Assembly: GCA_902768975.1 (NCBI GenBank)
Contig: CACXMZ010000006.1
Coordinates: forward strand, 186,001 to 250,000
Length of the DNA: 64,000 bases
Origin: an uncultured Coriobacteriaceae bacterium
GTDB taxonomy: Bacteria; Actinomycetota; Coriobacteriia; Coriobacteriales; Eggerthellaceae
Reading direction: 5' to 3'
In this document: piece by piece, positions 1 through 64,000 of the stretch
Layout of the letters: each line of letters starts with the position of its first letter
How positions within the stretch are numbered: the stretch's first letter is position 1
Notes under the pieces: model-generated
Told to the model about the DNA's origin: nothing
Databases searched by the model: none
What the model saw: the letters and a program-made list of their open reading frames with translations, nothing else
Translations under genes and position numbers: made by a program

Positions 1-2
1 CA

Positions 3-782
3 TCGCGTGTAGCCAAGGCCACCGCAGATCTCAGCAATCAGTTACCGGACTTAGATGTTGAATCTGTTGGGCAGCCTACGGGTACACCGGTTATCACCTT
101 CGACCATGTAAGCAAGGTGTATCCCGCCCAACCATCCAAACCAGCCCTTAACGACATTTCGGTACAGGTATATGCCGGCGAATTCGTGTTCTTGGTGGGC
201 CATTCCGGTTCTGGTAAATCCACCTTCATTCGCATGATTATTCGCGAAATCAAGCCTTCGGAAGGCCATATCTATATTGCCGACGAAGACCTGACGACCA
301 TGCGCAACTGGCGCGTGCCGTACCTGCGCCGCAATATCGGGTGCGTGTTCCAGGACTTTAAACTCCTGCCGAACAAAACCGTATTCGAAAATGTTGCCTT
401 TGCGCTGGAAGTAATCGGCAAGAGCCGCCACGTCATTAAGACGCAGGTGCCCGAAGTGCTGCGCCTCGTAGGCCTGCAGGACAAGCTCGACAAGCGCCCC
501 GACCAGCTTTCCGGTGGTGAACAGCAGCGTGTGTCTATTGCGCGCGCTATTGTAAACCGCCCGCCGCTGCTCATCTGCGACGAGCCCACGGGTAACCTGG
601 ACCCGCAAACGTCCCGCGGCATCATGGACCTGCTGGAGCGCATTAACCGCACAGGTACCACGGTGCTGGTGGCCACGCACGACCGCGAAATGGTGGACAA
701 CATGCGCCGCCGCGTTATCGCGCTCGACAAGGGCCGCCTCACGCGCGACCAGGACAGGGGGGTGTACGGTTTCGATGTCTAG
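3..782 (+). CDS. ftsE: Cell division ATP-binding protein FtsE (5' end outside window)
   Basis: ABC-type ATPase of the FtsEX complex, which sits at the inner face of the membrane and links divisome activity to peptidoglycan hydrolase activation. The reading frame is open to the left edge. There is no ATG, GTG or TTG in frame before the conserved core ([13 protein letters not shown], from about base 87), so the start lies outside the window and the protein has an N-terminal extension relative to usual FtsE. The GTG at 117 would cut off the first core strand and is unlikely. Visible motifs are Walker [10 protein letters not shown], signature LSGGEQQR and Walker [13 protein letters not shown]. 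The 3' end overlaps ftsX by 8 bases, indicating translational coupling. Confidence 0.95.
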
Positions 783-1689
783 TCTTATTTACTTCTTTAC
801 TGAATCCCTCAAGGGTTTCGCTCGTAACCTGTCCACAGCGCTGGGTTCTATCATCACGATTTTCCTTTCGCTGCTTATCATTGGTATTTTCCTGATTGGC
901 GGCCTCGTGGTTTCCAACGTGCTTGAGTCGGTGGAAAGCAAGGTTTCCATTACCGCCTACGTTTCCGACGACGCAAGCGAAGCCGACATTCAGGCCCTGC
1001 AGCAATACATTGGCGGCCTGGACGGCGTGGCAAACGTTTCTTTCACGACGAAGGAACAAGCGCTCGAGAAATTCAAGAATTCCATGACCAGCAACCCCGA
1101 AATCGTGGACCAGCTGGACGGCCAAAACCCGCTTCCCGCTTCTATCGACGTGGAACTTGCTGAAGCCCAGGAAGTTGAATCCATCGCTTCTGCTATTGAA
1201 AGCAACGAAACCTTCCGCAAGATTTGCGACAACAAGACCGAACCTGCGGACTCGCTGAAGTACGGCCAGAAGACGGTTGAACGCCTGTTCAGCCTCACGA
1301 ACTACATTCGCTATATTGGCTTGGCCCTTATCGTGCTTCTGATTTTCATCGCGTTTGTGTTTATCAACAACACTATTCGCCTGTCTATTCTGGCGCGCCG
1401 CAAGGAAATTGCCATCATGCGTTTGGTAGGCGCTTCGAACAACTTCATTCGCGGGCCCTTCCTTATGGAAGGTACGCTGCATGCCATTATTGGTGCGGCA
1501 CTGGCAATTCTGTGCCTGCAACTGCTGCGCATGTTTGCCATTCCGCACGTGCAGTCCACGCTGCAATGGCTGCCTATCGACATTTCGGGCAATTCCTACC
1601 TGCTCATTTTTGGTGTGCTGGTAGTGGCTGGCTTGATTATTGGTTTGTTGGGTTCCGCGTTGGCAATGCGCCGTTATTTGAAGGTGTAG
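775..1689 (+). CDS. ftsX: Cell division protein FtsX (permease-like subunit)
   Basis: Membrane partner of FtsE, 304 residues, usual length. The pattern fits the family: a first membrane segment at about residues 20-45, an extracytoplasmic domain (about 50-175) that would contact a hydrolase or its activator, then three membrane helices between about 180 and 300, with a short charged C-terminus ending in MRRYLKV. The motif [22 protein letters not shown] is typical of FtsX/MacB-type permease domains. The ATG overlaps the ftsE stop region. A predicted secreted S41 protease homologue follows 21 bases downstream, an arrangement common for ftsEX in Gram-positive bacteria. Confidence 0.95.
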
Positions 1690-1710
1690 CGCCAGCTTTA
1701 AGGTAGTCGT

Positions 1711-3072
1711 ATGGCACGCCGTACACAGAACAAACTACGCGCCCAGGGCGCAAAAAATGCAAGGCTGATCAAGGTTTTGGTCAGCCTGCTTGTTGCATGC
1801 CTTTTCTTTGCGGCAGGTTTTTGGGTGCGCGGCAATACCGACATCTTGAACCGCCTCGGCTTCGACACGGGTAAAGGTGCCGAACAGGTGAACCCCGGTA
1901 TGACCGTTTCGGGTTCAACTTACGACTCACTCGCTGCCCGCGTAGCTGAAGTGCAGGGCATTCTGGAAAAGCAAAGCTTCGACGAATACAACCTTGAAGA
2001 AGCAACGGAAGGCGTGCTGGCCACCTTGGCCGAAGTCACCCACGACCCCACTTTGCGCTACTACGATTCAGAACGCTACGCCGCCTACCTCAAGGACGTT
2101 TCCGGTTCCTTTGCTGGTGTGGGCATTCTTTTCGCGGAATACCAGAACAAAGCCTACGCGGTTGATGTATTTGAAGGTTCAGAAGCGGAAGCGAAGGGCG
2201 TGCGGCCCGGCGACTTTGTGGTTGCCATCGACGGCGACAAAGGGAACAACGACGGCTGGACCCAGGCCGAAACGGTGAAGGCTGTTTCGCGCGATGCGGG
2301 CGACACCGTGGTGCTTTCCTTCCGCCGTCCTGCTACGCTCGACGCTGAAGGTGGGGACGAATTTACCGTTACGCTCACCTGTTCTGAACTCAAGAAAGAA
2401 AACGTGAGCTCGAAGATGCTGGAAGACACCATCGGCTATATTAAGATTGCTCAGATCACGCAAAATGCCGACGTTCTTGTCGACGAAGCTCTTAAGGGCC
2501 TCAAAAAGCAGAACGCAAGCAGTTTTATCCTGGACTTGCGTGACTGCCCGGGTGGCTTCCTTACGCAGTCGGTCGATATTGCTTCGCTCTTTATTAAGAG
2601 CGGCGTGGTCGTTGAAATCCAAACTAAGGACGGCCTTGCGACGCGCAACGCCACGGCACAAACCCAAACGGACTTGCCGCTCGTGGTCCTGGTCAACGCT
2701 TCTACTGCTGGTACGGCCGAAGTGCTGGCGGGTGCCTTGCAGGGCAATTCGCGCGCAACGGTGGTGGGTGTGCGCACCATGGGCAAGGGCACGGTGCAGT
2801 CCATTCAGGAGCTTTCCTTTGGTGGCGCCATTCGCTATACCAGTGCCTATTACAAAACGCCCGGTGGCTACGACATCGACGGCAATGGTGTTAACCCAGA
2901 CATTCAGGTAGCTGCCAGTGACGGTGGCGACGACACCCAGCTTACCATTGCTGTTGAAACCGCGTTTGACCTGGCGGGTGGGCGTCCTGCAACTGAAGAA
3001 GCAGCAGAAGAAGCAACAGACGAAGCCGCCGAAGAGGCTGGTTCCGAAGAATCATCTGAAGCAACTGAATAG
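1711..3072 (+). CDS. S41 family C-terminal processing peptidase homologue, catalytic serine apparently replaced
   Basis: 453 residues: basic N-terminus, one membrane anchor (about 20-42), a PDZ-like domain (about 105-195) and an S41 domain (about 225-425). The Ala/Glu-rich low-complexity tail (from about 428) is probably extracytoplasmic. CtpA/Prc enzymes use Ser and Lys 25 residues apart in a SASASE...GKG context. Here the aligned segment is NASTAGTAEVL with K359 in MGKGTVQ; the residue 25 before K359 is G334, so the canonical nucleophile is missing although the fold and Lys remain. It may be inactive, may use a neighbouring Thr or Ser, or may belong to a divergent subgroup. It is co-oriented with ftsEX and rnr, 9 bases before rnr. 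Confidence 0.85.
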   Translation: MARRTQNKLRAQGAKNARLIKVLVSLLVACLFFAAGFWVRGNTDILNRLGFDTGKGAEQVNPGMTVSGSTYDSLAARVAEVQGILEKQSFDEYNLEEATEGVLATLAEVTHDPTLRYYDSERYAAYLKDVSGSFAGVGILFAEYQNKAYAVDVFEGSEAEAKGVRPGDFVVAIDGDKGNNDGWTQAETVKAVSRDAGDTVVLSFRRPATLDAEGGDEFTVTLTCSELKKENVSSKMLEDTIGYIKIAQITQNADVLVDEALKGLKKQNASSFILDLRDCPGGFLTQSVDIASLFIKSGVVVEIQTKDGLATRNATAQTQTDLPLVVLVNASTAGTAEVLAGALQGNSRATVVGVRTMGKGTVQSIQELSFGGAIRYTSAYYKTPGGYDIDGNGVNPDIQVAASDGGDDTQLTIAVETAFDLAGGRPATEEAAEEATDEAAEEAGSEESSEATE

Positions 3073-3081
3073 AAGGCGCGT

Positions 3082-5142
3082 ATGGGAAGAAAGCGCAGTT
3101 CGACGCGGCGTACGCCCAAGGCGCGCCCTCAGGGTGTGCTTGAACTTGCACCCGACGGCTTTGGCTTTGTAACCACCGCTGAAGGGGAGTTCTTTATTCC
3201 TGCTTCCAAGCTGGCTGGCGGCTGCCATGGCGACGTGGTCGAAATTGCCCCTGCCAAAGTGAACACGGCTGCTGGTCAAGGGAAGGGCAGGCAGGGCCAG
3301 AAGAAGCAGCTCGGTCAGCGCCCGACGGCGCGCGTGCTGCGCGTGGTTCAGCGTGCCCACGAAACGCTCATTGGCCGCTATGAAGTGGCTGACCCCTTTG
3401 GCGTGGTCGTGCCTGAAGACCCGCGCATTCCTTTCGACGTGTTTACCATGCGCGCCGAAAATCCCGACATCCCCCATGGTGCTGTCGTGCGCGTGCGCAT
3501 GGTGGAATATCCTTCGCGCAATACAGCAGCAACTGGCGTGATTGAAGAAGTACTGGGTATGGAAGGCGAGCCCGGCATAGACATCGAAGCGGTTATTGCG
3601 CGCCATAAGTTGGAAACGCAGTTTTCACAGGCAGCATGTGCGGAAGCAACGGCTGCCCAGGTGGACGTGGATGGCGCTCTGGCTTCGGGCTATAAAGATG
3701 AACGCAGCCGCTTTGCTTTCACCATCGACCCCTTCGATGCGCGAGATTTTGATGATAGTCTTTCGGTTGAAAAACTTGAAAGCGGCAATATCAAGTTGGG
3801 TATTCATATTGCCGACGTTTCGCATTATGTGCCCTGGGGTGGAGCTATCGATGCCGATGCGCGTAAGCGGGCTACGAGCGTCTACTTGGTCGACCGCGTG
3901 CTTCCCATGTTGCCTGAAGCTCTTTCGAACGAAGTGTGTTCGCTTCACCCGGGGCAGCCGCGGCGCGTCTTTACGGTGGACGTAATCCTGAACGCGGACT
4001 TTAAGGTGCATTCGGTTGACTGCCATTTGGGGCTCATTGAATCCAAAGCCCGCCTTTCCTACGAACAGGCGCAATGCTATATCGACGCCCAGCTCCATGG
4101 CGAAACCTGGCAAGAGGCCGCTAAGCTTATGGAAGGGGAGCCTATGCCGCAGGCAGCGCTTCCCCTAAACGACCAGTCGCACGCACGGATCTTTGACGCC
4201 TTGGCTGTACTGAACCGCTTTGCCCAGGTCCGCGTGAAGATGCGTGAAGCGGCAGGCGGTCTCGACTTTGAAACGCGTGAAGCCAAGGTGCAGCTGGACG
4301 CGGAAGGCCACCCCACGGGCGTGGTGGTGCGCAGCCGCACCGCTGCAACGTCGTGCGTGGAAGAAGCGATGATACTTGCCAATGAATGCGTCGCCGAGCG
4401 CTTGCGCAGCACGCAAACCCCTGGTATCTTCCGCGTGCATGAAGCGCCTTCGGTCGATTCGCTTTCAGCACTCGTGCCTATTTTGCAGGAATTTGGCTAC
4501 GACAAGCAAATCAACCTGGCCGACCTCGTTACGGGCAACCCGCATGCAGCTCAGCACTTGCTTGCCCTCGTGCGCGGAAGGGCAGAGGCACCGCTTATTT
4601 CAAACTTGCTTTTGCGTGCCCAGCAACGAGCGGTTTATAAGCCCGAATGCGAAGGCCACTATGGGCTTGCACTTGAAGCATACTGCCATTTCACAAGCCC
4701 TATCCGCCGTTACCCGGACTTGGTTGTGCACCGTATGTTGCGCACGCTTGTGCAGGGCAAAAGTGAAAGCTACCAGGCTGAATGCGACAGCCTGTCGTGG
4801 CTGGCGGAACATTCTTCAAAGATGGAACGCATTGCCGAAACCGCAGCGCGCGAAAGCCAGGAAATCAAGCTGGTGGAATACATGCAGCAGTTCATTGGTC
4901 AGGACTTTGAAGGCATAGTTTCGGGCGTGGCAACCTATGGCCTATTCGTTCAGCTTGAAAATACTGCGGAAGGCTTGGTACCCATGCGTAGCCTGGGGAA
5001 CGAATACTTCTCGTTCGATGTGGCGGCATACAAGCTTATAGGGCAGGACACGGGGCGCACCTTCCGCCTGGGGCAGCGCGTCCGCGTGCGTATACAGCCC
5101 AGCCAGCCCCACGTTCGCAAACTCGAACTTTCCCTTGTCTAA
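3082..5142 (+). CDS. rnr: Ribonuclease R (RNB-family 3'-5' exoribonuclease)
   Basis: 686 residues, slightly short for RNase R. Order: basic N-terminus with a cold-shock/OB-like region (about 20-140), RNB catalytic domain (about 200-530), then a C-terminal S1 domain (about 590-680, FEGIVSGVATYGLFVQLEN). The metal-binding signature TIDPFDARDFDDSLS is intact, as expected for Mg-dependent processive 3'-5' degradation of structured RNA. It often lies beside smpB because RNase R acts in trans-translation; here smpB is about 3.4 kb downstream. The gene ends before a strong bidirectional terminator. Confidence 0.95.
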   Translation: MGRKRSSTRRTPKARPQGVLELAPDGFGFVTTAEGEFFIPASKLAGGCHGDVVEIAPAKVNTAAGQGKGRQGQKKQLGQRPTARVLRVVQRAHETLIGRYEVADPFGVVVPEDPRIPFDVFTMRAENPDIPHGAVVRVRMVEYPSRNTAATGVIEEVLGMEGEPGIDIEAVIARHKLETQFSQAACAEATAAQVDVDGALASGYKDERSRFAFTIDPFDARDFDDSLSVEKLESGNIKLGIHIADVSHYVPWGGAIDADARKRATSVYLVDRVLPMLPEALSNEVCSLHPGQPRRVFTVDVILNADFKVHSVDCHLGLIESKARLSYEQAQCYIDAQLHGETWQEAAKLMEGEPMPQAALPLNDQSHARIFDALAVLNRFAQVRVKMREAAGGLDFETREAKVQLDAEGHPTGVVVRSRTAATSCVEEAMILANECVAERLRSTQTPGIFRVHEAPSVDSLSALVPILQEFGYDKQINLADLVTGNPHAAQHLLALVRGRAEAPLISNLLLRAQQRAVYKPECEGHYGLALEAYCHFTSPIRRYPDLVVHRMLRTLVQGKSESYQAECDSLSWLAEHSSKMERIAETAARESQEIKLVEYMQQFIGQDFEGIVSGVATYGLFVQLENTAEGLVPMRSLGNEYFSFDVAAYKLIGQDTGRTFRLGQRVRVRIQPSQPHVRKLELSLV

Positions 5143-5195
5143 GGGTCCAAGGCCTTTTCTATTTGAGGGGCCATAATACATGCTCATATACAAAA

Positions 5196-5217
5196 GAAAG
5201 CCTCCGAAGAGGCTTTC
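5196..5217. terminator. Bidirectional intrinsic terminator between rnr and alcohol dehydrogenase
   Basis: Perfect 9-bp stem GAAAGCCTC / GAGGCTTTC with a CGAA loop, A-rich on the left and T-rich on the right. It lies between two convergent genes, so it can serve both. Confidence 0.85.
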
Positions 5218-5261
5218 CTTATAGGTGCACTCGTGGGCGACCGTATTTAAAAACCGTGCGC

Positions 5262-6488
5262 TTACAGGCAGCTTTCGAAGATAGCCTTAACGTCGGCGCG
5301 ATTAAGCTTCTTGAAACCGCCGAATTCTTCGCCCTTGGCATCTGCCACGATGTCGCAGATTTCGTCCAGGTTTTCAGCGGTAATGCCAAAGTCGCCCAGC
5401 GTTGCCGGCATGCCAATTTCCTGGAAGAAGGCAGCCAGTTCGTCGATGGTGGCTTCAACCGCCCATTCGATGGCCTGCTCTTCGCTTTCGTAGCCTTCGT
5501 CGCCTTCTTCAAGCGGCTCAATGCCAAAGACTTCATAGCCAAACAGCAGGAAGCGCTGCGGGTCTTCGCGCCACACATAGCGCATCCAGGCAGGCATAAC
5601 CACAGCTAAGCCAGCACCATGGGTAATTTCAGGCTCGTAAGCCGAAATAGCATGCTCAAGTGCGTGGCTTTCCCAGCCGCCCGCACGTGCTGCGGGGTTC
5701 ATGCTGCGGCCGCAACCCGAAATGTCGTTGTGCGCCAGGGTGCCCGCCCACACAATGTTGGCACGCGCGTCGTAGTTTTCAGGCTCTTCCAAAACGATGG
5801 GCGTGGCGTCGATAACCGTGCGCACAATGCCGGTGGAAATAAGGTCGGAAATAGGCACTTCGCCCACGCCGCTAAAGAAGCGCTCGCACACGTGCGAAAT
5901 TATGTCGGTTGCGCCTGCTGCCGTCTGGTAAGGGGGCAGGGTAAAGGTGAGCGTGGGGTCGAGGAAGGCCAGCTTGGGACGGAAGATGTCGCCCGCGGCG
6001 CCGTTTTTCGCCTTCACTTCGTCGTTGCTAATTACGCAGCTGCCGCTTGCTTCGCTGCCCGTTGCCGGGATGGTAAGCACCACAGCAATGGGGAGGCAGT
6101 CTGTAATCTTGGCTTTTCCACAGAAGAAGTCCCATACGTCGCCTTCATAGGGCACGCCGAAGCCAATGGCCTTGGCACAGTCGATGGCGCTGCCGCCACC
6201 CACAGCCAGAATACAGTCGCAGCCTTCCGCGCGCACTTTTTCGATGCCTTCGCGCACCAGGCCCACTTCAGGGTTGGGGCGCACGCCACCCAGGTCCACA
6301 TATGCGACGCCTGCAGCGTCCAGCTTGCCCTTTACCTTGTCGAGCAGGCCGCTTTTTACGACAGAACCCTGGCCGTACACAATCAGGGCTTTTTTCCAGC
6401 CCGCGGCTGCCAGGCGTTCGCCAATTTGGTCTACTACGCCTTCACCAAAAATATGGTCAGTCGGTGCGTAAAACTCAAATGCTTTCAT
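5262..6488 (-). CDS. Iron-containing alcohol dehydrogenase (BdhA/YqhD-like)
   Basis: 408 residues, typical of group III Fe-dependent alcohol dehydrogenases that reduce aldehydes to alcohols with NAD(P)H during fermentation. Visible motifs: FGEGVVDQIGE at the N-terminus, the nucleotide-binding GGGSAIDCAKAI, and the metal ligand region DIISHVCERF...HALEHAISAYEPEITHGAG. Its sequence resembles the butanol dehydrogenase/YqhD subgroup (MNPAARAGGWESHALEH). The C-terminal part has an acidic insertion (EPLEEGDEGYESEEQ). A strong GAGGAGG ribosome site lies 7 bases upstream of the ATG. It is a single gene, divergent from the PrsW-like gene. Substrate cannot be told from sequence. Confidence 0.92.
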   Translation of the reverse strand: MKAFEFYAPTDHIFGEGVVDQIGERLAAAGWKKALIVYGQGSVVKSGLLDKVKGKLDAAGVAYVDLGGVRPNPEVGLVREGIEKVRAEGCDCILAVGGGSAIDCAKAIGFGVPYEGDVWDFFCGKAKITDCLPIAVVLTIPATGSEASGSCVISNDEVKAKNGAAGDIFRPKLAFLDPTLTFTLPPYQTAAGATDIISHVCERFFSGVGEVPISDLISTGIVRTVIDATPIVLEEPENYDARANIVWAGTLAHNDISGCGRSMNPAARAGGWESHALEHAISAYEPEITHGAGLAVVMPAWMRYVWREDPQRFLLFGYEVFGIEPLEEGDEGYESEEQAIEWAVEATIDELAAFFQEIGMPATLGDFGITAENLDEICDIVADAKGEEFGGFKKLNRADVKAIFESCL

Positions 6489-6612
6489 ACGTAGTCCTCC
6501 TCTTAAAAATCTGGTTTGAAACTGTCATGCCGTCTGTGAACTATTGTGCATGATTTGTCGCGTGTGCGCTATCATGTATTTAGATTATTTCGGTTAATAG
6601 CAGGAGACGCAA

Positions 6613-7422
6613 GTGGATATATTGCTTGTTATGGCCGTTGTGCCAGCAGCAGCGCTTTTGTATTACGTGTATAAGATCGACCCCGTTGAAAAAGAACCGG
6701 GTCGTTTGCTTGCGCGCCTTTTGGGCTGGGGCGCTGCCGCCTGTATTCCTGCAATCGTTTTAGAAACAGTTGGTATGGAAGTCTTTATGGGCGGCCACGA
6801 GGCCTATTCCATGTCCGAGTTGCTGTTTGAAAATTTCATTGTCATTGCGCTTTCTGAAGAGCTCTGTAAGTTCTTCTTCCTGCGTTGGAAGACCTGGAAA
6901 AACCCTGCATTCGACTATGTCTTTGACGGCATTGTCTATGCCGTGTTCGTTTCACTCGGTTTTGCCATTCTGGAAAATATTGGCTACGTGTATGAATTTG
7001 GTTTTGCCACGGCGGTGGTCCGTGCCTTTACGGCCATTCCGGGCCATGCCATTTTCGGCGTGTTTATGGGCTGCTTCTACGGCTTGGCTAAGCGTGCCGA
7101 ACTAGCGGGAAACAACGGGCAGAAATGGGCTCTGCTGGCATGTGCGATTATCATTCCTGTGCTTTGCCACGGCTTCTACGACTTCTGCGCGAGTATTGGC
7201 GCGCTGGGCGACAATGCCCTCATCCTGGACCTGATGTTCTGGATTTTCCTGCTTATCATTATGGCCGTGGCTATGTACTTGGTGAAGCACATGGCGAAGA
7301 AGACCCACCCGGTGCACAGCGGTGCATACGGTCAGGTCCCTGCCCAGATGTATGGCCAGCCTTACGACCCCAATAACCCGTATGTAAATAATGGCTATAA
7401 TCCAAACGCCCCCAAGCAGTAA
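6613..7422 (+). CDS. PrsW-family intramembrane metalloprotease
   Basis: 269 residues with about eight hydrophobic segments. Conserved PrsW motifs are present: EELCKFF (EExxK), FDGIVYAVFVSLGFAILENIGYV (region containing E-N), and IPGHAIFGVFMGCFYG plus a later H in CHGFYDF, which together would form the membrane-embedded zinc site. In Bacillus, PrsW makes the first cut in an anti-sigma factor; the target here is unknown and no anti-sigma gene is adjacent. The C-terminus is a Pro/Gly/Asn/Tyr-rich cytoplasmic tail (about 225-269). The GTG start is chosen from the AGGAGA site 7 bases upstream. It is followed after 9 bases by the M42 peptidase gene. Confidence 0.88.
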   Translation: MDILLVMAVVPAAALLYYVYKIDPVEKEPGRLLARLLGWGAAACIPAIVLETVGMEVFMGGHEAYSMSELLFENFIVIALSEELCKFFFLRWKTWKNPAFDYVFDGIVYAVFVSLGFAILENIGYVYEFGFATAVVRAFTAIPGHAIFGVFMGCFYGLAKRAELAGNNGQKWALLACAIIIPVLCHGFYDFCASIGALGDNALILDLMFWIFLLIIMAVAMYLVKHMAKKTHPVHSGAYGQVPAQMYGQPYDPNNPYVNNGYNPNAPKQ

Positions 7423-7431
7423 GGAACCAAC

Positions 7432-8538
7432 ATGAACAAAGACCATCTCGCTTTCTTGCAAGAACTCGTACAAACGCCCAGTGTGACAGGCACTGAAGTG
7501 GCCGTTGCTAGCATGGTGCGCGAACGCCTGGAAAATTACGCCGACGAAATTGAAACCGACGTTATGGGTTCGGTCCATGCGCGTGTGTATGGCACTGCCC
7601 ATGGCAAGACAATCGAAGACGGCGAAGTGAATGTGCCTACAGCGCCGACGGTTATGGTGGCAGGCCATATGGACGAAATTGGCCTCATGGTGCACTACAT
7701 TTCAGACGAGGGCTTCCTTTCGGTTTCTGCCGTGGGTGGCGTGGATGCCGGCCTGCTTCCCGGTTTGCGTATGGACGTGCATACCGAAAGTGGCGTGTTG
7801 CGCGGCGTTGTGGGGCGTGCTCCCATTCATCTGGTTTCCGCCGAAGACCGCAAAAAGGTTACTCCCATAAATAAACTGGTCATTGACCTGGGGCTTCCCG
7901 CCAAGGAAGTCATGAAGAAGGTCACCATAGGCGACACGGTAACCTATGGCGTTGGTTTCGAAGAATTCGGCAAGAAGCTTGCCGTGTCCCGCGCCTTCGA
8001 CGACAAAGCGGGCGTGTTCGTTGCTTGCCGCGTGGCAGAAGAGCTCGCGAAGCTCAAGTCGGTTAAGGCTGACTATGTGTGCTGTGCAACCGTGCAGGAA
8101 GAAATAGGCTTGCGCGGGGGAGCAACGAGCGGTTATAACGTTAATCCAGAAGTTGCCATAGCGGTCGACGTGACTCATGCCACCGACTATCCTGGCATTA
8201 ACCAGACTAAGCACGGGAAGATTGAACTGGGCGCAGGCCCCGTTATTGGGCGTGGTCCCAATATCAACCCTGTGGTATATGAGCGCTTGGTAGCAGCCGC
8301 TAAGAAGGAAAAGATTGCCTACCAGATTGAAGCTGAGCCGCGCGTAACGGGTACCGACGCCGGAGAAATGCAGGTGCAGCGCGGTGGCCGTGCAACGGGC
8401 GTCGTCAGCATACCGCTTCGATACATGCATACGCCTACCGAAGTCATTTCCCTTGACGACATTGAAGCCTGTATTAAACTACTGGTCCGCTTTGTGCGCG
8501 ACCTGGACGAAGACGTTTCCTTCGTGCCAGGCATGTAG
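7432..8538 (+). CDS. M42 family metallopeptidase (glutamyl aminopeptidase/endoglucanase-like)
   Basis: 368 residues, usual length for M42 cytosolic aminopeptidases that form large tetrahedral complexes and trim peptides. The di-zinc site residues are visible: H in AGHMDEIG, D in FDDKAG, EE in TVQEEIGLRG, D in AVDVTHA, and H near the C-terminus in YMHTPTEV. It is in a putative operon with the upstream PrsW-like gene and downstream smpB. Peptide specificity cannot be assigned. Confidence 0.93.
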   Translation: MNKDHLAFLQELVQTPSVTGTEVAVASMVRERLENYADEIETDVMGSVHARVYGTAHGKTIEDGEVNVPTAPTVMVAGHMDEIGLMVHYISDEGFLSVSAVGGVDAGLLPGLRMDVHTESGVLRGVVGRAPIHLVSAEDRKKVTPINKLVIDLGLPAKEVMKKVTIGDTVTYGVGFEEFGKKLAVSRAFDDKAGVFVACRVAEELAKLKSVKADYVCCATVQEEIGLRGGATSGYNVNPEVAIAVDVTHATDYPGINQTKHGKIELGAGPVIGRGPNINPVVYERLVAAAKKEKIAYQIEAEPRVTGTDAGEMQVQRGGRATGVVSIPLRYMHTPTEVISLDDIEACIKLLVRFVRDLDEDVSFVPGM

Positions 8539-8576
8539 CAGGTTTCCGCAGAAAGAACGCAGCAAAAGGAATTAAG

Positions 8577-9047
8577 GTGCCGCAGCGCGAAGAGAAAAAT
8601 ATTGCGAAGAATCGTCGTGCCTTTCACGACTATGACGTGCTGCGCACTATCGAAGCGGGCATCGTGCTAACAGGTACCGAAGTGTGCAGTTTGCGCGAAA
8701 ACAATTGCCAGCTCACGGACTGTTTTGCCATGGTGCGCAAGGGCGAAGTGTGGCTTATGAATTTGCACATTGCACCGTATAGCCATGGCAATATTGCTAA
8801 CCCCGACCCCGACCGCAACCGTAAGCTTTTGCTGCACAAAAATGAAATCCGATCGCTCGAGCAGCAGGTAAAAGAAAAGGGCATGGCGCTTATTCCGCTA
8901 CGCATGTATTTCGCACCGTCGAATTTGGTGAAGGTTGAACTGGCGGTGTGCAAGGGCAAGAAACTCTACGACAAACGCGCCGACCTGGCGAAGAAAGAAA
9001 GCCAGCGCGAAGTTGAACGCGCCTTGAAGGACGCCAGCCGTTACTAG
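8577..9047 (+). CDS. smpB: SsrA-binding protein SmpB
   Basis: 156 residues. SmpB binds tmRNA and delivers it to stalled ribosomes in trans-translation. Family features are clear: NRRAFHDYDVLRTIEAGIVLTGTEV at the N-terminus, the LHNEIR-like LLHKNEIRSLEQQVKEKG, and a basic C-terminal tail KKLYDKRADLAKKESQREVERALKD. The GTG start is supported by AAGGAATTAAG just upstream. I looked for an adjacent ssrA gene downstream and did not see one in this window. Confidence 0.96.
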   Translation: MPQREEKNIAKNRRAFHDYDVLRTIEAGIVLTGTEVCSLRENNCQLTDCFAMVRKGEVWLMNLHIAPYSHGNIANPDPDRNRKLLLHKNEIRSLEQQVKEKGMALIPLRMYFAPSNLVKVELAVCKGKKLYDKRADLAKKESQREVERALKDASRY

Positions 9048-9056
9048 GAGTGCCAC

Positions 9057-9554
9057 ATGGCGAAGAAGCAAGAAACAAAAGCTGAAGTTGAAGCCGAGGT
9101 CGAAGAATTCGAAATCTACGAAGACGAGGACGGCAACGAATTCATCCTCGTTGATGGTGAATACGTTCCCTTCGACCCGAGCGAATACGAATTGGCCGAG
9201 GGTGGGGAAGACGAAGGCGAAGAGGCTGACGAGCTTGAAGAGACAGAAGAGGAAGTGTTCGAAGTCTTCGAGGACGAAGAAGGCGAATACATTCTTGTGG
9301 ACGGCGAGCGCGTTCCCTTTGATCCGAGCGAATACGAAGAAGTTGAAGTCGACGAAGCGGAAGACATCGACGAAGACGACGAACTCTATAACCCTTTTAT
9401 GTACGACAACGTTCAGGCGGCAACCGACGTGGCCAACGACATAGCACGCAGCGGCGCTGGCATTGCCCGTGAAGGGGCTGCCCTTGCGGGTGAAATGAAA
9501 GAAGCCATGGACGACATCAAGTCCATGCTCGACTTCAAATCCTGGCTGAAGTAG
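9057..9554 (+). CDS. Highly acidic protein with internal duplication (unknown function)
   Basis: 165 residues, unrecognised. A strongly acidic N-terminal two thirds holds a tandem duplication: residues 18-45 and 68-94 share the pattern E-D-E-x-G-x-[EF]-[IF]-I-L-V-D-G-E-x-V-P-F-D-P-S-E-Y-E. This is followed by an Asp/Glu linker, an NPFMYDN motif and an Ala-rich, probably amphipathic helix (about 117-165) ending FKSWLK. No signal peptide or membrane segment. The gene starts 10 bases after smpB with a GGAG site, so the two are probably co-transcribed. Each duplicated unit looks like two short beta strands around a VDGE turn. The function cannot be inferred from context. Confidence 0.8.
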   Translation: MAKKQETKAEVEAEVEEFEIYEDEDGNEFILVDGEYVPFDPSEYELAEGGEDEGEEADELEETEEEVFEVFEDEEGEYILVDGERVPFDPSEYEEVEVDEAEDIDEDDELYNPFMYDNVQAATDVANDIARSGAGIAREGAALAGEMKEAMDDIKSMLDFKSWLK

Positions 9555-9567
9555 GGTCGTCCTCCAG

Positions 9568-9592
9568 CGCTGATGCAGCATCCATCAGCGTC
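9568..9592. terminator. Hairpin between convergent acidic-protein gene and RiPP precursor
   Basis: 8-bp stem CGCTGATG / CATCAGCG around a short loop, 14 bases after the acidic-protein stop. There is no clear T-run, so termination is only possible; it may mark the end of both convergent transcripts. Confidence 0.4.
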
Positions 9593-9621
9593 AACATTAC
9601 TTGTCCCGGACTCCCTAGGGT

Positions 9622-9813
9622 CTATACCGCGCCTGTTCCATACCAGACTTCTTCAGAGCAACCCGACCATCCGCCTCCAGATACAGCCTCAATCTCGTCC
9701 TCGGATAGCTTGTAGCCTTCCCTCTTGGCGAGCGCCAGCAGCTCCTCGGGGCTCGTGCACTCCTTTGCCTTCTCGCGTAGTTCAGGGCTGATGTCGATGT
9801 CCTCGAGCTTCAT
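9622..9813 (-). CDS. Nif11-type leader RiPP precursor peptide
   Basis: 63 residues. The N-terminal part (MKLEDIDISPELREKAKE, then SPEELLALAKREGYKLSEDEIEAVSGG) has the look of a Nif11-like leader: acidic, helical, an EELLALAKREGYxLSxxE stretch and a double-glycine-type cleavage motif VSGG at 44-47. The remaining core (GWSGCSEEVWYGTGAV) is short and has one Cys, three residues that could be dehydrated (Ser, Ser, Thr) and two Trp. A GGAAAGGAAG ribosome site precedes the ATG. No modification enzyme, peptidase-transporter or immunity gene lies nearby, so it is an orphan precursor or is matured by enzymes encoded elsewhere. The family call is from pattern recognition of the leader. Confidence 0.75.
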   Translation of the reverse strand: MKLEDIDISPELREKAKECTSPEELLALAKREGYKLSEDEIEAVSGGGWSGCSEEVWYGTGAV

Positions 9814-9883
9814 GCTGCTTCCTTTCCTCGTGACAATGCGGTCGCTACAGCAAGGCTACAATATGCTCGCGCACAGCACAAGA

Positions 9884-9901
9884 TGACGTTCCAAAACGTC
9901 A
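9884..9901 (-). promoter_or_regulatory. Possible operator upstream of the RiPP precursor
   Basis: Perfect 7-bp inverted repeat TGACGTT-N4-AACGTCA about 70 bases upstream of the Nif11-type precursor start. It lies close to a plausible -10-like CATATT further downstream on the minus strand. Binding protein unknown; no regulator gene is adjacent. Confidence 0.3.
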
Positions 9902-10093
9902 CGACTATTTATGAGCCCTTCCCCTTGCAAGACTTAACGCACGGATCCTGCGTTTGAGATTGCAACTGACGTTCCCCATTTCTCAGTTGGTTGCCACCTC
10001 AAATGCACCAATTCGGCTCCCTGATGTGGAGATGTGCATTTAGTTTGGCAAAACTTGGTCTGTACTGCGTTTCGAGATGTGCATTTAGTCTGG
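9902..10093. other. Non-coding stretch with short direct repeats left of the repeat array
   Basis: No convincing gene. A 20-base segment (GAGATGTGCATTTAG core) occurs at 10029-10048 and again, with one difference, at 10074-10093 directly against the first 36-bp repeat. An inverted partner AAATGCAC lies at 10001-10008. An open frame on the minus strand here starts inside the repeat and encodes only the repeated QTKCTS words; it is not counted as a gene. Confidence 0.5.
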
Positions 10094-10129
10094 GTTGAAG
10101 CACTTCCTGGATTTCGGAACTCCTTCAAC
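10094..10129 (+). repeat. 36-bp hairpin repeat R1
   Basis: First of five identical 36-bp copies, all in the same orientation. Ends are GTTGAAG and CTTCAAC (7-bp perfect inverted termini); inside are TTCC and GGAA that pair around an 8-base loop (TGGATTTC), with two C-C mismatches. R1 forms the left boundary of the array and supplies the stop codon of the truncated zinc-ribbon-like frame at 10125-10214. No target-site duplication is visible. Confidence 0.95.
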
Positions 10130-10214
10130 TTGCGGCAATAAGAGTCTCACGATCATTTGGGACATCGACCGATGCACCACATTTGTCGCACCCCAAAATT
10201 TTCTTTAATGCCAT
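10125..10214 (-). pseudogene. Truncated zinc-ribbon-like small protein fragment ending in repeat R1
   Basis: 29-codon minus-strand frame beginning MALKKILGCDKCGASVDVP, with a CxxC pair typical of the first half of a zinc ribbon. It has a GCGAGG ribosome site in place. The last codons run into R1, whose GTTGAAG end provides TGA. This looks like a gene whose 3' part was replaced by the repeat, or the start of a leftmost cassette. The second CxxC expected of a complete ribbon is absent. Confidence 0.4.
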
Positions 10215-10250
10215 AGTAAACCTCGCTAAACCGTGGTATAGTTTGAGTAA

Positions 10251-10290
10251 CCGAGAGCAGTGGACCGTCCATTCGACTCTCGGCTTTTTA
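10251..10290 (+). terminator. Terminator-like hairpin with T-run (plus strand)
   Basis: 7-bp stem CCGAGAG / CTCTCGG followed by CTTTTTATTT, placed just after the stop of the nuclease-domain gene but pointing the other way. A TATAGT box lies 10-15 bases upstream on the plus strand, so a very short plus-strand RNA is conceivable. On the minus strand the hairpin lacks a T-run. Confidence 0.45.
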
Positions 10291-10743
10291 TTTCATGTAA
10301 TAGGTTTTTAATATGCCAGTCCGAGAATCGAGAAGCGATACAAAGCTGATGTGCGCTTTTTCAACAGTGGTAAGCGGCTGAAAGCTAGTATAAGCCCGCA
10401 CTAGACTCTCCTGCATTTCCTTCAGCGTCATACCATTTCGAACGTTGCTAATTAGAACATCACCACTTTGCGGCTTTATGATGTCTTTATTTTTCCCATA
10501 CAAGCAACTAAGTAGTTGGTTTCTAATTGTGTTTTCGTTGTTCAGAGTCGGATTCTTAAATTCAATTCTCTTGCCATCAATAAATATATCGGCTCTACGC
10601 GGGCCATTCCCTGAAGGCTTTAAAAACCTAACTTTTTGCCCTAGGGAAGCCAGGAGAAGAGAAGTTGAAGCACTTCCTGGATTTCGGAACTCCTTCAACG
10701 TATAATTTCGTCTCTGAAGCTCTACTCTCATGGCATATCGCAC
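10288..10743 (-). CDS. CdiA-CT-like toxin nuclease domain, N-terminally joined through repeat R2
   Basis: 151 residues if begun at 10743 (a second ATG at 10732 is as likely; neither has a strong ribosome site). The recognisable domain begins right after R2: LLASLGQKVRFLKPSG, then RADIFIDGKRIEFKNPT and a C-terminal half with ISFVSLLDSRTGILKTYY. This pattern (LA.LG..V.FL.PS...ADI.IDG...E.K.P) matches the C-terminal nuclease domain found in CdiA-type contact-dependent inhibition toxins and in related secreted toxins, many of which cut tRNA. The 12 residues LKEFRNPGSAST are encoded by the repeat. No secretion or delivery domain precedes it, so it is an orphan domain, perhaps silent. The family match is from memory of the motif spacing. 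Confidence 0.65.
   Translation of the reverse strand: MRYAMRVELQRRNYTLKEFRNPGSASTSLLLASLGQKVRFLKPSGNGPRRADIFIDGKRIEFKNPTLNNENTIRNQLLSCLYGKNKDIIKPQSGDVLISNVRNGMTLKEMQESLVRAYTSFQPLTTVEKAHISFVSLLDSRTGILKTYYMK
10664..10699 (+). repeat. 36-bp hairpin repeat R2
   Basis: Identical to R1. It lies within the open frame of the nuclease-domain gene, at the exact N-terminal edge of the recognisable toxin domain, and is read through in frame on the minus strand. Confidence 0.95.
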
Positions 10744-10786
10744 GCGTTAGAAGAAGTGGGGCGGGGCAGATTCATCGCCGGGTTTA

Positions 10787-11260
10787 TTACTCTCTGTTTT
10801 CTCTCTGAAATGCCTCGAAAGCATTATCAATCTTATCCCTGAGCCGGGAGTATGCCTCCTTCTCCGAGATCACGCCGTAGCAAGGTAGATTATCGAAATC
10901 AAGGCAGCATTCCGCGTAATGCGCAAGATATTCTCCATTCTCGTCAAGGTAATATGCCTTCACGAACGGAAGGATGTCCTCTCGGATATCGGATTCCCAA
11001 AGCTTGCCATCGCAGTCAACCATGAGGTATTCCGCACCGCTCATCTGCCGCGCGCGAACCTTCTCACAATCTTCCATATTCGCGTCTTCCCCTTCAAATC
11101 CACGATCGATAATCCATTGAATAAAAAGCCCTATATGGTTCGCTGCATACAACCAGATTGTATTGACTTGATCCTGGGTCAAATCGCCGGAGATGCCGTT
11201 CGTCTTGCGGAACAGCTCTTCTGCTGATGCCCAGTGCCAATCTGCCCTATCGATAGCCAT
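10787..11260 (-). CDS. Probable immunity-type protein (DUF7832-like)
   Basis: 157 residues, soluble, acidic. The start at 11260 (MAIDRADWHW) is preferred over the upstream ATG at 11296 because AAAGGTGG lies 6 bases before it. The N-terminus ADWHWASAEELFRKTNGI, the central AANHIGLFIQWIIDRGF, and the later VRARQMSGAEYLMVDCDGKLWESDI...FVKAYY resemble small cytoplasmic proteins often found beside polymorphic toxins and annotated as DUF7832. That suggests an immunity role, possibly against the nuclease domain encoded next downstream. It is flanked by R3 upstream and R2 downstream. Domain recognition is from memory. Confidence 0.65.
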   Translation of the reverse strand: MAIDRADWHWASAEELFRKTNGISGDLTQDQVNTIWLYAANHIGLFIQWIIDRGFEGEDANMEDCEKVRARQMSGAEYLMVDCDGKLWESDIREDILPFVKAYYLDENGEYLAHYAECCLDFDNLPCYGVISEKEAYSRLRDKIDNAFEAFQRENRE

Positions 11261-11374
11261 GTATTCCACCTTTCTTGTTGCCGCAGAACTCCTCATGAAC
11301 TCTTCTGACCTTCTGTTCGCGACGGCAAAAACCGGTCTATATTCCTACTCTCAACCCCGTATGAGGTTGTTCTA

Positions 11375-11410
11375 GTTGAAGCACTTCCTGGATTTCGGAA
11401 CTCCTTCAAC
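11375..11410 (+). repeat. 36-bp hairpin repeat R3
   Basis: Identical to R1. It lies 114 bases upstream of the DUF7832-like start and 27 bases downstream of the small RHH-like gene (minus-strand sense). Confidence 0.95.
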
Positions 11411-11437
11411 TCGATTGGAGAGATCCACGGTACTCCG

Positions 11438-11614
11438 CTATTGACTAGATTCCATGTCATTGCGTATGAGTTGCTTAATGTACCCAGATACATTGTCCTT
11501 TGTTCTTAAGTATTCATACACGTCTTGTTCGCTAGGGTAAAACCTTACTGCTACTTGCTTGACGTTTTCTTTGCGGTACTTTTCATTCGCACGTTTTTGA
11601 GCATCAGATACCAT
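11438..11614 (-). CDS. Small ribbon-helix-helix-like protein
   Basis: 58 residues beginning MVSDAQKRANEKYRKENV. A central VAVRFYPSEQDVYEYLRTK and a final NVSGYIKQLIRNDM fit the compact strand-helix-helix plan of small DNA-binding or antitoxin-like proteins common on mobile elements of Firmicutes and Actinobacteria. The start at 11614 is chosen over an upstream ATG at 11689 because GAGAGGAT precedes it and because the longer frame would run through R4 in a different reading frame from the other repeats. It begins only 18 bases after R4 and ends 27 bases before R3, making it a compact cassette. Confidence 0.65.
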   Translation of the reverse strand: MVSDAQKRANEKYRKENVKQVAVRFYPSEQDVYEYLRTKDNVSGYIKQLIRNDMESSQ

Positions 11615-11632
11615 TTTTATCCTCTCGTTGTA

Positions 11633-11668
11633 GTTGAAGCACTTCCTGGATTTCGGAACTCCTTCAAC
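11633..11668 (+). repeat. 36-bp hairpin repeat R4
   Basis: Identical to R1. Separated from R3 by 222 bp, the shortest interval, which holds just the 58-residue gene. Confidence 0.95.
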
Positions 11669-11721
11669 CATAGCGGTCGCCCGCCACATATTCAGGTTCG
11701 CACGCTGGCTTTTCCGAGCAG

Positions 11722-12234
11722 CTATTGCCTAGCCTTATAGAACAAGAACATCTCTTCAAAGACCTCGTCTGCTAGGCCTTCGGGATGTGCTGGGCTAGTA
11801 AGGTACTCGTCTATATTACAAAGCTCGTAAAACGGCAATTCGGCCGCAATCTCCATTGGAAGCCAGCACCAAATCGAATAGGCTCCCTTGCCCAATTCTT
11901 CTTTGCTGTACCTTTTAGACCTGTACGCCTCTTCTAGAGACTCCATCAGCGCGCGACCAAACTTGCCAACGCTGAACTCGTCCTCATTACTGAGCCGCCA
12001 TTCCTCCAGCATACGTAACGTACTGCGCGAATCGTCGGCTACTGTTTCAAGCTCAAGCAAAAGGCCCGTTGTTGATTCGCTATCACCGTAAAGCTTGTCT
12101 AATGCGGCACGATAGGCTGCCCCGTCACTCAGGCCTCTGTCCCAAACTAGTCCATATGCAAGCAGCTCTTCCATGCACCCTATTTTACCGCCCTCGCGGA
12201 TTCCCTGCTCATGCATAGCGCGTCCCACCATCAC
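11722..12234 (-). CDS. Unrecognised acidic protein in repeat array (possible immunity protein)
   Basis: Up to 170 residues; a start at the internal ATG of MEELLAYGLVWDRG would give about 150. No family recognised. Mostly helical, soluble and acidic, with Trp/Tyr-containing segments (YSIWCWLPMEIAAELPFYELC, then NIDEYLTSPAHPEG) and a C-terminus EVFEEMFLFYKARQ. Size, acidity and position between R5 and R4 in the same strand as a toxin domain and a probable immunity gene are consistent with an orphan immunity protein, which is inference only. Confidence 0.65.
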   Translation of the reverse strand: MMVGRAMHEQGIREGGKIGCMEELLAYGLVWDRGLSDGAAYRAALDKLYGDSESTTGLLLELETVADDSRSTLRMLEEWRLSNEDEFSVGKFGRALMESLEEAYRSKRYSKEELGKGAYSIWCWLPMEIAAELPFYELCNIDEYLTSPAHPEGLADEVFEEMFLFYKARQ

Positions 12235-12301
12235 CAGCCCTGGTTGCCTTACGTGCCCTCCTGGTCATGCGCCCACCACCCAGCGGTCCAGCCTTATAGC
12301 T

Positions 12302-12337
12302 GTTGAAGCACTTCCTGGATTTCGGAACTCCTTCAAC
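12302..12337 (+). repeat. 36-bp hairpin repeat R5
   Basis: Identical to R1; right boundary of the array. Its right end abuts, with no gap, the stop codon of a short minus-strand frame (12338-12433). Confidence 0.95.
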
Positions 12338-12433
12338 CTATAGCATTATATGACACCTTGCTCCAACACGTTTCTTCTGGTAACTAGGCACTCCTGTTAG
12401 ATATTCAATATGCGACCACTGCTTTTCGGTCAT
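12338..12433 (-). pseudogene. Short frame ending exactly at repeat R5, possibly a gene fragment
   Basis: 31 codons beginning MTEKQWSHIEYLTGVPSYQ, stop codon directly adjoining R5. The start MTxxQWxxIEYL recalls the N-terminus of some IS5-type transposases, but the stretch is too short to assign. It has no strong ribosome site. It may be a remnant of the gene that was present before the array arose. Confidence 0.25.
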
Positions 12434-12515
12434 AGTTAACAAGGTTATACGACCCGTTGGTGGAATATGTGGTATGCAGCAGTTATCCCTTATGTTTTAG
12501 GGGCGCGAGCAACAA

Positions 12516-12539
12516 AAAGCCCCGCCGAAGCGGGGCTTT
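12516..12539 (-). terminator. Intrinsic terminator of rpmB
   Basis: 10-bp perfect stem AAAGCCCCGC / GCGGGGCTTT with a CGAA/TTCG loop, followed on the minus strand by TTTTTG. It lies 22 bases after the rpmB stop codon. Confidence 0.9.
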
Positions 12540-12560
12540 CTCATGCATGTTGTGTACACC

Positions 12561-12749
12561 TTATGCGCGTTCGACCTTGCCAGCCTTCAGGCACTTGGTG
12601 CAAACGTTAGCCTGGCGCACATGACCGTCTTGGCGAATGGTCATCTTCTGCACGTTGGGGCGGAAGGTGCGATTGGACACACGATGGCTGTGGCTGATGC
12701 TGCGCCCAGCGCTGGGAGCCTTGCCGCAAATTTCACATACCTTAGACAT
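12561..12749 (-). CDS. rpmB: 50S ribosomal protein L28
   Basis: 62 residues, full length. The sequence MSKVCEICGKAPSAGRSISHSHRVSNRTFRPN is diagnostic of bL28 of the zinc-binding (C+) form: CEIC near the start and CTKC near the end supply four cysteines. Single-gene unit with its own promoter (12816-12844) and a strong terminator. Confidence 0.97.
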   Translation of the reverse strand: MSKVCEICGKAPSAGRSISHSHRVSNRTFRPNVQKMTIRQDGHVRQANVCTKCLKAGKVERA

Positions 12750-12815
12750 TTTCCATCACTCTTTCGTATTCACATGCGCCCCATCTAGGCGCTTCTTTCT
12801 CAAAACAGCCTACGT

Positions 12816-12844
12816 ACTATAGCACACCAGGCGCACTTGTCCAA
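12816..12844 (-). promoter_or_regulatory. Promoter of rpmB
   Basis: On the minus strand TTGGAC, 17 bases, then TATAGT; both boxes are close to the sigma-70 consensus. It lies about 65 bases upstream of the rpmB start codon. Confidence 0.75.
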
Positions 12845-12952
12845 TGTACTCCATATTTCCTGCGCAGCACCCGAAAGCCCTGCTGCCATGCGCTATACTA
12901 GTCAGTTGGAATAAATACCTGAACGACTGCAGCATATTTGAAAGGATTTCAC

Positions 12953-13300
12953 ATGACTCAGCAGATTCCTGGTGAACTTCACGTAGCCAACGACGTTTTG
13001 GCCGACCTCGCTGGAAATGCCGCCATGCAGTGCTATGGCGTGGTAGGTATGACCGCGGCAGACATGGCCGACGGCATTGCAACCTTGCTTCCTGCAAACC
13101 GCCTGCGCCGTGGCATTGTGGTCACGCCCGAAGAAGGCGGCATCCACGTAGACCTGTATGTGGTCATTGAATACGGTACGAACATTACGGTGGTTTCGAA
13201 GAACTTGGTCGACGCCGTAAGCTTTGCGCTGCAACAGTACGCACAGGTCCCGCTCACGGGCGTGGACGTGCATGTCCAGGGCGTCAAGGTTCGTAAGTAG
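12953..13300 (+). CDS. Asp23/Gls24 family envelope stress response protein
   Basis: 115 residues. Asp23-family features: GELHVANDVLADLAGNAAMQCYGVVGM at the N-terminus and a long strand-helix part ending VPLTGVDVHVQGVKV. Members (YloU/AmaP partners) associate with the membrane and with envelope stress. The start at 12953 follows GAAAGGATT; an upstream ATG at 12938 lacks a site. It is immediately upstream of fakA, the usual yloU-yloV order in Gram-positive bacteria. Confidence 0.9.
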   Translation: MTQQIPGELHVANDVLADLAGNAAMQCYGVVGMTAADMADGIATLLPANRLRRGIVVTPEEGGIHVDLYVVIEYGTNITVVSKNLVDAVSFALQQYAQVPLTGVDVHVQGVKVRK

Positions 13301-13354
13301 CGCCGCTCGTAAAATCGTTTAAGCGACTAATATCTCAAGGAGAAACGAAGACCC

Positions 13355-14989
13355 ATGCCTGAAACATATTCAAGCAACGACATAATCAATGCCTTCGCGG
13401 TTGCGGGGCGCACGCTGGCGGAACGCAAAGAAGAAGTGAACCGTCTTAACGTATTCCCCGTACCCGACGGCGACACGGGCACCAACATGAGCCTGACCAT
13501 CCAGTCGGTAGTCGACAACCTGGCGGCCCTGCCCATTGGCTCGTCCGCTGAAGACATTCGCCATGCCATTACGACGGGTGCCCTTATGGGCGCACGCGGT
13601 AATTCGGGCGTTATCACGAGTCAGATTTTGCGCGGCCTCTGTGAAGGCATGGAAGGGGCAGAAAGCTTCGACGTGGCTTCCCTGGAAAAGGCCTTTGCCC
13701 AGGCGCAAACCACGGCTTTCCAGGCGGTGCGCAAGCCCGTTGCAGGCACCATCCTGACGGTTTTGAAGGACTCTGCCACCGCTGCAAAGCAGGCGCGTAA
13801 GAAGAAGATGAGCATCGACGACGCGCTTACTTATATTGTTGGCGAAGCTTACGCGAGCGTGCAGCGCACACCCGAGTTGTTGCCGGTCCTGGCTGAAAAC
13901 AACGTGGTGGACGCCGGTGGCTTTGGTCTCGCCATTTTGCTGGACGCTTTCGCAACGGCTCTTATTGGCCGCGAAGCACCCCTGGGCGACGAACTGGCCG
14001 CTTCCCGCACGGCTGCGCCCAAGGTTGAAATCGAACAGATTAACGACTGGGAAGGTTCGCAATACCGTTATTGCAACGAATTCTTGGTCGACTCGAACAC
14101 GCTCGACATAAACGAAGCCTTGGAATTCTTGGCAACCATGGGCGACTGCGAACTCTGCGTTGGTGCTGCCCCGAAATTCAAGGTGCACGTTCATTCCAAT
14201 ACGCCCGACAAGGTGCTGGCTTACTTCCTCGAGCGCGGCCAGATTTCAGAAGTGTTTATCCATAACATGCAGCTGCAAAGCGAAGAACGGAGCGCCAAGA
14301 TTGCGGCGGACGCGCAGGACGCACCCCGTAAGGCACTCGGCTTTGTGGCGGTTGCAGCGGGCGAAGGCAATGCGAAGATTCTCGAAAGCCTTGGCATTGA
14401 CGTGGTGGTTTCCGGCGGGCAGACCATGAACCCGTCCACCCGTGACCTGCTCGACGCCGTAGACAAGACCAACGCCGACGCGGTCATTATCCTGCCGAAC
14501 AATTCCAACATCATTCTGGCGGCCAACAGCTGCGCAGAAGTTTCCAATATTCCGTGCGCGGTGGTGCCCACCAAGAGCGTACCCCAGGCTTTCGCGGCTA
14601 TGTTTGCCGTGGACGAAGAAGCTGGGCTGGAAGAAAACGTGGAAGCTATGGCAGACGCTGCGGCTGAAGTGAAGACGGGCGAAGTGACTCAGGCCATTCG
14701 CGACAGTCACGACGCCCACGGCAACCCCATCGCCAACGGCGACACCATTGGCATTGCCGACGGTTCCATTGAGGCAGTGGGGAAGAGCACCGAAGAAGTA
14801 ACCTTGGACCTGCTCGAAAAAATGGAAGCCGAAGACGCCGACACACTGACCATTCTGGCAGGCGAAGGTTACGCCGACGACGCCTTTGAAGCACTGGTTG
14901 CCCAGATCGAAGAAAAGTTCGACGACCTGGAAGTGGACGCCCACCGCGGTGAGCAGCCTTTGTACCCAGTACTTTTTTCATTAGAATGA
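13355..14989 (+). CDS. fakA: Fatty acid kinase catalytic subunit FakA-like (DhaL/YloV family)
   Basis: 544 residues. N-terminal DhaL (DAK2) ATP-binding domain with NVFPVPDGDTGTNMSLT, metal-binding Asp cluster and GARGNSGVITSQILRG; middle domain ending near residue 310; C-terminal domain related to FakB-binding regions (VVSGGQTMNPSTRDLLDAV, then ILPNNSNIILAA). With a FakB partner it phosphorylates exogenous fatty acids for phospholipid synthesis; no fakB is in the window. The last codons lie within a 14-bp perfect hairpin that may end the transcript. Upstream is the Asp23-like gene. Confidence 0.92.
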   Translation: MPETYSSNDIINAFAVAGRTLAERKEEVNRLNVFPVPDGDTGTNMSLTIQSVVDNLAALPIGSSAEDIRHAITTGALMGARGNSGVITSQILRGLCEGMEGAESFDVASLEKAFAQAQTTAFQAVRKPVAGTILTVLKDSATAAKQARKKKMSIDDALTYIVGEAYASVQRTPELLPVLAENNVVDAGGFGLAILLDAFATALIGREAPLGDELAASRTAAPKVEIEQINDWEGSQYRYCNEFLVDSNTLDINEALEFLATMGDCELCVGAAPKFKVHVHSNTPDKVLAYFLERGQISEVFIHNMQLQSEERSAKIAADAQDAPRKALGFVAVAAGEGNAKILESLGIDVVVSGGQTMNPSTRDLLDAVDKTNADAVIILPNNSNIILAANSCAEVSNIPCAVVPTKSVPQAFAAMFAVDEEAGLEENVEAMADAAAEVKTGEVTQAIRDSHDAHGNPIANGDTIGIADGSIEAVGKSTEEVTLDLLEKMEAEDADTLTILAGEGYADDAFEALVAQIEEKFDDLEVDAHRGEQPLYPVLFSLE

Positions 14990-14998
14990 AAAAAGTAC
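14969..14998 (+). terminator. Hairpin overlapping the fakA stop codon
   Basis: Perfect 14-bp stem GTACTTTTTTCATT / AATGAAAAAAGTAC with a 2-base loop (AG). The fakA TGA lies in the right arm. It is A/T-rich with no trailing T-run of its own, so a terminator role is tentative. A fold-back repeat starts immediately downstream. Confidence 0.45.
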
Positions 14999-15128
14999 AC
15001 GACGTTGCAATTCAAGCGCATGGCACGCTAAGCACTCCGTGCTCCACTGCGCGTACGAAGTACGCTCATTCCGCCAGTCGTGCTTATCGCACTCATGGGC
15101 TTGAATTTCACTGACTTTGTTGGACCTA
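14999..15128. repeat. Fold-back intergenic element (copy a)
   Basis: Nested inverted repeat between fakA and recG. Outer arms AATTCAAG (15009-15016) and CTTGAATT (15100-15107) continue inward to TAAGCAC / GTGCTTA and a GCGTAC-GAA-GTACGC tip. The inner words CTCCGTGCTCC, CGCCAGTCG and the tail TTCACTGACT match copies at 37.7 and 52.3 kb, while the arms differ but stay paired. Confidence 0.8.
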
Positions 15129-15147
15129 TGTTTTATTGCTGTTTGGG

Positions 15148-17304
15148 ATGACTGGTCAACGTTTAAAAGCAACACTTTTATTGGATGAACGTGTGAGTCG
15201 CGTGCGTGGCGTTTCTGCGGCGCGGGCAAGCGTGCTTTCCAAGCTGGGTATTGAAACGGTACGCGACCTGCTTACGCATTTTCCCCGGCGCTATATTGAC
15301 CTGAGTGCCGTTGCTACTATTGCCAGTGCAGAACTGGGTAAGTCCTTTACCATTGCGGGCACCGTGCACGAAGTCCAGCTTAAGCGCCCCAAGCGCATTC
15401 CCCTGGTTGAAATTACCCTGGTCGACCAAACGGGGACCATGATTATTACCTGTTTTCGCCAGCCCTGGCTTGCCGACCAGCTGCACAAAGGCGACGCCAT
15501 CGCCGTTTCGGGCAAGGTGGAATTCAACTACGGTTTCAAGCGCATGACCAACCCCTTTATAGAAAGTCTTACTGAAGAAAATGCGGGCGAGGGGCGTATT
15601 ATCCCCGTGCACCCAGCAACGGAAAAAATATCAACGGCCTGGATGCGCCGCTTTATCGCCAATGCCCTCGAAGACTGCACGGGTATTGAAGACCCGCTGC
15701 CGCTTTCCTTGCGCACGCGTTACCGCTTATACAGCCGCTATAGCGCCCTGCAGGCCATTCACTTTCCGCAAAGCATGGACGAAGTGGGCCAGGCGCGACG
15801 GCGTTTGGTGTTTGAAGAATTGCTTTTGCTGGAATTGCATCTTATGCAGCAGGGTTTGCGCAATGCGGCGCGCGGTGGAGCAACCGCCCACGTGGTGGAA
15901 GGCCCTGCGCTTCGTGCCCTTGCGGCGGCCTTACCCTTCCAATTGACGGCAGAGCAAGACCAGGCGCGTGCGGAAATCCTGGCAGCTATGGCGGCGGATG
16001 CGCCTGCGAACCACATGCTTCTAGGCGACGTTGGAACGGGCAAAACAGCGGTGGCCGCCTTTGCCCTTGCGGCAGTGGCCGAAACGGGCACCCAGGCCCT
16101 CATGATGGCGCCCACCGAAGTCCTGGCAAGCCAGTATGACAAGGCGCTCGGCCCCTTGCTCGATGCGGCGGGGGTGAGCTGGGCCTTGCTCACGGGTTCG
16201 ACCGAAGCGTCTGAACGCGCACGCATAATTGAAGCCTTGGCCACCGGCGAGCTGGCGGTGCTCTTTGGTACCCACGCCTTGCTCGAGCCAGACGTGGCAC
16301 CGCGGGCATGCAGCTTACTTGTTATCGACGAACAGCAGCGCTTTGGGACCGAACAGCGCGCGGCCCTCATTGCCAAAGGTGCTGGCGCGGCCGACGTTCT
16401 TTCGTTAACGGCTACGCCCATTCCGCGCAGCCTCGCTCTGGCATTGTATGGCGACATGAGCTTAAGTTACATTCGCACCCGCCCACGCAATTTGGCGGGC
16501 ACCACAACCCACGTTTTTGGTTTTGAGCAGCGCGGCGACGCCTACGACATCGTGCGTGCTGAACTTGAAGCGGGGCACCAGGCTTTTGTGGTTTGCCCCT
16601 TGGTTGGCCAGCCCACGCCCGAAGCCACCGAAGAAGACGAACAGGATGCCATCCAGGTTTCCATCGAAAGTGAAAACGACTTCGAAGTTTTTGAAGAACC
16701 TAATGCCCATGCGGCACTTAAGGAAGCAGAGATCCTGCGCAATCAGGTTTTCCCGGGCTATGAAGTTGCCGTGCTCCATGGGCGCATGGCTTCCGACGAA
16801 AAGGCGCGTGTCATGGATGCCTTCCGCGCTGGCGAAATAGACATCCTCGTGGCAACCACCGTCATTGAAGTGGGCGTGGACGTACCTAACGCTACGGCCT
16901 TAATCGTCGAAGATGCCGACCGCTTTGGACTGGCTCAGTTGCACCAGTTGCGCGGGCGCGTCGGCCGTGGTGAACACCCTGGTCAGGTGTGCCTTATTTC
17001 GCGGACCAAGTCGCCTGTTGCCCTGGAACGCTTAAGTGCCATGGAGCGTACCGAAGACGGCTTCGAGCTGGCAGAATACGACTTGAGCCTGCGCCGAGAA
17101 GGCGACATTTTGGGCAACCGCCAGCATGGTGCTTCCGTGCTGAAGCTGGTTAATGTTATTCGCGACAAAGCCATTATTGAAGAAGCCCATACCCAAGCCG
17201 CTGCGCTTCTGGAAGAAGACCCTAATTTGTCCCAGCCTGAACATAAGGCCCTTGGCTTTGAACTGGCGCGGGCTTTCCCGACCGAAAACAAAAGGAGGGG
17301 ATAG
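15148..17304 (+). CDS. recG: ATP-dependent DNA helicase RecG
   Basis: 718 residues. Domain order of RecG: N-terminal wedge/OB domain (about 60-160, RRYIDLSAVATIASAELGKSFTIAGTVHEVQ), helicase core with Walker A GDVGTGKT, DEQQRFG in place of a DEAD box, TATPIPRS, and the C-terminal motor ending in QLRGRVGRG. It remodels stalled forks and Holliday junctions. An acidic insertion (EATEEDEQDAIQVSIESENDFEVFEEP, about residues 490-520) interrupts the second motor domain. The start is uncertain: ATG 15148 or the upstream TTG 15136; neither has a strong ribosome site. rsmD follows directly. Confidence 0.94.
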   Translation: MTGQRLKATLLLDERVSRVRGVSAARASVLSKLGIETVRDLLTHFPRRYIDLSAVATIASAELGKSFTIAGTVHEVQLKRPKRIPLVEITLVDQTGTMIITCFRQPWLADQLHKGDAIAVSGKVEFNYGFKRMTNPFIESLTEENAGEGRIIPVHPATEKISTAWMRRFIANALEDCTGIEDPLPLSLRTRYRLYSRYSALQAIHFPQSMDEVGQARRRLVFEELLLLELHLMQQGLRNAARGGATAHVVEGPALRALAAALPFQLTAEQDQARAEILAAMAADAPANHMLLGDVGTGKTAVAAFALAAVAETGTQALMMAPTEVLASQYDKALGPLLDAAGVSWALLTGSTEASERARIIEALATGELAVLFGTHALLEPDVAPRACSLLVIDEQQRFGTEQRAALIAKGAGAADVLSLTATPIPRSLALALYGDMSLSYIRTRPRNLAGTTTHVFGFEQRGDAYDIVRAELEAGHQAFVVCPLVGQPTPEATEEDEQDAIQVSIESENDFEVFEEPNAHAALKEAEILRNQVFPGYEVAVLHGRMASDEKARVMDAFRAGEIDILVATTVIEVGVDVPNATALIVEDADRFGLAQLHQLRGRVGRGEHPGQVCLISRTKSPVALERLSAMERTEDGFELAEYDLSLRREGDILGNRQHGASVLKLVNVIRDKAIIEEAHTQAAALLEEDPNLSQPEHKALGFELARAFPTENKRRG

Positions 17305-17895
17305 GTGCGTGTTATAGCAGGCGAATTTAGGGGTCGTACGCTGAAGGCTCCCAAGGGAAGGGATACACGTCCCACGACCGACCGCGTGCGTGAGTCGCTT
17401 TTTAGTTCGCTCAACAGTGCGCGTGGTGGTTTTGGCGGGGCAGTTGTGCTTGACGCTTTTGCAGGCAGTGGGGCACTTGGCATCGAGGCACTTTCTCGTG
17501 GTGCAGCATTCGCGTGCCTATGCGAGCGTGATCGAGCAGCCTTGCAAGCCTTAGAGGCTAATACATCTTTTCTTGAAGCGGGCACCTTCCGTATTGTTCG
17601 CGCCGATGTTGAAAAGCAGCTTCCGCCTGCACCGCCTACGTCGTGCAGTCCTGCCGCTGCGTTTGACCTTGTCCTGCTTGATCCGCCCTACGCCTTTAGC
17701 GTGGCACAAGTCTGTGCCTTGCTCGAGCGTCTGCAAGCTGCGAAACTAATTGCGCCCGACGCCCTGCTTTCCTATGAACACGCAGCAGCGCTTGACCCCA
17801 CCAGCGAAAATGCGTGGCATGGCTTACAATGGCAACACTTGCAAACGCGCAGTTATGGCGACACAGCTTTGTCGCTGTTTAGAAAGGAAGACTAA
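17305..17895 (+). CDS. rsmD: 16S rRNA (guanine(966)-N(2))-methyltransferase RsmD
   Basis: 196 residues. N-terminal MRVIAGEFRGRTLKAP and RPTTDRVRESLFSSL are RsmD hallmarks; the SAM site is VLDAFAGSGALGIEALSRGA and the catalytic N-[DP]-P-[PY] motif reads LLDPPYAF. It methylates G966 of 16S rRNA. The GTG start directly follows the recG stop, with GGAGGGG upstream. It is adjacent to coaD, the usual pairing. Confidence 0.94.
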   Translation: MRVIAGEFRGRTLKAPKGRDTRPTTDRVRESLFSSLNSARGGFGGAVVLDAFAGSGALGIEALSRGAAFACLCERDRAALQALEANTSFLEAGTFRIVRADVEKQLPPAPPTSCSPAAAFDLVLLDPPYAFSVAQVCALLERLQAAKLIAPDALLSYEHAAALDPTSENAWHGLQWQHLQTRSYGDTALSLFRKED

Positions 17896-17898
17896 GCT

Positions 17899-18393
17899 AT
17901 GAAACGCGCTATTATGCCTGGCACCTTTGATCCCATTACCGAAGGTCACCTTGATGTTATTCGTCGTGCGGCTCAAATATTTGACGAGGTCATCGTTGCG
18001 GTGGCGCAGTCTCCCCATAAAGAACCACTGTTCACGCATGAAGAACGCGCTGAGCTTGCCCGCCAGGCTACGGAAAGTATTCCCAACGTAACGGTCGAGC
18101 CCTTCTCTGGGTTGCTCGTGGAATTTGCTAAGGAAGTTGAAGCATCTGTCGTGGTGAAGGGCTTGCGTGCTATTACCGACTTCGAATATGAATTCCAGAT
18201 GACGGCTCTTAACTACGAGCTGGCGAACGACATTGAAACGCTCTTTATTATGTCACCGCCAAAATTCATGTATCTCTCTTCGTCTATTGTGCGCGAGATT
18301 GCGCGCTTGGACGGTGATGTGAGTCAGTTTGTATCGCCTTGTGTGGAAGCCGCGTTGGCCCAAAAATTCGGTCTGAGTCGCGCTCGGGGATAA
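17899..18393 (+). CDS. coaD: Phosphopantetheine adenylyltransferase
   Basis: 164 residues, standard length. It transfers AMP to 4'-phosphopantetheine, the penultimate step of CoA synthesis. Visible motifs: N-terminal PGTFDPITEGHLDVIRRAA (the T/HxGH nucleotidyltransferase signature), VVKGLRAITDFEYEFQM and the ISSTLVRE-like LSSSIVREIARLDGDVSQFV. It is 3 bases after rsmD. Confidence 0.97.
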   Translation: MKRAIMPGTFDPITEGHLDVIRRAAQIFDEVIVAVAQSPHKEPLFTHEERAELARQATESIPNVTVEPFSGLLVEFAKEVEASVVVKGLRAITDFEYEFQMTALNYELANDIETLFIMSPPKFMYLSSSIVREIARLDGDVSQFVSPCVEAALAQKFGLSRARG

Positions 18394-18508
18394 AATGTGA
18401 ATAGGACTTTCGCATTTTTTGGCTCATGCTAGAATAATGCAGGTCATAAGCTTACATTCTGCATACAGGCAGATGGCATAAGCGTGTAAACGCGTTGGAA
18501 GGAATAAC

Positions 18509-18982
18509 ATGGACGAAACTGGAGTTTTGGGACTCATTGAAGAGCTCTCCATTCTGCTCGAAGACGCTAAGCCGGTTTTTGGCAAGCAGAACCTGCGTCA
18601 GGTGGACGTGGCTGCTGCCTTTGAAATTTTGGACGACATCCGCGACACCTTCCCGGCTGAGTTTGCTCAGTCGCGTCAGATTGTGCGTGAACGCCAGAGC
18701 CTGCTCGACGACGCCGAAGACGAAGCAAACCGCATGATCGAAGATGCGCGCAGCCAGGCTATGACCATTGCGAGCGAACAGGAAATCGTGCGTGTTTCTC
18801 AGCAGCAGGCCGACATGATTCTGGCCGACGCTCGCCAGCTGGAACGTGAAACCCGCGCTGGCGCCGAAGACTACGCCGACGAAGTTTTTGGTCACGTGGA
18901 GCAGAGCCTGGACACGTTGCTCGCCAACGTGCGCCGTTGCCGCGACCGCCTGAATTCCAATTCCATTTCTGGCGGCTACTAG
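18509..18982 (+). CDS. DivIVA/SepIVA-like coiled-coil protein
   Basis: 157 residues, almost entirely helical, Glu/Arg/Gln/Ala-rich with heptad character (about 50-150), N-terminus MDETGVLGLIEELSILLEDAK. Position between coaD and the DUF177 gene, and the short DivIVA-like coiled-coil, match mycobacterial SepIVA, a membrane-proximal cell envelope and septation factor. No signal peptide. Orthology is inferred from position and sequence style, not from a search. Confidence 0.65.
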   Translation: MDETGVLGLIEELSILLEDAKPVFGKQNLRQVDVAAAFEILDDIRDTFPAEFAQSRQIVRERQSLLDDAEDEANRMIEDARSQAMTIASEQEIVRVSQQQADMILADARQLERETRAGAEDYADEVFGHVEQSLDTLLANVRRCRDRLNSNSISGGY

Positions 18983-18987
18983 GATTT

Positions 18988-19539
18988 ATGGACTCAACGA
19001 CCATACACGTAAGCCAAGAACTCTTCGCGCCCGCGGAGAGTTCTTCTTTTGCCGGAGTCTTTGCTCCTGAAGAATTGCAGGCTGGCCCCGACACCTACAC
19101 TTTCAAGGACCCCCTTTCATGGAATGTGCTCGTTTCGAATACGGGCGGGGCACTTTTGGTTTCTGGTACGGTGAACGGCACGGGCACTACCGAATGTGCG
19201 CGTTGCCTCGAACCATTGGAAGTTGCCATTAACGGGGAAGTGGAAGGCTACTATTTGCTCAATGCCGAAGAAGTCGAATTCGAAGAAGGCGAAGACGAAG
19301 AATTCGAAGTGCTCGGCGAAGACAATACCATCGACTTGGTGCCTTTGCTGGAAGCTGCCATTCTGGTTGACCTTCCTCTGCAGCCCCTTTGCCGCGAAGA
19401 CTGCGCGGGCATTTGCCCCGACTGTGGGGTGAACTTAAACGAGCAAAGCTGTGATTGTGCACAGAAGCGTGCCCAAGCAGACGCCGAATTCGAAGAAGCA
19501 AAGAATCCCTTCGCTAAACTCAAAGAACTCAATTTATAA
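18988..19539 (+). CDS. DUF177 (YceD-like) protein
   Basis: 183 residues. Family features: a central ARCLEPLEVAINGEVEGYYLL, an acidic linker (EVEFEEGEDEEFEVLGED), then ILVDLPLQPLCREDCAGICPDCGVNLNEQSCDC with the conserved zinc-ribbon-like Cys set. YceD family proteins are linked to rRNA metabolism and are nearly always upstream of rpmF, as here (375 bases). Start chosen at 18988 after AGGATTT; an upstream ATG at 18937 would overlap the previous gene. Confidence 0.88.
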   Translation: MDSTTIHVSQELFAPAESSSFAGVFAPEELQAGPDTYTFKDPLSWNVLVSNTGGALLVSGTVNGTGTTECARCLEPLEVAINGEVEGYYLLNAEEVEFEEGEDEEFEVLGEDNTIDLVPLLEAAILVDLPLQPLCREDCAGICPDCGVNLNEQSCDCAQKRAQADAEFEEAKNPFAKLKELNL

Positions 19540-19766
19540 GTTTGTAATGTGCGTCTGAATCGGTACCACTCTCGCTGTTCGTGAAAACAATTCACTGGAT
19601 TGTTTTCACTCATGCGCTCTCGTTCTTCTTCGCTTAGCTTTTAAAGCGTGAATCGCGCTTACGCGATTCACAAAGTTTGACGCTCAGGAGTACCTTTCAG
19701 ACGCACATTACAAACATACGATTTTTGGCAACAGCAAAAATTGCGGAGTTTGAACTCACGACATCG
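19540..19766. repeat. Fold-back intergenic element (copy b) between DUF177 gene and rpmF
   Basis: Perfect 20-bp inverted repeat: left arm 19540-19559, right arm 19696-19715 (GTTTGTAATGTGCG... paired). Nested inside are GTGAAAACAATTCACTGG with its partner TTGTTTTCAC, and GTGAATCGC / GCGATTCAC. To the right, 19720-19766 (GGCAACAGCAAAAATTGCGG, then TTTGAACTCACGACATCG) repeats almost exactly at 39963-40005, defining a subfamily with copy e. Confidence 0.8.
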
Positions 19767-19825
19767 CTTTAAAGCCCCCGCGAGCCTTTTCCTGGTGGCT
19801 TCTTTGTATAAAGCGTGAATGTTGC

Positions 19826-19854
19826 TTGCGTCGCTGCATGCAAATGTGTAGAAT
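19826..19854 (+). promoter_or_regulatory. Promoter of rpmF
   Basis: TTGCGT, 17 bases, TAGAAT; about 60 bases upstream of the rpmF start. Confidence 0.6.
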
Positions 19855-19913
19855 ACCGCTTTGCGCTATTGAACTTACACGGGCAACAAGCCTGTTTGTT
19901 GAAGGAGAAAGAA

Positions 19914-20093
19914 ATGGCTGTACCTAAGAGAAAAATGGGCCGTGCCCGCACCAACGCACGTCGTTCGCAGAACGACAAGATTGCCGCTCCCGCACGTTCT
20001 ACGTGCCCCCAGTGCGGCGAAGTGAAGCTTCCGCATCGTGTATGCCCGAACTGTGGCTACTACAAAGACAAGGAAGTTATCGTTACCGAATAA
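19914..20093 (+). CDS. rpmF: 50S ribosomal protein L32
   Basis: 59 residues, full length. MAVPKRKMGRARTNARRSQ and the zinc ribbon CPQCGEVKLPHRVCPNCGYY are diagnostic of bL32 (four-cysteine form). GAAGGAG lies 8 bases upstream of the ATG. It is followed by a strong terminator, so plsX needs its own promoter. Confidence 0.97.
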   Translation: MAVPKRKMGRARTNARRSQNDKIAAPARSTCPQCGEVKLPHRVCPNCGYYKDKEVIVTE

Positions 20094-20098
20094 TGAAG

Positions 20099-20120
20099 AA
20101 CCCGCTTCGGCGGGTTTTTT
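20099..20120 (+). terminator. Intrinsic terminator of rpmF
   Basis: Stem AACCCGC-TTCG-GCGGGTT followed by TTTTTTATT, 5 bases after the rpmF stop. Confidence 0.9.
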
Positions 20121-20126
20121 TATTAT

Positions 20127-20262
20127 TCTTGCCGTTGCGCGCGACCCCAGCGCATTATCTTGCCCCTTGTTTTTGCCTCACGTACCCTAGTACGCTTCGG
20201 CAAAAAGGCGGGGCAATCTAAAGCACTGGAATCGCGCTCGCTGTCTCTTCGACAACCTGTAT
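20127..20262. repeat. Fold-back intergenic element (copy c) upstream of plsX
   Basis: Arms 20140-20166 and 20210-20236 pair over about 21 of 27 positions (CTTGCCCC against GGGGCAA, CCAG against CTGG). Inner stems TTTTTGCC / GGCAAAAA and CGTAC / GTACG. The tail GCTCGCTGTCTCTTCGAC matches other copies and runs into a TATAAT (20260-20265) that probably serves plsX. Confidence 0.75.
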
Positions 20263-20288
20263 AATTTCCTTTGTTTTAGGAGAATACT

Positions 20289-21290
20289 ATGTCAGATATA
20301 TATGTTGCAGTAGATGCCATAGGAGGGGACCACGGGATTTCAGTGGTGGGACCTGGCTGCATAGCGGCTTTGCAAGAAAACCCCGACCTGCACATTTTGC
20401 TGTGTGGTCCTGAAGACGTGGTACATGAATGGGCGGCCAAGCACGACCGCATTGAAGCGGTGCCTTGCACTGAAGAAATAACCATGGAAGAACACCCCGC
20501 CAATGCCGTGCGCAAAAAGAAGGACTCGTCCATCGTGGTGGGTTGCCGCTTGGTAAAAGAAGGGCGCGCCCAAGGCTTCTTTAGCGCGGGTTCAACGGGC
20601 GCTTGCCTGGCAGCGGGCACGCTCGTTACCGGGCGTATTAAAGGTATTGCACGTCCTGCCATGGCCAGCATTATTCCTTCGCCCGTGCGCCCCATTGTCA
20701 TGTGTGACGTGGGTGCCAATGCCGACTGCAAGCCTGAATACTTGGTGCAGTTCGCCCAGATGGCATCCATCTATACCGAAAAACTGCTCGGCCGCGAAAA
20801 CCCCACGGTTGCCCTGCTCAACATTGGTTCGGAAGAAACCAAGGGTTCGACCTTTGCCCAGGAAGCATACGCGCTCATGAAAGAGCAGGTGCCCAACTTT
20901 GTGGGTAACGGTGAAGGGGCGGACCTGCTTGCGGGCCGCTACGACGTGTTTGTTACCGACGGCTTCACGGGCAACGTGGCTATCAAGATTTTGGAAAGCA
21001 CTGCCAAGGAATTATTCGGTGCCATGAAAGGCGTGTTCAAGAAAAATGTCTTGACCATGGCAGCAGCGGGCGTACTCAAGGGCGGCTTGTACGAACTGAA
21101 AGATTCAGTTTCGCCCGACACCTACGGTGGCGCACCCCTGCTTGGCGTGAAGGGTGCCTGCCTGGTGGGGCATGGTTCGTCGAATGAAACTGCTATAAAA
21201 AACGGCATTTTGACTACGGCTCGTACCATTTCTATGGGGGTTTCTGAATTAATCGCGCAGACTGCCGCTACTTCTGCTACGAACAGGTAA
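20289..21290 (+). CDS. plsX: Phosphate acyltransferase PlsX
   Basis: 333 residues, standard. PlsX converts acyl-ACP to acyl-phosphate for PlsY-dependent phospholipid synthesis at the membrane. Features: VAVDAIGGDHGISVVGPG at the N-terminus, GFFSAGSTGACLAAGTLVTGRIKGIARPA, DVGANADCKPEYLVQFAQMAS, and FVTDGFTGNVAIKILES. AGGAGA precedes the ATG. Commonly followed by acpP; here rnc follows directly, with no acpP in between. Confidence 0.96.
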   Translation: MSDIYVAVDAIGGDHGISVVGPGCIAALQENPDLHILLCGPEDVVHEWAAKHDRIEAVPCTEEITMEEHPANAVRKKKDSSIVVGCRLVKEGRAQGFFSAGSTGACLAAGTLVTGRIKGIARPAMASIIPSPVRPIVMCDVGANADCKPEYLVQFAQMASIYTEKLLGRENPTVALLNIGSEETKGSTFAQEAYALMKEQVPNFVGNGEGADLLAGRYDVFVTDGFTGNVAIKILESTAKELFGAMKGVFKKNVLTMAAAGVLKGGLYELKDSVSPDTYGGAPLLGVKGACLVGHGSSNETAIKNGILTTARTISMGVSELIAQTAATSATNR

Positions 21291-21338
21291 AATTCAGTTT
21301 CAGACAATTGAAAGCTATGCTTAAAGGTAGCATTTATT

Positions 21339-22193
21339 TTGGCGCAGATTTCTACAGAAGAGCAGCGCGAAAAACTAGACCGCGCACAAGACATACTTCA
21401 GTACCGCTTCAACAACGAGCAGTACTTACTTTCTGCTATCACGCATCCTTCGGCTATTGAAGGCAAGCCCGTTAAGTATTCTTATGAACGCCTGGAATTC
21501 TTGGGTGACTCCATTTTGGGTGCCGTTGTGGCCGATGCTGCCTTTCATGCCTACCCTGAACTGGACGAAGGCGGTTTAACGCGCATTAAGGTTTCGCTTG
21601 TTTCGGGTGCTTCACTTTCGCACGTGGCTGAAGACCTTGGTTTTGCCGACTTCATTATTTTTGGCCAATCCGAACAGGGTACGGGCCGCCGCGGGCTCCA
21701 TTCCGCATTGGAAAACGTCTATGAGTCGGTTGTGGCTGCCCTGTATTTGGACGGCGGCATGGAACCGGTCAAGGAATTTATTACGCGCACGCTCATTACG
21801 TCCATGAGTGAAGAAATGGCGCGCGAACCAGAAAACCCCAAGAGTGCCCTGCAGGAAAAACTGCAAGAGGAAGGCATCACTCCTACCTACAAGTTGGTTG
21901 AAACCCAGGGCCCGCCGCACGACCGCACCTTTATTACGCAGGTCTATGCTGGCTTGCAGGAATTGGCGAGCGGGGTGGGGCGCACCAAGAAGGAAAGCGA
22001 AAGCCAGGCAGCTGCCAGTGCGCTCGACAAGCTTTTGGGCATTACGCCTGAAGTTCTCCAGGCAAAGGAAGCCCAGCGCGCGGCGCGTCAGGAACAAAAA
22101 GCACAGGCCAAGGCTGCTAAAGCGGCAGCCAAGGCTGAACGCGCTGCTCTTAAAAAGTCGAAGAAAGAAGCTGCTCGCGGTGGCGACGCATAA
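21339..22193 (+). CDS. rnc: Ribonuclease III
   Basis: 284 residues, longer than usual (about 230) because of a basic Lys/Ala-rich C-terminal extension (about 235-284, many KAAKAAAK-type repeats). Catalytic signature ERLEFLGDSILGAVV is intact with the second acidic cluster ENVYESVVAAL; a dsRNA-binding domain (about 165-235) ends TKKESESQAAASALDKLLG. It cleaves double-stranded RNA in rRNA and mRNA processing. TTG start (MAQISTEEQ) with AAAGGT upstream. It is followed 12 bases later by smc. Confidence 0.94.
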   Translation: MAQISTEEQREKLDRAQDILQYRFNNEQYLLSAITHPSAIEGKPVKYSYERLEFLGDSILGAVVADAAFHAYPELDEGGLTRIKVSLVSGASLSHVAEDLGFADFIIFGQSEQGTGRRGLHSALENVYESVVAALYLDGGMEPVKEFITRTLITSMSEEMAREPENPKSALQEKLQEEGITPTYKLVETQGPPHDRTFITQVYAGLQELASGVGRTKKESESQAAASALDKLLGITPEVLQAKEAQRAARQEQKAQAKAAKAAAKAERAALKKSKKEAARGGDA

Positions 22194-22205
22194 AAGAGGG
22201 AAGTC

Positions 22206-25200
22206 ATGTATTTAAAGTCACTCGTGCTCAAAGGTTTTAAGTCATTCGCGGACCGCAGCGTTATGAGCTTCGAGCCAGGCATCACCGCTATTGTGGGCCC
22301 CAATGGTTCGGGCAAGTCGAACGTGTCTGACTCGGTTTTGTGGGTGTTGGGCGAACGCAATGCCAAGAACTTGCGCGGCCAGGCCATGGAAGACGTTATC
22401 TTCGCGGGGTCTTCTGCGCGCAAGCCCGTAAGCGTGGCGGAGGTCGACTTGGTGCTGGACAATTCCGACGGCACCCTGCCCGTGGAATACACCGAAGTGG
22501 CCATTACGCGTCGCATGTACCGCAACGGCGAAAGCGAATACCTCATTAATGGAACGCAAGCGCGCCGCATGGACGTGCTCGACATTTTGCACGACACGGG
22601 CATGGGCACGGGCACACATTCGATTATTGCTCAGGGCCACCTTTCGTCCATTCTGCAGTCGAAACCCGAAGACCGCCGTACGCTTATCGAAGAAGCGGCA
22701 GGCGTGCTTAAGCATAAGCAGCGCAAGCAAAAAAGCGAACGCAAGCTGGACCAAATGGACGTGCACTTGGCACGCGTCACCGACATTGTGGCGGAAGTGG
22801 AACGCCAGGTGCGTCCCTTGGAACGCAAGGCCAAGCGCGCCTTGCAATACAAGGACCTCGCGCTTGAACTGGCCGAACTCAGCCTCACCTTGGCGGTAGA
22901 CGACCTGCGTATCTTGCAGAAAACCTGGGACGAAATAATCGAGCAGGAAAAAGAATTGGGCGGGCGTATTGAAAGCCTGCGTAATGAAATTTCTGCGGCT
23001 GAAGAACTGGCGGAAGAATTGCAGGTAAAACTGCAGACGCAAAACGAAGACGCTGGTGCCGTGGCGGTGCAATACCGTCGTGCCCAGGCGGCTTCGGACA
23101 AGCTTGACTCGCAGATCTTGCTCCTGCATGAAAAAAAGCGTTCTGCCCAGAACTATCTGGCTGAAATGACGGCTTCGTTCGAAGGGGCCGAATCGGGCTC
23201 AACCGAATTGGAAAGCCGTCGCAGCGAAGCGGCTTCGGCTGCCCAGGCTGCCAAGGGCGAAGCGGAAGCAGCCCAGGCGGCACTCAATGCCGAACAGTCC
23301 CATTACGACGAACTTGAAGCTGAGCGCAAAGAACTGCAATCGTCATTGGACGAAGTCATTCACAAGCGCCGTGAAGCCATGAATGAATTGGAAGCCGTGC
23401 GCGCTAAGCAAGCGGCTACCCAGGAAGTGCTTGCTGAAAATCGTGCGAACGAACAGCTACTTGGAACACATGCCGCGCAAATCGAAGAACGCATGGTGGG
23501 CTTGCATACGGCACTTTCTGTCGCCCAGGGTTCCCACGGCGAAACGCATACCGCGCTTCAGCAGGCAAAAGAAGCAGCCGAGGAAGCACGCAATGCGGTG
23601 ACGAGTGCTTTTACCGCGCGCGACTCGGCACGCTCGCGCATGGACCAGCTGCGTGAAGAACGTGGTATCCACAGTGCCGAAGTGCGCAGCTTGGAAGAAC
23701 TTGAACGTACCCGCCGCGACGCTAACGGCCTGCTTTCTTGGGTGCTCGACAATGAAAATATCCTCCAGGGTAAGGTCGCTTCCCTTATTGACGAAATCAA
23801 GGTTCCGCGCGAACTTGAAAGCGTGGTTGACGCGCTGCTCGGGCGCGACGTAGCCGCCCTGTTTGTAGACGACATGGACGCCGCAGCTGCATTGGTGCAG
23901 CGCCTGGCCAGCGTGGACGAAACGGGTTCAGTAACCCTGCTCCCGCGCACGGGCATGGTTAAGACCACGCCAGCTATTACGGGTGCGCCCTTGTTAATTG
24001 ACAGCCTGGAAGTAAGCGATAGTGCGCGCAGTGCTGCCCAGGCCCTCTTGGGTGACGTGGTGCTGTGCGACTCGCCTTCAGAAGCTGTCAGTTTTGCCCG
24101 CAGCCATCCAGGTGCTTGCGTTGCCACGCGCGACGCCACCATCGTGTGGCCCAACGGCAAGATAACGCGCATCCATGCGTCGGGCGAAGAAGTGGGCGGC
24201 CTTTCAGGCAAGCGTTCCTTGGACGAAGCCCGCGCCGCCTTGGCCCAAACGGAAAAAGAATTCGAAGAAGCTTCGACTGAATATGCGCGCTGCGAAGAAG
24301 AACTCCGCGAAGCCCAGGCCAAGAGCCTTTCTTGTACGCAAAGCCAGGCAGAATTGCAGGGCGCTGCAGATTCGGCAACGGCAGAACTCGACCGTGCCCA
24401 GAGTGCCTACGATGCCTTGCTGGCTGAACAGCAACAGTTGGCCGAAGCCCAGGCGCGTGCCCGCGCTGCCCTTGAAGCGGCCGAGCCCGACGCAGCGGAA
24501 CTCGCACGCCGCCAGAGCGAACTAATGGAAATTATTGACAGCGGCAAGGAAGCCATGGATGCCAAGCGCGCTGCCCTGGAACCCTTGGCTAGCCAGGTGG
24601 AAGCTTCGGCTACCAAACTTGCCGACTTGCGTGTTCGTGCTGCCACGGCACGTGAACGTAGCGAATACGCCCAGCGCGTCTTGCTGGCACGTGAACAAGA
24701 CATCGCCGCTGCCCGTGAAGCCGAAGCGCGCCGCCAAGCGGGCATCAACCGCAGGCGCACGGTTATGCAGCGCATTGACCCTGTTATCGCAACGCTTGAA
24801 ACCTTGGTAGGTTCTGCGCAAAAGCGCGCCAAGCAGCTCGAAGAGCAGGCTGCCGACTCGCAGAATTCCACCGTGGGCATTCATGCGCGCATCAATGAAG
24901 CCCGCGCGACTGCCCGCGAAGCTCACGATTCCTACGATGCCGCTAACGGCAAGCTGGCCGACGTGCGCGTTGAAAAGGGCCGCCTTGAAATGCAGGTGGA
25001 ATCGGCCATTCAAACCATCACCGAAGAATGCGAAACGCCGCTTGAAACTGCCCTTGAACTTCCCGAATTGGAAAACCGTCCTGAAGTAGAAGAGCAGGCC
25101 TTCAAGCTGCAGCGCCGCATTAAGAATATGGGCACTATCAACCCCGACGCGGCTGCCGAATACGAAGCTTTGAAGGCACGCTACGACTATCTGCTTGCCC

Positions 25201-25745
25201 AGCTTTCCGACATGCAGGCCGCGCGCCGCTCCATCGCCAAGATCGTCCGCGCCATCGACGAACGCATGAAGGACGACTTTGTACAAACCTTTGAAACGGT
25301 CAAAGAAAACTACCAGGAAATTATTTCCATCCTGTTCCCGGGCGGTTCGGGCGAACTCACGTTGGTGGACCCCGACGACCCCGAAAACACGGGCGTGGAA
25401 GTAAGTGCCCAGCCATTGGGCAAGCGTTTCCTGAAGATGTCGCTTATGAGCGGTGGCGAACAGTCGCTCGTGGCTCTGGCCCTGTTGTTTGCCGTCTACA
25501 AGACGCGCGCCACGCCTTTCTACATCCTCGACGAGGTTGAGGCCGCACTTGACGACACCAACCTGCGCCGCCTGTGCGCCTACCTGGACTCCATGCGCCA
25601 CGACACGCAGTTCATTATGATTACGCACCAACGCCGTACCATGGAAATGGCCGACGTGCTGTATGGCATTTCCATGCAGTCCGACGGCGTGACCAAGGTC
25701 ATGAGCCAGCGCCTCGACCGCGCACTTGAAATGGCTGAAGGCTAA
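22206..25745 (+). CDS. smc: Chromosome partition protein SMC
   Basis: 1179 residues, full length. N-terminal ATPase half with GPNGSGKSNVSDSVLWVLGE; long coiled coils about 165-490 and 670-1000; flexible hinge about 500-660 (NILQGKVASLIDEI to IHASGEEVGGLSGKRS); C-terminal half with signature LMSGGEQSLVALALLFAVY and Walker B TPFYILDEVEAALDD. Dimers fold chromosomes with ScpAB. It is in the classical rnc-smc-ftsY-ffh order. Confidence 0.97.
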   Translation: MYLKSLVLKGFKSFADRSVMSFEPGITAIVGPNGSGKSNVSDSVLWVLGERNAKNLRGQAMEDVIFAGSSARKPVSVAEVDLVLDNSDGTLPVEYTEVAITRRMYRNGESEYLINGTQARRMDVLDILHDTGMGTGTHSIIAQGHLSSILQSKPEDRRTLIEEAAGVLKHKQRKQKSERKLDQMDVHLARVTDIVAEVERQVRPLERKAKRALQYKDLALELAELSLTLAVDDLRILQKTWDEIIEQEKELGGRIESLRNEISAAEELAEELQVKLQTQNEDAGAVAVQYRRAQAASDKLDSQILLLHEKKRSAQNYLAEMTASFEGAESGSTELESRRSEAASAAQAAKGEAEAAQAALNAEQSHYDELEAERKELQSSLDEVIHKRREAMNELEAVRAKQAATQEVLAENRANEQLLGTHAAQIEERMVGLHTALSVAQGSHGETHTALQQAKEAAEEARNAVTSAFTARDSARSRMDQLREERGIHSAEVRSLEELERTRRDANGLLSWVLDNENILQGKVASLIDEIKVPRELESVVDALLGRDVAALFVDDMDAAAALVQRLASVDETGSVTLLPRTGMVKTTPAITGAPLLIDSLEVSDSARSAAQALLGDVVLCDSPSEAVSFARSHPGACVATRDATIVWPNGKITRIHASGEEVGGLSGKRSLDEARAALAQTEKEFEEASTEYARCEEELREAQAKSLSCTQSQAELQGAADSATAELDRAQSAYDALLAEQQQLAEAQARARAALEAAEPDAAELARRQSELMEIIDSGKEAMDAKRAALEPLASQVEASATKLADLRVRAATARERSEYAQRVLLAREQDIAAAREAEARRQAGINRRRTVMQRIDPVIATLETLVGSAQKRAKQLEEQAADSQNSTVGIHARINEARATAREAHDSYDAANGKLADVRVEKGRLEMQVESAIQTITEECETPLETALELPELENRPEVEEQAFKLQRRIKNMGTINPDAAAEYEALKARYDYLLAQLSDMQAARRSIAKIVRAIDERMKDDFVQTFETVKENYQEIISILFPGGSGELTLVDPDDPENTGVEVSAQPLGKRFLKMSLMSGGEQSLVALALLFAVYKTRATPFYILDEVEAALDDTNLRRLCAYLDSMRHDTQFIMITHQRRTMEMADVLYGISMQSDGVTKVMSQRLDRALEMAEG

Positions 25746-25771
25746 ACGCTTACAAGGGAGGCGCGAACCCC

Positions 25772-26767
25772 ATGTTTGAAAGCATGAAGCGGGGCATGAG
25801 CAGCACCCGTGAAAAGTTCACCGAACAGATGAATATCCTGCTCGACCGCGGGCCGAGGCTTGACGACGACTTCTGGGAAGGCCTCGAAGAAGCGCTTATT
25901 CTTTCCGACGTGGGTGCGCAGGCCGCCTTCGACATTGTGGAGCGCATGCGCGACAAAGCCACGCGCAAGGCCCTGCCCGACGCCTATGCCGTGTTGGATG
26001 CGCTCACAGACGAAATTGCCGAAACCTTTGCCACAAGCGAAGTAAATGTGTTTGACGAAAACCCCGTGCTTGTGCTCTTTGTGGGTATTAACGGGGCAGG
26101 CAAGACGACCACGGTGGGCAAGATTGCTTCCGCTGCCAAGCGTGCGGGCCGTAATGTGCTCCTGGGTTGCGCCGACACCTTCCGTGCTGCCGCCATCGAA
26201 CAGCTTGAAGAATGGTCGCGCCGCGCAGGGGTGGAAATCGTCCAGCGCGAACGCGGTGCGGACCCTGCGAGCGTGTGTTACGACACTATTGAACGCGCGG
26301 AACAGACGGGCGCGAACTATATTCTTATCGACACGGCGGGCCGCCTGCATACCTCCGACGACCTCATGCGCGAACTTGAAAAAGTGGTCAATGTGGTACG
26401 CAAGCGCTCGAGCATTCCCGTGCGCACCGTCCTTGTTATAGACGCGACCACGGGCCAGAATGGGCTTAACCAAGCCAGGCAGTTTAACGAAGCACTCGAC
26501 CTGGACGCCCTCGTGGTAACCAAGCTCGACGGTACGGCCAAGGGTGGTATTGCCCTGGCAGTTTCGCACGAATTGCAACTACCCATTGCCATGATTGGCG
26601 TGGGCGAAGGCCTCGATGACCTGCAGGTATTTAACGCGCGCGATTTCGCCGCTTCTTTTATTAGCGAAGAATTGCGTGGCGGGGGAGCCGCAGCAAATGC
26701 GACAGAAGAAGCTTCGGCAGGCAGTATGGCAGAAGAGTTCTCAGAAGCACCCGAGGCAGGTGAATAG
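25772..26767 (+). CDS. ftsY: Signal recognition particle receptor FtsY
   Basis: 331 residues. Lacks the long acidic A domain; begins directly with the helical N domain (RLDDDFWEGLEEALILSDVGAQ) and then the SRP GTPase NG core: GINGAGKTTTVGKIA, LGCADTFRAAAIEQL, DTAGRLHTSDDLM, TKLDGTAKGG. A short acidic/Ala tail ends the protein. It docks ribosome-SRP complexes at the membrane. One base separates its stop from the ffh start. Confidence 0.95.
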   Translation: MFESMKRGMSSTREKFTEQMNILLDRGPRLDDDFWEGLEEALILSDVGAQAAFDIVERMRDKATRKALPDAYAVLDALTDEIAETFATSEVNVFDENPVLVLFVGINGAGKTTTVGKIASAAKRAGRNVLLGCADTFRAAAIEQLEEWSRRAGVEIVQRERGADPASVCYDTIERAEQTGANYILIDTAGRLHTSDDLMRELEKVVNVVRKRSSIPVRTVLVIDATTGQNGLNQARQFNEALDLDALVVTKLDGTAKGGIALAVSHELQLPIAMIGVGEGLDDLQVFNARDFAASFISEELRGGGAAANATEEASAGSMAEEFSEAPEAGE

Positions 26768-26768
26768 C

Positions 26769-28220
26769 ATGTTAGAAAGCTTATCGGAGCGCCTACAAAA
26801 TATTTTTGGTGGACTGCGCGGCAAGGGCAAGCTCACCGAAGAGGACATCAATAATGCCATGCGCGAAATCCGTATGGCCCTGCTTGAAGCCGACGTTAAC
26901 TTCAAGGTGGTTAAGGACTTTATCGCGCGCACCAAGGAACGCTGCCTGGAAGCCGAAGTGCTTGAATCGCTTACGCCCGCGCAAAACGTGGTCAAGGTTG
27001 TGCTCGATGAACTCACCGTTCTTCTGGGCGAAACCGATTCCAAGTTGGTATTTTCAAGCCGCATTCCCAACGTCATTATGCTCGTGGGTTTGCAAGGCTC
27101 GGGTAAGACGACGGCAGCTGCTAAGCTTGCCTACCTGCTGCGCGAACAGAACCATAACCCGTTGCTCGTGGCGTGCGACGTATACCGCCCGGCAGCAGCC
27201 GACCAGCTGCAAACCCTCGGCGACGAAATGGGCGTGCGCGTGTACCGCGGCGAAGGGCAGGACCCCGTAAAGATTGCCAAGGAAGGCGTGCAGGACGCCA
27301 TCGACAATTTGCGCGACGTGGTCATCATCGACACGGCGGGCCGCTTGCATGTGGACGACCAGATGATGGAAGAAGCCCAAAACATCAAGGATGCCGTTCA
27401 ACCCGAAACCGTGCTTATGGTGGTCGACGCCATGACTGGCCAAGACGTGGTAAACGTGGCGGCAGCCTTTGCCGAACGCGTGGACTTCGACGGCGTTATT
27501 ATGTCGAAGATGGACGGCGACGCCCGTGGCGGCGGTGCCCTTTCCATCCGCGAAGTGACGGGCAAGCCCATCAAGTTTATTTCCGCGGGCGAAAAGCCCG
27601 ACTCGCTCGAAGAATTCCACCCCGACCGCATGGCCAAGCGTATCTTGGGCATGGGCGACGTGGTCAGTTTGGTGGAGTCGGCCGCAAAGCTCCATGCTGA
27701 AGAAATCGAGGAAGAAGAAGCTGAGCGCATGATGCGCGCGAACCTTACGCTGAACGACTTCCTCATGATTAACAAGCAGATTCGCGGCATGGGCGGCATT
27801 TCAAAACTCATTAGTGCGCTACCCGGTGGCGACCGTGCGCTTTCGCAGGGGCAGGTGGACACGAGCGCCCTCGACCGCATGGAAGTAATCATTCATTCCA
27901 TGACCGAAGAAGAACGCAACAAACCCGACATTCTTAACGGTAGCCGCCGTGCACGCATAGCAGCTGGCGCGGGTGTAACTGTGGCCGACGTGAACCGCGT
28001 GATGAAGCAGTACGCTGAAACCAAGAAGCAAATGAAACAGTATATGCCTGCTCTGCTGGACGAACCTGCCAAGGGTAAGCGCGGCAAAAAGGGCAAGAAA
28101 AAGAAGAGGCGCGGCAGCGGCATGCCCAGTCTTGGTGGCATGGTCGGCCTGGGCGGTTTTGGCGGCATGTCCATGAAAGACCTTCGCGAACTTCAGAACA
28201 AGCTCGAAAACCTCCAATAG
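26769..28220 (+). CDS. ffh: Signal recognition particle protein Ffh
   Basis: 483 residues. N domain (MLESLSERLQNIFGGLRGKGKLTEEDI), G domain with GLQGSGKTTAAAKL, CDVYRPAAADQL, DTAGRLHVDD and SKMDGDARGGGALS, then M domain (about 330-430, Met-rich, RIAAGAGVTVADVNRVMKQY) that binds 4.5S RNA and signal sequences. The basic linker KGKRGKKGKKKKRR is unusually lysine-rich, followed by a Gly/Met tail. Start taken at 26769 because the longer frame would overlap ftsY. Confidence 0.97.
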   Translation: MLESLSERLQNIFGGLRGKGKLTEEDINNAMREIRMALLEADVNFKVVKDFIARTKERCLEAEVLESLTPAQNVVKVVLDELTVLLGETDSKLVFSSRIPNVIMLVGLQGSGKTTAAAKLAYLLREQNHNPLLVACDVYRPAAADQLQTLGDEMGVRVYRGEGQDPVKIAKEGVQDAIDNLRDVVIIDTAGRLHVDDQMMEEAQNIKDAVQPETVLMVVDAMTGQDVVNVAAAFAERVDFDGVIMSKMDGDARGGGALSIREVTGKPIKFISAGEKPDSLEEFHPDRMAKRILGMGDVVSLVESAAKLHAEEIEEEEAERMMRANLTLNDFLMINKQIRGMGGISKLISALPGGDRALSQGQVDTSALDRMEVIIHSMTEEERNKPDILNGSRRARIAAGAGVTVADVNRVMKQYAETKKQMKQYMPALLDEPAKGKRGKKGKKKKRRGSGMPSLGGMVGLGGFGGMSMKDLRELQNKLENLQ

Positions 28221-28375
28221 CTCCTATTTACCGCACGTGCTCGTCCCATTTGTGCATTTCACGGGTTTATGTGTGTTTACTTGCGAAATTGCCGCTTTGC
28301 ACGTAACATAGCGTATTGCTGTTTTGACTCGCGGGCAAAAGGCCTGCGTATCACATAAGAAGGAGATTAGAGGAA

Positions 28376-28621
28376 ATGGCAGTAAAAATTCGTCTCGCCC
28401 GCCACGGCGCTAAAAAGGCACCTTATTACCGCGTAGTTGTGGCCGACTCTCGCGCCCCGCGCGACGGTCGTCTCATTGAAGAAGTAGGCCGTTACAACCC
28501 TTGCGTCGAACCCACCATGATCAAGCTTGATCTGGAAAAAATTGATCAGTGGATCGCCAATGGCGCTCAGCCAACCGACACGGTTGCTCGTCTCATTGAA
28601 ACTGCTCGCAAGGACGCATAA
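28376..28621 (+). CDS. rpsP: 30S ribosomal protein S16
   Basis: 81 residues. [32 protein letters not shown] is diagnostic of bS16. Strong AAGGAG ribosome site. First gene of the rpsP-khpA-rimM-trmD unit, each joined with 0-3 bases. Confidence 0.98.
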
Positions 28622-28876
28622 ATGGCAGACCATAATGTAGACCTGTGCGGCCTGGTGCGCACGCTGGTCGAACCCATTGTCGAATTCAAGGACGAACTTG
28701 AAATTGTCGAGTCCGAGCAGGGCGACGGCAATGTGCTTATTGAAGTTCGCGTGAATGAAGAAGACACGGGCAAGGTCATTGGGCGTCAGGGCCGTGTTAT
28801 TAAGGCTATTCGTACTATTACGCGTGCGGCTGCTGCTCGCGCAGGCATGCACGTAGACGTGGAGTTGCTCGACTAA
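28622..28876 (+). CDS. khpA: KH-domain RNA-binding protein KhpA
   Basis: 84 residues, one KH domain with GRQG in IGRQGRVIKAIRTITRAAAARAG. KhpA (YlqC) with KhpB acts in RNA binding and cell-division/elongation control in Gram-positive bacteria. The ATG follows the rpsP stop directly, and its own stop abuts rimM. Confidence 0.93.
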   Translation: MADHNVDLCGLVRTLVEPIVEFKDELEIVESEQGDGNVLIEVRVNEEDTGKVIGRQGRVIKAIRTITRAAAARAGMHVDVELLD

Positions 28877-29440
28877 ATGAGCGTCTTTTCACGTGCAGCG
28901 TATATAGTCAGTGCACGTCACCGTAACGGGAGTGTTGTTTGCAAAGCCGCAGACGCACTCCCGTTTCTTTTGCGTGAGGGGCAGACCGTCCATTTTGTAC
29001 CGCCTACTTTGCGCGGTGTTCGCTCTACCCGCGTTCTTTCAATTAAGGACATACCGAGCGAAGGCTGGGAAGTTGCATTCGAAGGGGTGGAAAGCATCGA
29101 TGCCGCTGAAGCGCTGGCAGGTTCGTATTGCTTGGTGGCAGAAGACGAATTGCCCAACATTGGGGTGGCAGACGACGTAGCCGTCTTGCAAGGTTTTTCC
29201 GTGCATGACCTCGTGCACGGTGAATTGGGCAGTGTGGTGGCCGTTCATGTTAATCCCGCCCAGGCCACCCTCGAAATTGAAGGCCCCTATGGGCAGGTGC
29301 TCATTCCCTTCGTCGATGAATTTGTTTCCCACGTTGACGAAGATGCCCGCACCATGCAGACCAATATTCCTGAAAGCCTGCTGGTGTTGAATGCGCACAC
29401 GCAGGTGCACGATGCCAGCGTTGAAGGTGGTGAAGCCTAG
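28877..29440 (+). CDS. rimM: Ribosome maturation factor RimM
   Basis: 187 residues. N-terminal RimM barrel (about 10-95; VEFEGVESIDAAEALAG) and C-terminal PRC barrel (about 105-170; VHDLVHGELGSVVAVH, then EGPYGQVLIPFVDEFV). It assists maturation of the 30S head with S19. The N-terminus is divergent from the usual GKI.xxhGl.GE start. Position between khpA and trmD supports the call. Confidence 0.9.
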   Translation: MSVFSRAAYIVSARHRNGSVVCKAADALPFLLREGQTVHFVPPTLRGVRSTRVLSIKDIPSEGWEVAFEGVESIDAAEALAGSYCLVAEDELPNIGVADDVAVLQGFSVHDLVHGELGSVVAVHVNPAQATLEIEGPYGQVLIPFVDEFVSHVDEDARTMQTNIPESLLVLNAHTQVHDASVEGGEA

Positions 29441-29443
29441 GCC

Positions 29444-30238
29444 ATGAAAATCGAAACGCTTTCAACCTTCCCCGGAATGTTTGATTCCGTCATGGGTACG
29501 TCCATCATGCGTATTGCCCAGGAAAAGGGCATACTGGAGTTTATGGCCTACGACCTGCGGGATTGGACCCACGACAAGCATCGCACTACTGACGACTATC
29601 CCTTTGGGGGTGGGCAGGGCTTGGTGATGAAGCCAGAGCCCATCTTCGAAGCTTATGACGACATAGCGAAAGGGGCGGGCAGCACGGGTGCAGCACCTTG
29701 GCCTGCCACGGCTGACGGCAGCGCGCCTGCATCCGTGCTGCCGCGGCCTTACACCATTTTCCTAACGCCAACGGGCCAGCCTTTCAACGACGCTTTGGCG
29801 AATGAATTGGCGCAAAAGGATCGGCTGCTGTTTATTTGCGGCCACTATGAAGGCATCGACGAGCGCGTGTATTCCCTGGGAGATGCTTGCATTTCGCTAG
29901 GCGACTACGTACTTTCGAGCGGTGAACTGGCTTCCATGGTGGTTATCGACGCCGTGGTGCGCAAACTTCCCGGAGTTTTGGGCAATGATGCCAGTGCTCT
30001 GGATGAAAGTTTTTCTGGCAGCCTGCTCGAATACCCCCAATACACGCGGCCTGCCAGTTATCGTGGTATGGATGTACCGGAAGTGCTTCTTTCGGGCGAC
30101 CATGCTGCCGTCGACGCATGGCGCCGCCGCATGAGTATTGAACGTACGGCACGCCTGCGCCCCGACCTCCTTGCCAGTGCCGACCTTTCCCCAGAAGAGC
30201 GCTCATTTTTGGAAAAATTATCGCCTGATACGGACTAG
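29444..30238 (+). CDS. trmD: tRNA (guanine(37)-N(1))-methyltransferase TrmD
   Basis: 264 residues. SPOUT-class knot enzyme: IETLSTFPGMFDSVMGTSIM, YPFGGGQGLVMKPEPIF, LLFICGHYEGIDERV, GDYVLSSGELASMVVIDAVVRKLPGVLG. A Ala/Ser/Gly-rich insertion (about residues 73-100) is longer than usual. It makes m1G37, preventing frameshifting. Three bases after rimM. Confidence 0.96.
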   Translation: MKIETLSTFPGMFDSVMGTSIMRIAQEKGILEFMAYDLRDWTHDKHRTTDDYPFGGGQGLVMKPEPIFEAYDDIAKGAGSTGAAPWPATADGSAPASVLPRPYTIFLTPTGQPFNDALANELAQKDRLLFICGHYEGIDERVYSLGDACISLGDYVLSSGELASMVVIDAVVRKLPGVLGNDASALDESFSGSLLEYPQYTRPASYRGMDVPEVLLSGDHAAVDAWRRRMSIERTARLRPDLLASADLSPEERSFLEKLSPDTD

Positions 30239-30299
30239 CCAAAACGCCGCGTGAAGTGCGGTATCATGTAATTTCACATCACGATTTGAAAGAGCGCGC

Positions 30300-30869
30300 A
30301 TGGATTCTGGAAAACATGCCAGAGAAAAAGAACCTGGACTATTTAGCAGCTTTCTGAGCCTGCTTCTTATGGTGGCCATTGTTTTTGCGGCCGCCTGGCT
30401 TCTGCGCCTTTTTGTCATCGCTCCTTACCAGATTCCTTCGGGTTCCATGGAGCACACTATTGAAATTTCAGACAAGCTTTTTTCGGAAAAAGTAAGTTAC
30501 TATTTCCGCGGCCCCCAACCTGGTGAAATCGTTACCTTCCACGACCCTGAAGTCGAAGGCCGCACGCTCATTAAGCGTTGCATTGCCGTGGCTGGTCAAA
30601 CGGTGGAATTGCAGGACGGCGCCGTGGTCGTGGACGGCCAGCGCCTCAATGAACCTTATACCAATGGCTTGCCGTCTAACCCTTTGCAAACGGCACCAGG
30701 TGTAACTATCGAATACCCCTATACCATTCCCGAAGGCTATATCTGGGTAATGGGCGACAATCGCACTAATTCGGCTGACTCGCGTTACTTTGGGCCCATC
30801 CCCAAAGAAAGCGTTACGGGGCATGCCGTGTTTATCTATTGGCCGCTGAACCGCGTGGGCACCTTTTAG
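30300..30869 (+). CDS. lepB: Type I signal peptidase
   Basis: 189 residues. One N-terminal membrane helix (about 17-40); catalytic Ser49 in PSGSMEHTI; general-base Lys92 in LIKRCIAVAG; GDNRTNSADSRYFGPIP box near the C-terminus. It cleaves signal peptides on the outer face of the membrane. It sits at the end of the SRP-ribosome maturation block, 61 bases after trmD. Confidence 0.95.
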   Translation: MDSGKHAREKEPGLFSSFLSLLLMVAIVFAAAWLLRLFVIAPYQIPSGSMEHTIEISDKLFSEKVSYYFRGPQPGEIVTFHDPEVEGRTLIKRCIAVAGQTVELQDGAVVVDGQRLNEPYTNGLPSNPLQTAPGVTIEYPYTIPEGYIWVMGDNRTNSADSRYFGPIPKESVTGHAVFIYWPLNRVGTF

Positions 30870-30890
30870 CCCATGCACCAAGGAGCAAGA

Positions 30891-31802
30891 ATGACCGAAG
30901 AGCTCGCACCTTCATTTCAAGACATTATTATGAATTTGCAGCGCTACTGGGCCGACCAGGGCTGCGTGGTTTTGCAACCCTACGACAACGAAGTGGGCGC
31001 GGGTACCTTCCATACGGCTACCACGCTGCGTTCGCTCGGGCCTGGCGTGTGGCGCACCGCCTATGTGCAGCCTTCGCGCCGCCCAACTGACGGCCGCTAT
31101 GGCGAAAACCCCAACCGTTTGCAGCACTACTATCAGTTCCAGGTGCTTATTAAGCCTTCGCCTGAAAACTCCCAGGAACTGTACTTGGATTCCCTGCGTG
31201 CCATTGGCGTTGACGTAGACGCCCACGACGTACGCTTCGTTGAAGACGACTGGGAAAGCCCCACGCTCGGTGCCTGGGGTCTGGGCTGGGAAGTGTGGAT
31301 CGACGGCATGGAAGTTACTCAGTTCACCTATTTCCAGCAGGTGGGCGGCTTCGAATGTAATCCCGTTCCCGTGGAAATTACCTATGGCTTGGAACGCCTG
31401 GCCATGTATGTCCAGGGTGTCGACAACGTGTATGACCTGGTATGGAGCCGCGGCGACGACGGCCTGGTCTTCTATTATGGCGACGTATTCCTAGAAAACG
31501 AACGCGAGTTTTCGACCTATAACTTTGAAGTGGCCGACACCGAGCTTTTATTCGGCGAATTCGACCGCTATGAAGCTGAATGCAACCGCACCTTGGAAGC
31601 GGGCCTGCCGCTGCCAGCCTACGACTACGTGCTGAAGTGCAGCCATACCTTCAACTTGCTTGATGCGCGTGGCGTTATTTCGGCAACGGAGCGCATGGCC
31701 TACATTTTGCGTGTGCGCACCATGGCCAAGGCGGTCGCGGCAAGTTATTTGGAACATGTGGTTGGCCAAGTACCTGCTAGCACTGAAGGGGAGGGGGAAT
31801 AA
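30891..31802 (+). CDS. glyQ: Glycyl-tRNA synthetase alpha subunit
   Basis: 303 residues. The class II catalytic subunit of the bacterial alpha2beta2 enzyme: [34 protein letters not shown], then [28 protein letters not shown]. Start chosen at 30891 because AAGGAG lies 6 bases upstream; an ATG at 30873 is weaker. It is one base from glyS, so the subunits are co-translated. No T-box leader is visible upstream. Confidence 0.96.
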
Positions 31803-31803
31803 G

Positions 31804-33885
31804 ATGGCATTGCATACTCTCGCCTTTGAAATTGGTACGGAAGAACTGCCCGCCTTCGACCTGCATGCCGCAACGGAAAAGTTGGGTGGTCTGGTTGCAA
31901 ACGCTCTTGATGGCGCCCAGGTTCCCCATGGTGGGGTGGAAGTGTATACCACGCCACGCCGTTTGATCATGCTTGTTTCGGACGTGCCTGAAGCCACCGA
32001 AGCAACGGTGCAGGAATTCCGTGGTCCGGCGGCAAACATTGCCTTTGACGAATCGGGCGCGCCCACGCAGGCGGCCCTCGGTTTTGCGCGTGGCAAGGGC
32101 GTGGATGCTTCGGCGCTCGAACGCCGCGACGAAGACGGCACCGAATATGTTTACGCCGTAGTGGAAACCCCGTCGGTGCAGGTGGCAGAGCTGCTTCCTG
32201 GCTTGCTGCAGGGTGTTATCGAATCTATTTCGTGGCCCAAAGCCCAGCGTTGGGGGAGCAGGTCCGAAGTCTTTTCGCGCCCCGTTCGTTGGCTGTGTGC
32301 CCTGCTGGGCTCGACGGTAGTGCCCGTGGAATTTGCGGGGCTTACGGCAACGAATGAAACTTACGGCCACCGCTTCCTGGCACCGGGCCCGCATACGGTG
32401 GCGTCTGCCAACGACTTGATTGACACACTTCGCGGTTCCTACGTGGTGCCCAGTGAAGCCGAACGTGAACAGACTATTCGCGAACAGGTTGCTGCCCTGG
32501 AAGCGCAAACAGGCCTCGTGGCAGAACTTCCCGCCAAGACCTTGCAGGAAGTGGTTAACCTGTGCGAGTATCCCACCGTTATGATGGGCGCTTTCGACGA
32601 ACTGTTCTTGGCGGTGCCCAAAGAAATTACCGTGGACGCCATGCTTATGCATCAGCGTTACTTCCCGCTGTTCAATACCGACGGCAGCCTCACGAACAAG
32701 TTCCTTATTACGTCTAACGGCAACCCTGCGTGTGCCGAAGGTATCGTAGACGGCAACGAACGCGTCGTGGCGGCCCGCCTCTTCGACGCCAAGTTCTTCT
32801 ACGATGAAGACTTAAAGGTGCCGCTGGAAGACTTTGTTGAAAAGCTCGAAAGCGTGGTGTTCCAGGAACAGCTTGGCACAACGCGTGCAAAGACGGCGCG
32901 CATCGAAGCTTTGGTTGAACAGCTGGCGGCAAGCGCTGGTTTGAACGCAAGCGACGCTGCCGACGCCGTTCGTGCCGCGCACCTGTGCAAGGCCGACCTG
33001 GTGAGTGGCGCGGTGGTTGAATTCACGAGCGTACAAGGCACGATGGGTTCCTACTATGCCACTGCTGCTGGTGAAAATGCCCAGGTGGCGCAGGCAATTG
33101 CCCAACACTATTGGCCGAAGTTTGCGGGCGACGCTTTGCCTGAAACAGTTGTTGGCCAGCTGGTGGCAACGGCCGATAAGCTGGACACCATCTGCGGTCT
33201 CTTTGCTATTGGGCAAGGCCCCACGGGCTCTTCCGACCCCTTCGCTTTGCGTCGTAGTGCTATTGGTATTGTGGCCATGCTTGAAGCTGGTCTGCCCATT
33301 TCGCTGACGGCAGCCATCGACGCTGCCCTTGAACAATATGCAGCCCAGGGCGTGCAGTTTAACAAGGAAGAGGTCCGTGCAGAAGTTATCGATTTCTTCG
33401 TAACGCGCACCAAGGTTATTCTGCGCGATGAAGGCAATACGGCCGACGCGGTTGATGCCGTGCTTTCCGCGGGCGTGGTAGAACCTGCCGTTATTGCGGC
33501 TCGTACGCGCGCTTTGGAAGCAGCTCGTGCCAACGACGCGGAAACCATGGAAGACTTGGCAACCGCTTTTGCACGCGCCAACAATTTGCGTGACCCCGAA
33601 TTGGGCAGCAACGTTAACGAACAACTGCTTACCGAACGCGAACATGCTCTGTCTTCTGCGGTGGTGGAAGCCGAAAGCCGTGTGACAAAGGCCCTTTCCG
33701 AAGACGACTATCCGGCTGCGCTGGCTGCTTTGGCGGCATTGCGCAAGCCCATAGACGACTTCTTCGAAAACGTTATGGTCATGGACGAAGACGCTGCCAT
33801 TCGTGAAAACCGCCTGCGTTTGCTTAACCGCTTTGTGGGCGTATTTGCCGACGTGGCTGACTTTAGCCTGCTTGCAAAAAGCTAG
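31804..33885 (+). CDS. glyS: Glycyl-tRNA synthetase beta subunit
   Basis: 693 residues, usual length. LAFEIGTEELPAFDL at the start, MLMHQRYFPLFNTDGSLTNKFLITSNG, the HD-like region, and a C-terminal anticodon-binding domain ending DDFFENVMVMDEDAAIRENRLRLLNRFVGVFADVADFS. It binds tRNA-Gly for the alpha subunit. The start follows GGGGAGGGGGAATAAG. Confidence 0.96.
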   Translation: MALHTLAFEIGTEELPAFDLHAATEKLGGLVANALDGAQVPHGGVEVYTTPRRLIMLVSDVPEATEATVQEFRGPAANIAFDESGAPTQAALGFARGKGVDASALERRDEDGTEYVYAVVETPSVQVAELLPGLLQGVIESISWPKAQRWGSRSEVFSRPVRWLCALLGSTVVPVEFAGLTATNETYGHRFLAPGPHTVASANDLIDTLRGSYVVPSEAEREQTIREQVAALEAQTGLVAELPAKTLQEVVNLCEYPTVMMGAFDELFLAVPKEITVDAMLMHQRYFPLFNTDGSLTNKFLITSNGNPACAEGIVDGNERVVAARLFDAKFFYDEDLKVPLEDFVEKLESVVFQEQLGTTRAKTARIEALVEQLAASAGLNASDAADAVRAAHLCKADLVSGAVVEFTSVQGTMGSYYATAAGENAQVAQAIAQHYWPKFAGDALPETVVGQLVATADKLDTICGLFAIGQGPTGSSDPFALRRSAIGIVAMLEAGLPISLTAAIDAALEQYAAQGVQFNKEEVRAEVIDFFVTRTKVILRDEGNTADAVDAVLSAGVVEPAVIAARTRALEAARANDAETMEDLATAFARANNLRDPELGSNVNEQLLTEREHALSSAVVEAESRVTKALSEDDYPAALAALAALRKPIDDFFENVMVMDEDAAIRENRLRLLNRFVGVFADVADFSLLAKS

Positions 33886-33905
33886 CGGGCACATAAGGAG
33901 CGCGC

Positions 33906-34832
33906 ATGGGAAAAATGAATACCGCAGGTTTTGTGACTCTCGACGACGTGAACGGCGTAGTCGAAGAAAGCCCCGCGCCTGCGGTTCCGCTCATGCCCAT
34001 TATTCATGTTATTAGCGACTCCATTGGTATTACGGCCCAAACCATTGCGCGTGCGGCGGCGAGCCAGTTCGGGGTAACCAACCCGCTTATCGAACTCTTG
34101 CCGAATATCAAGACCATCCATGACATTACGCGCTTTTTGGAAGAGCACATAGAACAGGAAATACACGAAACAGGAAGCGATGAAATCCTGTGCTTTTACA
34201 CGCTGGTCGAAGGTCCAACCTACGACGCGTTCCAGGACTATCTTGCCGAACATCCCAATATCTTTGCAGTTGACCTGATGAGCGGGGCAATTCATGCCAT
34301 CGAGCGCATTAGTGGCCTAAAGCCTGGCTATGAACGCGGTGTTCTGCGCGAAACTGACGATACTTACTACCAGCGTATTGAAGCTATGGAATTCACTATT
34401 GAACATGACGACGGGCGCAACCCGCAAGACCTGACCAAAGCAGACATTGTGCTTTTGGGTGTTTCGCGTTCTTCGAAAACGCCCACGTCGGTGTATCTTT
34501 CCCAGGAAGGCTACAAGGTGGCCAATGTTCCGCTCGACCCTTCCACCACGCCGCCGAAAGAAATCTTCGACGTGGAACCTTCGCGGCTGTTTGGCCTGAT
34601 GATTTCCCCCGAAGTGCTCTATGGCATTCGCCAGCGCCGCCTGAATAGTGCCGAAAAAGCGGTGGCGGGCGAATATGCAAGCATTGAATTTATCGAACGG
34701 GACCTGGAAAAATCCCGCAAACTTATGCGCCAGCTTGGCTGTATAGTGATACACACCGATAATCGTGCCGTTGAGGAGACTGCGCAAGAGATTTTGCGTT
34801 ACTATGAAATGGCTCATCCACGTAGCATGTAA
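33906..34832 (+). CDS. Pyruvate, phosphate dikinase regulatory protein (PDRP)
   Basis: 308 residues, DUF299 family. Bifunctional ADP-dependent kinase and Pi-dependent phosphorylase that switches PPDK off and on by phosphorylating a Thr next to the catalytic His. Features: HVISDSIGITAQTIARAAASQFG, the P-loop-like GVSRSSKTPTSVYLSQEGYKVANVPL, and SRLFGLMISPEVLYGIRQRR. It is 48 bases upstream of ppdK, its substrate, which makes the assignment firm. Confidence 0.95.
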   Translation: MGKMNTAGFVTLDDVNGVVEESPAPAVPLMPIIHVISDSIGITAQTIARAAASQFGVTNPLIELLPNIKTIHDITRFLEEHIEQEIHETGSDEILCFYTLVEGPTYDAFQDYLAEHPNIFAVDLMSGAIHAIERISGLKPGYERGVLRETDDTYYQRIEAMEFTIEHDDGRNPQDLTKADIVLLGVSRSSKTPTSVYLSQEGYKVANVPLDPSTTPPKEIFDVEPSRLFGLMISPEVLYGIRQRRLNSAEKAVAGEYASIEFIERDLEKSRKLMRQLGCIVIHTDNRAVEETAQEILRYYEMAHPRSM

Positions 34833-34880
34833 ATGCCGCGTTTATGAGATATATGTTGGCCGCGTTTTTAGGAGTTCGAC

Positions 34881-37631
34881 GTGACTGATGCAGTAAAGCG
34901 TGTCTATGCATTTGGTAGGGATGCAGAAGGCAACAACGTAACCGAAGGCAACACTTCCATGAAGGCAGTCCTTGGCGGCAAGGGTGCCAACCTCGCGGAA
35001 ATGGCCAATATCGGCCTGCCGGTGCCTCCGGGTTTCACTATTACCTGCCAGACCTGCATGGAATATGCGGGTGCCGGTAATACCTGGCCAGAAGGGGCGC
35101 TCGACGAAATCGAGCAGTATCGCCAGGATCTGGAAAACCGCCTGGGCAAGAAAATCGGAGACACAAACGACCCGCTGCTCGTTTCCGTACGCAGTGGCGC
35201 TCCCATTTCCATGCCGGGCATGATGGACACCGTGCTCAACCTTGGTTTGAATGACGAGTCCATCAATGGCCTTATCGCCCAAACTGAAAACCCGCGCTTC
35301 GCCTGGGACAGCTACCGCCGCTTTATCCAGATGTTTAGCAGCGTGGTTATGGGCCTTGAAGGCGACCTCTTTGAAAATGCTATTACCGCCATGAAGAATA
35401 TTCGTGGCGTTCGTTCCGACACGGACCTTACGGCAGAAGACCTGCAGGAACTGGTTGGTCAGTTCAAGCAGATTTTTGCCGACCACGTAAAGGCAGCCGA
35501 CTACCCAGACCTGGTGGTGGACGGCGTTGCCCAGTTCCCGCAAGACCCGATGACTCAGCTGAAGCTGGCCATTGAAGCTGTGTTTGGCAGCTGGAACAAC
35601 CCGCGTGCCGTCCTGTATCGCAAGCAGAACAAGATTGACGACACCATGGGCACGGCTGTAAACGTGCAGTCCATGGTCTTTGGCAATAAGGGCGAAACTA
35701 GTGCGACAGGCGTGGCCTTTACGCGTAACGCTGCCACCGGTGAAAAGGAATTCTACGGCGACTACCTGGTGAACGCCCAGGGCGAAGACGTGGTGGCAGG
35801 CATCCGTAACACGAGCCCCATTGCTGAACTCAAGACCGTTCCTGGCTTGGAAGAAGCGGGCGAAGAACTGGAAGGCATCTTCAAGGTGCTTGAAGACCAC
35901 TTCCGCGACATGTGCGACATCGAATTTACCATCGAGCAGGGCAAACTCTACATGCTGCAAACCCGCGTGGGTAAGCGCACGGCTGCCGCTGCTATTCGTA
36001 TTGCCATCGACATGGAAAAAGAAGGGCTTATTTCGCGCGAAGAAGCCGTTGCCCGCGTGAACCCCGACCAGCTCGACCAGCTGCTGCATCCGCAGTTCGA
36101 CAAGAACGCAGGCTACGAAGTGCTGGCCCGTGGCTTGAATGCCAGCCCAGGTGCTGCCGTGGGTGAAGCGGTCTTTAGTTCCGAAGACGCCGTGCAGGCT
36201 GCCGCCGAAGGCCGCAAGTGCGTGCTCGTGCGTTGGGAAACTAACCCCGACGACCTGCCAGGTATGATTGCCGCTGAAGGCATTCTTACCAGCCATGGTG
36301 GCAAGACCAGCCATGCGGCCGTTATTGCCCGCGGTATGGGTGCGCCCTGTGTTTGCGGCGTGGACGCCCTGCGCATCGACGCGGAAGCCAAGCAGGCCAT
36401 TGTTGAAGGTACCGACGTGGTTATTCGCGAAGGCGACATGATTTCCATCGACGGCACCCAGGGTATCCTGGTAAATGGCGCGGTTGACCTGGTCATGCCT
36501 GAACTGACGGGCGATCTGGACACCATGCTTGAATGGGCGGACGAATTCCGTACCATGGGCGTGCGTGCCAATGCCGACAACCCCGAAGACGCCCAGCTGG
36601 CGCGCGACTTTGGCGCTACGGGTATTGGTCTGTGCCGTACCGAGCACATGTTCCTGGGTGAACGCAAGCAGATTATCCAGAACTTCATCCTGAATGAAGA
36701 CGAAGCTACGCGCACCGAAGCGCTGGCGCAGCTGCTTGAAGCACAGACGGGCGACTTCCTGGGCATCTTTAAGGCCATGGACGGCTACCCGGTTATCGTG
36801 CGTTTGCTCGACCCGCCGCTGCACGAATTCCTGGACAGCCCGCGTGAACTTGAAGTTGAAATCGCAGTGGCCGAAGCCAAGGGTGCAAGCGACGAAGAAC
36901 TGGCACCGAAGCGTGCCCTGCTGGCCCAGATCGACGGCATGAGCGAAGCCAACCCCATGTTGGGTCTGCGCGGTGTGCGTCTGTCTATCCTCTTCCCGCA
37001 GCTTCCGGTTATGCAGGCCCGTGCTATTGCTACGGCCTGTGCCCAGCTGCAGAAGGAAGGCTTGAAGCCGCATCCTGAAATCATGATTCCGCTCGTTTCG
37101 CTTGAATCTGAAATCGAAACCATGCGCAACGAAGTGCAGGCGGTTATCGACCAAGTTGCTGAAGAACAAGGTGTCGAACTCCATATTCCTATTGGCACCA
37201 TGATCGAACTCCCGCGTGCTGCGGTTATCGCTGACCAGATTGCCAAGCATGCCGACTTCTTCAGCTTTGGCACGAACGACCTGACGCAAACCACCTTTGG
37301 TTTCAGCCGCGACGACGTAGAAGCCAAGTTCATTCCTACCTACCTTGAACGTAAGCTTTTGCCGCAGAATCCCTTTGAAACCCTGGACGACGGTGTTGCC
37401 GAACTCGTTCGTATGGGTACCGAAAAGGGCCGTGCTGCGAACTCTGATTTGGTGGTTGGCATTTGTGGCGAACATGGTGGCGACCCCGAGTCCGTGAACA
37501 AGTTCTTCAACATTGGCTTGGACTACGTGAGCTGTTCGCCCTACCGCGTTCCGCTGGCTCGCCTGGCCGCTGCGCAAGCTGCTCTTGCCAAGAAGACGGG
37601 CCAAGACGCCGGCTTCAAGAGCCAACTCTAA
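34881..37631 (+). CDS. ppdK: Pyruvate, phosphate dikinase
   Basis: 916 residues. It interconverts pyruvate + ATP + Pi with PEP + AMP + PPi. N-terminal ATP-grasp domain (KAVLGGKGANLAEMANIGLPVPPGFTIT), central phosphohistidine domain with GGKTSHAAVIARGMG (His target and the regulatory Thr of PDRP), C-terminal TIM barrel with FGTNDLTQTTFGFSRDD and the CGEHGGDP loop. GTG start with AGGAG upstream. Likely expressed with PDRP and ended by the terminator just downstream. Confidence 0.97.
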   Translation: MTDAVKRVYAFGRDAEGNNVTEGNTSMKAVLGGKGANLAEMANIGLPVPPGFTITCQTCMEYAGAGNTWPEGALDEIEQYRQDLENRLGKKIGDTNDPLLVSVRSGAPISMPGMMDTVLNLGLNDESINGLIAQTENPRFAWDSYRRFIQMFSSVVMGLEGDLFENAITAMKNIRGVRSDTDLTAEDLQELVGQFKQIFADHVKAADYPDLVVDGVAQFPQDPMTQLKLAIEAVFGSWNNPRAVLYRKQNKIDDTMGTAVNVQSMVFGNKGETSATGVAFTRNAATGEKEFYGDYLVNAQGEDVVAGIRNTSPIAELKTVPGLEEAGEELEGIFKVLEDHFRDMCDIEFTIEQGKLYMLQTRVGKRTAAAAIRIAIDMEKEGLISREEAVARVNPDQLDQLLHPQFDKNAGYEVLARGLNASPGAAVGEAVFSSEDAVQAAAEGRKCVLVRWETNPDDLPGMIAAEGILTSHGGKTSHAAVIARGMGAPCVCGVDALRIDAEAKQAIVEGTDVVIREGDMISIDGTQGILVNGAVDLVMPELTGDLDTMLEWADEFRTMGVRANADNPEDAQLARDFGATGIGLCRTEHMFLGERKQIIQNFILNEDEATRTEALAQLLEAQTGDFLGIFKAMDGYPVIVRLLDPPLHEFLDSPRELEVEIAVAEAKGASDEELAPKRALLAQIDGMSEANPMLGLRGVRLSILFPQLPVMQARAIATACAQLQKEGLKPHPEIMIPLVSLESEIETMRNEVQAVIDQVAEEQGVELHIPIGTMIELPRAAVIADQIAKHADFFSFGTNDLTQTTFGFSRDDVEAKFIPTYLERKLLPQNPFETLDDGVAELVRMGTEKGRAANSDLVVGICGEHGGDPESVNKFFNIGLDYVSCSPYRVPLARLAAAQAALAKKTGQDAGFKSQL

Positions 37632-37649
37632 GGTCTCATAGCTTTCTTG

Positions 37650-37680
37650 AAAGGGTCCGAGCAATCGGGCCCTTTTTCTT
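37650..37680 (+). terminator. Intrinsic terminator of ppdK
   Basis: 9-bp stem AAAGGGTCC / GGGCCCTTT (one G-T pair) with an 8-base loop, followed by TTTTCTTTT. Confidence 0.88.
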
Positions 37681-37683
37681 TTA

Positions 37684-37856
37684 TTCCGCTGTTCTGCCGT
37701 ACAGCGGAATTATCGATGTTGCGCTTTAATCTGCTGGCACTCTAAGCCCTCCGTGCTCCGGTCACGCACCAAAGTGCGCTCCCTTCGCCAGTCGGGCTTA
37801 TTGCGCTCAGCAGATTAAATGCTCACTGACTCTTCGACCACCTACGATTTAATCTT
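37684..37856. repeat. Fold-back intergenic element (copy d)
   Basis: Starts with a hairpin TTCCGCTGT / ACAGCGGAA (37684-37708), then outer arms TTTAATCTGCTG (37725-37736) and CAGCAGATTAAA (37808-37819), then AAGCCC / GGGCTT and a GCACCAAAGTGCG tip. Nearly identical over its length to copy f at 52.3 kb. The tail TGCTCACTGACTCTTCGAC carries the -35 of the next gene. Confidence 0.85.
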
Positions 37857-37861
37857 ATAAT
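37833..37861 (+). promoter_or_regulatory. Promoter of the glutamate-synthase-like oxidoreductase gene
   Basis: TTCGAC, 17 bases, TATAAT. The -35 lies within the conserved tail of fold-back copy d; the -10 lies just outside it. Confidence 0.55.
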
Positions 37862-37915
37862 TTCACATATGAAACAGCTGCTTATTGGCATGAGTGCGAA
37901 AAAGGAGTGTCGGAC

Positions 37916-39130
37916 ATGGCCGTACATGTTATTAATGAAGCAAATCGCTGCCTTCAGTGCAAAAAGCCCAGTTGTGTTGAAGGTTGCCCCGTGCATACGC
38001 CCATCCCGCAGATTATTGAAGAGTTTAAACAGCACAAACTCATGGAAGCGGGTGCACAGTTATTTGCGAACAATCCGCTTTCGCTTGTGTGTGCCATTGT
38101 GTGCGACCACGAAGCCCAGTGTTCAGGGCACTGCGTCCTGGCGAAAAAAGACGCGCCTATTTCCTTCTTCAGTATTGAGCGTTTTATTTCCGACGCCTAT
38201 TTGGATCGCATGCGTCCGCAGTTGGCCGAACGCAAGGGCAAAAAGGCTGCCGTTATTGGAGCGGGGCCTTCCGGCATGACGGTTGCCCTGGTGCTGGCTC
38301 AGGCTGGCTATGACATTACTGTCTTTGACGACAATAGCCACGTGGGCGGCATGCTCTACTATGGCATCCCCGAGTTCCGTCTTTCGAAAAGTGTGTTGGC
38401 GCGTTACCGCAAGGTGATGGACGCTTTTGGTATTCAATTCCGTCCGAATACGGTCCTGGGTGAAGCACTCGATATAGAAGACTTATTCCGTGACGGCTAC
38501 GAGGCCATTTTCGTGGGTACGGGTGTGTGGCGCCCCAAGAACTTAGGGATCGAAGGCGAAAGTCTGGCTAACGTGCACTTTGGTATTTCGTATTTGGCTA
38601 ACCCCGACGCCTATGCGCTGGGGGACAAGGTGGCCATCATTGGCATGGGCAACGTGGCTATGGACGTGGCGCGTACGGCCCTGCGCCATGGGGCGCAAGA
38701 GGTAACTCTGTACGGGCGGTCCAAGCGCGTTGCCGCGAGCGAAAATGAAGTGGCTTATGCCAAGTTGGATGGCGCTGAATTCGTGCATGGCATGGCAATT
38801 GAAAAAGTCCTGCCGGAAGGCCCCGTGTTTAAGGTGGCTATTTTTGACGAAGACGACGAGGTGGTGGGCTACGAAGAAGATCTTGCCTGCATTCAGGCAG
38901 ACTCAACTATTTTGGCGGTGAGCCAGGGGCCAAAGAACAAGCTTATTAATTCGTCGCGCTGCTTGGAGGGTGATGAGCGCGGGCTTTTGGTTACCGACGA
39001 GAATTGCATGACCACCTGCGCTGGCGTGTTTGCGGCAGGGGATGTGGTCCATGGTTCTAATACGGTTGTGGCAGCGGTAGACGAAGCAAAACGAGCTGCC
39101 GCAGCTATGATTAAGTTTATGGAACGCTAA
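37916..39130 (+). CDS. NAD(P)-binding oxidoreductase, glutamate synthase small subunit-like
   Basis: 404 residues. N-terminal iron-sulfur segment CLQCKKPSCVEGCPVH plus VCDHEAQCSGHCVL (two Cys sets), FAD-binding GAGPSGMTVALVLAQAGYDITVFD, then NAD(P)H-binding GMGNVAMDVARTALRHGA and the C-terminal FAADVVHGSNTVVAAVDEAKRAA. Fold of GltD/NfnB/PreT proteins, which pass electrons between NAD(P)H and a partner via FAD and 4Fe-4S. Shorter than GltD (about 480) and no large subunit is near, so the partner is unknown. The ATG at 37916 has AAGGAG 11 bases upstream; a GTG at 37907 is too close to it. Confidence 0.88.
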   Translation: MAVHVINEANRCLQCKKPSCVEGCPVHTPIPQIIEEFKQHKLMEAGAQLFANNPLSLVCAIVCDHEAQCSGHCVLAKKDAPISFFSIERFISDAYLDRMRPQLAERKGKKAAVIGAGPSGMTVALVLAQAGYDITVFDDNSHVGGMLYYGIPEFRLSKSVLARYRKVMDAFGIQFRPNTVLGEALDIEDLFRDGYEAIFVGTGVWRPKNLGIEGESLANVHFGISYLANPDAYALGDKVAIIGMGNVAMDVARTALRHGAQEVTLYGRSKRVAASENEVAYAKLDGAEFVHGMAIEKVLPEGPVFKVAIFDEDDEVVGYEEDLACIQADSTILAVSQGPKNKLINSSRCLEGDERGLLVTDENCMTTCAGVFAAGDVVHGSNTVVAAVDEAKRAAAAMIKFMER

Positions 39131-39196
39131 GCCTTCACGCGTCATAGCACAGGGTTATTCATTCTTTCTGATAAACCTTTTCTCTATCGCGTTCCC

Positions 39197-39225
39197 TTGA
39201 CAGGTATTGTCTCTCTTACTAAACT
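39197..39225 (+). promoter_or_regulatory. Promoter of the zinc/cadmium operon
   Basis: Consensus TTGACA (39197-39202), 17 bases, TAAACT (39220-39225), directly upstream of the ArsR-type operator. Confidence 0.8.
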
Positions 39226-39228
39226 AAC

Positions 39229-39248
39229 ATATGAGCATATGTTCAGAT
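39229..39248 (+). promoter_or_regulatory. ArsR/SmtB-type operator
   Basis: Imperfect palindrome ATATGAGCAT-ATGTTCAGAT, close to the well-known SmtB/CzrA operator pattern TGAACA...TGTTCA. A perfect AACATATG-AG-CATATGTT (39226-39243) overlaps it. It sits between the -10 box and the regulator's start codon, so binding would block transcription. Confidence 0.8.
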
Positions 39249-39260
39249 GTTAGGAGAATT

Positions 39261-39605
39261 ATGTCTAAGAAAGAGCAAAAGCACGAACACGGGCACACAA
39301 ACGGCTATAAAGACCTGTTGGTACCCGACGAAGAAATGCTCTATGACCTGGCAGATCTGTTCAAGGTTTTTGGTGACACCACCCGCATCAAGATTTTGTA
39401 TTCCCTCATGGAACAGGAGTTGCCGGTAGCGGCCATTTCAGAAGCGGTGGGGGTGTCGCAGAGTGCGGTGTCTCACCAGCTGCGCAGCCTCAAGCAAGCC
39501 CATTTGGTGAAGTTTCGCAAGGAAGGCAAGCAGATTATTTACTCGCTTTCCGACGACCATGTTTACACCATGCTTTCCCAAGGCTTAAGCCATATCTGTG
39601 AATAA
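39261..39605 (+). CDS. ArsR/SmtB-family metal-sensing repressor (zinc-type)
   Basis: 114 residues, winged helix-turn-helix. N-terminal His-rich KHEHGHTNGY; recognition helix SQSAVSHQLRSLKQAHLV. The alpha-3 ELCVCD arsenic/cadmium site is replaced by ELPVAAI, while the alpha-5 site is complete: D98-x-H100-x10-H111-x2-E114, the CzrA/SmtB zinc set. It is expected to release its operator when zinc or a similar ion binds. Start at 39261 after TAGGAGAA. It heads an operon with an HMA protein and a P-type ATPase. Confidence 0.92.
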   Translation: MSKKEQKHEHGHTNGYKDLLVPDEEMLYDLADLFKVFGDTTRIKILYSLMEQELPVAAISEAVGVSQSAVSHQLRSLKQAHLVKFRKEGKQIIYSLSDDHVYTMLSQGLSHICE

Positions 39606-39627
39606 GTCTTTTTAAGGAGATGAAACT

Positions 39628-39846
39628 ATGCGTAAAGTAATGAAACTTGAAGGCGAGATTTGTGCGAATTGCGCGGCCAAGGTTCAGGCGGCGGTGGAAA
39701 AGCTTCCCGGGGTAAATGAGGCAAGCGTGAACGCCATGACCTACAAGTTCACCCTCGACGCCGAAGATGCCGCCTTCGATGCCGCCCTGGAACAGTCCAT
39801 CAAGATCTTTGCTGATATTGAACCAGATTGCGAGGTTGTGGCATAA
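39628..39846 (+). CDS. Stand-alone heavy-metal-associated (HMA) domain protein
   Basis: 72 residues, one ferredoxin-like HMA domain with the metal site C12-x-x-C15 (EICANCAAKVQAAVEKLPGVNEASVNAMTYKFTL). The acidic C-terminal part (DAEDAAFDAA...DIEPDCEVVA) and an extra Cys near the end are notable. The P-type ATPase downstream lacks its own N-terminal HMA, so this small protein may act as its detached metal-binding domain or chaperone. Stop codon touches the fold-back element. Confidence 0.85.
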   Translation: MRKVMKLEGEICANCAAKVQAAVEKLPGVNEASVNAMTYKFTLDAEDAAFDAALEQSIKIFADIEPDCEVVA

Positions 39847-40026
39847 AAGGGTTATAGGTCCATTTCACCGAGCGCTTCCGCTGTTCGGTGAAACCATTCA
39901 CTGGATGGTTTCACCTCATGCGCTCTCGCTTGACGCTCGTTCACCTAGTTAAGTGCAATTTTCGGCAACAGCGAAAATTGCGGTATTTGAACTCACGACA
40001 TCGGCTCAACGGACCTATAACCCTTT
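39846..40026. repeat. Fold-back intergenic element (copy e) inside the metal-resistance operon
   Basis: Perfect 16-bp outer arms (39846-39861 and 40011-40026; AAGGGTTATAGGTCC paired). Nested TTCACCGAGCG..., CGGTGAAACCATTCACTGG / GGTTTCACC and GCAATTTTCGG...CGAAAATTGC stems. Shares GGCAACAGC.AAAATTGCGG and TTTGAACTCACGACATCG with copy b. It fills the gap between the HMA gene and the ATPase gene, so the operon mRNA could carry a long hairpin. Confidence 0.8.
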
Positions 40027-40041
40027 AGGCTCATCTGGATT

Positions 40042-41940
40042 ATGAACAAGAAGCAAAAAAAGAAACGAAATCGGATTCTGGTAGCACTCGCCATTTTCGT
40101 GGTCTTCGAAGCCATGGAAGTCGTAGGTGTCTTTGACGCATTGCCGGGGGGCCTTTGGCTTGAGTTTGCTGCCTTTCTGGTTCCTTACCTTATTGCAGGC
40201 TACGATGTGCTTGCTAAGGCCTGGCATGGTATAACGCACAAGCAACCCTTCGACGAAAACCTGCTCATGAGCATTGCGACCATCGGTGCCTTTGCTTTGG
40301 TGTTTTTCCCCGAAGCGGAACCGCATATGGCTGAAGGCGCAGCGGTTATGCTGTTTTACCAGGTAGGGGAGTTGTTTGAAAGCTATGCGGTAGGCAAGAC
40401 GCGGCGCAATATTGCAGACATGATGGACATCGCACCCGACTTCGCCACTATTGAAGAAGGCGGGCAGCTGGTGCAGGTTGACCCTGCGAGTGTGGCGGTG
40501 GGAAGCACCATCGTGGTCAAGCCAGGGGAGCGTGTGCCCCTCGATGGCGTGGTTATTGAAGGTTCAAGCCAGCTAGACACTTCGGCTCTGACGGGTGAAT
40601 CCGTGCCTCGCATGGTGGAAGCGGGTGCGCAAGTAGCCAGTGGTTGCGTGAATATGACCGGCGTACTGAGTATACGAACCACTAAGGCCTATGGCGAATC
40701 CACTGTTCAGCGCATTTTGGACCTGGTTGAAAATGCGAGCGAAAAGAAAGCCCGCACCGAAAACTTCATCACGCGCTTTGCGCGCTACTACACTCCTATT
40801 GTGGTGGGTCTGGCGCTTCTGATTGCCCTGGCAAGCCCCTTGCTTCTGGGGCAAAGCTGGTCGAGCAGTGTGCAGGCGGCCCTTGTGTTCCTCGTAGTCA
40901 GTTGCCCCTGCGCCTTGGTTATTAGTGTGCCTCTTTCGTTCTTTGGGGGCATAGGCGCCGCAAGCCGCAAAGGCATTTTGGTAAAGGGCTCCAGCTACTT
41001 GGAAGCGCTTGCACAGGTGAACACGGTTGCCTTCGACAAAACGGGCACCTTAACGAGCGGAACCTTTACGGTGGTCGACATTGTCGCCGCCCCGTATTTC
41101 AGCCCCGACCTTGTCCTGTCCTACGCTGCCCATGCTGAAAACTATTCGAACCACCCCATAGCTCAGTCGGTGCGCGAAAAGTTTGGCAAGACCATTGACG
41201 CAAGTAAGGTGGCAGAAGCTGAAGAAATAAGTGGCGAAGGTGTCAAAGCCCTTGTCGAAGGGCGTGCGGTGCTGGTGGGCAATGCCAAACTACTTGAGCG
41301 TGCAGGCGTGAGCGCAGAAGAGTACGCAAGTACCGGCACGGTGCTTTACGTGGCCATAGATGGGGTATATGCAGGGCGCATTGTTATTGCCGACACACTT
41401 AAAGACGACGCGGCAGAAACGGTGAGTTCATTACGAAACGCAGGCGTTAAGCGCATCGTCATGCTTACGGGCGACCGCGAAGAAGTGGCAGCTGAAGTGG
41501 CAGGGCAGCTTGGTTTGAGCGAATACCATGCCCAGTGTTTGCCTGCCGACAAAGTTGCCCATGTTGAAGGCCTGCTTACTCAGGCAGGGGATCGCGGCAA
41601 GGTGGCCTTTGTGGGTGACGGCATTAACGACGCCCCGGTGCTTATGCGTGCCGACGTGGGCATTGCCATGGGCGCTCTTGGATCCGACGCCGCCATTGAA
41701 GCCGCTGACGTGGTGCTTATGGACGACAAGCCCGCCAACATCGCCAAAGCCATCGGTATTGCGCGCAAAACTATGCACATCGTTCGTCAAAACATCGTCT
41801 TTGCCATAGGCGTAAAGGTGCTCATCATGATTCTGGCCCTGCCGTTTATTGGTATTGCGAACATGTGGCTGGCCGTTTTTGGTGACGTTGGTGTGGCGTG
41901 CCTCGCTATTCTCAATGCCATGCGTACCCTTCGCGTATAG
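40042..41940 (+). CDS. Heavy-metal translocating P-type ATPase (P1B, ZntA/CadA type)
   Basis: 632 residues. Membrane helices: two pairs before the actuator domain (about 12-35, 40-60, 70-110), two around the CPC motif, two at the C-terminus. Motifs: LTGESVP (actuator), C288-P-C290 in the transport helix, D332KTGTLT phosphorylation site, SNHPIAQ (HP locus), GDGINDAPVLM hinge. CPC with a P1B-2-like context suggests export of Zn, Cd or Pb, in agreement with the zinc-type ArsR in the operon. Lacks an N-terminal HMA; begins with a Lys/Arg-rich stretch. Confidence 0.94.
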   Translation: MNKKQKKKRNRILVALAIFVVFEAMEVVGVFDALPGGLWLEFAAFLVPYLIAGYDVLAKAWHGITHKQPFDENLLMSIATIGAFALVFFPEAEPHMAEGAAVMLFYQVGELFESYAVGKTRRNIADMMDIAPDFATIEEGGQLVQVDPASVAVGSTIVVKPGERVPLDGVVIEGSSQLDTSALTGESVPRMVEAGAQVASGCVNMTGVLSIRTTKAYGESTVQRILDLVENASEKKARTENFITRFARYYTPIVVGLALLIALASPLLLGQSWSSSVQAALVFLVVSCPCALVISVPLSFFGGIGAASRKGILVKGSSYLEALAQVNTVAFDKTGTLTSGTFTVVDIVAAPYFSPDLVLSYAAHAENYSNHPIAQSVREKFGKTIDASKVAEAEEISGEGVKALVEGRAVLVGNAKLLERAGVSAEEYASTGTVLYVAIDGVYAGRIVIADTLKDDAAETVSSLRNAGVKRIVMLTGDREEVAAEVAGQLGLSEYHAQCLPADKVAHVEGLLTQAGDRGKVAFVGDGINDAPVLMRADVGIAMGALGSDAAIEAADVVLMDDKPANIAKAIGIARKTMHIVRQNIVFAIGVKVLIMILALPFIGIANMWLAVFGDVGVACLAILNAMRTLRV

Positions 41941-41972
41941 GGGTAAAAGCTACGGATGGTTTTGTCCAAAAA

Positions 41973-42001
41973 TGGGAAAATCCCCCGTCCCTGTTTTCCC
42001 A
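41973..42001. repeat. Small hairpin repeat with CCCCCGTCCC loop
   Basis: Stem TGGGAAAA / TTTTCCCA around TCCCCCGTCCCTG. Same design as the 27-bp hairpins at 45.4 and 63.3 kb but with a different stem. Confidence 0.7.
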
Positions 42002-42014
42002 ATCGCGTGTAAAC

Positions 42015-42047
42015 TGTCTCATTTTTACTCCGTCCCCAAGTGGGACA
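42015..42047. repeat. Small hairpin repeat with CCGTCCCC core
   Basis: Stem TGTCTCA / TGGGACA (one G-T pair) around TTTTTACTCCGTCCCCAAG, 13 bases after the preceding hairpin and about 47 bases upstream of thrH. Confidence 0.65.
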
Positions 42048-42094
42048 ATGCTCCTTGTGCTATCTTCTTTCTGTTACCAACGAAGGAGTTATGC

Positions 42095-42700
42095 ATGAAT
42101 ATCGTTTGCTTGGACCTTGAAGGCGTTCTGGTTCCAGAAATCTGGATTGCTTTTGCGGAAGCTACTGGCATTCCTGAATTGAAGCGCACCACGCGCGACG
42201 AACCCGACTACGACAAGCTTATGGACTTCCGCCTGAATATTTTGCGTGAACACGGCTTGGGCTTGCCTCAGATTCAGGAAGTAATCGCAACCATGGAACC
42301 CCTGCCTGGTGCAAAAGAATTCCTCGACACCCTGCGCTCCGAAGCTCAGGTCATTATTATTTCCGACACCTTTACCCAGTTTGCTCAGCCGCTTATGAAG
42401 AAGCTTGGCTGGCCAACTCTGTTCTGTAATGAATTAAACGTGGCAGAAGACGGCGAAATTACGGGCGTTATAATGCGCTGCTGCAATAGCAAGCTTACTA
42501 CCGTGAGGGCGCTTCATCAGGCATGCTACGAAACTATTGCCGCGGGCGACAGTCACAATGACGTAGCAATGATTCGCGCCAGCAAGGCCGGCTTCCTGTT
42601 CCGCACAACCGAAGCGCTCAAGGAAGCAAACCCAGACCTTCCCGCCTTGGAAGAGTATGACGAATTGCTCGAAGCCATTCGCGGCGCGCTGAAAGACTAG
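42095..42700 (+). CDS. thrH: Phosphoserine phosphatase / homoserine phosphotransferase ThrH-like
   Basis: 201 residues, HAD family. N-terminal VCLDLEGVLVPEIW (DxDx(T/V) variant DLEGV as in ThrH), second motif IIISDTFTQFA, Lys KLTTVRAL, and C-terminal GDSHNDVAMI. The DLEG form and length match Pseudomonas ThrH, which dephosphorylates phosphoserine and can transfer phosphate to homoserine. GAAGGAG upstream of the ATG. It is followed 18 bases later by an AAA+ ATPase gene. Confidence 0.88.
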   Translation: MNIVCLDLEGVLVPEIWIAFAEATGIPELKRTTRDEPDYDKLMDFRLNILREHGLGLPQIQEVIATMEPLPGAKEFLDTLRSEAQVIIISDTFTQFAQPLMKKLGWPTLFCNELNVAEDGEITGVIMRCCNSKLTTVRALHQACYETIAAGDSHNDVAMIRASKAGFLFRTTEALKEANPDLPALEEYDELLEAIRGALKD

Positions 42701-42718
42701 CGAAGGGGCTCAGGTTTT

Positions 42719-44116
42719 ATGGAGCAGCTCGACCTACAAGCACTCCTGAAGAAGTCCTACGAGATTTGCGATGCGCTCACCCGCGCCAACGTGGGCAATG
42801 TACGCACGGAACAGCGCAACCTGCGCGTTATGCTTCGCAACGACCTAGCTCTGTTTGGTGCCTACATTACCAACTCCGACAAAACCATCACCGAAGAAGA
42901 ATCTGAATTCATCCGCACGACTTTGGACTTTGCGGAAAATGCTCAGATTATTTCCGATATTCGCGAAAAGAAGGGCATGGCAGCGAAGGACCCTGAAGGC
43001 ACGCCCGAATCGCTGAAGTATGCTACCTTGTCTGACGCAGGCAATAAGCTCGACCCAGACCCCTTCAAGGGCCAGTGCGCCATGTATTTCTACGACACCT
43101 TCAAGGTGTTTGGCCAGCACGTGCTTGCCTTCTATGCACCCAGTGTTCCCGAAGCTGAAGTGCAGCGCTTTACCGAATACATGCAGCGTATGGAAGACTC
43201 GCTCAATGAATATTGCGTCTGGCGCCCGGTGACGCAGAAGTCATACCGTGCCATTGAACCAGTGTGGGACAAGCAGTCGGACGAAGAACGCGAAGCGGAA
43301 TTGGAACAGCTGCTTGAAGAACTGTCTTCGCTTGTAGGCTTGGAGGGCGTAAAGCACCAGGTCAACATCATGGTTAATCTCATTAAGGTTCAACAGATGC
43401 GTGAAGACCTGGAAATGAAGGCAACTGACATTTCCAAACACATGGCCTTTTTGGGCAACCCCGGTACGGGCAAGACCACGGTGGCGCGCCTGCTTGCAAG
43501 CATTTATCGCTGCCTGGGCGTGTTGCGTAAGGGGCAGCTCGTTGAAGTGGATCGTTCGGGTTTGGTGCGTGGCTATGTGGGCCAGACCGCAACGCGTACA
43601 CAGGAAGTTATCGAAGAAGCCATGGGCGGTTTGCTGTTCATAGACGAAGCCTATGCGCTTACCGTAAAGAAGGGCGACAACGACTTTGGTCAGGAGTCGG
43701 TGGACACTTTGCTCAAGGCTATGGAAGACCACCGCGACGACTTTGTGGTGGTTGTAGCGGGCTACACCGACCTTATGGAACAGTTCCTCGACTCTAACCC
43801 GGGCCTGCGTTCGCGTTTTGCCAATCTCATTTATTTTGCGGACTACACAGCTGAAGAGCTTTACGAAATCCTGCTTCAGAATCTTGAAAAGCGGGAGTAC
43901 CACATGTCCACCGAAGCGGCGGTTGAAGCGCGCGAGCTTATTAAGAAACGCGTGGCGAATAAGCCCGATAATTTCGCAAACGCGCGCGACGTGCGCAACT
44001 TCTTGGAGCGCGCCATTGCTAACCATGCCCTGCGTGTGGCGCCCTTGAAGGACGCACCGGGCAACAAGGAGCTTCTGAGCACTATCGAGCTGGTCGACCT
44101 TGAAGACTGGGAATAA
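42719..44116 (+). CDS. AAA+ ATPase of the CbbX/SpoVK/EccA type
   Basis: 465 residues. N-terminal helical region (1-195) without recognised domain, then an AAA+ module: Walker A GNPGTGKT (246-253), Walker B GLLFIDEAYALT, sensor 1 VVVAGYTDLM, arginine finger region NPGLRSRF, and an ARDVRNFLERAIANHALR C-terminal lid. Closest in pattern to CbbX, SpoVK and EccA proteins, which remodel protein complexes. No Rubisco, sporulation or ESX genes are near, so the client is unknown. Probably co-transcribed with thrH. Confidence 0.85.
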   Translation: MEQLDLQALLKKSYEICDALTRANVGNVRTEQRNLRVMLRNDLALFGAYITNSDKTITEEESEFIRTTLDFAENAQIISDIREKKGMAAKDPEGTPESLKYATLSDAGNKLDPDPFKGQCAMYFYDTFKVFGQHVLAFYAPSVPEAEVQRFTEYMQRMEDSLNEYCVWRPVTQKSYRAIEPVWDKQSDEEREAELEQLLEELSSLVGLEGVKHQVNIMVNLIKVQQMREDLEMKATDISKHMAFLGNPGTGKTTVARLLASIYRCLGVLRKGQLVEVDRSGLVRGYVGQTATRTQEVIEEAMGGLLFIDEAYALTVKKGDNDFGQESVDTLLKAMEDHRDDFVVVVAGYTDLMEQFLDSNPGLRSRFANLIYFADYTAEELYEILLQNLEKREYHMSTEAAVEARELIKKRVANKPDNFANARDVRNFLERAIANHALRVAPLKDAPGNKELLSTIELVDLEDWE

Positions 44117-44147
44117 TCCTTTGTCCCTTTTTTCTAAATTGTAAAAA

Positions 44148-46067
44148 TTAAAGGCTGCGGGTGAGGTAGAGCCCGTTGTCGGTAAAGTCCAGATTGCGGT
44201 AGTAATTGCGCGTGCCGACTGCACTTATAACGTTCATTTTTTCATAACCCGCTTCTCGCGCAATTTCGCAGGCTCGTTCAACGAGCGCGCGGCCAAGCCC
44301 TTGGTGTTGAGCGCCCGTCGTGGGGGCGTGAAGACGCGCGGCAGCACCGTAAACATGCACTTCGCGAATCATGGCTTCTGCTGGCCTAACAGGAAGTGCT
44401 TCTGCATGAGTTTTTATCCAGTCGCTATGGGGAAGGGAAAGACGCAAGAAACCTGCAATGCGGTTTTGCACCGACGCACCAGGTTCCGCAGGGGCCACCC
44501 ACTGCAAGAACACTTCATGGCTATTAGAGGTGTCGTAGTGTTCTTCGATCAGCATCAGTTGATCGGCGCTGGTTTCGGTAGTGGCAATTTCGCGCATACG
44601 AATTTCTTGCACGGGGGCCGCCCCTTTAGCAACCAGTCCTTCGATGCGCTGCTCTACCATCTGACGGAGGTTGGGTTTTTTGTTGCCAGCCGCAATGTCG
44701 TCGCTTGAAAAGTCGCGAATCATGCGCGAAATACGCGTGTGAGCAGGTGTAATAAGCACATCGGCTGCAAGTAAGTCCACCAGGATGTCTTCGGTGTAAG
44801 GCTGCCAGCTACCGCTTTCGAAGAGTTTTACCAGCCCGGTGTCTTCAATGAGCACACAAGGGTAGAGCTTCACTTCGTCCGGTGCGATGGCAGCGTCCTG
44901 CACGAAGTTTTCGTAGTCGTTCTTGTCGCCTTCAGGCGTGGCACCAGGCAGGTTTGCCATGAAGTGCGCATGGCTTTTGAAGCCGAAGGCGCGCGCCAGT
45001 TCAAAGGACTCACGGACGCGCGTAAGCGGGGTGGGGCGCTGGCAGGTAGCAGCAACACTTTCGTTGAGTGTCTGCACACCCATTTGAAGTTTCGTGCAGC
45101 CCAAGTCACGGAGCAGCTTCAGGCTTTCAGGTGAAATGGAGTCGGGGCGCGTTTCAACCACGAGGCCCACCACGCGGTGGGCAGCGTCTTCATTCGCATG
45201 TTGCGCTTCGTGGACGTGGTCGATGCTTCCCACCTGAAGTGTTTCCATACTTTCCCAGGGTGTGCCCGGGCCATAGAGTGTGCTGACTGCTTCGTTGTAG
45301 TTCGCACTTCCATCCTTTATGCGCTGCTGCCATGCCTGTGTTTGGGCCGTGAGCGCTTCTTCTTCATGCGTAATGCCTGCATTGGCATACATGGCAACAC
45401 GCTGCTCCACATTGGAACAGGGGACGGGTTTTTGTTCCATAATGGAACAGGGGACGGGTTTTTGTTCCATACCAAACACATCCGCGATGCCATCAAGGCT
45501 TTCGCCTGCATCATTAAGAGCGCGGAACAGTTCGCTCACAAACCACATTTGGTAGGCAGCAGGGTAGTCCGTAAAACTCCCGCCCAGAATAATGAGTTCG
45601 ACCTTGTCGGTCGCATGGCCCATGGCGTCCAAGGCCGTGAGCCTGCTTGCCACTTGCAGGTAGGGATCGAAGTAGTTCCGCTCCGCCCGCTGGCACGCAG
45701 GTTCGGCATGGAGGTAACTCTTGGGCATGCGCACATCGTTGGGGCAATAGATGCAGTTCCCTGCGCAGCCATGCGGCTTGGTAATAACGGTAATGGTTGC
45801 CACGCCCGAAGCGGTGCGGCGGGGCTTCATCTGAATGGCGGCAAGCAGGGCGCGCTCTTCTTCGTCCGACAAATCCCAGCTTCCCCAGAGCGCTGCATCA
45901 TTCTGTTTAACTTGCAAGTAGTAGGGCGCCAGGTGCTTCTTTGCAAAATGCTTTACTGGGTCCCGGAAGCGCCTGTTGTGGACCGCGATAATACGGTCAA
46001 TCTTGCGTGCGCTTAAGGTGCTCGCGTCTTTCAGTTCGGCAATTATGTCAGCCATCAATTCTTGCAT
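44148..46067 (-). CDS. Elp3-family tRNA uridine(34) acetyltransferase (radical SAM + GNAT)
   Basis: 639 residues. N-terminal tRNA-binding helices, radical SAM core with C101-x3-C105-x2-C108 in KPHGCAGNCIYCPN, then a C-terminal GNAT acetyltransferase (about 500-639; HQGLGRALVERACEIAREAGYEKMNVISAVGTRNYYRNLDF). Elp3 makes cm5U at tRNA wobble position 34 from acetyl-CoA and SAM. Residues 200-219 are two tandem decapeptides MEQKPVPCS(I/N) encoded by two 27-bp hairpin repeats inserted in frame. It is divergent, 78 bases away, from a Trm9-like methyltransferase gene. Confidence 0.92.
   Translation of the reverse strand: MQELMADIIAELKDASTLSARKIDRIIAVHNRRFRDPVKHFAKKHLAPYYLQVKQNDAALWGSWDLSDEEERALLAAIQMKPRRTASGVATITVITKPHGCAGNCIYCPNDVRMPKSYLHAEPACQRAERNYFDPYLQVASRLTALDAMGHATDKVELIILGGSFTDYPAAYQMWFVSELFRALNDAGESLDGIADVFGMEQKPVPCSIMEQKPVPCSNVEQRVAMYANAGITHEEEALTAQTQAWQQRIKDGSANYNEAVSTLYGPGTPWESMETLQVGSIDHVHEAQHANEDAAHRVVGLVVETRPDSISPESLKLLRDLGCTKLQMGVQTLNESVAATCQRPTPLTRVRESFELARAFGFKSHAHFMANLPGATPEGDKNDYENFVQDAAIAPDEVKLYPCVLIEDTGLVKLFESGSWQPYTEDILVDLLAADVLITPAHTRISRMIRDFSSDDIAAGNKKPNLRQMVEQRIEGLVAKGAAPVQEIRMREIATTETSADQLMLIEEHYDTSNSHEVFLQWVAPAEPGASVQNRIAGFLRLSLPHSDWIKTHAEALPVRPAEAMIREVHVYGAAARLHAPTTGAQHQGLGRALVERACEIAREAGYEKMNVISAVGTRNYYRNLDFTDNGLYLTRSL
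45413..45439. repeat. 27-bp hairpin repeat, copy 1 (inside elp3)
   Basis: Ends TGGAACA and TGTTCCA with GGGGACGGGTTTT between. Identical to the copy at 45443-45469 and, in reverse orientation, to that at 63273-63299. In frame, adding ten residues with its spacer. Confidence 0.9.
45443..45469. repeat. 27-bp hairpin repeat, copy 2 (inside elp3)
   Basis: Identical to copy 1, 3 bases away; the 30-base period keeps the elp3 frame open and duplicates the peptide. Confidence 0.9.
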
Positions 46068-46145
46068 AGTAAAAGTATAGCTGCGCGACCCTTACAGCTT
46101 GTTGTCAAATGCAGGCATTCGCAGGTATTCAGGTACAATTTTCAC

Positions 46146-46976
46146 ATGGACAGAATTACTGCTGAAATACTGTGCAAGATTACCGACGACTTTTATGCCG
46201 CGCAGGCGCAGTCCTTTTCTGCGACCCGCCAAGCCCCTTGGGAAGGCTGGGAGCGCGTGCTGGACGAAGTTGGCTTGCATCCTGCAACGGCTGCTTCGCT
46301 CGAGCAGGGCTTGTTCCGCAACGCGGCCGTTCCCTTTACTGCCCTTGACGTAGGGGCGGGCAACCTGCGTTTCTTTAAATACCTACGTGAGCAGCTCCCC
46401 GCTGAATGGCAGTTGGACCTCTATGCGGTCGATAATTGCGACGCCATGCTGCCCGACGAAGAAGCACTCGCCAATGAAATGCCTTACGTGCGTTTTGAAA
46501 AGGTGGATGTGCTCCAGCGCCTCATTCATGGGGCGGACCTGGTGGACGCTATCGAAGCTCCTGCATGCAGTTTGGTGACCAGCTTTGGTCTTATGCACCA
46601 CGTGCCTGGCATGGCGCTGCGTGCGGACCTGCTCGATGCCCTGGTGCGCATGACAGCCCCTGGCGGCTATGTGGCAGTAAGCTTTTGGCAGTTCATGCAA
46701 AATGAAGAATTGGCAGCCAAGGCCTTGGAAACTCACGCACGTATACTGCCCATGCTGCAACTTAACCCCACCATGCTTGATCCTGGCGACTTTCTGCTTG
46801 GTTGGCAGGACGAAGCGCCTGGTCCTGGCACCATTCGTTATTGCCATAGCTTCACGTCCGAAGAAGTGGGCGCGCTGGCGGCACAGGTGCAAACACAGGC
46901 GGAGGTCGTGGCGCGTTTCGAAGCCGACGGCCGCACGGGCGACTTGAATCAGTATCTTATTTTAAAGAGGCTCTAA
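46146..46976 (+). CDS. Trm9-like class I SAM methyltransferase
   Basis: 276 residues. N-terminus FYAAQAQSFSATRQAPWEGWERVLDE parallels the xxFSxTRxxPWP opening of eukaryotic Trm9/ALKBH8; SAM site FTALDVGAGNLRFFKYL (about 64-80), SFGLMHHVPG in place of the AVVHH motif, GGYVAVSFWQF and a C-terminal GTIRYCHSFTSEEVGALA comparable with RYYHLYREGEL. Trm9 methylates the cm5U made by Elongator to mcm5U. The neighbouring divergent gene encodes Elp3, which supports the same pathway. Similarity is from motif inspection; a general methyltransferase cannot be excluded. Its 3' end overlaps the convergent iron-sulfur gene by 4 bases. Confidence 0.7.
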   Translation: MDRITAEILCKITDDFYAAQAQSFSATRQAPWEGWERVLDEVGLHPATAASLEQGLFRNAAVPFTALDVGAGNLRFFKYLREQLPAEWQLDLYAVDNCDAMLPDEEALANEMPYVRFEKVDVLQRLIHGADLVDAIEAPACSLVTSFGLMHHVPGMALRADLLDALVRMTAPGGYVAVSFWQFMQNEELAAKALETHARILPMLQLNPTMLDPGDFLLGWQDEAPGPGTIRYCHSFTSEEVGALAAQVQTQAEVVARFEADGRTGDLNQYLILKRL

Positions 46977-48124
46977 CTTCCGGGCCGATAGCCGAGTGTC
47001 GGCCGGTTGCAAACCCTACATTTTGTGTCTTCGGGTGCTTTGGGCATGAACGGGTGCCCGCATTTTTCGCAGAGCTTTACGTTAATGGGGAAGGCCTGGT
47101 ATGCCGGACTTTCGGTGGTTTTAATTTCGTCCCAGCCACCGAGGTTTTCATTGGGGCAGCTTACGTAACACAGCCCACATTGCGTGCACTTGCTCGCATT
47201 GTGGGCAAGCACCTGGCCTTCAAAATGGGGTCTACCGTCTATGGTGTCAGCGCGTACAGCTTCATCGAAGGGCTGGCCGTTCACATCTTCATCGTCGTCG
47301 TTGGGCAAATCGGTATAGCCCGGCACATGTAGCTCAAGAGCCTTGTGGGGGCACATCTTCGTGCAGATTTCACAGGCATGGCAATTGCCATCTTCAATAA
47401 GGGTTGGCCAGGTAACTTCTGCGGGCGTACCTTCATCATGCAGGTTTTCGAGCACTTCGAGCAACAAGGCGCGGTAGCACGACATGGTAGGGTTCTTTAC
47501 GCCTTCCAGGGCCGTTTCGGCACCTGCTGCCACGCTGTTTGCGACACGCTTGGCCGCCATGCGCTTGTCAACACCCGAGCTGCGCATCTTGTCGGGTTGG
47601 TCGTGCATAAAGACACCCTTGGCAAAACCTTCCTTACCCAAGAAGCGGCGCAAGGTCTGAATGAGCTCCTTAACTTCGGCAACCATTTCTTCGTGGGGGC
47701 AGCTCTTGCAAGCTTCCGCCTTCAGTACCACGCCCGAAGAAAGTGCGGCTGCGGCACACAGGTCCCAGGGTACGGTGGCCAAACAGACGCAGGGCACATC
47801 GCAGCTTTCTTGCGCGCGTTCGCAGGCAAACGAAACGGGAGCGCTTCCTTCTAGGACGAGATTGCGAATGCCTTCAAAGCTTGTCGCGCTTTGGTTGATG
47901 GCGGCGGTGGGGCAGGCGGTTACGCAAAGGTTGCAATTAATGCAGCCCGTCCAGTTGGCCTTACCTGAATGAAGCACGATGTCTTGCGGGCAGGTGTCGG
48001 TGCAGGCCGTGCACGGCGTTTTGCGCTGGATGGTGTTCAGGCAAATTGAATTAATGCGAAAGGGGTGACGTTCGTGGCTCCAGTAGCCATAGGCATATAA
48101 AGCTATGTCGTCGGCAAAGGCCAT
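46973..48124 (-). CDS. Multi-cluster 4Fe-4S binding protein
   Basis: 383 residues, soluble. Several cysteine sets: CTACTDTCP, CINCNLCVTACP, CHACEICTKMCP and CTQCGLCYVSCP (ferredoxin-type), plus a CEKCGHPF...CRVC zinc-ribbon-like C-terminus and additional Cys (CERAQESCDVPCVC, CKSCPHEE). Looks like an electron-transfer or redox-chaperone protein with four clusters, related to 4Fe-4S dicluster ferredoxins used by anaerobic oxidoreductases. No catalytic partner is adjacent. A strong AAGGAGG site precedes the ATG. Neighbour cbiM is divergent. Confidence 0.85.
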   Translation of the reverse strand: MAFADDIALYAYGYWSHERHPFRINSICLNTIQRKTPCTACTDTCPQDIVLHSGKANWTGCINCNLCVTACPTAAINQSATSFEGIRNLVLEGSAPVSFACERAQESCDVPCVCLATVPWDLCAAAALSSGVVLKAEACKSCPHEEMVAEVKELIQTLRRFLGKEGFAKGVFMHDQPDKMRSSGVDKRMAAKRVANSVAAGAETALEGVKNPTMSCYRALLLEVLENLHDEGTPAEVTWPTLIEDGNCHACEICTKMCPHKALELHVPGYTDLPNDDDEDVNGQPFDEAVRADTIDGRPHFEGQVLAHNASKCTQCGLCYVSCPNENLGGWDEIKTTESPAYQAFPINVKLCEKCGHPFMPKAPEDTKCRVCNRPTLGYRPGS

Positions 48125-48198
48125 GGACTCGTTTCCTCCTTGTTGTTCATTGTAGCATTTGCCCGTTTGCCAAAAGAAGTGTGAAATTTCTTGAAATC

Positions 48199-48245
48199 GT
48201 GTTACGCATGCGTTAGTATTGTTACAAGTTTAGTATTCGTAACAC
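48199..48245 (+). promoter_or_regulatory. Candidate NikR-type operator upstream of cbiM
   Basis: GTTAC (48221-48225), 13 bases, GTAACAC (48239-48245), with a further GTGTTAC at 48199-48205. The spacing fits the GTGTTAC-N13/14-GTAACAC motif proposed for NikR of Desulfovibrio-type bacteria. Located 27 bases before cbiM, which would match nickel control. No nikR gene is in the window. Confidence 0.45.
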
Positions 48246-48272
48246 CACATTAGAGGAAAAGAGGGAAGTAAT

Positions 48273-49274
48273 ATGCATATTCCTGAAAACTATCTAAGTC
48301 CGCAAACGTGTGGCGCCCTCGACGTGGCCATGGTGCCTATTTGGGCTTACGCCATTAAAAAGGTGCGCGAAACCGTGCCGCGGGAAAAAATGCCCCTGCT
48401 GGGCGTGGCTGCTGCCTTTTGTTTCCTCGCCATGATGTTTAATATTCCGCTTCCAGGTGGTACGACAGGGCATGCGGTATGCGGCACGCTCATTGCCATC
48501 TTGTTTGGCCCATGGGCAGCGGTCATTGCTGTTTCTATCGCTTTGATTATTCAGGCCTTCTTTTTTGGCGACGGAGGCATTTTGGCCATAGGAGCTAACT
48601 GTTTCAACATGGCCTTCGTGCTTCCGTTTGTGGGTTATTACCTGTATTCATTTATCAAGGGCAGTTCGACAGACTTGAAGCGCGAATTGGTGGCGGCTGG
48701 CGTGGGCAGCTATGTTGCCCTTAATGTTGCCGCCCTCCTGTGCGCACTAGAATTCGGCATCCAGCCTACGCTGTTTAGCGACGCTGCGGGCAACGCGCTG
48801 TATTGCCCATACCCGATTTCGGTTGCTGTACCTGCCATGATGCTCGGGCATTTGACGGTTGCTGGTGCGGCTGAAGCTGTATTTACCATTGCCATTCTGG
48901 CGTTTGTGCGGCAGACGTCCCCTTCGTTTGGGGTACTGAACCAAACAGGTGCACCCACGGGCGCTAAGGCTTTGGTTCCCGTGTTGGTACTCGTGGCTGC
49001 TTTGGTTATTGCTACGCCCTTGGGTTTGATTGCCGAAGGCGACGCTTGGGGTGAATGGTCAACCGAAGACCTTACGGAAATGGTTGGCTACACTCCTGCC
49101 GGCATGGAAGGCGCTTGGGAATGGGAGGCCTTCTTCCCAGATTATTCTATTGGCGCCATGCCCGACGTGGCGGGGTATATCCTTTCGGCCGTAATTGGCG
49201 TAGCGTTACTTGTTATCATCTTTAGACTGGCCGCCCTTGCCGCAAAACCAAGTGTCGACTTCAGCCGAGCATAA
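48273..49274 (+). CDS. cbiM: Cobalt/nickel ECF transporter substrate-binding subunit CbiM (with CbiN-like C-terminus)
   Basis: 333 residues, about eight membrane segments. N-terminus MHIPENYLSPQTCGALDVAM contains the family MHIP(D/E) start whose His binds the metal; PLPGGTTGHAVCGTLIAI and FFFGDGGILAIGANCFNMAF are signature loops. The extra C-terminal part (periplasmic acidic loop and a last helix, about 240-333) corresponds to a fused CbiN/NikN. First gene of a cbiMQO operon. Confidence 0.94.
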   Translation: MHIPENYLSPQTCGALDVAMVPIWAYAIKKVRETVPREKMPLLGVAAAFCFLAMMFNIPLPGGTTGHAVCGTLIAILFGPWAAVIAVSIALIIQAFFFGDGGILAIGANCFNMAFVLPFVGYYLYSFIKGSSTDLKRELVAAGVGSYVALNVAALLCALEFGIQPTLFSDAAGNALYCPYPISVAVPAMMLGHLTVAGAAEAVFTIAILAFVRQTSPSFGVLNQTGAPTGAKALVPVLVLVAALVIATPLGLIAEGDAWGEWSTEDLTEMVGYTPAGMEGAWEWEAFFPDYSIGAMPDVAGYILSAVIGVALLVIIFRLAALAAKPSVDFSRA

Positions 49275-50070
49275 CATCCCCAGCTGGCTTGCAACGAGCC
49301 AGGACTATAAACCCCTGCCAGGGAAGCAGCGCTATTTACGCACCTCGGCGCTTTCCCTTGCAGGGGTACTTCAGCAATTCCGCCTTGACGATGGGCACAC
49401 GCCACCCTGGTCGCCAAGTGCACCGGTGAAAATGTTGCTTGCCCTCTGCGTCATCCTGCTTGTTTCGCTTTCGCACAACTTTGCCTTTGTTGCTTTCGTG
49501 CTGTCCTTTGTGCTCGTGCGGGCCGCCCTGCTTCCCGCCGCGGCGCTAAAAAGGCTTGCGAGTGTTGCCTGTGCTGCATGCGCGTTTAGCTTCTTGCTTA
49601 TGCTGCCTGCCATTTTTTTGGGCCAGCAGCATTCTGCCGTGCTTATTGCTACGAAGGTCTTTGTTTCGGTTTCGCTCGTGCTTCTGGTTACGCTTACCAC
49701 GCCCTATAACGAACTTACGGCAAGCCTTCGCGCTTTCCGCGTCCCTTCGCTTTTTATTATGACTATCGATCTTGCACTCAAAAACATCGTTCGCCTGGGG
49801 CGCACGTCCCTTGAAGTTCTTGAATCGCTTACCCTGTGCAGCGTTGGCAAAAACGTGGATGCCGGCGGGGCCCTGGGTGGCGTTGCGGGCACGGTCTTTC
49901 TGAAAAGCAACGACGCGGCCCAGGAAACCTATGACGCCATGTGCTGTCGTGGTTTCGATGGAACGTATCAAAGTGCCAAGCGGCGCTGGTTTAAGCCGGT
50001 CGATGCTGCATGGCTTTTAGGTGCTATGCTTCTTGTTGGACTGTTTGTATACCTGCAAGGAGTGGTGTAA
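49252..50070 (+). CDS. cbiQ: ECF transporter transmembrane subunit CbiQ
   Basis: About 272 residues from GTG 49252; the open frame also allows TTG 49210. Either start overlaps cbiM (23 or 65 bases) and neither has a clear ribosome site, so coupling by re-initiation is likely. Five membrane helices; the ATPase-coupling A-R-G type motifs appear as RAFRVPSLF and MCCRGFDGTY. An unusually long hydrophilic N-terminus (DYKPLPGKQRYLRTSALS). Confidence 0.88.
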   Translation: MSTSAEHNIPSWLATSQDYKPLPGKQRYLRTSALSLAGVLQQFRLDDGHTPPWSPSAPVKMLLALCVILLVSLSHNFAFVAFVLSFVLVRAALLPAAALKRLASVACAACAFSFLLMLPAIFLGQQHSAVLIATKVFVSVSLVLLVTLTTPYNELTASLRAFRVPSLFIMTIDLALKNIVRLGRTSLEVLESLTLCSVGKNVDAGGALGGVAGTVFLKSNDAAQETYDAMCCRGFDGTYQSAKRRWFKPVDAAWLLGAMLLVGLFVYLQGVV

Positions 50071-50841
50071 ATGGCGCCCGTTGCGCACGCGCACGACATT
50101 TCGGCACATGGTGAATCGCTGCATGCACCCCATGGGGGCGAAAGCAAAGCGCTCATCCGTTTTGACGACTTTTGTTTTGCCTACGACGAACATATTGCCC
50201 TGTCCCATATTGACTTGGAAATTGCGGCAGGGGACTGCGCGGTGCTCATGGGCGACAATGGCTGCGGCAAGTCTACGCTGCTGCGCGCCATCAACGGGCT
50301 TATCTTTGCCCAGCAGGGCCATTATTATTTCGACGAAAATGAAGTAAGCGAGCAGAGTATGAAGGATGCTTCCTTTGCGAAGAAGCTTCACGCACGCATC
50401 GGCTTTATTTTTCAGGACAGCGACGCCCAGCTTTTTTGTGCAAATGTGGAAGATGAAATTGCCTTCGGGCCGCGTGCCATGGGCTTAAGCGAAGAAGACG
50501 TTGCGCAGCGTGTGGGCGATGTATGCGAACTGCTGGGCATAGGGCATTTGCGTACGCGGGCGCCGTATCACCTTTCGGGTGGGGAACAAAAGAAGGTGGC
50601 CCTTGCGTGCATACTTTCCATGAACCCCGACGTGTATTGCTTTGATGAACCGCTCAATGGCCTAGATGCGGGCACCCGTCGCTGGCTTGTCGATTTCTTC
50701 GGAGAGCTTAAAAGTGCTGGTAAAACGCTTGTTATTGCCACGCACGACCAGAGCCTCGCAGACGAAGTGGCTGACTACTTCGTATATATGGGGCCTGAAC
50801 ATGAATATACCGACAAGCCCCATTTGCATATTAACTATTAA
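50071..50841 (+). CDS. cbiO: ECF transporter ATP-binding subunit CbiO
   Basis: 256 residues. Walker A GDNGCGKSTLL, Q-loop FQDSDAQLF typical of CbiO/EcfA, signature LSGGEQKKVALA, Walker B VYCFDEPLNGLD. Starts directly after the cbiQ stop. The N-terminus has a His-rich extension (VAHAHDISAHGESLHAPHGGE), possibly metal-binding. Confidence 0.94.
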   Translation: MAPVAHAHDISAHGESLHAPHGGESKALIRFDDFCFAYDEHIALSHIDLEIAAGDCAVLMGDNGCGKSTLLRAINGLIFAQQGHYYFDENEVSEQSMKDASFAKKLHARIGFIFQDSDAQLFCANVEDEIAFGPRAMGLSEEDVAQRVGDVCELLGIGHLRTRAPYHLSGGEQKKVALACILSMNPDVYCFDEPLNGLDAGTRRWLVDFFGELKSAGKTLVIATHDQSLADEVADYFVYMGPEHEYTDKPHLHINY

Positions 50842-50864
50842 CTTGCGTAGGTAGCGTCTGCGGC

Positions 50865-51212
50865 TTAGCCGCCAAGCAAGAAACGCTTGTAGTTGGCACC
50901 CCAGTCGGCCATGGATTCGAGGACGGGCGCGAGGCTACGGCCAAGGTCGGTAAGGCTGTATTCCACACGCGGTGGAACTTCAGCATAGACTTCGCGGTGA
51001 ATAAGCCCATTGGCTTCCATTTCGCGCAGATGACTGGTTAAAACCTTCTGCGAAATGCCACCGATGGCACGCTGGAGTTCACCGAATCGTTTGGTGCCAG
51101 GGAGCAGGTCGCGCACGATGAGTACCTGCCACTTGTTACCCATGAGCGAAAGCGTCGCTTCGATATTGTCTTCAGGCAGAGCGCGGAGTTTCTTTTGTTC
51201 TACGATAGCCAT
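50865..51212 (-). CDS. HxlR-family transcriptional regulator
   Basis: 115 residues, winged helix. GNKWQVLIVRDLLPGTKRFGELQRAIGGISQKVLTSHLREMEANGLI is the family hallmark; C-terminal VEYSLTDLGRSLAPVLESMADWG. No conserved Cys of the HxlR/HypR redox type is present, so its signal is unknown. It converges on cbiO and is divergent from murB with 141 bases between, so it could control either side. Confidence 0.9.
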   Translation of the reverse strand: MAIVEQKKLRALPEDNIEATLSLMGNKWQVLIVRDLLPGTKRFGELQRAIGGISQKVLTSHLREMEANGLIHREVYAEVPPRVEYSLTDLGRSLAPVLESMADWGANYKRFLLGG

Positions 51213-51353
51213 ATCTACCCATTTCTTCGGTTACTAACTTTTAGTAAGTATACGCCCCTTGTGCAATAATGAAAAGCGAAACATACAAATGCCCAGATCT
51301 TGGGCGGTGCCCTGTTGGGGTGGCGCACAGGGCGTTTTCGAGATGGGGGAATC

Positions 51354-52262
51354 ATGTCAATCGAAGCTTTAGAACAGCGTCTTGCAGAAGTGCTCGAAGC
51401 AGATTTAATTTTGCGTAATGAACCCATGGCACGCCATACCACCTTTAAGGTAGGAGGTCCTGCCGATTTATTTGTGGCGCCCAGCAGCGTGGACGAAATC
51501 AGTGCCTGCGTCGCAGCTGCCCAGGAAACGGGCGTGCCCTGGCGCGTGTTGGGCGCGGGCTCTAATGTGCTCGTGGCTGACGAAGGCGTGCGCGGTCTAG
51601 TTATTCATTTGGACAAGAATTATTCCAGCATTGCCATTAACGGTACCTTTATCTATGCCCAGGCGGGCGCTACCAATGAAGAAGTGGCCATGAAGGCCCT
51701 GGACAAAGGTCTGCGTGGTTACGAATTTGCTAGCGGTATTCCGGGCAGCATTGGTGGGGCGGCCATCATGAACGCAGGTGCCTACGACGGCGAATTCAAG
51801 GACGTGTGCGAAAACATTATTTGCCTGACTCCCGAAGGCGAAGTGCTTGAAATTAGCGTTGACGATGCCGACCTTGGGTACCGCCATTCGCTCATGATGG
51901 ACAAAGGCTATGTGGTGCTCGAGGCTATCCTGGGCTTGCAGCCAGGCGACACCGCCAAGATTGCTGCCAAGATTGAAGAACTGACGCGTCGTCGGGCTGA
52001 AAAGCAACCGCTTGAAATGGGTAGCGCTGGTTCAACCTTTAAGCGCCCTGAAGGGCACTATGCCGGCCAGCTTATCGAAGAAGCGGGCATGCGTGGGCAC
52101 CGCGTGGGGGATGCCATGGTGTCTGAGAAGCATTGCGGCTTTGTGGTGAATGCGGGCAATGCGACCGCTGCCGACGTCCTTGCGGTTATCCACGATGTCC
52201 AAGAAGCCGTCCTTGCCAACTCAGGCGTCCAACTCGAACCTGAAGTCCGCATCTGGGAGTAA
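51354..52262 (+). CDS. murB: UDP-N-acetylenolpyruvoylglucosamine reductase
   Basis: 302 residues, type IIa-like MurB length. FAD-binding TTFKVGGPADLFV and VLGAGSNVLVADEG, GYEFASGIPGSIGGAAIMNAGAY, catalytic Ser in MGSAGSTFKRPEGHYAGQLIEEAG. It reduces the enolpyruvyl group to make UDP-MurNAc. ATG 51354 chosen because GGGGGA lies upstream; the open frame extends to 51300 without a good site. Confidence 0.95.
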   Translation: MSIEALEQRLAEVLEADLILRNEPMARHTTFKVGGPADLFVAPSSVDEISACVAAAQETGVPWRVLGAGSNVLVADEGVRGLVIHLDKNYSSIAINGTFIYAQAGATNEEVAMKALDKGLRGYEFASGIPGSIGGAAIMNAGAYDGEFKDVCENIICLTPEGEVLEISVDDADLGYRHSLMMDKGYVVLEAILGLQPGDTAKIAAKIEELTRRRAEKQPLEMGSAGSTFKRPEGHYAGQLIEEAGMRGHRVGDAMVSEKHCGFVVNAGNATAADVLAVIHDVQEAVLANSGVQLEPEVRIWE

Positions 52263-52263
52263 T

Positions 52264-52430
52264 TGTTCCGCTGTTCTGTCGAACAGCGGAATCATCGACG
52301 TTGCGCTTTAATCTGCTGGCACCCTAAGCCCTCCGTGCTACGGTCACGCACCAAAGTGCGCTCCCTTCGCCAGTCGGGCTTATTGCGCTCAGCAGATTAA
52401 ATGCTCACTGACTCTTCGACTACCTATGCT
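52264..52430. repeat. Fold-back intergenic element (copy f)
   Basis: Near-duplicate of copy d: hairpin TTCCGCTGTTC / GAACAGCGGAA (52266-52291), outer arms TTTAATCTGCTG (52308-52319) and CAGCAGATTAAA (52390-52401), AAGCCC / GGGCTT, GCACCAAAGTGCG tip, tail TGCTCACTGACTCTTCGAC. The first hairpin differs from copy d by paired changes. Confidence 0.85.
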
Positions 52431-52445
52431 TCTGGAAGCAGTCGT

Positions 52446-52636
52446 GGCTCCTTGTTGCCCTAAACAACCATTGGAGCGTTAGCCAATGGAAGTGCGCTGT
52501 TAAGAAGCGCGCTAGTTTAATTACTGGGTCGAGTGTGGAGGGATGAGGTGAAGCCGGACCCAGTTATTGCGCGCTTCATTTGCGCACTTAGCTTGGCGTT
52601 AAGACGCGAGTTTGTTGTTTAGGGCAACAAGGAGCC
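52446..52636. repeat. Long inverted repeat with perfect 23-bp arms (copy g)
   Basis: Arms 52446-52468 and 52614-52636 are perfectly complementary (GGCTCCTTGTTGCCC... type). Inside are CTGGGTC / GACCCAG and GCGC-rich short stems. Right arm ends 2 bases from the stop of the LOG gene. Its inner sequence differs from copies a-f. With copy f it fills the 376-base gap after murB; no gene is seen there. Confidence 0.8.
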
Positions 52637-52638
52637 TC

Positions 52639-53166
52639 TTAACTTAAGAGGTCAGCTAGTTCGGTGATGGATCTGACTTCAGTGAAGGGGCTTTCTTCGG
52701 GGTCCAGGAAGCCGTTAGTTACTAGGCCATGCAGCGCGGCCACAAAGTGGTCGTAGCAACCATTGATATTCACGATAAACACGGGCTTGTCTATAAACCC
52801 GAGCTTCTTTTGCGAAAGGACTTCGGTGATTTCTTCGAAGGACCCAATGCCGCCAGGTAGCATAATGAAGGCATCAGCTTCGCCATAGAGCAGGGCCTTA
52901 CGTTCCGCCATGGTTTCGACGATGGTCGCATTTTCCAGGCGCACGTTCAGCTGCTCGCGGTCAACTAAGAAGCGCGGGATAATGCCGTGGACCGCACCGC
53001 CATGTTCAAGCACGGCGTCGGAAAGGGCGCCCATCATGCCTATGCCGCCACCGCCATACACGAGCGTGTGGCCCGCCTGCGCCATCCAGGTTCCCAGGTC
53101 GATGGCAGACTGCTTGAAGGCAGGGTCGTTCCCTTCGTTCACGCCACAATATACCGTTATGTTCAT
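52639..53166 (-). CDS. LOG-family TIGR00730 Rossmann-fold protein
   Basis: 175 residues. GGGGIGMMGALSDAVLEHGG and PGGIGSFEEITEVLSQKKLG correspond to the GGGxxGxMG and PGGxGT.xE motifs of LOG proteins (cytokinin riboside 5'-monophosphate phosphoribohydrolases), which release base from nucleoside monophosphates. The second motif has Ser where Thr is usual. Start at 53166 with GAGGTGG upstream; GTG 53175 is an alternative. Physiological substrate in bacteria is uncertain. Confidence 0.88.
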   Translation of the reverse strand: MNITVYCGVNEGNDPAFKQSAIDLGTWMAQAGHTLVYGGGGIGMMGALSDAVLEHGGAVHGIIPRFLVDREQLNVRLENATIVETMAERKALLYGEADAFIMLPGGIGSFEEITEVLSQKKLGFIDKPVFIVNINGCYDHFVAALHGLVTNGFLDPEESPFTEVRSITELADLLS

Positions 53167-53220
53167 AGAAGCCACCTCAAGTGCACGTTGCTGTTTGGAT
53201 GGCTACAGTATAGCGCTTGG

Positions 53221-55125
53221 CTAGACCGCAAGACCAAAGTCGAAGCTGCGCAATGCACGGAAGCGTTCGTTGGTCTGCATCAGTTCAGTGGGCGAGCCGT
53301 CCATTTCGATGGCGCCGCCTTCAATGAATATCACGCGGTCAAAGCGTTCAATGTCCTGTAGGTGGTGGGTGATCATGACCAAGCTTTTGTTGGCGGCAAT
53401 CTTAAACAGCGTGTCGAGCAATGCCGATTCAGTAATCGGGTCAAGCCCAACCGTGGGTTCGTCGAGCAAGATGCAGCCCACGCGGGAAAGCAGCACGCGC
53501 GCCAAGGCAATACGATGACGTTCGCCACCCGAAAAACGCATGCCCGCTTCGTCGACCATGGTGTCCAGGCCTTTGGGAAGGCGCTTGACCATGTCGGTTA
53601 GCTCAACGGCATCGATTGCTGCCCAGATTTCTTCGTCAGTAGCATCTTCGCGGCCAATGCGCAGGTTGTCGCGCAAGGTGCGATTAAACAGGTAGGCATT
53701 CTGTTGCACTACGCCAATGTATTCATGCACGTGGCCGGCGAGTTGCTCCACTTCGGTGCCGTCTATGCGAATGCTGCCGGTACTGCATTGTAGGTCGCCG
53801 CGAATGAGGGAGGCGAGGGTAGATTTGCCCGAGCCAGAACGCCCAAGGATGGCTACCTTTTCGCCAGGGGCGATGGAAAGTGAAAGTTCATTGAGCACCT
53901 TGTGTCCTCCAAGATGCGCAAAGCTCACCTTGTCAATTTCGATGCCTACTGTCTTGCCTTCCTGGGCAAGTTTGGTGGCACCTTCGGTTACAGAAAGCGG
54001 CACCTGCACTTCTTCAACAGGGGTGCTTTCAACCTGGTTCATGAGGTCGTTTAAAGTAAAGCGCACCGCAGACATGGAACCCAGGGCCTTGGTGTCCACG
54101 TCGAGTACTTCGTCGCTTACGCGCGGGTAGGCATTGAGGCGTGCGACAGAGTCACGGTAGACATTTGCCTGGGTTGCAGCAGCGGTCATGGGCATGAAAG
54201 CTTCGATAAGCGGGAAGAAACCGAGCACGAAGGCAGCAATCCAGTCGGCGCGGGGAAGGCCACTGCCACCAAAATGGTGCCCTGCCCACACAAACACAAT
54301 CACAGCGCCAAAGGTGAGCAGCGCCATGGACGCGAGGTCGTTCTTGCGATAGTAGGCGTCAAGCGCCGCAGCCTGTTCGTGCCGTGCTTCGCTTTCCTGC
54401 TTGGCTTGCTTAAGGTAGTCCTTGCCGCGACCAGCAAACACCCAGTCGGTTGAACCCAGAAGGTTGTCGGTCAGGTTGGCATAGAGTTCATTCTTGCGTG
54501 CTTTTTCGCATTCGATACGCGCAGCATTAAACTGCACCGAAAGCATGGGAAGAATAACAGCAACAATAAGCAGGACCACCAGAATAGCCAGCCCAAAGAG
54601 CAGGTCGAATATACCAAAGAACAGAGCAACAACAAGGAGCAGGACCCACCCAATAACGATGGGGAAGATGGTGCGCAAGTACAGATTTTGCAGATGTCCG
54701 ATGTCTTCGGCTATGAGGCCCAAGAAGTCGCCAAGGCGGTGGGTGCTCTTGAGCTGCATGGCCTGGGATTCAAGGGCGCCATATAGACGCAGGCGCAGGT
54801 CGCTGGTCATGCGGAAGACCCAGTCGTGGGAAACTAGACGTTCTATATAGCGTAGGATGGGCTTACCCAGGCCAAAGACTTGCACGAAAGCCACGGGTGT
54901 GAGTACGACGAAGATGCCACCGTCGAGGCGTTCAGCGCAGCGGCTAATCAGATAGCCCGACGTGAACATGAGCAGGGCGGCGAAGGCAAACATGGCAACG
55001 CCCAACACTAATGCCTGCAGAAGTTCCTTGCGATACAGGCCGAAATAGGGGCGTACCCACGCATCATTTTCAGGAAGAAAGCCAAAGAGCGTTTTGGGTG
55101 AGAAGCTGCCTTTGGGTTCGCTCAT
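53221..55125 (-). CDS. cydC: Thiol reductant ABC exporter subunit CydC
   Basis: 634 residues. N-terminal six-helix exporter domain (about 20-330), C-terminal ATPase with GRSGSGKSTLASLIRGDL, FSGGERHRIALARVLL and CILLDEPTVGLDP. Heterodimer with CydD exports cysteine/glutathione-type thiols and is needed for cytochrome bd assembly. A linker of about 60 residues precedes the ATPase. Overlaps cydD by 4 bases. No cydAB is in the window. Confidence 0.93.
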   Translation of the reverse strand: MSEPKGSFSPKTLFGFLPENDAWVRPYFGLYRKELLQALVLGVAMFAFAALLMFTSGYLISRCAERLDGGIFVVLTPVAFVQVFGLGKPILRYIERLVSHDWVFRMTSDLRLRLYGALESQAMQLKSTHRLGDFLGLIAEDIGHLQNLYLRTIFPIVIGWVLLLVVALFFGIFDLLFGLAILVVLLIVAVILPMLSVQFNAARIECEKARKNELYANLTDNLLGSTDWVFAGRGKDYLKQAKQESEARHEQAAALDAYYRKNDLASMALLTFGAVIVFVWAGHHFGGSGLPRADWIAAFVLGFFPLIEAFMPMTAAATQANVYRDSVARLNAYPRVSDEVLDVDTKALGSMSAVRFTLNDLMNQVESTPVEEVQVPLSVTEGATKLAQEGKTVGIEIDKVSFAHLGGHKVLNELSLSIAPGEKVAILGRSGSGKSTLASLIRGDLQCSTGSIRIDGTEVEQLAGHVHEYIGVVQQNAYLFNRTLRDNLRIGREDATDEEIWAAIDAVELTDMVKRLPKGLDTMVDEAGMRFSGGERHRIALARVLLSRVGCILLDEPTVGLDPITESALLDTLFKIAANKSLVMITHHLQDIERFDRVIFIEGGAIEMDGSPTELMQTNERFRALRSFDFGLAV

Positions 55126-56864
55126 GCCACGTCACCCCCGTTCATGGCGCGGGCAAGTTCTATCAGCTTGCCTTGGGCAGCAAGTAAGTCTTCCAGGCTG
55201 CCCTGTTCAACAATGCGCCCGTGTTCCAGAACCAAGATGTGGTCCATGGCCGAAAGCCAATGGAGGCGATGCGTGGCAAAAAAGACCAGCTTGCCCTCCA
55301 TGAGGGGCAGCATGCGTTCTTTGAGTTCAAATTCAGTTTCAATGTCGAGGTGGGCCGTGGGCTCGTCGAATAGGAGCACCTTACGGGCAGGGTCGAGCAA
55401 GGCGCGTGCGAAAGCAATACGCTGTGCCTGACCACCCGAAAGCCCGCGACCACCTTCACCAATGATGGTATCCAAGCCCTCTGGCAGTTCGGCTACTAAT
55501 TCACCGAGGCCGCAGACCTCAACTGCATGGGCAATGGCATCTTCGCTTGCATCAGGCGAATAGAAGCAGATATTGTCGCGCAAACTAGCATGGAAGATAT
55601 ACGGGTCCTGCGGAATGTAGAGCAATTGCTTCTGCCAGCTTTCCTGCTGTAGGCTCTGCGTTTGAACGCCGTTTACTTCAATGGTGCCACCGCTTGCTTG
55701 GGCAAAGCCGCCGAGCAAATTAACCAAGGTGGATTTACCTGAGCCACTCGTGCCAACAATGCCAACCTTGGCAAAGCCTTCAGCACTGAAGTTAATCTGC
55801 TCAAGTGCAGCGATTAATTCGCCGCTTTCATTGTCTGCGCGGGCGTAGCTATAGTCCACTTCTTTAAAAGCGAGACGCGAGTTTTCGTCCCACGGCGTAA
55901 TTTCAACTTCTCCGTGCTCCTCTTGTTTGGAAGCAATCATGCGCGTGATGTTCGCAAGGGCATTTTTGCCGTCCAGGGACGCATGGAAGTCGCCGGCGAA
56001 TTCGCGAATGGGCTTGAAGAATTCAGGCGAAAGGACAAGCACCATGAGTGCAGGGAAAAGCAGAATCGAGCCGCTGATCAGGCGAAAGCCCAACATGATA
56101 GAAACCGCCGCCACGCCTAGGGTGGCGAAAAGGTCGAGTACCGCGCCCGAAAGCGTGGCCGTTTTAAGGGTATTGATGGTGGCTCCGCGGAAATCTTCGC
56201 TTACCTTGAAAATACGCTTGCCATAACTTTTTGATTGTCCAAAAACAGCGAGGGTTTCAATACCGCGTAGAGTGTCGACAAAATGGTTGGAAAGCGCATT
56301 GTAAGTTTCGTATTGCGCAGCAGCACGCGCGCTTGCCTGGCGCCCGAGCATAATCATGTAAAAGATAATGACCGGGTAAAACATCAGAAGAATAACGGCT
56401 GAAATCCAGTCGAGGCGCAGCGCCGCAATAAACACGGGAAGGGGAATGGCAACCACGCCAATTATCTTGGGCAGGATTAGGGCAAGATAAGTTTCAACCA
56501 GGTCGACGCCTTCAAGGGCAGCCTGCGAAACGGCCGCTGTTCCATGGGCGTTTACCAAATTCGTTTTTGCGCCAAATACCCCTTCGAGCAATTCTTCACG
56601 AAGTTCGCTCGAACGTTCGTGGGCAAAGCGGGCAAGAAAGCTATCACGGATAAAGAGCAGTACTTGTCGCCCAAAGAAGCAAGCGGCAAAAATAGCTATG
56701 AGCGTGAACTGGTCGGGCAGAGCGCCGCCTTCCCACAGGTTGGTTATGGCGCGAGCAAGGCAGTAGGCTTGGGTAATGACACACGCAGCTTCGGCAAGCG
56801 AAAAAAGGAGCAGAAGCCCCATGACCATCCCCACTTTAGGTAGGGTAAATAAAGATCGATCCAT
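55122..56864 (-). CDS. cydD: Thiol reductant ABC exporter subunit CydD
   Basis: 580 residues. Exporter domain with EASIRLMFYPVIIFYMIMLGRQASARAA-type CydD helices (residues about 15-310) and ATPase with GTSGSGKSTLVNLLGGF, LSGGQAQRIAFARALL and VLLFDEPTAHLD. Start ATG 56864; a TTG at 56867 precedes it. First gene of the cydDC pair. Confidence 0.93.
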   Translation of the reverse strand: MDRSLFTLPKVGMVMGLLLLFSLAEAACVITQAYCLARAITNLWEGGALPDQFTLIAIFAACFFGRQVLLFIRDSFLARFAHERSSELREELLEGVFGAKTNLVNAHGTAAVSQAALEGVDLVETYLALILPKIIGVVAIPLPVFIAALRLDWISAVILLMFYPVIIFYMIMLGRQASARAAAQYETYNALSNHFVDTLRGIETLAVFGQSKSYGKRIFKVSEDFRGATINTLKTATLSGAVLDLFATLGVAAVSIMLGFRLISGSILLFPALMVLVLSPEFFKPIREFAGDFHASLDGKNALANITRMIASKQEEHGEVEITPWDENSRLAFKEVDYSYARADNESGELIAALEQINFSAEGFAKVGIVGTSGSGKSTLVNLLGGFAQASGGTIEVNGVQTQSLQQESWQKQLLYIPQDPYIFHASLRDNICFYSPDASEDAIAHAVEVCGLGELVAELPEGLDTIIGEGGRGLSGGQAQRIAFARALLDPARKVLLFDEPTAHLDIETEFELKERMLPLMEGKLVFFATHRLHWLSAMDHILVLEHGRIVEQGSLEDLLAAQGKLIELARAMNGGDVA

Positions 56865-56986
56865 CAAAGCAAAAGCTCGTTTCGTATGCCGATTGCTGTC
56901 CAGAGAATTTTAAAAGAGCTCATATATGGCTTGTAAATCGCGCCCTTCATCTCACATTACCTACTTGAAAGCACGGTAACGCTACA

Positions 56987-57011
56987 GCGGGGGGTGTAGC
57001 ACCCCCCCCGC
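56987..57011 (-). terminator. GC-rich hairpin downstream of upp
   Basis: GCGGGGGGTG and CACCCCCCCCGC pair almost perfectly across a short loop, about 40 bases after the upp stop. No T-run, so a factor-independent role is uncertain. Confidence 0.45.
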
Positions 57012-57049
57012 AATAGTTCGACTTATTGCAAGAACGAATGGCCTGTTGT

Positions 57050-57679
57050 TTACTTGGTACCAAAAATGCGGTCGCCCGCGTCGCCCAAACCAGGAACGAT
57101 ATAGGCAGCTTCGTTGAGCTTTTCGTCGATGGCAGCAACGTAAATGTCGATGTCGGGGTGGGTTTCCTGAACAGCCGCAATACCTTCGGGCGCTGCTACC
57201 AAATTCATGAGGCGGATTTTCTTGCAACCGCGCTTCTTCAGGCTCGAAATGGCATCGGCAGCACTGCCGCCCGTGGCCAGCATGGGGTCGACTACGATTA
57301 TTTCGGAGTTTTCAACACCTTCAGGCATCTTGTAGTAATACTCGACGGGCTTGTGAGTTTCTTCGTCGCGGTACAGACCAATGTGGCCTACGTGGGCGAA
57401 GGGCATCAGTTCCAAGAGACCATCTACCATGCCGATACCAGCGCGCAGGATAGGTACGATGGTAAAGAAATTTTCCGCCAGCATGGGGAAGGTACCTTCG
57501 CAGATGGGTGTTTCAATCTTAACCTGCTTGGTTGAAAAGTCGCGGGTTACTTCATAGCCCATAAGAAGGGATATTTCCTTTAGCAACAAGCGGAATTCTT
57601 GAGGCCTCGTGTCCTTCCGGCGCATGCGTGCCAGCTTGTCAGAAATGAGGGGGTGATCTAAAACATGTACTTCGGCCAT
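57050..57679 (-). CDS. upp: Uracil phosphoribosyltransferase
   Basis: 209 residues, standard. [27 protein letters not shown] at the start, [22 protein letters not shown] loop [16 protein letters not shown], and [17 protein letters not shown] at the C-terminus. It converts uracil + PRPP to UMP. It is divergent from the uracil permease gene uraA, making a salvage pair. Confidence 0.97.
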
Positions 57680-57832
57680 TTGTGAGCCCTTTCTGCTATA
57701 AGGATGCGCTTAAGTCTATTATAATCACAGCTGAGAACTTTAAGCTTTACCACGGCCGAAATAATCTCCTAAATGCACCACGCGTTGTATGGCTTAAAAC
57801 TAACGAGAAGCTTTATTTGAATTGGAGATGAA

Positions 57833-59203
57833 ATGGCCAAAGACGTCCTTATCAATGATGTTCCTACGATGGGTGCCCAGGATGCCCCTGGTGCTGTTTA
57901 TGACGCGCGCGAACTGGGCATTCCGAAAATGACCATCTTTGGTTTCCAGCATATGTTCGCGATGTTTGGCGCAACTATTCTGGTACCTATCCTGACTGGT
58001 CTTTCGGTTTCAGCCACCTTGCTGTTTGCGGGTTTGGGCACCTTGTTGTTCCACTTCCTTACCAAGCGCAAGGTTCCCGCCTTCCTGGGTTCATCTTTCG
58101 CATTTTTGGCGGGCTATTTTGCTATCGCGCCTAATGGGGAACCTGAACTGCTCCCGTATGCCTGCCTGGGCGTGGCATTTGCGGGCTTGCTATACTTGCT
58201 GCTTTCGCTTTTGTTCAAGGTATTTGGCGCGAACCGCGTTATGCGTTTCTTCCCGCCGGTAGTAACTGGTCCCATTGTTATTGCCATCGGCCTTATCCTT
58301 GCGCCTTCGGCCATTAACAACTGTTCGACGAATTGGCTCGTGGCCATTATTGCCGTTGGCACCATTATCGTGTGCAACGTCTGGGGTAAGGGCATGATTA
58401 AGATTATCCCCATCCTCATGGGCGTTATCGTGTCCTACTTTGCCGCTTTGTTGTTGGGCGAAGTGGACCTTTCGGGTGTGGCGACGGCTGCTTGGGTTGG
58501 TATGCCCATCGACTGGGATCGCACGGTATTTGGTCTGGCAGGCGGCATGGATTCTGGCCTTGCACTTACGGCCATTATTACCATTATGCCCATTGCTTTG
58601 GCTTCGATGATCGAACACATCGGCGACATTTCCGCCATCAGTTCGACCACCAACCGAAACTTCATTGCTGAACCTGGCTTACACCGCACGCTTTTGGGCG
58701 ACGGCTTGGCAACCATTGCAGCGTCCCTGTTTGGCGCGCCAGCCAATACGACCTATGGTGAAAACACGGGCGTGCTGGCATTAACTAAGGTGTTCGACCC
58801 CCGTGTGGTTGAACTGGCAGCTTGCTTCGCCATCCTGTTTAGCTTCTGCCCGAAGTTTGCCGCACTTATTGGTTCCATGCCTGCCAGCGTAGTGGGTGGC
58901 GTGTCCATTATTTTGTACGGCATGATTTCAGGCGTGGGCGTGCGCAACCTCATTGAAAACCAGGTTGACTTTGAAAAGAGCCGTAATGTTATTATCGCGG
59001 CTGTTATTCTGGGTATGGCTATTGGTATTGCGTACAGCAGCGCTGGCGCCGTGGTTATTCCAGTAGGCGAAACGTCGATTTCGCTGACCGGCTTGGCCGT
59101 GGGTGCGCTTGTTGGCATTTTGCTGAACGCGTGGCTACCTGGTATGGACGAATACGTGGTTGAAAAGACCCCACCGACTTCAATGGAGGGCTGGCCGCTC
59201 TAG
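57833..59203 (+). CDS. uraA: Uracil permease (NCS2/UraA family)
   Basis: 456 residues, about 14 membrane segments. GFQHMFAMFGATILVPILTGLSVSATLLFAGLGTLLFH, AFLGSSFAFLAGY, MIEHIGDISAISSTTNRNF and GAPANTTYGENTGVLALTKV are the substrate-site motifs of UraA (Glu in EHIGD and ENTG). Proton-coupled uracil uptake, adjacent to upp. GGAGATGAA precedes the ATG. Confidence 0.95.
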   Translation: MAKDVLINDVPTMGAQDAPGAVYDARELGIPKMTIFGFQHMFAMFGATILVPILTGLSVSATLLFAGLGTLLFHFLTKRKVPAFLGSSFAFLAGYFAIAPNGEPELLPYACLGVAFAGLLYLLLSLLFKVFGANRVMRFFPPVVTGPIVIAIGLILAPSAINNCSTNWLVAIIAVGTIIVCNVWGKGMIKIIPILMGVIVSYFAALLLGEVDLSGVATAAWVGMPIDWDRTVFGLAGGMDSGLALTAIITIMPIALASMIEHIGDISAISSTTNRNFIAEPGLHRTLLGDGLATIAASLFGAPANTTYGENTGVLALTKVFDPRVVELAACFAILFSFCPKFAALIGSMPASVVGGVSIILYGMISGVGVRNLIENQVDFEKSRNVIIAAVILGMAIGIAYSSAGAVVIPVGETSISLTGLAVGALVGILLNAWLPGMDEYVVEKTPPTSMEGWPL

Positions 59204-59247
59204 TTTAGTTCGCCAGTCTGCAGATGGAATGAATCGGTGCTGCGCTC

Positions 59248-59366
59248 CGATTATGCGCCCCATCTTGTTCCTTGTTTTGCTTGTCGTGTAGCAAAGTACA
59301 CTTCGGTGCAAAGCTGGGCAATCTAAGGCGTATAATCGTTCCTCGCTGATTTTTAGAAAACCTATG
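59248..59366. repeat. Fold-back intergenic element (copy h)
   Basis: Arms CGATTATGCGCC (59248-59259) and GGCGTATAATCG (59327-59338) pair 12/12 counting one G-T. Inner TTTGC / GCAAAG and GTGTAGCAAAGTACAC stems; the words CATCTTGTTCCTTGTTTTGC and GGGCAATCTAA recall copy c. Tail CCTCGCTGA. Lies between uraA and the ABC permease gene. Confidence 0.7.
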
Positions 59367-59379
59367 GCATAAGGATTAC

Positions 59380-60051
59380 TTGTTGGATTTTAATGCGATG
59401 GCAGAATACTTGCCCCTGTATGTGCAGGCCTTTTGGCTGACGCTGCGCATTGGCTTAGTGGGCATTTTTGGCTCAATTCTTATTGGGCTTATTGTTGCCA
59501 TGGTGGTGCACTTCAAGGTGCCGGTGCTTAAGCAAATCGCGGGCGCCTATGTGGAACTCTTCCGCAATACGCCCTTGCTTATCCAGCTGTTCTTCATGTA
59601 CTTTGCCCTGCCGCGCATGGGTGTGCCCATTACGGCCGAAGCCTGCGGCATGCTTGGCCTGGCGCTTTTGGGTGGTGCCTATATGGCCGAAAGTTTTCGC
59701 AGTGGCCTTGAAGCGGTCGAAAGCATTCAATTTGAAAGTGCTCTGGCGCTTGGCATGACCCGCGCGCAGCTTATGCGCCATGTGGTTTTGCCGCAGGCGG
59801 TTACGCTTTCCATCCAGTCCTTTGTGGCAAACATCATCTTTCTACTGAAAGAAACAAGCGTCTTTTCCGCTATCAGCCTGATGGACCTTATGTTTGTGGC
59901 CAAAGACCTCATTGGACTTTACTACAAAACGACCGAATGCCTGGTCCTGCTGGTCATTTTCTACCTCATCATGATTCTGCCCGTTTCCATTTTGGGCACC
60001 TATGTCGAAAGGAGGTTGCGCCATGGATCTTTTGGGCCTGCTGGGGCTTGA
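59380..60051 (+). CDS. Amino acid ABC transporter permease (HisM/GlnP type), first copy
   Basis: 223 residues, about five membrane helices. NTPLLIQLFFMYFALPRMG and the EAA loop EALALGMTRAQLMRHVVLPQA-like ESALALGMTRAQLMRHVVLPQAV are typical of polar-amino-acid uptake permeases. TTG start with AAGGA upstream. It overlaps the next permease gene by 29 bases. Confidence 0.9.
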   Translation: MLDFNAMAEYLPLYVQAFWLTLRIGLVGIFGSILIGLIVAMVVHFKVPVLKQIAGAYVELFRNTPLLIQLFFMYFALPRMGVPITAEACGMLGLALLGGAYMAESFRSGLEAVESIQFESALALGMTRAQLMRHVVLPQAVTLSIQSFVANIIFLLKETSVFSAISLMDLMFVAKDLIGLYYKTTECLVLLVIFYLIMILPVSILGTYVERRLRHGSFGPAGA

Positions 60052-60709
60052 TGTCTTGTTCAAAGGAACCAACGCGCTGCGCCTCCTGGGTGGCCTGTGG
60101 GTGGCAGTGCGCATCAGCCTGATTTCGGTTGCCTTCAGCATTGTGGGCGGCCTGCTGTTCGGTATTTTCATGACGTGGAAAAACCCGGTGGCCAAGATTA
60201 TTTCGCGCCTGTACTTGGAAGTGGTGCGCATTATGCCGCAGCTCGTGTTGTTGTTCATCGTATTCTTCGGCGGCACACGTGCGCTTGGTTTGAACATCGA
60301 CGCAGAGCTTTCTGCCATCATTGTTTTTAGTTTCTGGGGCATAGGCGAAATGGGCGACTTGGTGCGCGGTGCTCTGGAAAGCATCCCCAAGCATCAATAC
60401 GAAGCGGCCGAAGCGCTGGGCTTAAACCGTGCGCAAATGTATAGGCACGTGGTTATTCCGCTCGCGGTGCGCAGGCTTATTCCCATGTCCATTAATCTGG
60501 TTACGCGCATGATCAAAACGACCAGCCTTATTATGATGATAGGCGTGGTCGAAGTTATGAAGGTCGGTCAGCAGATAATCGAAGCAAATCGTATGACCAG
60601 CCCCAATGCGGTGTTTGGCATCTACGGAATTATTCTCTTGCTATACTTTTTGGCATGTTGGCCCATATCCAAGTTGGGCGAACGTTTGGAAAGGAAGTGG
60701 GCAGCGTAA
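60023..60709 (+). CDS. Amino acid ABC transporter permease (HisM/GlnP type), second copy
   Basis: 228 residues, membrane protein of the same family: RIMPQLVLLFIVFFGGTRALG and EAAEALGLNRAQMYRHVVIPLAVRRLIPM. Start ATG 60023 has the strong AAAGGAGG within the end of the first permease gene. The two permeases would form a heterodimeric channel. Confidence 0.92.
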   Translation: MDLLGLLGLDVLFKGTNALRLLGGLWVAVRISLISVAFSIVGGLLFGIFMTWKNPVAKIISRLYLEVVRIMPQLVLLFIVFFGGTRALGLNIDAELSAIIVFSFWGIGEMGDLVRGALESIPKHQYEAAEALGLNRAQMYRHVVIPLAVRRLIPMSINLVTRMIKTTSLIMMIGVVEVMKVGQQIIEANRMTSPNAVFGIYGIILLLYFLACWPISKLGERLERKWAA

Positions 60710-61453
60710 ATGGCTGAAGGCGAACTGCACATTGAACATTTACACAAGGCGTATGGCGACCATGTGGTCCTCGACGACATTAACTTGGTGGTTGAACCAG
60801 GCGAAGTAGTTGTGGTTATTGGGCCTTCGGGCTGCGGTAAGTCCACGCTGCTGCGTTGCATTAACGGCCTGGAGCAAATTCAGGGTGGCCGAATCTTGCT
60901 CGATGGGGAAGTGGTGGACGGTGCTTCGAAGGACATCGCCGCTTTGCGCGCCAAGCTGGGCATGGTGTTCCAAAGCTACGAATTGTTTCCCCATAAAACC
61001 GTGCTTGAAAACGTTACCCTGGCGCCTACCGTGGTGCAAAAGCGCCCCAAGGAAGAAGTCGAAGCTGAAGCCATGACTTTGCTTGAACGTGTGGGTTTGG
61101 CCGACCGCGCCAAGGACTTCCCGCGCCAGCTTTCGGGTGGTCAGAAACAGCGTGTAGCTATTGCTCGTGCCCTTGCCATGAAGCCTGAAATATTGTTGCT
61201 TGACGAAATTACGGCAGCGCTTGACCCCGAAATGGTTCACGAAGTGCTCGACGTTATCCTGGGGCTTGCGCGTGAAGGCAAGACCATGATTATCGTGACG
61301 CACGAAATGGGCTTTGCGCGCGCCGTGGCCGACCGCATTATCTTTATCGATGAGGGGGCTATCGTGGAAGAGGCTGCACCCGCCGACTTCTTCGATCATC
61401 CGCAAACTGAACGCGCCCAGAAATTCCTCCGCACCTTCGAATACGAAAAGTAG
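60710..61453 (+). CDS. Amino acid ABC transporter ATP-binding protein (GlnQ type)
   Basis: 247 residues. GPSGCGKSTLLRCINGLEQIQGG, FQSYELFPHKTVLENVTLAP, LSGGQKQRVAIARALAM, LLLDEITAALDPEM (Ile replaces the usual Pro/Ser after DE), VTHEMGFARAVADRIIFID. Starts directly after the second permease stop. Confidence 0.95.
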   Translation: MAEGELHIEHLHKAYGDHVVLDDINLVVEPGEVVVVIGPSGCGKSTLLRCINGLEQIQGGRILLDGEVVDGASKDIAALRAKLGMVFQSYELFPHKTVLENVTLAPTVVQKRPKEEVEAEAMTLLERVGLADRAKDFPRQLSGGQKQRVAIARALAMKPEILLLDEITAALDPEMVHEVLDVILGLAREGKTMIIVTHEMGFARAVADRIIFIDEGAIVEEAAPADFFDHPQTERAQKFLRTFEYEK

Positions 61454-61455
61454 TT

Positions 61456-61622
61456 TATTCCGCTGTTCTACGAACAGCGGAATTGTTGACGCTGCGCTTA
61501 GTTTTGGGGCCTATCTTGCCCCTCCAAGCCTTCGTCGTTGCACAAAGGCAACTTCCTCAGGCTTTCGCGGCAATTTAGTGCCCCAAAACTAATGCTCGCT
61601 GACTTACTACGCCAACCTAGGG
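61456..61622. repeat. Fold-back intergenic element (copy i)
   Basis: Hairpin TTCCGCTGTTC / GAACAGCGGAA (61459-61483), outer arms TTAGTTTTGGGGC (61498-61510) and GCCCCAAAACTAA (61580-61592), inner GCCTT / AAGGC, tail TGCTCGCTGACT. It separates the ATPase gene from the binding-protein gene of the same transporter. Confidence 0.8.
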
Positions 61623-61721
61623 AACATCGCATATATCTATCCGAATACCCTGCTCTGCTCTTGCTTACGTTATCTTAAAGCCGCTCGTATGAGTCATTCG
61701 TTGTTTCAGAACTAACTCGTA

Positions 61722-61727
61722 TATAAT
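61722..61727 (+). promoter_or_regulatory. -10 box for the amino-acid binding protein gene
   Basis: Perfect TATAAT 36 bases before the start codon; a weak TTGTTT lies 15 bases upstream. It gives the binding protein its own promoter apart from the permease genes. Confidence 0.5.
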
Positions 61728-61763
61728 GGTGCGCGTTACTTTAATGCGATAGAGGAGTGAAGT

Positions 61764-62612
61764 ATGTTTAAGAAGCTTTTGGTAATTCTGGCTGCCTGCG
61801 TGTTGGCGGCAGGCCTTTTGGTTGGCTGCGGTGGCGGCAACCAGGGTGCAGCAGCGAGCGGCAACAGCGGTGCCATTTTCCGTACGCTCGACGAAATCAA
61901 GGAGAGCGGCAAACTGGTTATTGGCGTGTTCAGCGACAAGTATCCCTTTGGCTACGTAGATGAAAACGACAACTACGCGGGCTACGATATTGAACTGGCT
62001 GAACGCTTGGCCCAGGACCTGGGTGTGGAAATCGAATACGTTTCCACCGAAGCGGCCAACCGCGTGGAATACCTGGAAACGGGCAAGGTCGACCTCATCC
62101 TGGCGAACTTCACGGTAACGCCTGAACGTGCTGAAGCCGTTGACTTTGCTTCGCCCTATATGAATGTGGCACTTGGCGTGGTGAGCCACGACGACAATGT
62201 GATTACCGACCTTTCGCAAATTGGCGACGGGGAAGTCATCGTTATTACGGGCACAACGGCAGAAACCTATCTGACGGAAAATAACCCCGAAATTAAGCTG
62301 CAGAAGTACGATACCTACGCTTCCGCCAAGACCGCTTTTGAAAACAAGAATGGCGTTGCCTGGGCAAATGACAACACGGAAGTTATCGCCTTTGCTAACG
62401 AAGGCAGCGGTTATACCGTAGGCATTGAAGAACTGGGCAGCCTGGACACCATTGCGCCGGCTGTTTCCAAGGGCAATACCACGCTGCTTGAGTGGGTGAA
62501 CGAAGACATGCATAAGTTGGGCCAGGAAAAGTTCTTCCATGCCGCTTATGAAAAGACGCTGCTTGGCGTGTACGGCGCCGACTACGAAGACACCCTGGTC
62601 GTCGAACCGTAA
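61764..62612 (+). CDS. Amino acid ABC transporter substrate-binding lipoprotein
   Basis: 282 residues. Lipoprotein signal MFKKLLVILAACVLAAGLLVGC with lipid-attached Cys22, Gly/Ser/Asn linker, then an SBP_bac_3 domain (about 40-280): LVIGVFSDKYPFGYVDENDNYAGYDIELAERLAQDLG, VDLILANFTVTPERAEAVDFASPY, ITGTTAETYL. The ligand set (RAE, TPER, D) fits polar amino acids. It is the capture protein for the permease/ATPase genes upstream. A clear terminator follows. Confidence 0.93.
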   Translation: MFKKLLVILAACVLAAGLLVGCGGGNQGAAASGNSGAIFRTLDEIKESGKLVIGVFSDKYPFGYVDENDNYAGYDIELAERLAQDLGVEIEYVSTEAANRVEYLETGKVDLILANFTVTPERAEAVDFASPYMNVALGVVSHDDNVITDLSQIGDGEVIVITGTTAETYLTENNPEIKLQKYDTYASAKTAFENKNGVAWANDNTEVIAFANEGSGYTVGIEELGSLDTIAPAVSKGNTTLLEWVNEDMHKLGQEKFFHAAYEKTLLGVYGADYEDTLVVEP

Positions 62613-62648
62613 TAATACGTTGTCCAGTGGCAATCCAACCAATCAAGA

Positions 62649-62675
62649 GAAAGCCCTTTACGGGCTTTTTCTTTA
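62649..62675 (+). terminator. Intrinsic terminator after the binding protein gene
   Basis: GAAAGCCC-TTTAC-GGGCTTTTTC followed by TTT; also faces the convergent minus-strand gene. Confidence 0.85.
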
Positions 62676-63134
62676 TCGTAAAGATGGCATGTGGGTGACG
62701 GCTTCGCCCAGGTAGTTGGCCAGGCGTTCGGTATAGAGCGAATAGTATGACGTGTCGTTTTTGATGCGGCGGCGGTGCATGTAGGGCAACATGGCCCAGA
62801 TAAACGACGGCACGCCAATAACCAACAAGTAAAGCGGCCCGAAAATAAGCGATTGAATACAGTGGCCATATTCATGCACTACGAGGCGTGGGTCGGCACC
62901 AGCGGTTGCCTTGCGCTCCTGAATGAATGAATCTGCGCGTGGTTTGCGCGGGTCCTTCGCCACAAATATGAACAGGCCGAGCGAAACACTATTGCGGTAT
63001 TTCCACACGGTGCCCAAGCTGCCATGGAACGTGAAGCGTGGGCAGCCCAAGGTGGCAACATACATGACGGCACCTGCCGCCGTTTGCGGGAAACCCCAAA
63101 TAATCTGCCAGACGGTAAATAAGAATCTTTTCAT
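62673..63134 (-). CDS. Membrane-associated protein with HEYGH zinc-peptidase-like motif
   Basis: 153 residues from ATG 63134 (the open frame extends to 63245 without a better site). One or two N-terminal hydrophobic segments (about 5-28 and 45-58), a central motif H87-E-Y-G-H91 (RLVVHEYGHCIQSLIFGPLYLLVIG) and a C-terminal basic part with NDTSYYSLYTERLANYLGEAV. HExxH followed by a hydrophobic helix and a later Glu resembles short membrane metallopeptidase-like proteins of unknown function. No family assigned. Confidence 0.7.
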   Translation of the reverse strand: MKRFLFTVWQIIWGFPQTAAGAVMYVATLGCPRFTFHGSLGTVWKYRNSVSLGLFIFVAKDPRKPRADSFIQERKATAGADPRLVVHEYGHCIQSLIFGPLYLLVIGVPSFIWAMLPYMHRRRIKNDTSYYSLYTERLANYLGEAVTHMPSLR

Positions 63135-63272
63135 AGGTCTAGTGTACCTTTTTTGCTCTTCTTTGGGCGAACTGATACGTGGCTGTTGACCTGTATAATG
63201 AGTGCTTGGAAAATAGCTTGAAACCCTCGGGATGGTAAAGAGCAAGAATAATCAGCGCCCTGGGAAAGAAAA

Positions 63273-63299
63273 TGGAACAAAAACCCGTCCCCTGTTCCA
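63273..63299. repeat. 27-bp hairpin repeat, copy 3 (upstream of icd)
   Basis: Reverse complement of the two copies inside elp3: TGGAACA at the left, TGTTCCA at the right, CCCGTCCCC between. Its right end touches the icd ribosome site AAAAGGAG. Confidence 0.9.
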
Positions 63300-63311
63300 A
63301 AAGGAGTGTAG

Positions 63312-64000
63312 ATGGCGGAAAAGATACAGATGACTACACCACTGGTTGAAATGGATGGCGACGAAATGACGCGCGTTATCTGGCAGATGATAAAAGACCA
63401 GCTCATTTGCCCGTTCGTAGACCTGAAGACGGAATACTATGACCTCGGGCTGGAAAACCGCGACGCCACCGAAGACGCAGTGACGGTGGAAGCGTCTGAA
63501 GCCACCAAACGTTTGGGTGTGGCCGTGAAGTGCGCCACTATTACGCCCAATGCGGCGCGCGTGGAAGAATATGGCCTCAAGCAGATGTGGAAAAGCCCCA
63601 ACGGCACCATTCGCGCTATACTCGATGGCACCTGCTTCCGTGCGCCCATTGTGGTGGCAGGCATTGAACCCACGGTAAAAACCTGGAAGAAGCCCATCAC
63701 CCTGGCGCGCCATGCCTACGGCGACTTTTACAAGGGCGTTGAAATGCGCATTCCAGGTCCCGGGAAAGTGGAGTTAGTCTATACGGCCGCCGATGGCAGC
63801 GAACAGCGCGAAACAGTCCACGAATTCGAAAGCGCTGGCGTTGTCCAGGGTATGCATAACCTGGATGCGTCCATTGAAAGTTTTGCCCGCGCGTGCTTTG
63901 AATATGCCCTGGGTCTCAACCAGGACCTGTGGTTTTCGGTTAAGGACACCATCAGCAAAACCTACGACCATCGTTTCAAGGACATCTTTGCGGAACTCTA
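63312..64000 (+). CDS. icd: NADP-dependent isocitrate dehydrogenase (3' end outside window)
   Basis: 229 codons up to the right edge, frame open. Features of the eukaryote-like/type [32 protein letters not shown] at the start, [33 protein letters not shown], substrate residues in KSPNGTIR and [10 protein letters not shown]. It oxidises isocitrate to 2-oxoglutarate with NADP. ATG 63312 follows AAGGAG. It stands alone next to a hairpin repeat. Confidence 0.93.

What the first reader, a model, noticed from the sequence alone, without database searches (positions are those of the whole stretch)
10094..10129. Repeat structure: conserved imperfect hairpin with GTTGAAG/CTTCAAC ends
Each copy pairs 7 bp at its ends, then has two opposed C-C mismatches around one A-T pair, then a TTCC/GGAA stem and an 8-base loop. 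Bulged hairpins of this type are used by single-strand-specific recombinases (integron integrase, IS200/IS605 TnpA). All five copies are identical base for base, including unpaired positions, implying recent spread, gene conversion, or strong selection.
Basis: partly seen in the sequence, partly recalled or inferred. Interest (0 to 1): 0.6.

Follow-up and report, generated by a model that had tools for sequence, protein, structure and literature searches.

The report
Cas2-linked repeats separating gene-sized cassettes
Five identical 36-letter repeats, lying next to the remains of a CRISPR gene (cas2), separate gene-sized pieces of DNA where a CRISPR array would hold 30-letter spacers, and similar layouts in other bacteria, one of them around an antibiotic-resistance gene, suggest a little-noticed way of collecting genes.

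Summary
In detail: five identical 36-nt partial palindromes (14-bp arms, 8-nt centre) at 10094, 10664, 11375, 11633 and 12302, and nowhere else in this genome. Hairpin mismatches are not conserved: relatives have perfect 14-bp arms, so the bulged-hairpin/IS200-IS605/attC reading fails. The repeats delimit gene-sized intervals (CdiA_C toxin end, DUF7832, small ORFs) between smpB and rpmB; three relatives have no array there. The last repeat abuts a 52-codon Cas2 C-terminal remnant. An unrelated-locus array in another member of the family (G101) also starts at a cas2 stop codon. That Cas2 led to three named loci with cas2, no cas9, and two 36-nt repeats 712-1494 nt apart: Lachnospira eligens, Treponema saccharophilum, and a Campylobacter coli plasmid where the interval carries aph(2'')-Ii. 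Three canonical type II loci used as controls keep ~66-nt spacing (one also has a gene-sized gap). Best reading: CRISPR-type repeats of an effector-less Cas1-Cas2 lineage whose 'spacers' are genes, each insertion duplicating the repeat; here the integrase is gone. The Cas2 link is well supported; gene capture by Cas1-Cas2 is inferred (about 0.4). Main rival: decayed type II arrays later invaded or reshuffled.

The parts
10094..10129 (-). 36-nt repeat, copy 1 (distal from the cas2 remnant)
   Evidence: R2 50 bits
10664..10699 (-). 36-nt repeat, copy 2
11375..11410 (-). 36-nt repeat, copy 3
11633..11668 (-). 36-nt repeat, copy 4
12302..12337 (-). 36-nt repeat, copy 5, immediately after the stop codon of the cas2 remnant
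12338..12496 (-). 52-codon open frame, C-terminal remnant of a type II-like Cas2 (..ITLLTMTEKQWSHIEYLTG..VGARCHIML, TAG)
   Evidence: 48.8% over 43 aa to C. coli Cas2, E 5e-9, and 40% over 42 aa to G101 Cas2; 9 synonymous and 5 non-synonymous codon changes against G004; weak alone: TIGR01573 12.2 bits, E 0.16, PDB Cas2 E 0.0099
10288..10743 (-). interval 1: ORF with a CdiA_C (PF18451) tRNase-type toxin domain; the frame runs through repeat copy 2, so the start is uncertain and it may be an orphan C-terminal module
   Evidence: 28.5 bits, cut-off 26.6
10787..11296 (-). interval 2: DUF7832 protein (immunity-like by context; inferred)
   Evidence: 79.4 bits, cut-off 27
11438..11689 (-). interval 3: small ORF; the frame reads through copy 4, so the true start is probably downstream of it
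   Evidence: no Pfam family over its cut-off
11722..12234 (-). interval 4: 170-aa ORF, no family found
10029..10093 (.). two 20-nt direct repeats (10029-10048, 10074-10093), the second touching copy 1; possible leader or relic, unexplained
9555..10093 (.). segment between the acidic ORF after smpB and copy 1; differs from G004
12561..12755 (-). rpmB (L28), chromosomal right border (identified by eye from its sequence)
   Evidence: open frame; synteny

Best explanation
The element is a CRISPR-type direct repeat belonging to a lineage of type II-like Cas1-Cas2 that has no effector beside it and whose 'spacers' are gene-sized. An array grows when an integrase (Cas1-Cas2 or a derivative) nicks the repeat at its two ends, joins a DNA fragment of hundreds of bases and leaves the repeat copied on both sides; hence identical 36-nt repeats, no other target duplication, unrelated intervals, and a cas2-proximal first repeat. 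In this genome the cas genes have been lost beside the array except the last 52 codons of cas2, so the array (a toxin end, immunity-like genes, small ORFs) is now carried passively or changed by recombination between repeats. Shown: repeats, intervals, no array at this place in three relatives, cas2 adjacency in independent loci, symmetric arms with compensatory change. Inferred: that Cas1-Cas2 did the inserting.
For: Copy 5 abuts a Cas2 remnant; G101's array of four repeats (9010, 9398, 10111, 11844 in L181) abuts a Cas2 (PF09827 29.1 bits, cut-off 23.8; TIGR01573 37.7, cut-off 24.5; PDB Cas2 E 2.8e-11). Three named loci show cas2, then two 36-nt repeats at gene-sized distance: C. coli plasmid NZ_OQ553946.1 1494 nt (both copies identical; interval holds GNAT and aph(2'')-Ii), L. 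eligens NC_012780.1 712 nt (second copy 1 nt short), T. saccharophilum NZ_AP025289.1 1375 nt. Repeats in C. coli, L. eligens, G000 and G138 share GTTGAA..TTCAA ends and length 36, except that the second L. eligens copy is 35 nt and G138 copies C108c and C111 end in G. Controls: Ilyobacter, Pasteurella and Subdoligranulum type II loci have repeats 63-71 nt apart. Cas2 of C. coli, L. eligens and G101 lacks the FFDLP motif of the canonical rows aligned and shares GTKT.Y and a ..VG..SHIM/IL tail. Arms covary (5 of 14 pairs change on both sides; 0 of 500 shuffles reach the covariation score). smpB-rpmB holds no repeat in G001, G002, G005 but different cargo in G000 and G004.
Against: No intact cas1-cas2 was found beside a gene-sized array: C. 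coli cas1 is 171 aa (truncated), and tblastn found no cas1 or cas9 in the fetched stretches of G000, G004, G101, L. eligens or T. saccharophilum; whole genomes were not searched for Cas1 or Cas9. G138's nine sites lie at three places with no Cas2 found in those stretches. P. multocida, a cas9-bearing locus, has two repeats 66 nt apart and a third 2148 nt further with TA-type genes between, so gene-sized gaps can arise in ordinary arrays. Known Cas1-Cas2 take about 30-bp prespacers (recalled). The window's Cas2 remnant is short. The repeat of T. saccharophilum resembles canonical repeats at its end. Phage contigs L191 and L192 carry one solitary copy each without cas genes, so the 36-mer also travels alone.
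Confidence: 0.45

Rival explanations
1. Decayed type II CRISPR arrays: the cas operon was lost, spacers vanished, and genes were later inserted or shuffled between surviving repeats by RecA recombination or other elements.
For: cas2 is a remnant in G000/G004, cas1 truncated in C. coli, no cas9 found near; P. multocida shows a TA block between repeats of a cas9-bearing locus.
Against: None of the six gene-sized loci (G000, G004, G101, C. coli, L. eligens, T. saccharophilum) shows a 66-nt unit; no degenerate repeats inside the window intervals; repeats stay identical while cas genes are gone; G101 repeats changed with compensation rather than decaying.
Confidence: 0.33
2. Double-strand core sites of a tyrosine recombinase: two 14-bp arms around an asymmetric 8-bp crossover region (loxP/FRT-like), cassettes exchanged by that enzyme.
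For: 14-8-14 anatomy and one orientation in the window; G000 and G138 each hold a third Xer-like recombinase, 44.6% identical to each other, found in 2 of 137 family genomes at E<=1e-55.
Against: No recombinase beside any array seen; the G000 enzyme sits at its own 33-bp inverted repeats, unlike the 36-mer; none of this type in G004; the centre is nearly palindromic in G101; the Cas2 link is unexplained.
Confidence: 0.12
3. Single-strand hairpin sites for an integron integrase or a Y1 (IS200/IS605, TnpA-REP) enzyme.
For: Foldable repeats, intervals with toxin, TA-type and immunity-like genes, one polarity in the window.
Against: Mismatches not conserved; attC core absent; IntI model not reached; Y1 absent in G000 and G138; not dispersed.
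Confidence: 0.05
4. Transcription terminators or other expression signals copied with genes.
For: Palindromes near gene ends; several stop codons abut or fall in the repeat.
Against: No repeat is listed as terminator-like in the scan of 9550-12560; identical sequence including the loop.
Confidence: 0.03

Closest known systems
Type II-C CRISPR array with cas1-cas2
   Same: 36-nt identical direct repeats with inverted ends, starting beside a type II-like cas2
   Different: intervals of hundreds to over a thousand nt carrying genes instead of 30-nt spacers, no cas9 found beside it, Cas2 without the FFDLP motif
Integron / CALIN cassette array
   Same: head-to-tail gene cassettes separated by palindromic sites; TA, immunity-like and resistance genes as cargo
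   Different: site is a fixed 36-mer, GTT/AAC polarity opposite to attC, no IntI found
pdif (XerC/D) modules
   Same: mobile TA or resistance genes between short sites
   Different: 28-bp 11-6-11 sites (recalled), not 36-bp; no plasmid match to the window region
Solitary repeat units / RNA anti-CRISPRs in phages (recalled)
   Same: one exact repeat in each of two phage contigs (L191, L192)
   Different: here the same repeat also flanks a resistance-gene interval on a plasmid

Membership tests
CRISPR array (type II-like) | near-identical direct repeats of 23-50 nt | tested here: met
   five identical 36-mers
CRISPR array (type II-like) | short, regular spacers (about 26-72 nt) | tested here: not met
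   intervals 534, 675, 222 and 633 nt, from start spacings 570, 711, 258, 669; no hidden repeats inside
CRISPR array (type II-like) | adjacent cas genes | tested here: inconclusive
   Cas2 remnant only; no cas1 or cas9 in the window by tblastn
CRISPR array (type II-like) | crRNA transcription and interference | not testable with these tools
   -
Integron / CALIN | attC sites RYYYAAC..GTTRRRY | tested here: not met
   0 on either strand of 10001-12400 with at least 6 of 7 paired; ends are GTTGAAG..CTTCAAC
Integron / CALIN | IntI integrase | tested here: not met
   5 PF00589 matches in G000, 1 of them scored: 103.5 bits against a cut-off of 265; three Xer-like proteins of G138 also below. The other four of G000 were not scored; a CALIN lacks IntI by definition
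IS200/IS605 or TnpA-REP | Y1 transposase in the genome | tested here: not met
   0 in G000 and in G138, 1 in G004
IS200/IS605 or TnpA-REP | conserved mismatch or bulge positions | tested here: not met
   perfect 14-bp arms in two of three G138 C108 copies and three of four G101 copies
loxP/FRT-like tyrosine recombinase site | inverted arms of 13-14 bp around an 8-bp asymmetric spacer | tested here: met
   centre nearly symmetric in G101
loxP/FRT-like tyrosine recombinase site | cognate recombinase | tested here: inconclusive
   candidate in G000 and G138, not adjacent, own inverted repeats differ

The most novel reading that the evidence does not exclude
A Cas1-Cas2 lineage freed from CRISPR interference works as a gene-capture integrase: it stores whole genes (toxin ends, immunity-like and TA genes, an aminoglycoside-resistance gene) between duplicated 36-nt repeats. 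That would be an integron-like system built from the CRISPR adaptation machine, now seen in Actinomycetota, Bacillota, Spirochaetota and on a Campylobacter plasmid, with solitary repeats in phages.
Probability: 0.35. Interest if true: 0.95.

Novelty: new variant of a known kind. Interest (0 to 1): 0.75.

Why it matters
If Cas1-Cas2 can store genes and not just 30-nt spacers, bacteria have a third route of cassette capture beside integrons and Xer modules, with a clinical foothold (aph(2'')-Ii between the repeats on a C. coli plasmid), and a testable case of the CRISPR integrase in another job. Even under the decay rival, old CRISPR arrays would be landing places for competition and resistance genes.

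Tried and rejected
Tried without result: exact and gapped patterns in viral contigs (0; 52 contigs with a 15-specified-base core, best model score 21.4 bits, inside a coding gene, rejected as chance). The window region against plasmids and phages by blastn: no match. Model R1 over 396 genomes of the phylum: only G000. Model R2 over 213 genomes of G138's family: 6 matched at E<=0.1, G138 itself and 5 others by one weak place each (20.6-26.0 bits), looked at and dropped. R2 over 396 genomes of the class: 22 matched at E<=0.01, namely G000, G101, G002 (two degenerate sites, L182) and 19 others; 17 of those belong to one genus (g52) with a different 54-55-nt dispersed palindrome mostly between ordinary genes, set aside as not cassette arrays; G466 and G936 are single weak places, dropped. 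The family-wide pattern matched 22 of 138 genomes; I kept only the sites at the smpB-rpmB locus of G000 and G004 and dropped the rest as unlike the 36-mer by eye, among them the G002 C150 hit, a hairpin overlapping a ribosomal-protein stop codon. Rfam gathering and tRNA scans of the window: 0. Relatives of C. coli Cas2 or Cas1 in viral contigs: none; C. coli Cas2 against phages: 3 of 50,697 records, all under 33% identity, not opened. Empty sites for the phage copies: not found; one search gave only partial matches beyond the repeat.

Literature: ten searches of the held library. Of these I saw listings and abstract starts, plus passages of PMC8040213. None of the listed titles or abstract starts describes gene-sized intervals between CRISPR-type repeats; this is no proof of absence, and no preprints are held.

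Full report
What is there. Five 36-nt copies, identical at every base, lie at 10094, 10664, 11375, 11633 and 12302; the core pattern is expected 0.05 times by chance and there are no others in the 1.89-Mb genome G000. Each has two 14-nt arms, symmetric at 12 of 14 positions, around an 8-nt centre. Nothing resembling a decayed copy lies between them. All four interval ORFs that I list run on the minus strand: a CdiA_C toxin-domain ORF, a DUF7832 protein, a small ORF and a 170-aa ORF without family. PADLOC models gave nothing for these four.

The place. The array sits between smpB (with an acidic ORF) and rpmB. G001, G002 and G005 of the same genus have about 300, 80 and 250 nt there between the matched ends and no repeat; in G003 the contig ends first. 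G004 has the array beside the same genes, with two good copies and one 81% copy and entirely different cargo (NYN protein, ATC-hydrolase-like protein, TipAS regulator). The shared right flank starts at the repeat: 89% identity over 569 bases from 12302.

Mismatches are not the point. The same repeat, 31 of 36 identical on one strand (counted by eye), occurs in an Actinomycetaceae genome from buffalo abomasum (G138), three copies with 14, 14 and 13 paired arm positions. That genome has six further diverged copies at two other places, with a HigBA pair, a DUF2442 gene, a Fic gene and other genes nearby. Across 11 distinct sequences 5 of 14 pairs change on both sides, and 0 of 500 shuffles reach the observed covariation score; the structure was taken from these sequences, so this leans towards it. 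The symmetry is kept, the C-C bulges are not.

The cas2 link. A model of these copies (R2) found an array of four copies in G101, a one-contig genome of the same family, spaced 388, 713 and 1733 nt. Within that array the arms differ with compensation (GGG/CCC against GGC/GCC; TTTG/CAAA against TTTT/AAAA). The gene whose stop codon touches the first copy is Cas2. In the window the frame ending at the base before copy 5 (12338-12496, minus) is the C-terminal end of the same protein; against G004 it shows 9 synonymous and 5 non-synonymous codon changes (other frames 5/8 and 1/13), and its stop is kept although TAG became TAA.

Named relatives. tblastn of the G101 Cas2 against 72,556 plasmid records matched 15, and of the C. 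coli Cas2 14. I opened eight matched records. Four have no cas9 annotated in the stretch and two 36-nt repeats at gene-sized distance after cas2: C. coli p13786, two L. eligens strains with the same layout, and T. saccharophilum pTS1. Three are canonical, with repeats 63-71 nt apart: Ilyobacter (cas9 annotated), P. multocida (cas9 by tblastn) and Subdoligranulum (cas9 not tested). Acidovorax has a broken cas1 and no repeat detected. The other matched records were not opened. In C. coli the interval contains a GNAT gene and aph(2'')-Ii; a partly similar C. jejuni plasmid stretch with aph(2'')-Ih contains no copy with up to 8 mismatches. In L. eligens the interval ends in what reads like a truncated gene (by eye), as intervals of G101 and the window begin with toxin ends lacking their front (by eye), which looks like capture of fragments rather than tidy cassettes.

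A distinct Cas2. In the alignment the canonical rows carry FFDLP near the start; C. coli (VILSPTDRWGTKTEY), L. eligens (FILSPTEKWGTKTEY) and G101 (VPLKPTNKHGTKTSY) do not, and they share the ..VG..SHIM/IL end with the window remnant (VGARCHIML). That FFDLP holds the metal-binding Asp is recalled knowledge. The T. saccharophilum frame is interrupted before this region, so it cannot be judged there. These are few sequences, and I built no tree.

Mechanism. Duplication of a fixed repeat around unrelated DNA, without other target duplication, is what Cas1-Cas2 integration does (established knowledge, for 30-bp spacers). The simplest reading of all loci is that a Cas1-Cas2 of this lineage inserted longer DNA. 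This step is inferred. Against it: no intact cas1 seen beside a gene-sized array, G138 without cas2 nearby, the P. multocida gap, and solitary copies in two phage contigs. In L192 a 7-bp CGGCGAT lies on both sides of the copy, and in L191 a phage ORF stops inside it; no empty site was found. The decay-and-invasion rival stays close.

A pattern not explained. Stop codons touch or fall in the repeat in window copy 5, G004, G101 copy 1, G138 C108 (two), C111 and C78 copy 1, but in C. coli and L. eligens 66 and 54 nt separate the cas2 stop from the repeat. The repeats of the window, G138 and C. coli contain TGA near each end on both strands, so they may simply end open frames.

Judgement. Cas2-associated repeat family: about 0.8. 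Gene capture by Cas1-Cas2: about 0.4.

Noticed in passing
L046 (G000:C10) 8695-8727 and 11300-11332: 33-bp perfect inverted repeats at the start of two convergent ORFs (ATP-grasp protein, pentapeptide-repeat protein) beside an Xer-like recombinase (11339-12298): looks like a DNA-inversion switch.
   Followed up: partly
window 9630-9820 (-): Small ORF reading MKLEDIDISPELREKAKECTSPEELLALAKREGYKLSEDEIEAVSGGGW.., like a Nif11-type leader peptide of a ribosomally made peptide (motif recalled, read by eye).
   Followed up: no
L187 (P. multocida NZ_CP113523.1) 6542-8800: Type II locus with two repeats 66 nt apart and a third about 2.1 kb on, with DUF4258 and CopG antitoxin genes between.
   Followed up: partly
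L155-L168, L170-L173, L176-L180: Genus g52 (Collinsella is my guess) carries dispersed 54-55-nt palindromes with conserved arms and variable loops between ordinary genes and sometimes TA/AbiEi-like genes.
   Followed up: partly
L191:8371, L192:221: The exact C. coli repeat once in each of two phage contigs, one inside a phage gene with CGGCGAT on both sides.
   Followed up: partly
L008:171-309: 35-nt tandem repeats (GGGAAATTGGGGACGGAGGATATTGTCCCAAAAAT type) upstream of the degenerate copy in G004; G004 also has a Y1 transposase.
   Followed up: no
window 10029-10048 and 10074-10093: Two 20-nt direct repeats, the second touching repeat copy 1.
   Followed up: no
L065:3298-3558: The interval between two repeats in G138 encodes an R3H (Jag-like) C-terminal fragment, apparently a captured gene piece.
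   Followed up: no
L123:4268-4302: Viral contig match containing AGATCGGAAGAG, the start of a common sequencing adapter (recalled): possible assembly residue.
   Followed up: no

Follow-up and report, generated by a model that had tools for sequence, protein, structure and literature searches.

In the attC sites of integrons, structure is more conserved than sequence. These sites are hairpins, and it is their folded DNA that a recombinase recognises (PMC3053210, PMC11641012). REPs are hairpins of 20-40 bp that bear a GTAG tag, have RAYT (TnpA-REP) transposases and often provide or abut stop codons (PMC3733652). In CGTC-tagged REPs and in RPE, palindromic repeats lie in frame inside protein genes, and the CGTC class has no dedicated transposase (PMC3733652, PMC10969869).

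The element described here lies at 37,684-37,856 of a 64,000-nucleotide stretch of DNA (the window; G000:C6:186001-250000) from the genome of an uncultured Coriobacteriaceae bacterium (G000; 1.89 Mb in 10 contigs). On balance of the available data, it is an even call whether this is a new dispersed palindromic DNA element of the Eggerthellaceae, akin to REP and RPE, whose palindrome is preserved either because folded DNA is under selection or because template switching repairs it.

Architecture of the element and its copies

The family unit runs from hairpin 1 through a GACG(C/T)TGC linker and the nested hairpin 2 to a conserved tail, the whole measuring about 170 nt (Table 1). A sequence-only reading of the window had proposed a fold-back element at this place, and both its paired outer arms and its folding bear this out, as the stretch 37684-37856 reaches z -4.8 as DNA and -5.8 as RNA, equalled by 0 of 200 shuffles; the same reading overlooked hairpin 1 as a constant part of the unit, as well as its location directly behind gene ends. 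Hairpin 2 is of near-constant length, 113-119 nt in nearly all linker-to-tail units, while their sequences are very different. An isolated pair joins linker and tail (columns 8/122 of the alignment of 55 copies), being CG in 46, UA in 6 and UG in 2, and the tail pattern is present in 6 of 6 genomes of the genus, its reversed control giving 0-1 matches per strand. In a catalogue of 68 copies the hairpin-1 stems are mostly 9-13 bp long, with arms that differ among copies yet pair within each copy; those of the 15.0 kb copy (GTACTTTTTTCAT/ATGAAAAAAGTAC), for example, are entirely unlike those of the 37.7 kb copy. Hairpin 2 is not followed by a T-tract, and no intrinsic terminator was called within 37684-37856, the terminator lying upstream at 37649-37676. 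In the 37.7 kb copy, the tail also gives rise to a promoter-like match (TCGACC-16-TATAAT, 37834-37861) upstream of the next gene, at about the level of shuffled sequence.

Table 1. Positions of the element's parts, its further copies and the two other fold-back families in the window.
Feature	Start	End	Strand	Details and basis
Hairpin 1 (TTCCGCTGT..ACAGCGGAA)	37684	37709	+	9-bp stem, 8-nt loop; strand folding
Hairpin 2 unit, type A core	37715	37829	+	covariance model match, 61.5 bits; alignments
Conserved linker GATGTTGC, consensus GACG[C/T]TGC	37715	37722	+	C/T covaries with tail G/A
Outer variable arm, 5' side, TTTAATCTGCTG	37725	37736	+	
Middle stem, 5' side, TAAGCCC	37743	37749	+	strand folding
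Innermost stem-loop CGCAC-CAAA-GTGCG	37765	37778	+	strand folding
Middle stem, 3' side, GGGCTTA	37794	37800	+	strand folding
Outer variable arm, 3' side, CAGCAGATTAAA	37808	37819	+	
Conserved tail TCACTGACTCTTCGACCACCT	37823	37843	+	pattern search
Copy, type A	15001	15114	+	covariance model; hairpin 1 at 14969-14998
Copy, type B, flanked by rpmF (L32) and plsX	20131	20244	+	covariance model
Copy, type A	52297	52411	+	near-identical to 37.7 kb copy; hairpin 1 at 52266-52291
Copy, type B, partly decayed	59236	59349	+	covariance model; also found in G004, reduced to a remnant in G005, absent from G001
Copy, further core variant	61488	61602	+	hairpin 1 at 61457-61483; end remnants only in G004
Second family	19537	19718		shared core CGCTGTTCGTG..TCACTGG..TCATGCGCTCTCG..GGCAACAGC..GAACTCACGACATCG
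Second family	39846	40026		same shared core
Third family	52446	52636		23-bp perfect inverted arms

Four core types are known (A, B, C and D). Nine elements of the window had been read as one family with completely different outer arms; the covariance model unites those at 15.0, 20.1, 37.7, 52.3, 59.2 and 61.5 kb, whereas those at 19.5, 39.8 and 52.4 kb have different cores. The statement on the arms holds for most copies, each of which pairs within itself, but not for the copies at 37.7 kb, 52.3 kb and one place on contig C2, which are 96-97% identical, arms included, and have unrelated neighbouring genes. Composite arrangements also occur: at C2:1632 a type A unit adjoins a type C unit of which the 3' remnant is left, and tandem tails at L011 and L021 resemble leftovers of earlier units.

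The second family is made up of a constant core of about 135-150 bp between perfect inverted repeats of 16-25 bp that are unique to each site, a layout that recurs at about a dozen further loci, several of them between convergent open frames and with stop codons inside the arms. In the third family the arms are likewise unique to each site, and the core is 96-98% identical to copies elsewhere in G000 and in G004, where the match to the 52.4 kb element lies near the orthologous place on the opposite strand. These two families fit the earlier description most sharply. All perfect hairpins of the window with arms of at least 11 bp and a loop of at most 25 nt belong to one of the three families. 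Upstream of groES in G004 (L104), a perfect hairpin of about 27 bp stands where G000 holds a third-family copy, and a short hairpin related to it is found at the rpmF/plsX site of G004.

Covariation of the arms and spread among the Eggerthellaceae

Among 55 aligned copies, 93.4% of the stem cells hold standard pairs, compared with 72.7% after shuffling and 36-52% after sliding, and changes on both sides occur in 25 of the 35 pairs, with some 410 double-changed cells in sum against some 30 single-changed ones. The covariation score was reached by 0 of 500 shuffles, and mixing the outer arms across copies lowered Watson-Crick pairing from 85.5% to 38%. Loci of other genera are 96.0% paired (31 matches, the same places being read 20 times in sense and 11 times in antisense), in rows that were aligned by the model and are biased towards it. 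The arms thus covary, as the sequence-only reading had expected, and copies elsewhere are numerous rather than few, at least 28 of them matching one core model in G000, by a census of searches and fetched stretches.

With blastn, 21 matches were obtained in G000 and copies were also detected in 5 of 5 other genomes of the genus, with one marginal match only among 25 genomes outside it. This genus-only estimate of the range was misleading and has been superseded: by a covariance model built from 55 type B copies, the unit is present in 34 of 48 genera of the family (89 of 119 genomes), and each of these genomes carries between 1 and at least 31 copies. The arms differ in 20 copies from other genera, which retain GACGCTGCG as the linker, a nested hairpin and CTCGCTGA, nearly all of these copies having a hairpin 1 upstream. 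Rfam 15 has no match in the window, and a lax search (E 1) of ten copy-bearing loci gave none near the gathering score. A literature search on such repeats in Eggerthella or Coriobacteriia, outside which most subscription journals lay, returned nothing relevant.

Position relative to genes and variation at orthologous sites

Copies sit in sense orientation just past stop codons, or behind RNA genes. For the genus, where open frames of at least 240 nt and copies with enough flank were counted, a same-strand stop codon precedes the linker by 28-45 nt in 24 of 42 distinct copies, against 5 at the mirror position and 4% at random positions; the same holds for 16 of 20 distant copies. Other copies follow tRNA genes (L022, L024) or a 5S gene read from sequence (L010), or lie near a tmRNA gene (L216), and operons also hold some, those of groES/groEL, rpsQ/rplN and grpE/dnaJ among them. 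The names of these genes were assigned by reading the translated sequence. In copies that have no hairpin 1 (L013, L015, L016, L107) the outer arm extends into the last bases of the gene, and arms enter the stop-codon region of the host at groES (CAGGTTTAG/CTAAACCTG), at rplX of G005 (GATTAG/CTAATC) and at rpsQ (TAAT/ATTA). Such overlap is the outcome expected of fold-back copying, selection or chance being possible in each case.

Orthologous sites differ in both presence and type. Between groES and groEL, the element is found in G000 and G004, where it also provides the stop codon, and the site is cleanly empty in G001 (CAGGAATAACAAC) and G003 (CAGCAATAACAAC), with no evident target duplication and no hairpin at the empty sites. 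The rpsQ/rplN copy of G000 is absent from G001 and G004, and the rplX/rplE copy of G005 from G000. Within dxr, an in-frame copy is of type D in G000 and G001 and of type A, with the same junctions, in G005, G003 being empty (L049 180-298, L134, L135). At C4:50936, G000 and G004 carry type B and G005 carries type A; G003 has a remnant and G001 is empty. At rpmD/rplO, one unusual hairpin 1 that overlaps the stop codon is followed by type B in G000 but by type A in G001. A further full copy lies inside a gene at L051. Partial copies consisting of hairpin 1 and linker only are seen within coding sequences at L020 and L056, apparently in the same reading frame as the dxr copy. Beside a type B copy, between secY and adk in G001 (L115), there is an insertion of about 2 kb with an open frame resembling a secreted protein.

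Search for a mobilising enzyme

The Y1_Tnp profile (PF01797) has no match in genome G000. In relatives, no element was found to flank Y1 genes in 38 loci, the single match scoring 16.5 bits, and many element-rich genomes of the family have no Y1. A Y1/RAYT transposase was therefore rejected as the mover, as it is absent from G000 and unflanked by the element in relatives. Relatives within the genus do encode REP-transposase-like Y1_Tnp proteins of about 250-290 aa (L123-L130), which the element does not flank.

Maintenance and origin of the palindromes

Where pairing is under selection in RNA, G-U should be tolerated and A-C should not. In the 12 variable outer pairs of the 55 genus copies, G-U was counted 17 times and A-C 21 times, though decaying copies would dilute a G-U excess, and in the type B alignment one position (column 43/86) is fixed as U-G; in the outer pairs of the 20 distant copies, 234 of 240 are Watson-Crick, with 3 G-U and 1 A-C. 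A cruder mismatch count on 14-nt arms (G-U 13, A-C 56) was dropped, since a C/A juxtaposition that is fixed at the inner arm end enters into it, and a tRNA wobble control carries little weight, being too small and based on ARAGORN brackets, which hold allowed pairs only. Since G-U shows no excess over A-C in the variable stems, DNA-level maintenance is favoured over wobble compensation in RNA; the wobble test, which is suggestive only, suits such maintenance together with the pattern of double changes. The choice between compensatory evolution and a copying process that rebuilds the arms, as posed by the sequence-only reading, is the right question, and a DNA-level process is favoured, though not proven, by the few wobble intermediates and the swaps of hairpin-2 units.

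Exchange or mobility as DNA is indicated because near-identical copies lie at unrelated genes, groES sites are cleanly empty and hairpin-2 types are swapped. The element would move or be exchanged as DNA, probably by way of a single strand that folds. Its arms would stay complementary since only foldable copies get copied, and/or since template switching during replication uses one arm to rewrite the other. Gene ends would be tolerated or targeted sites, and hairpins formed in RNA may incidentally affect 3' ends. This explanation, the best available, is countered by the lack of a linked Y1 transposase, by the lack of an evident target duplication at groES, and by the unpaired loop and tail motifs conserved throughout the family together with the strict sense orientation, which also fit a functional RNA. 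In a further reading, which is possible but tentative, these would be a family-wide class of self-renewing fold-back DNA elements, recognised by structure, exchanged behind genes and with arms recopied from each other plus adjoining host sequence, so that the palindrome would outlast the turnover of its sequence. The second and third families, whose arms of 16-25 bp are unique to each site around a constant core, would be the clearest cases. On the other hand, the same arrangement past stop codons and tRNA, 5S and tmRNA genes, the conserved unpaired motifs, model scores of about 90-114 bits in sense against 25-41 in antisense, and the copies inside operons can be explained by a structured 3'-UTR RNA element, co-transcribed with the upstream gene, whose fold would shield the mRNA, process it or bring about partial termination, the covariation then coming from selection on the RNA fold. 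This is somewhat unlikely, as the variable stems have no G-U excess over A-C, close species differ in presence at a given gene, one copy lies in frame within dxr, and hairpin 2 has neither a T-tract nor an Rfam match.

Replication template switching at quasi-palindromes might also rewrite the arms as a purely mutational process, without selection or an element-specific enzyme. Such switching is documented to make and repair perfect stems (PMC8794818), double changes far exceed single ones, and the arms of copies that have no hairpin 1 run into the stop-codon region of the host; as a complete account it is nevertheless improbable, leaving unexplained the copy number, the conserved loops, linker and tail, the length of 113-119 nt and the recurrence throughout the family. 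Ordinary intrinsic terminators, into which conserved cores were inserted or from which they derived, are a very improbable source. A T-run hairpin does occupy the usual place of hairpin 1 in one C1 copy, the 20.1 kb copy, L022 and L024, and a terminator lies upstream of the 37.7 kb copy, but T-runs are missing from most hairpins 1 and the long perfect hairpins of the window are all elements of these families; insertion into such terminators was rejected as a candidate, given that most copies have no T-run and the empty groES sites no hairpin.

Significance and comparison with known systems

A covarying 115-nt hairpin that a search by structure finds in about three quarters of the family's sampled genomes, is essentially invisible to blastn beyond the genus and is absent from Rfam represents a substantial unrecorded component of these genomes. 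Covariation is usually taken as proof of a functional RNA, and the few wobble intermediates seen here suggest that it may arise at the DNA level. The old question of how palindromes stay perfect is directly testable in this family, which is common in the gut, since each genome holds many copies, orthologous sites can be compared and some relatives are in culture.

Several known systems share part of these features. Integron attC sites have conserved ends that differ from those of the element, to which no integrase or cassettes have been linked. As for MITEs, no target-site duplication is seen at the empty groES site, and a search of the Y1 transposase type led to no parent element. The likeness to template-switch hairpins lies in perfect stems that arise or are restored when one arm serves as the template for the other, although these have been described for RNA genes and not for a dispersed element exchanged among sites (PMC8794818). 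In the coding palindromes of Nematomorpha mitochondria, perfect inverted repeats likewise persist within genes, but they form no dispersed family with a conserved core (PMC6649704).

The sequence-only reading had held that this is not a known REP/BIME layout, which stands for the layout itself, with no Y1 in the genome or beside copies, but passes over the traits shared with REP and RPE. As with REPs and BIMEs, the palindromes are dispersed, near gene ends and sometimes paired; in contrast, a 115-nt nested hairpin is combined here with a separate hairpin, the arms are free in sequence, no Y1 transposase is linked, and no constant GTAG was found at the foot of 68 hairpins 1 with flanks. The likeness to CGTC-tagged REPs and RPE extends to the linker, which reads CGTC on the reverse strand, and to in-frame copies inside genes, dxr remaining open in G000, G001 and G005. 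However, CGTC lies a few nt off the hairpin-1 stem instead of abutting it as in CGTC REPs, which also have a CCA-like tail, the stems are mostly 9-13 bp as opposed to 8-9 bp, and the lineage is another one with a larger nested fold. In conclusion, layout and scale are new relative to the libraries searched, and the kind of element is that known from REP and RPE elements.
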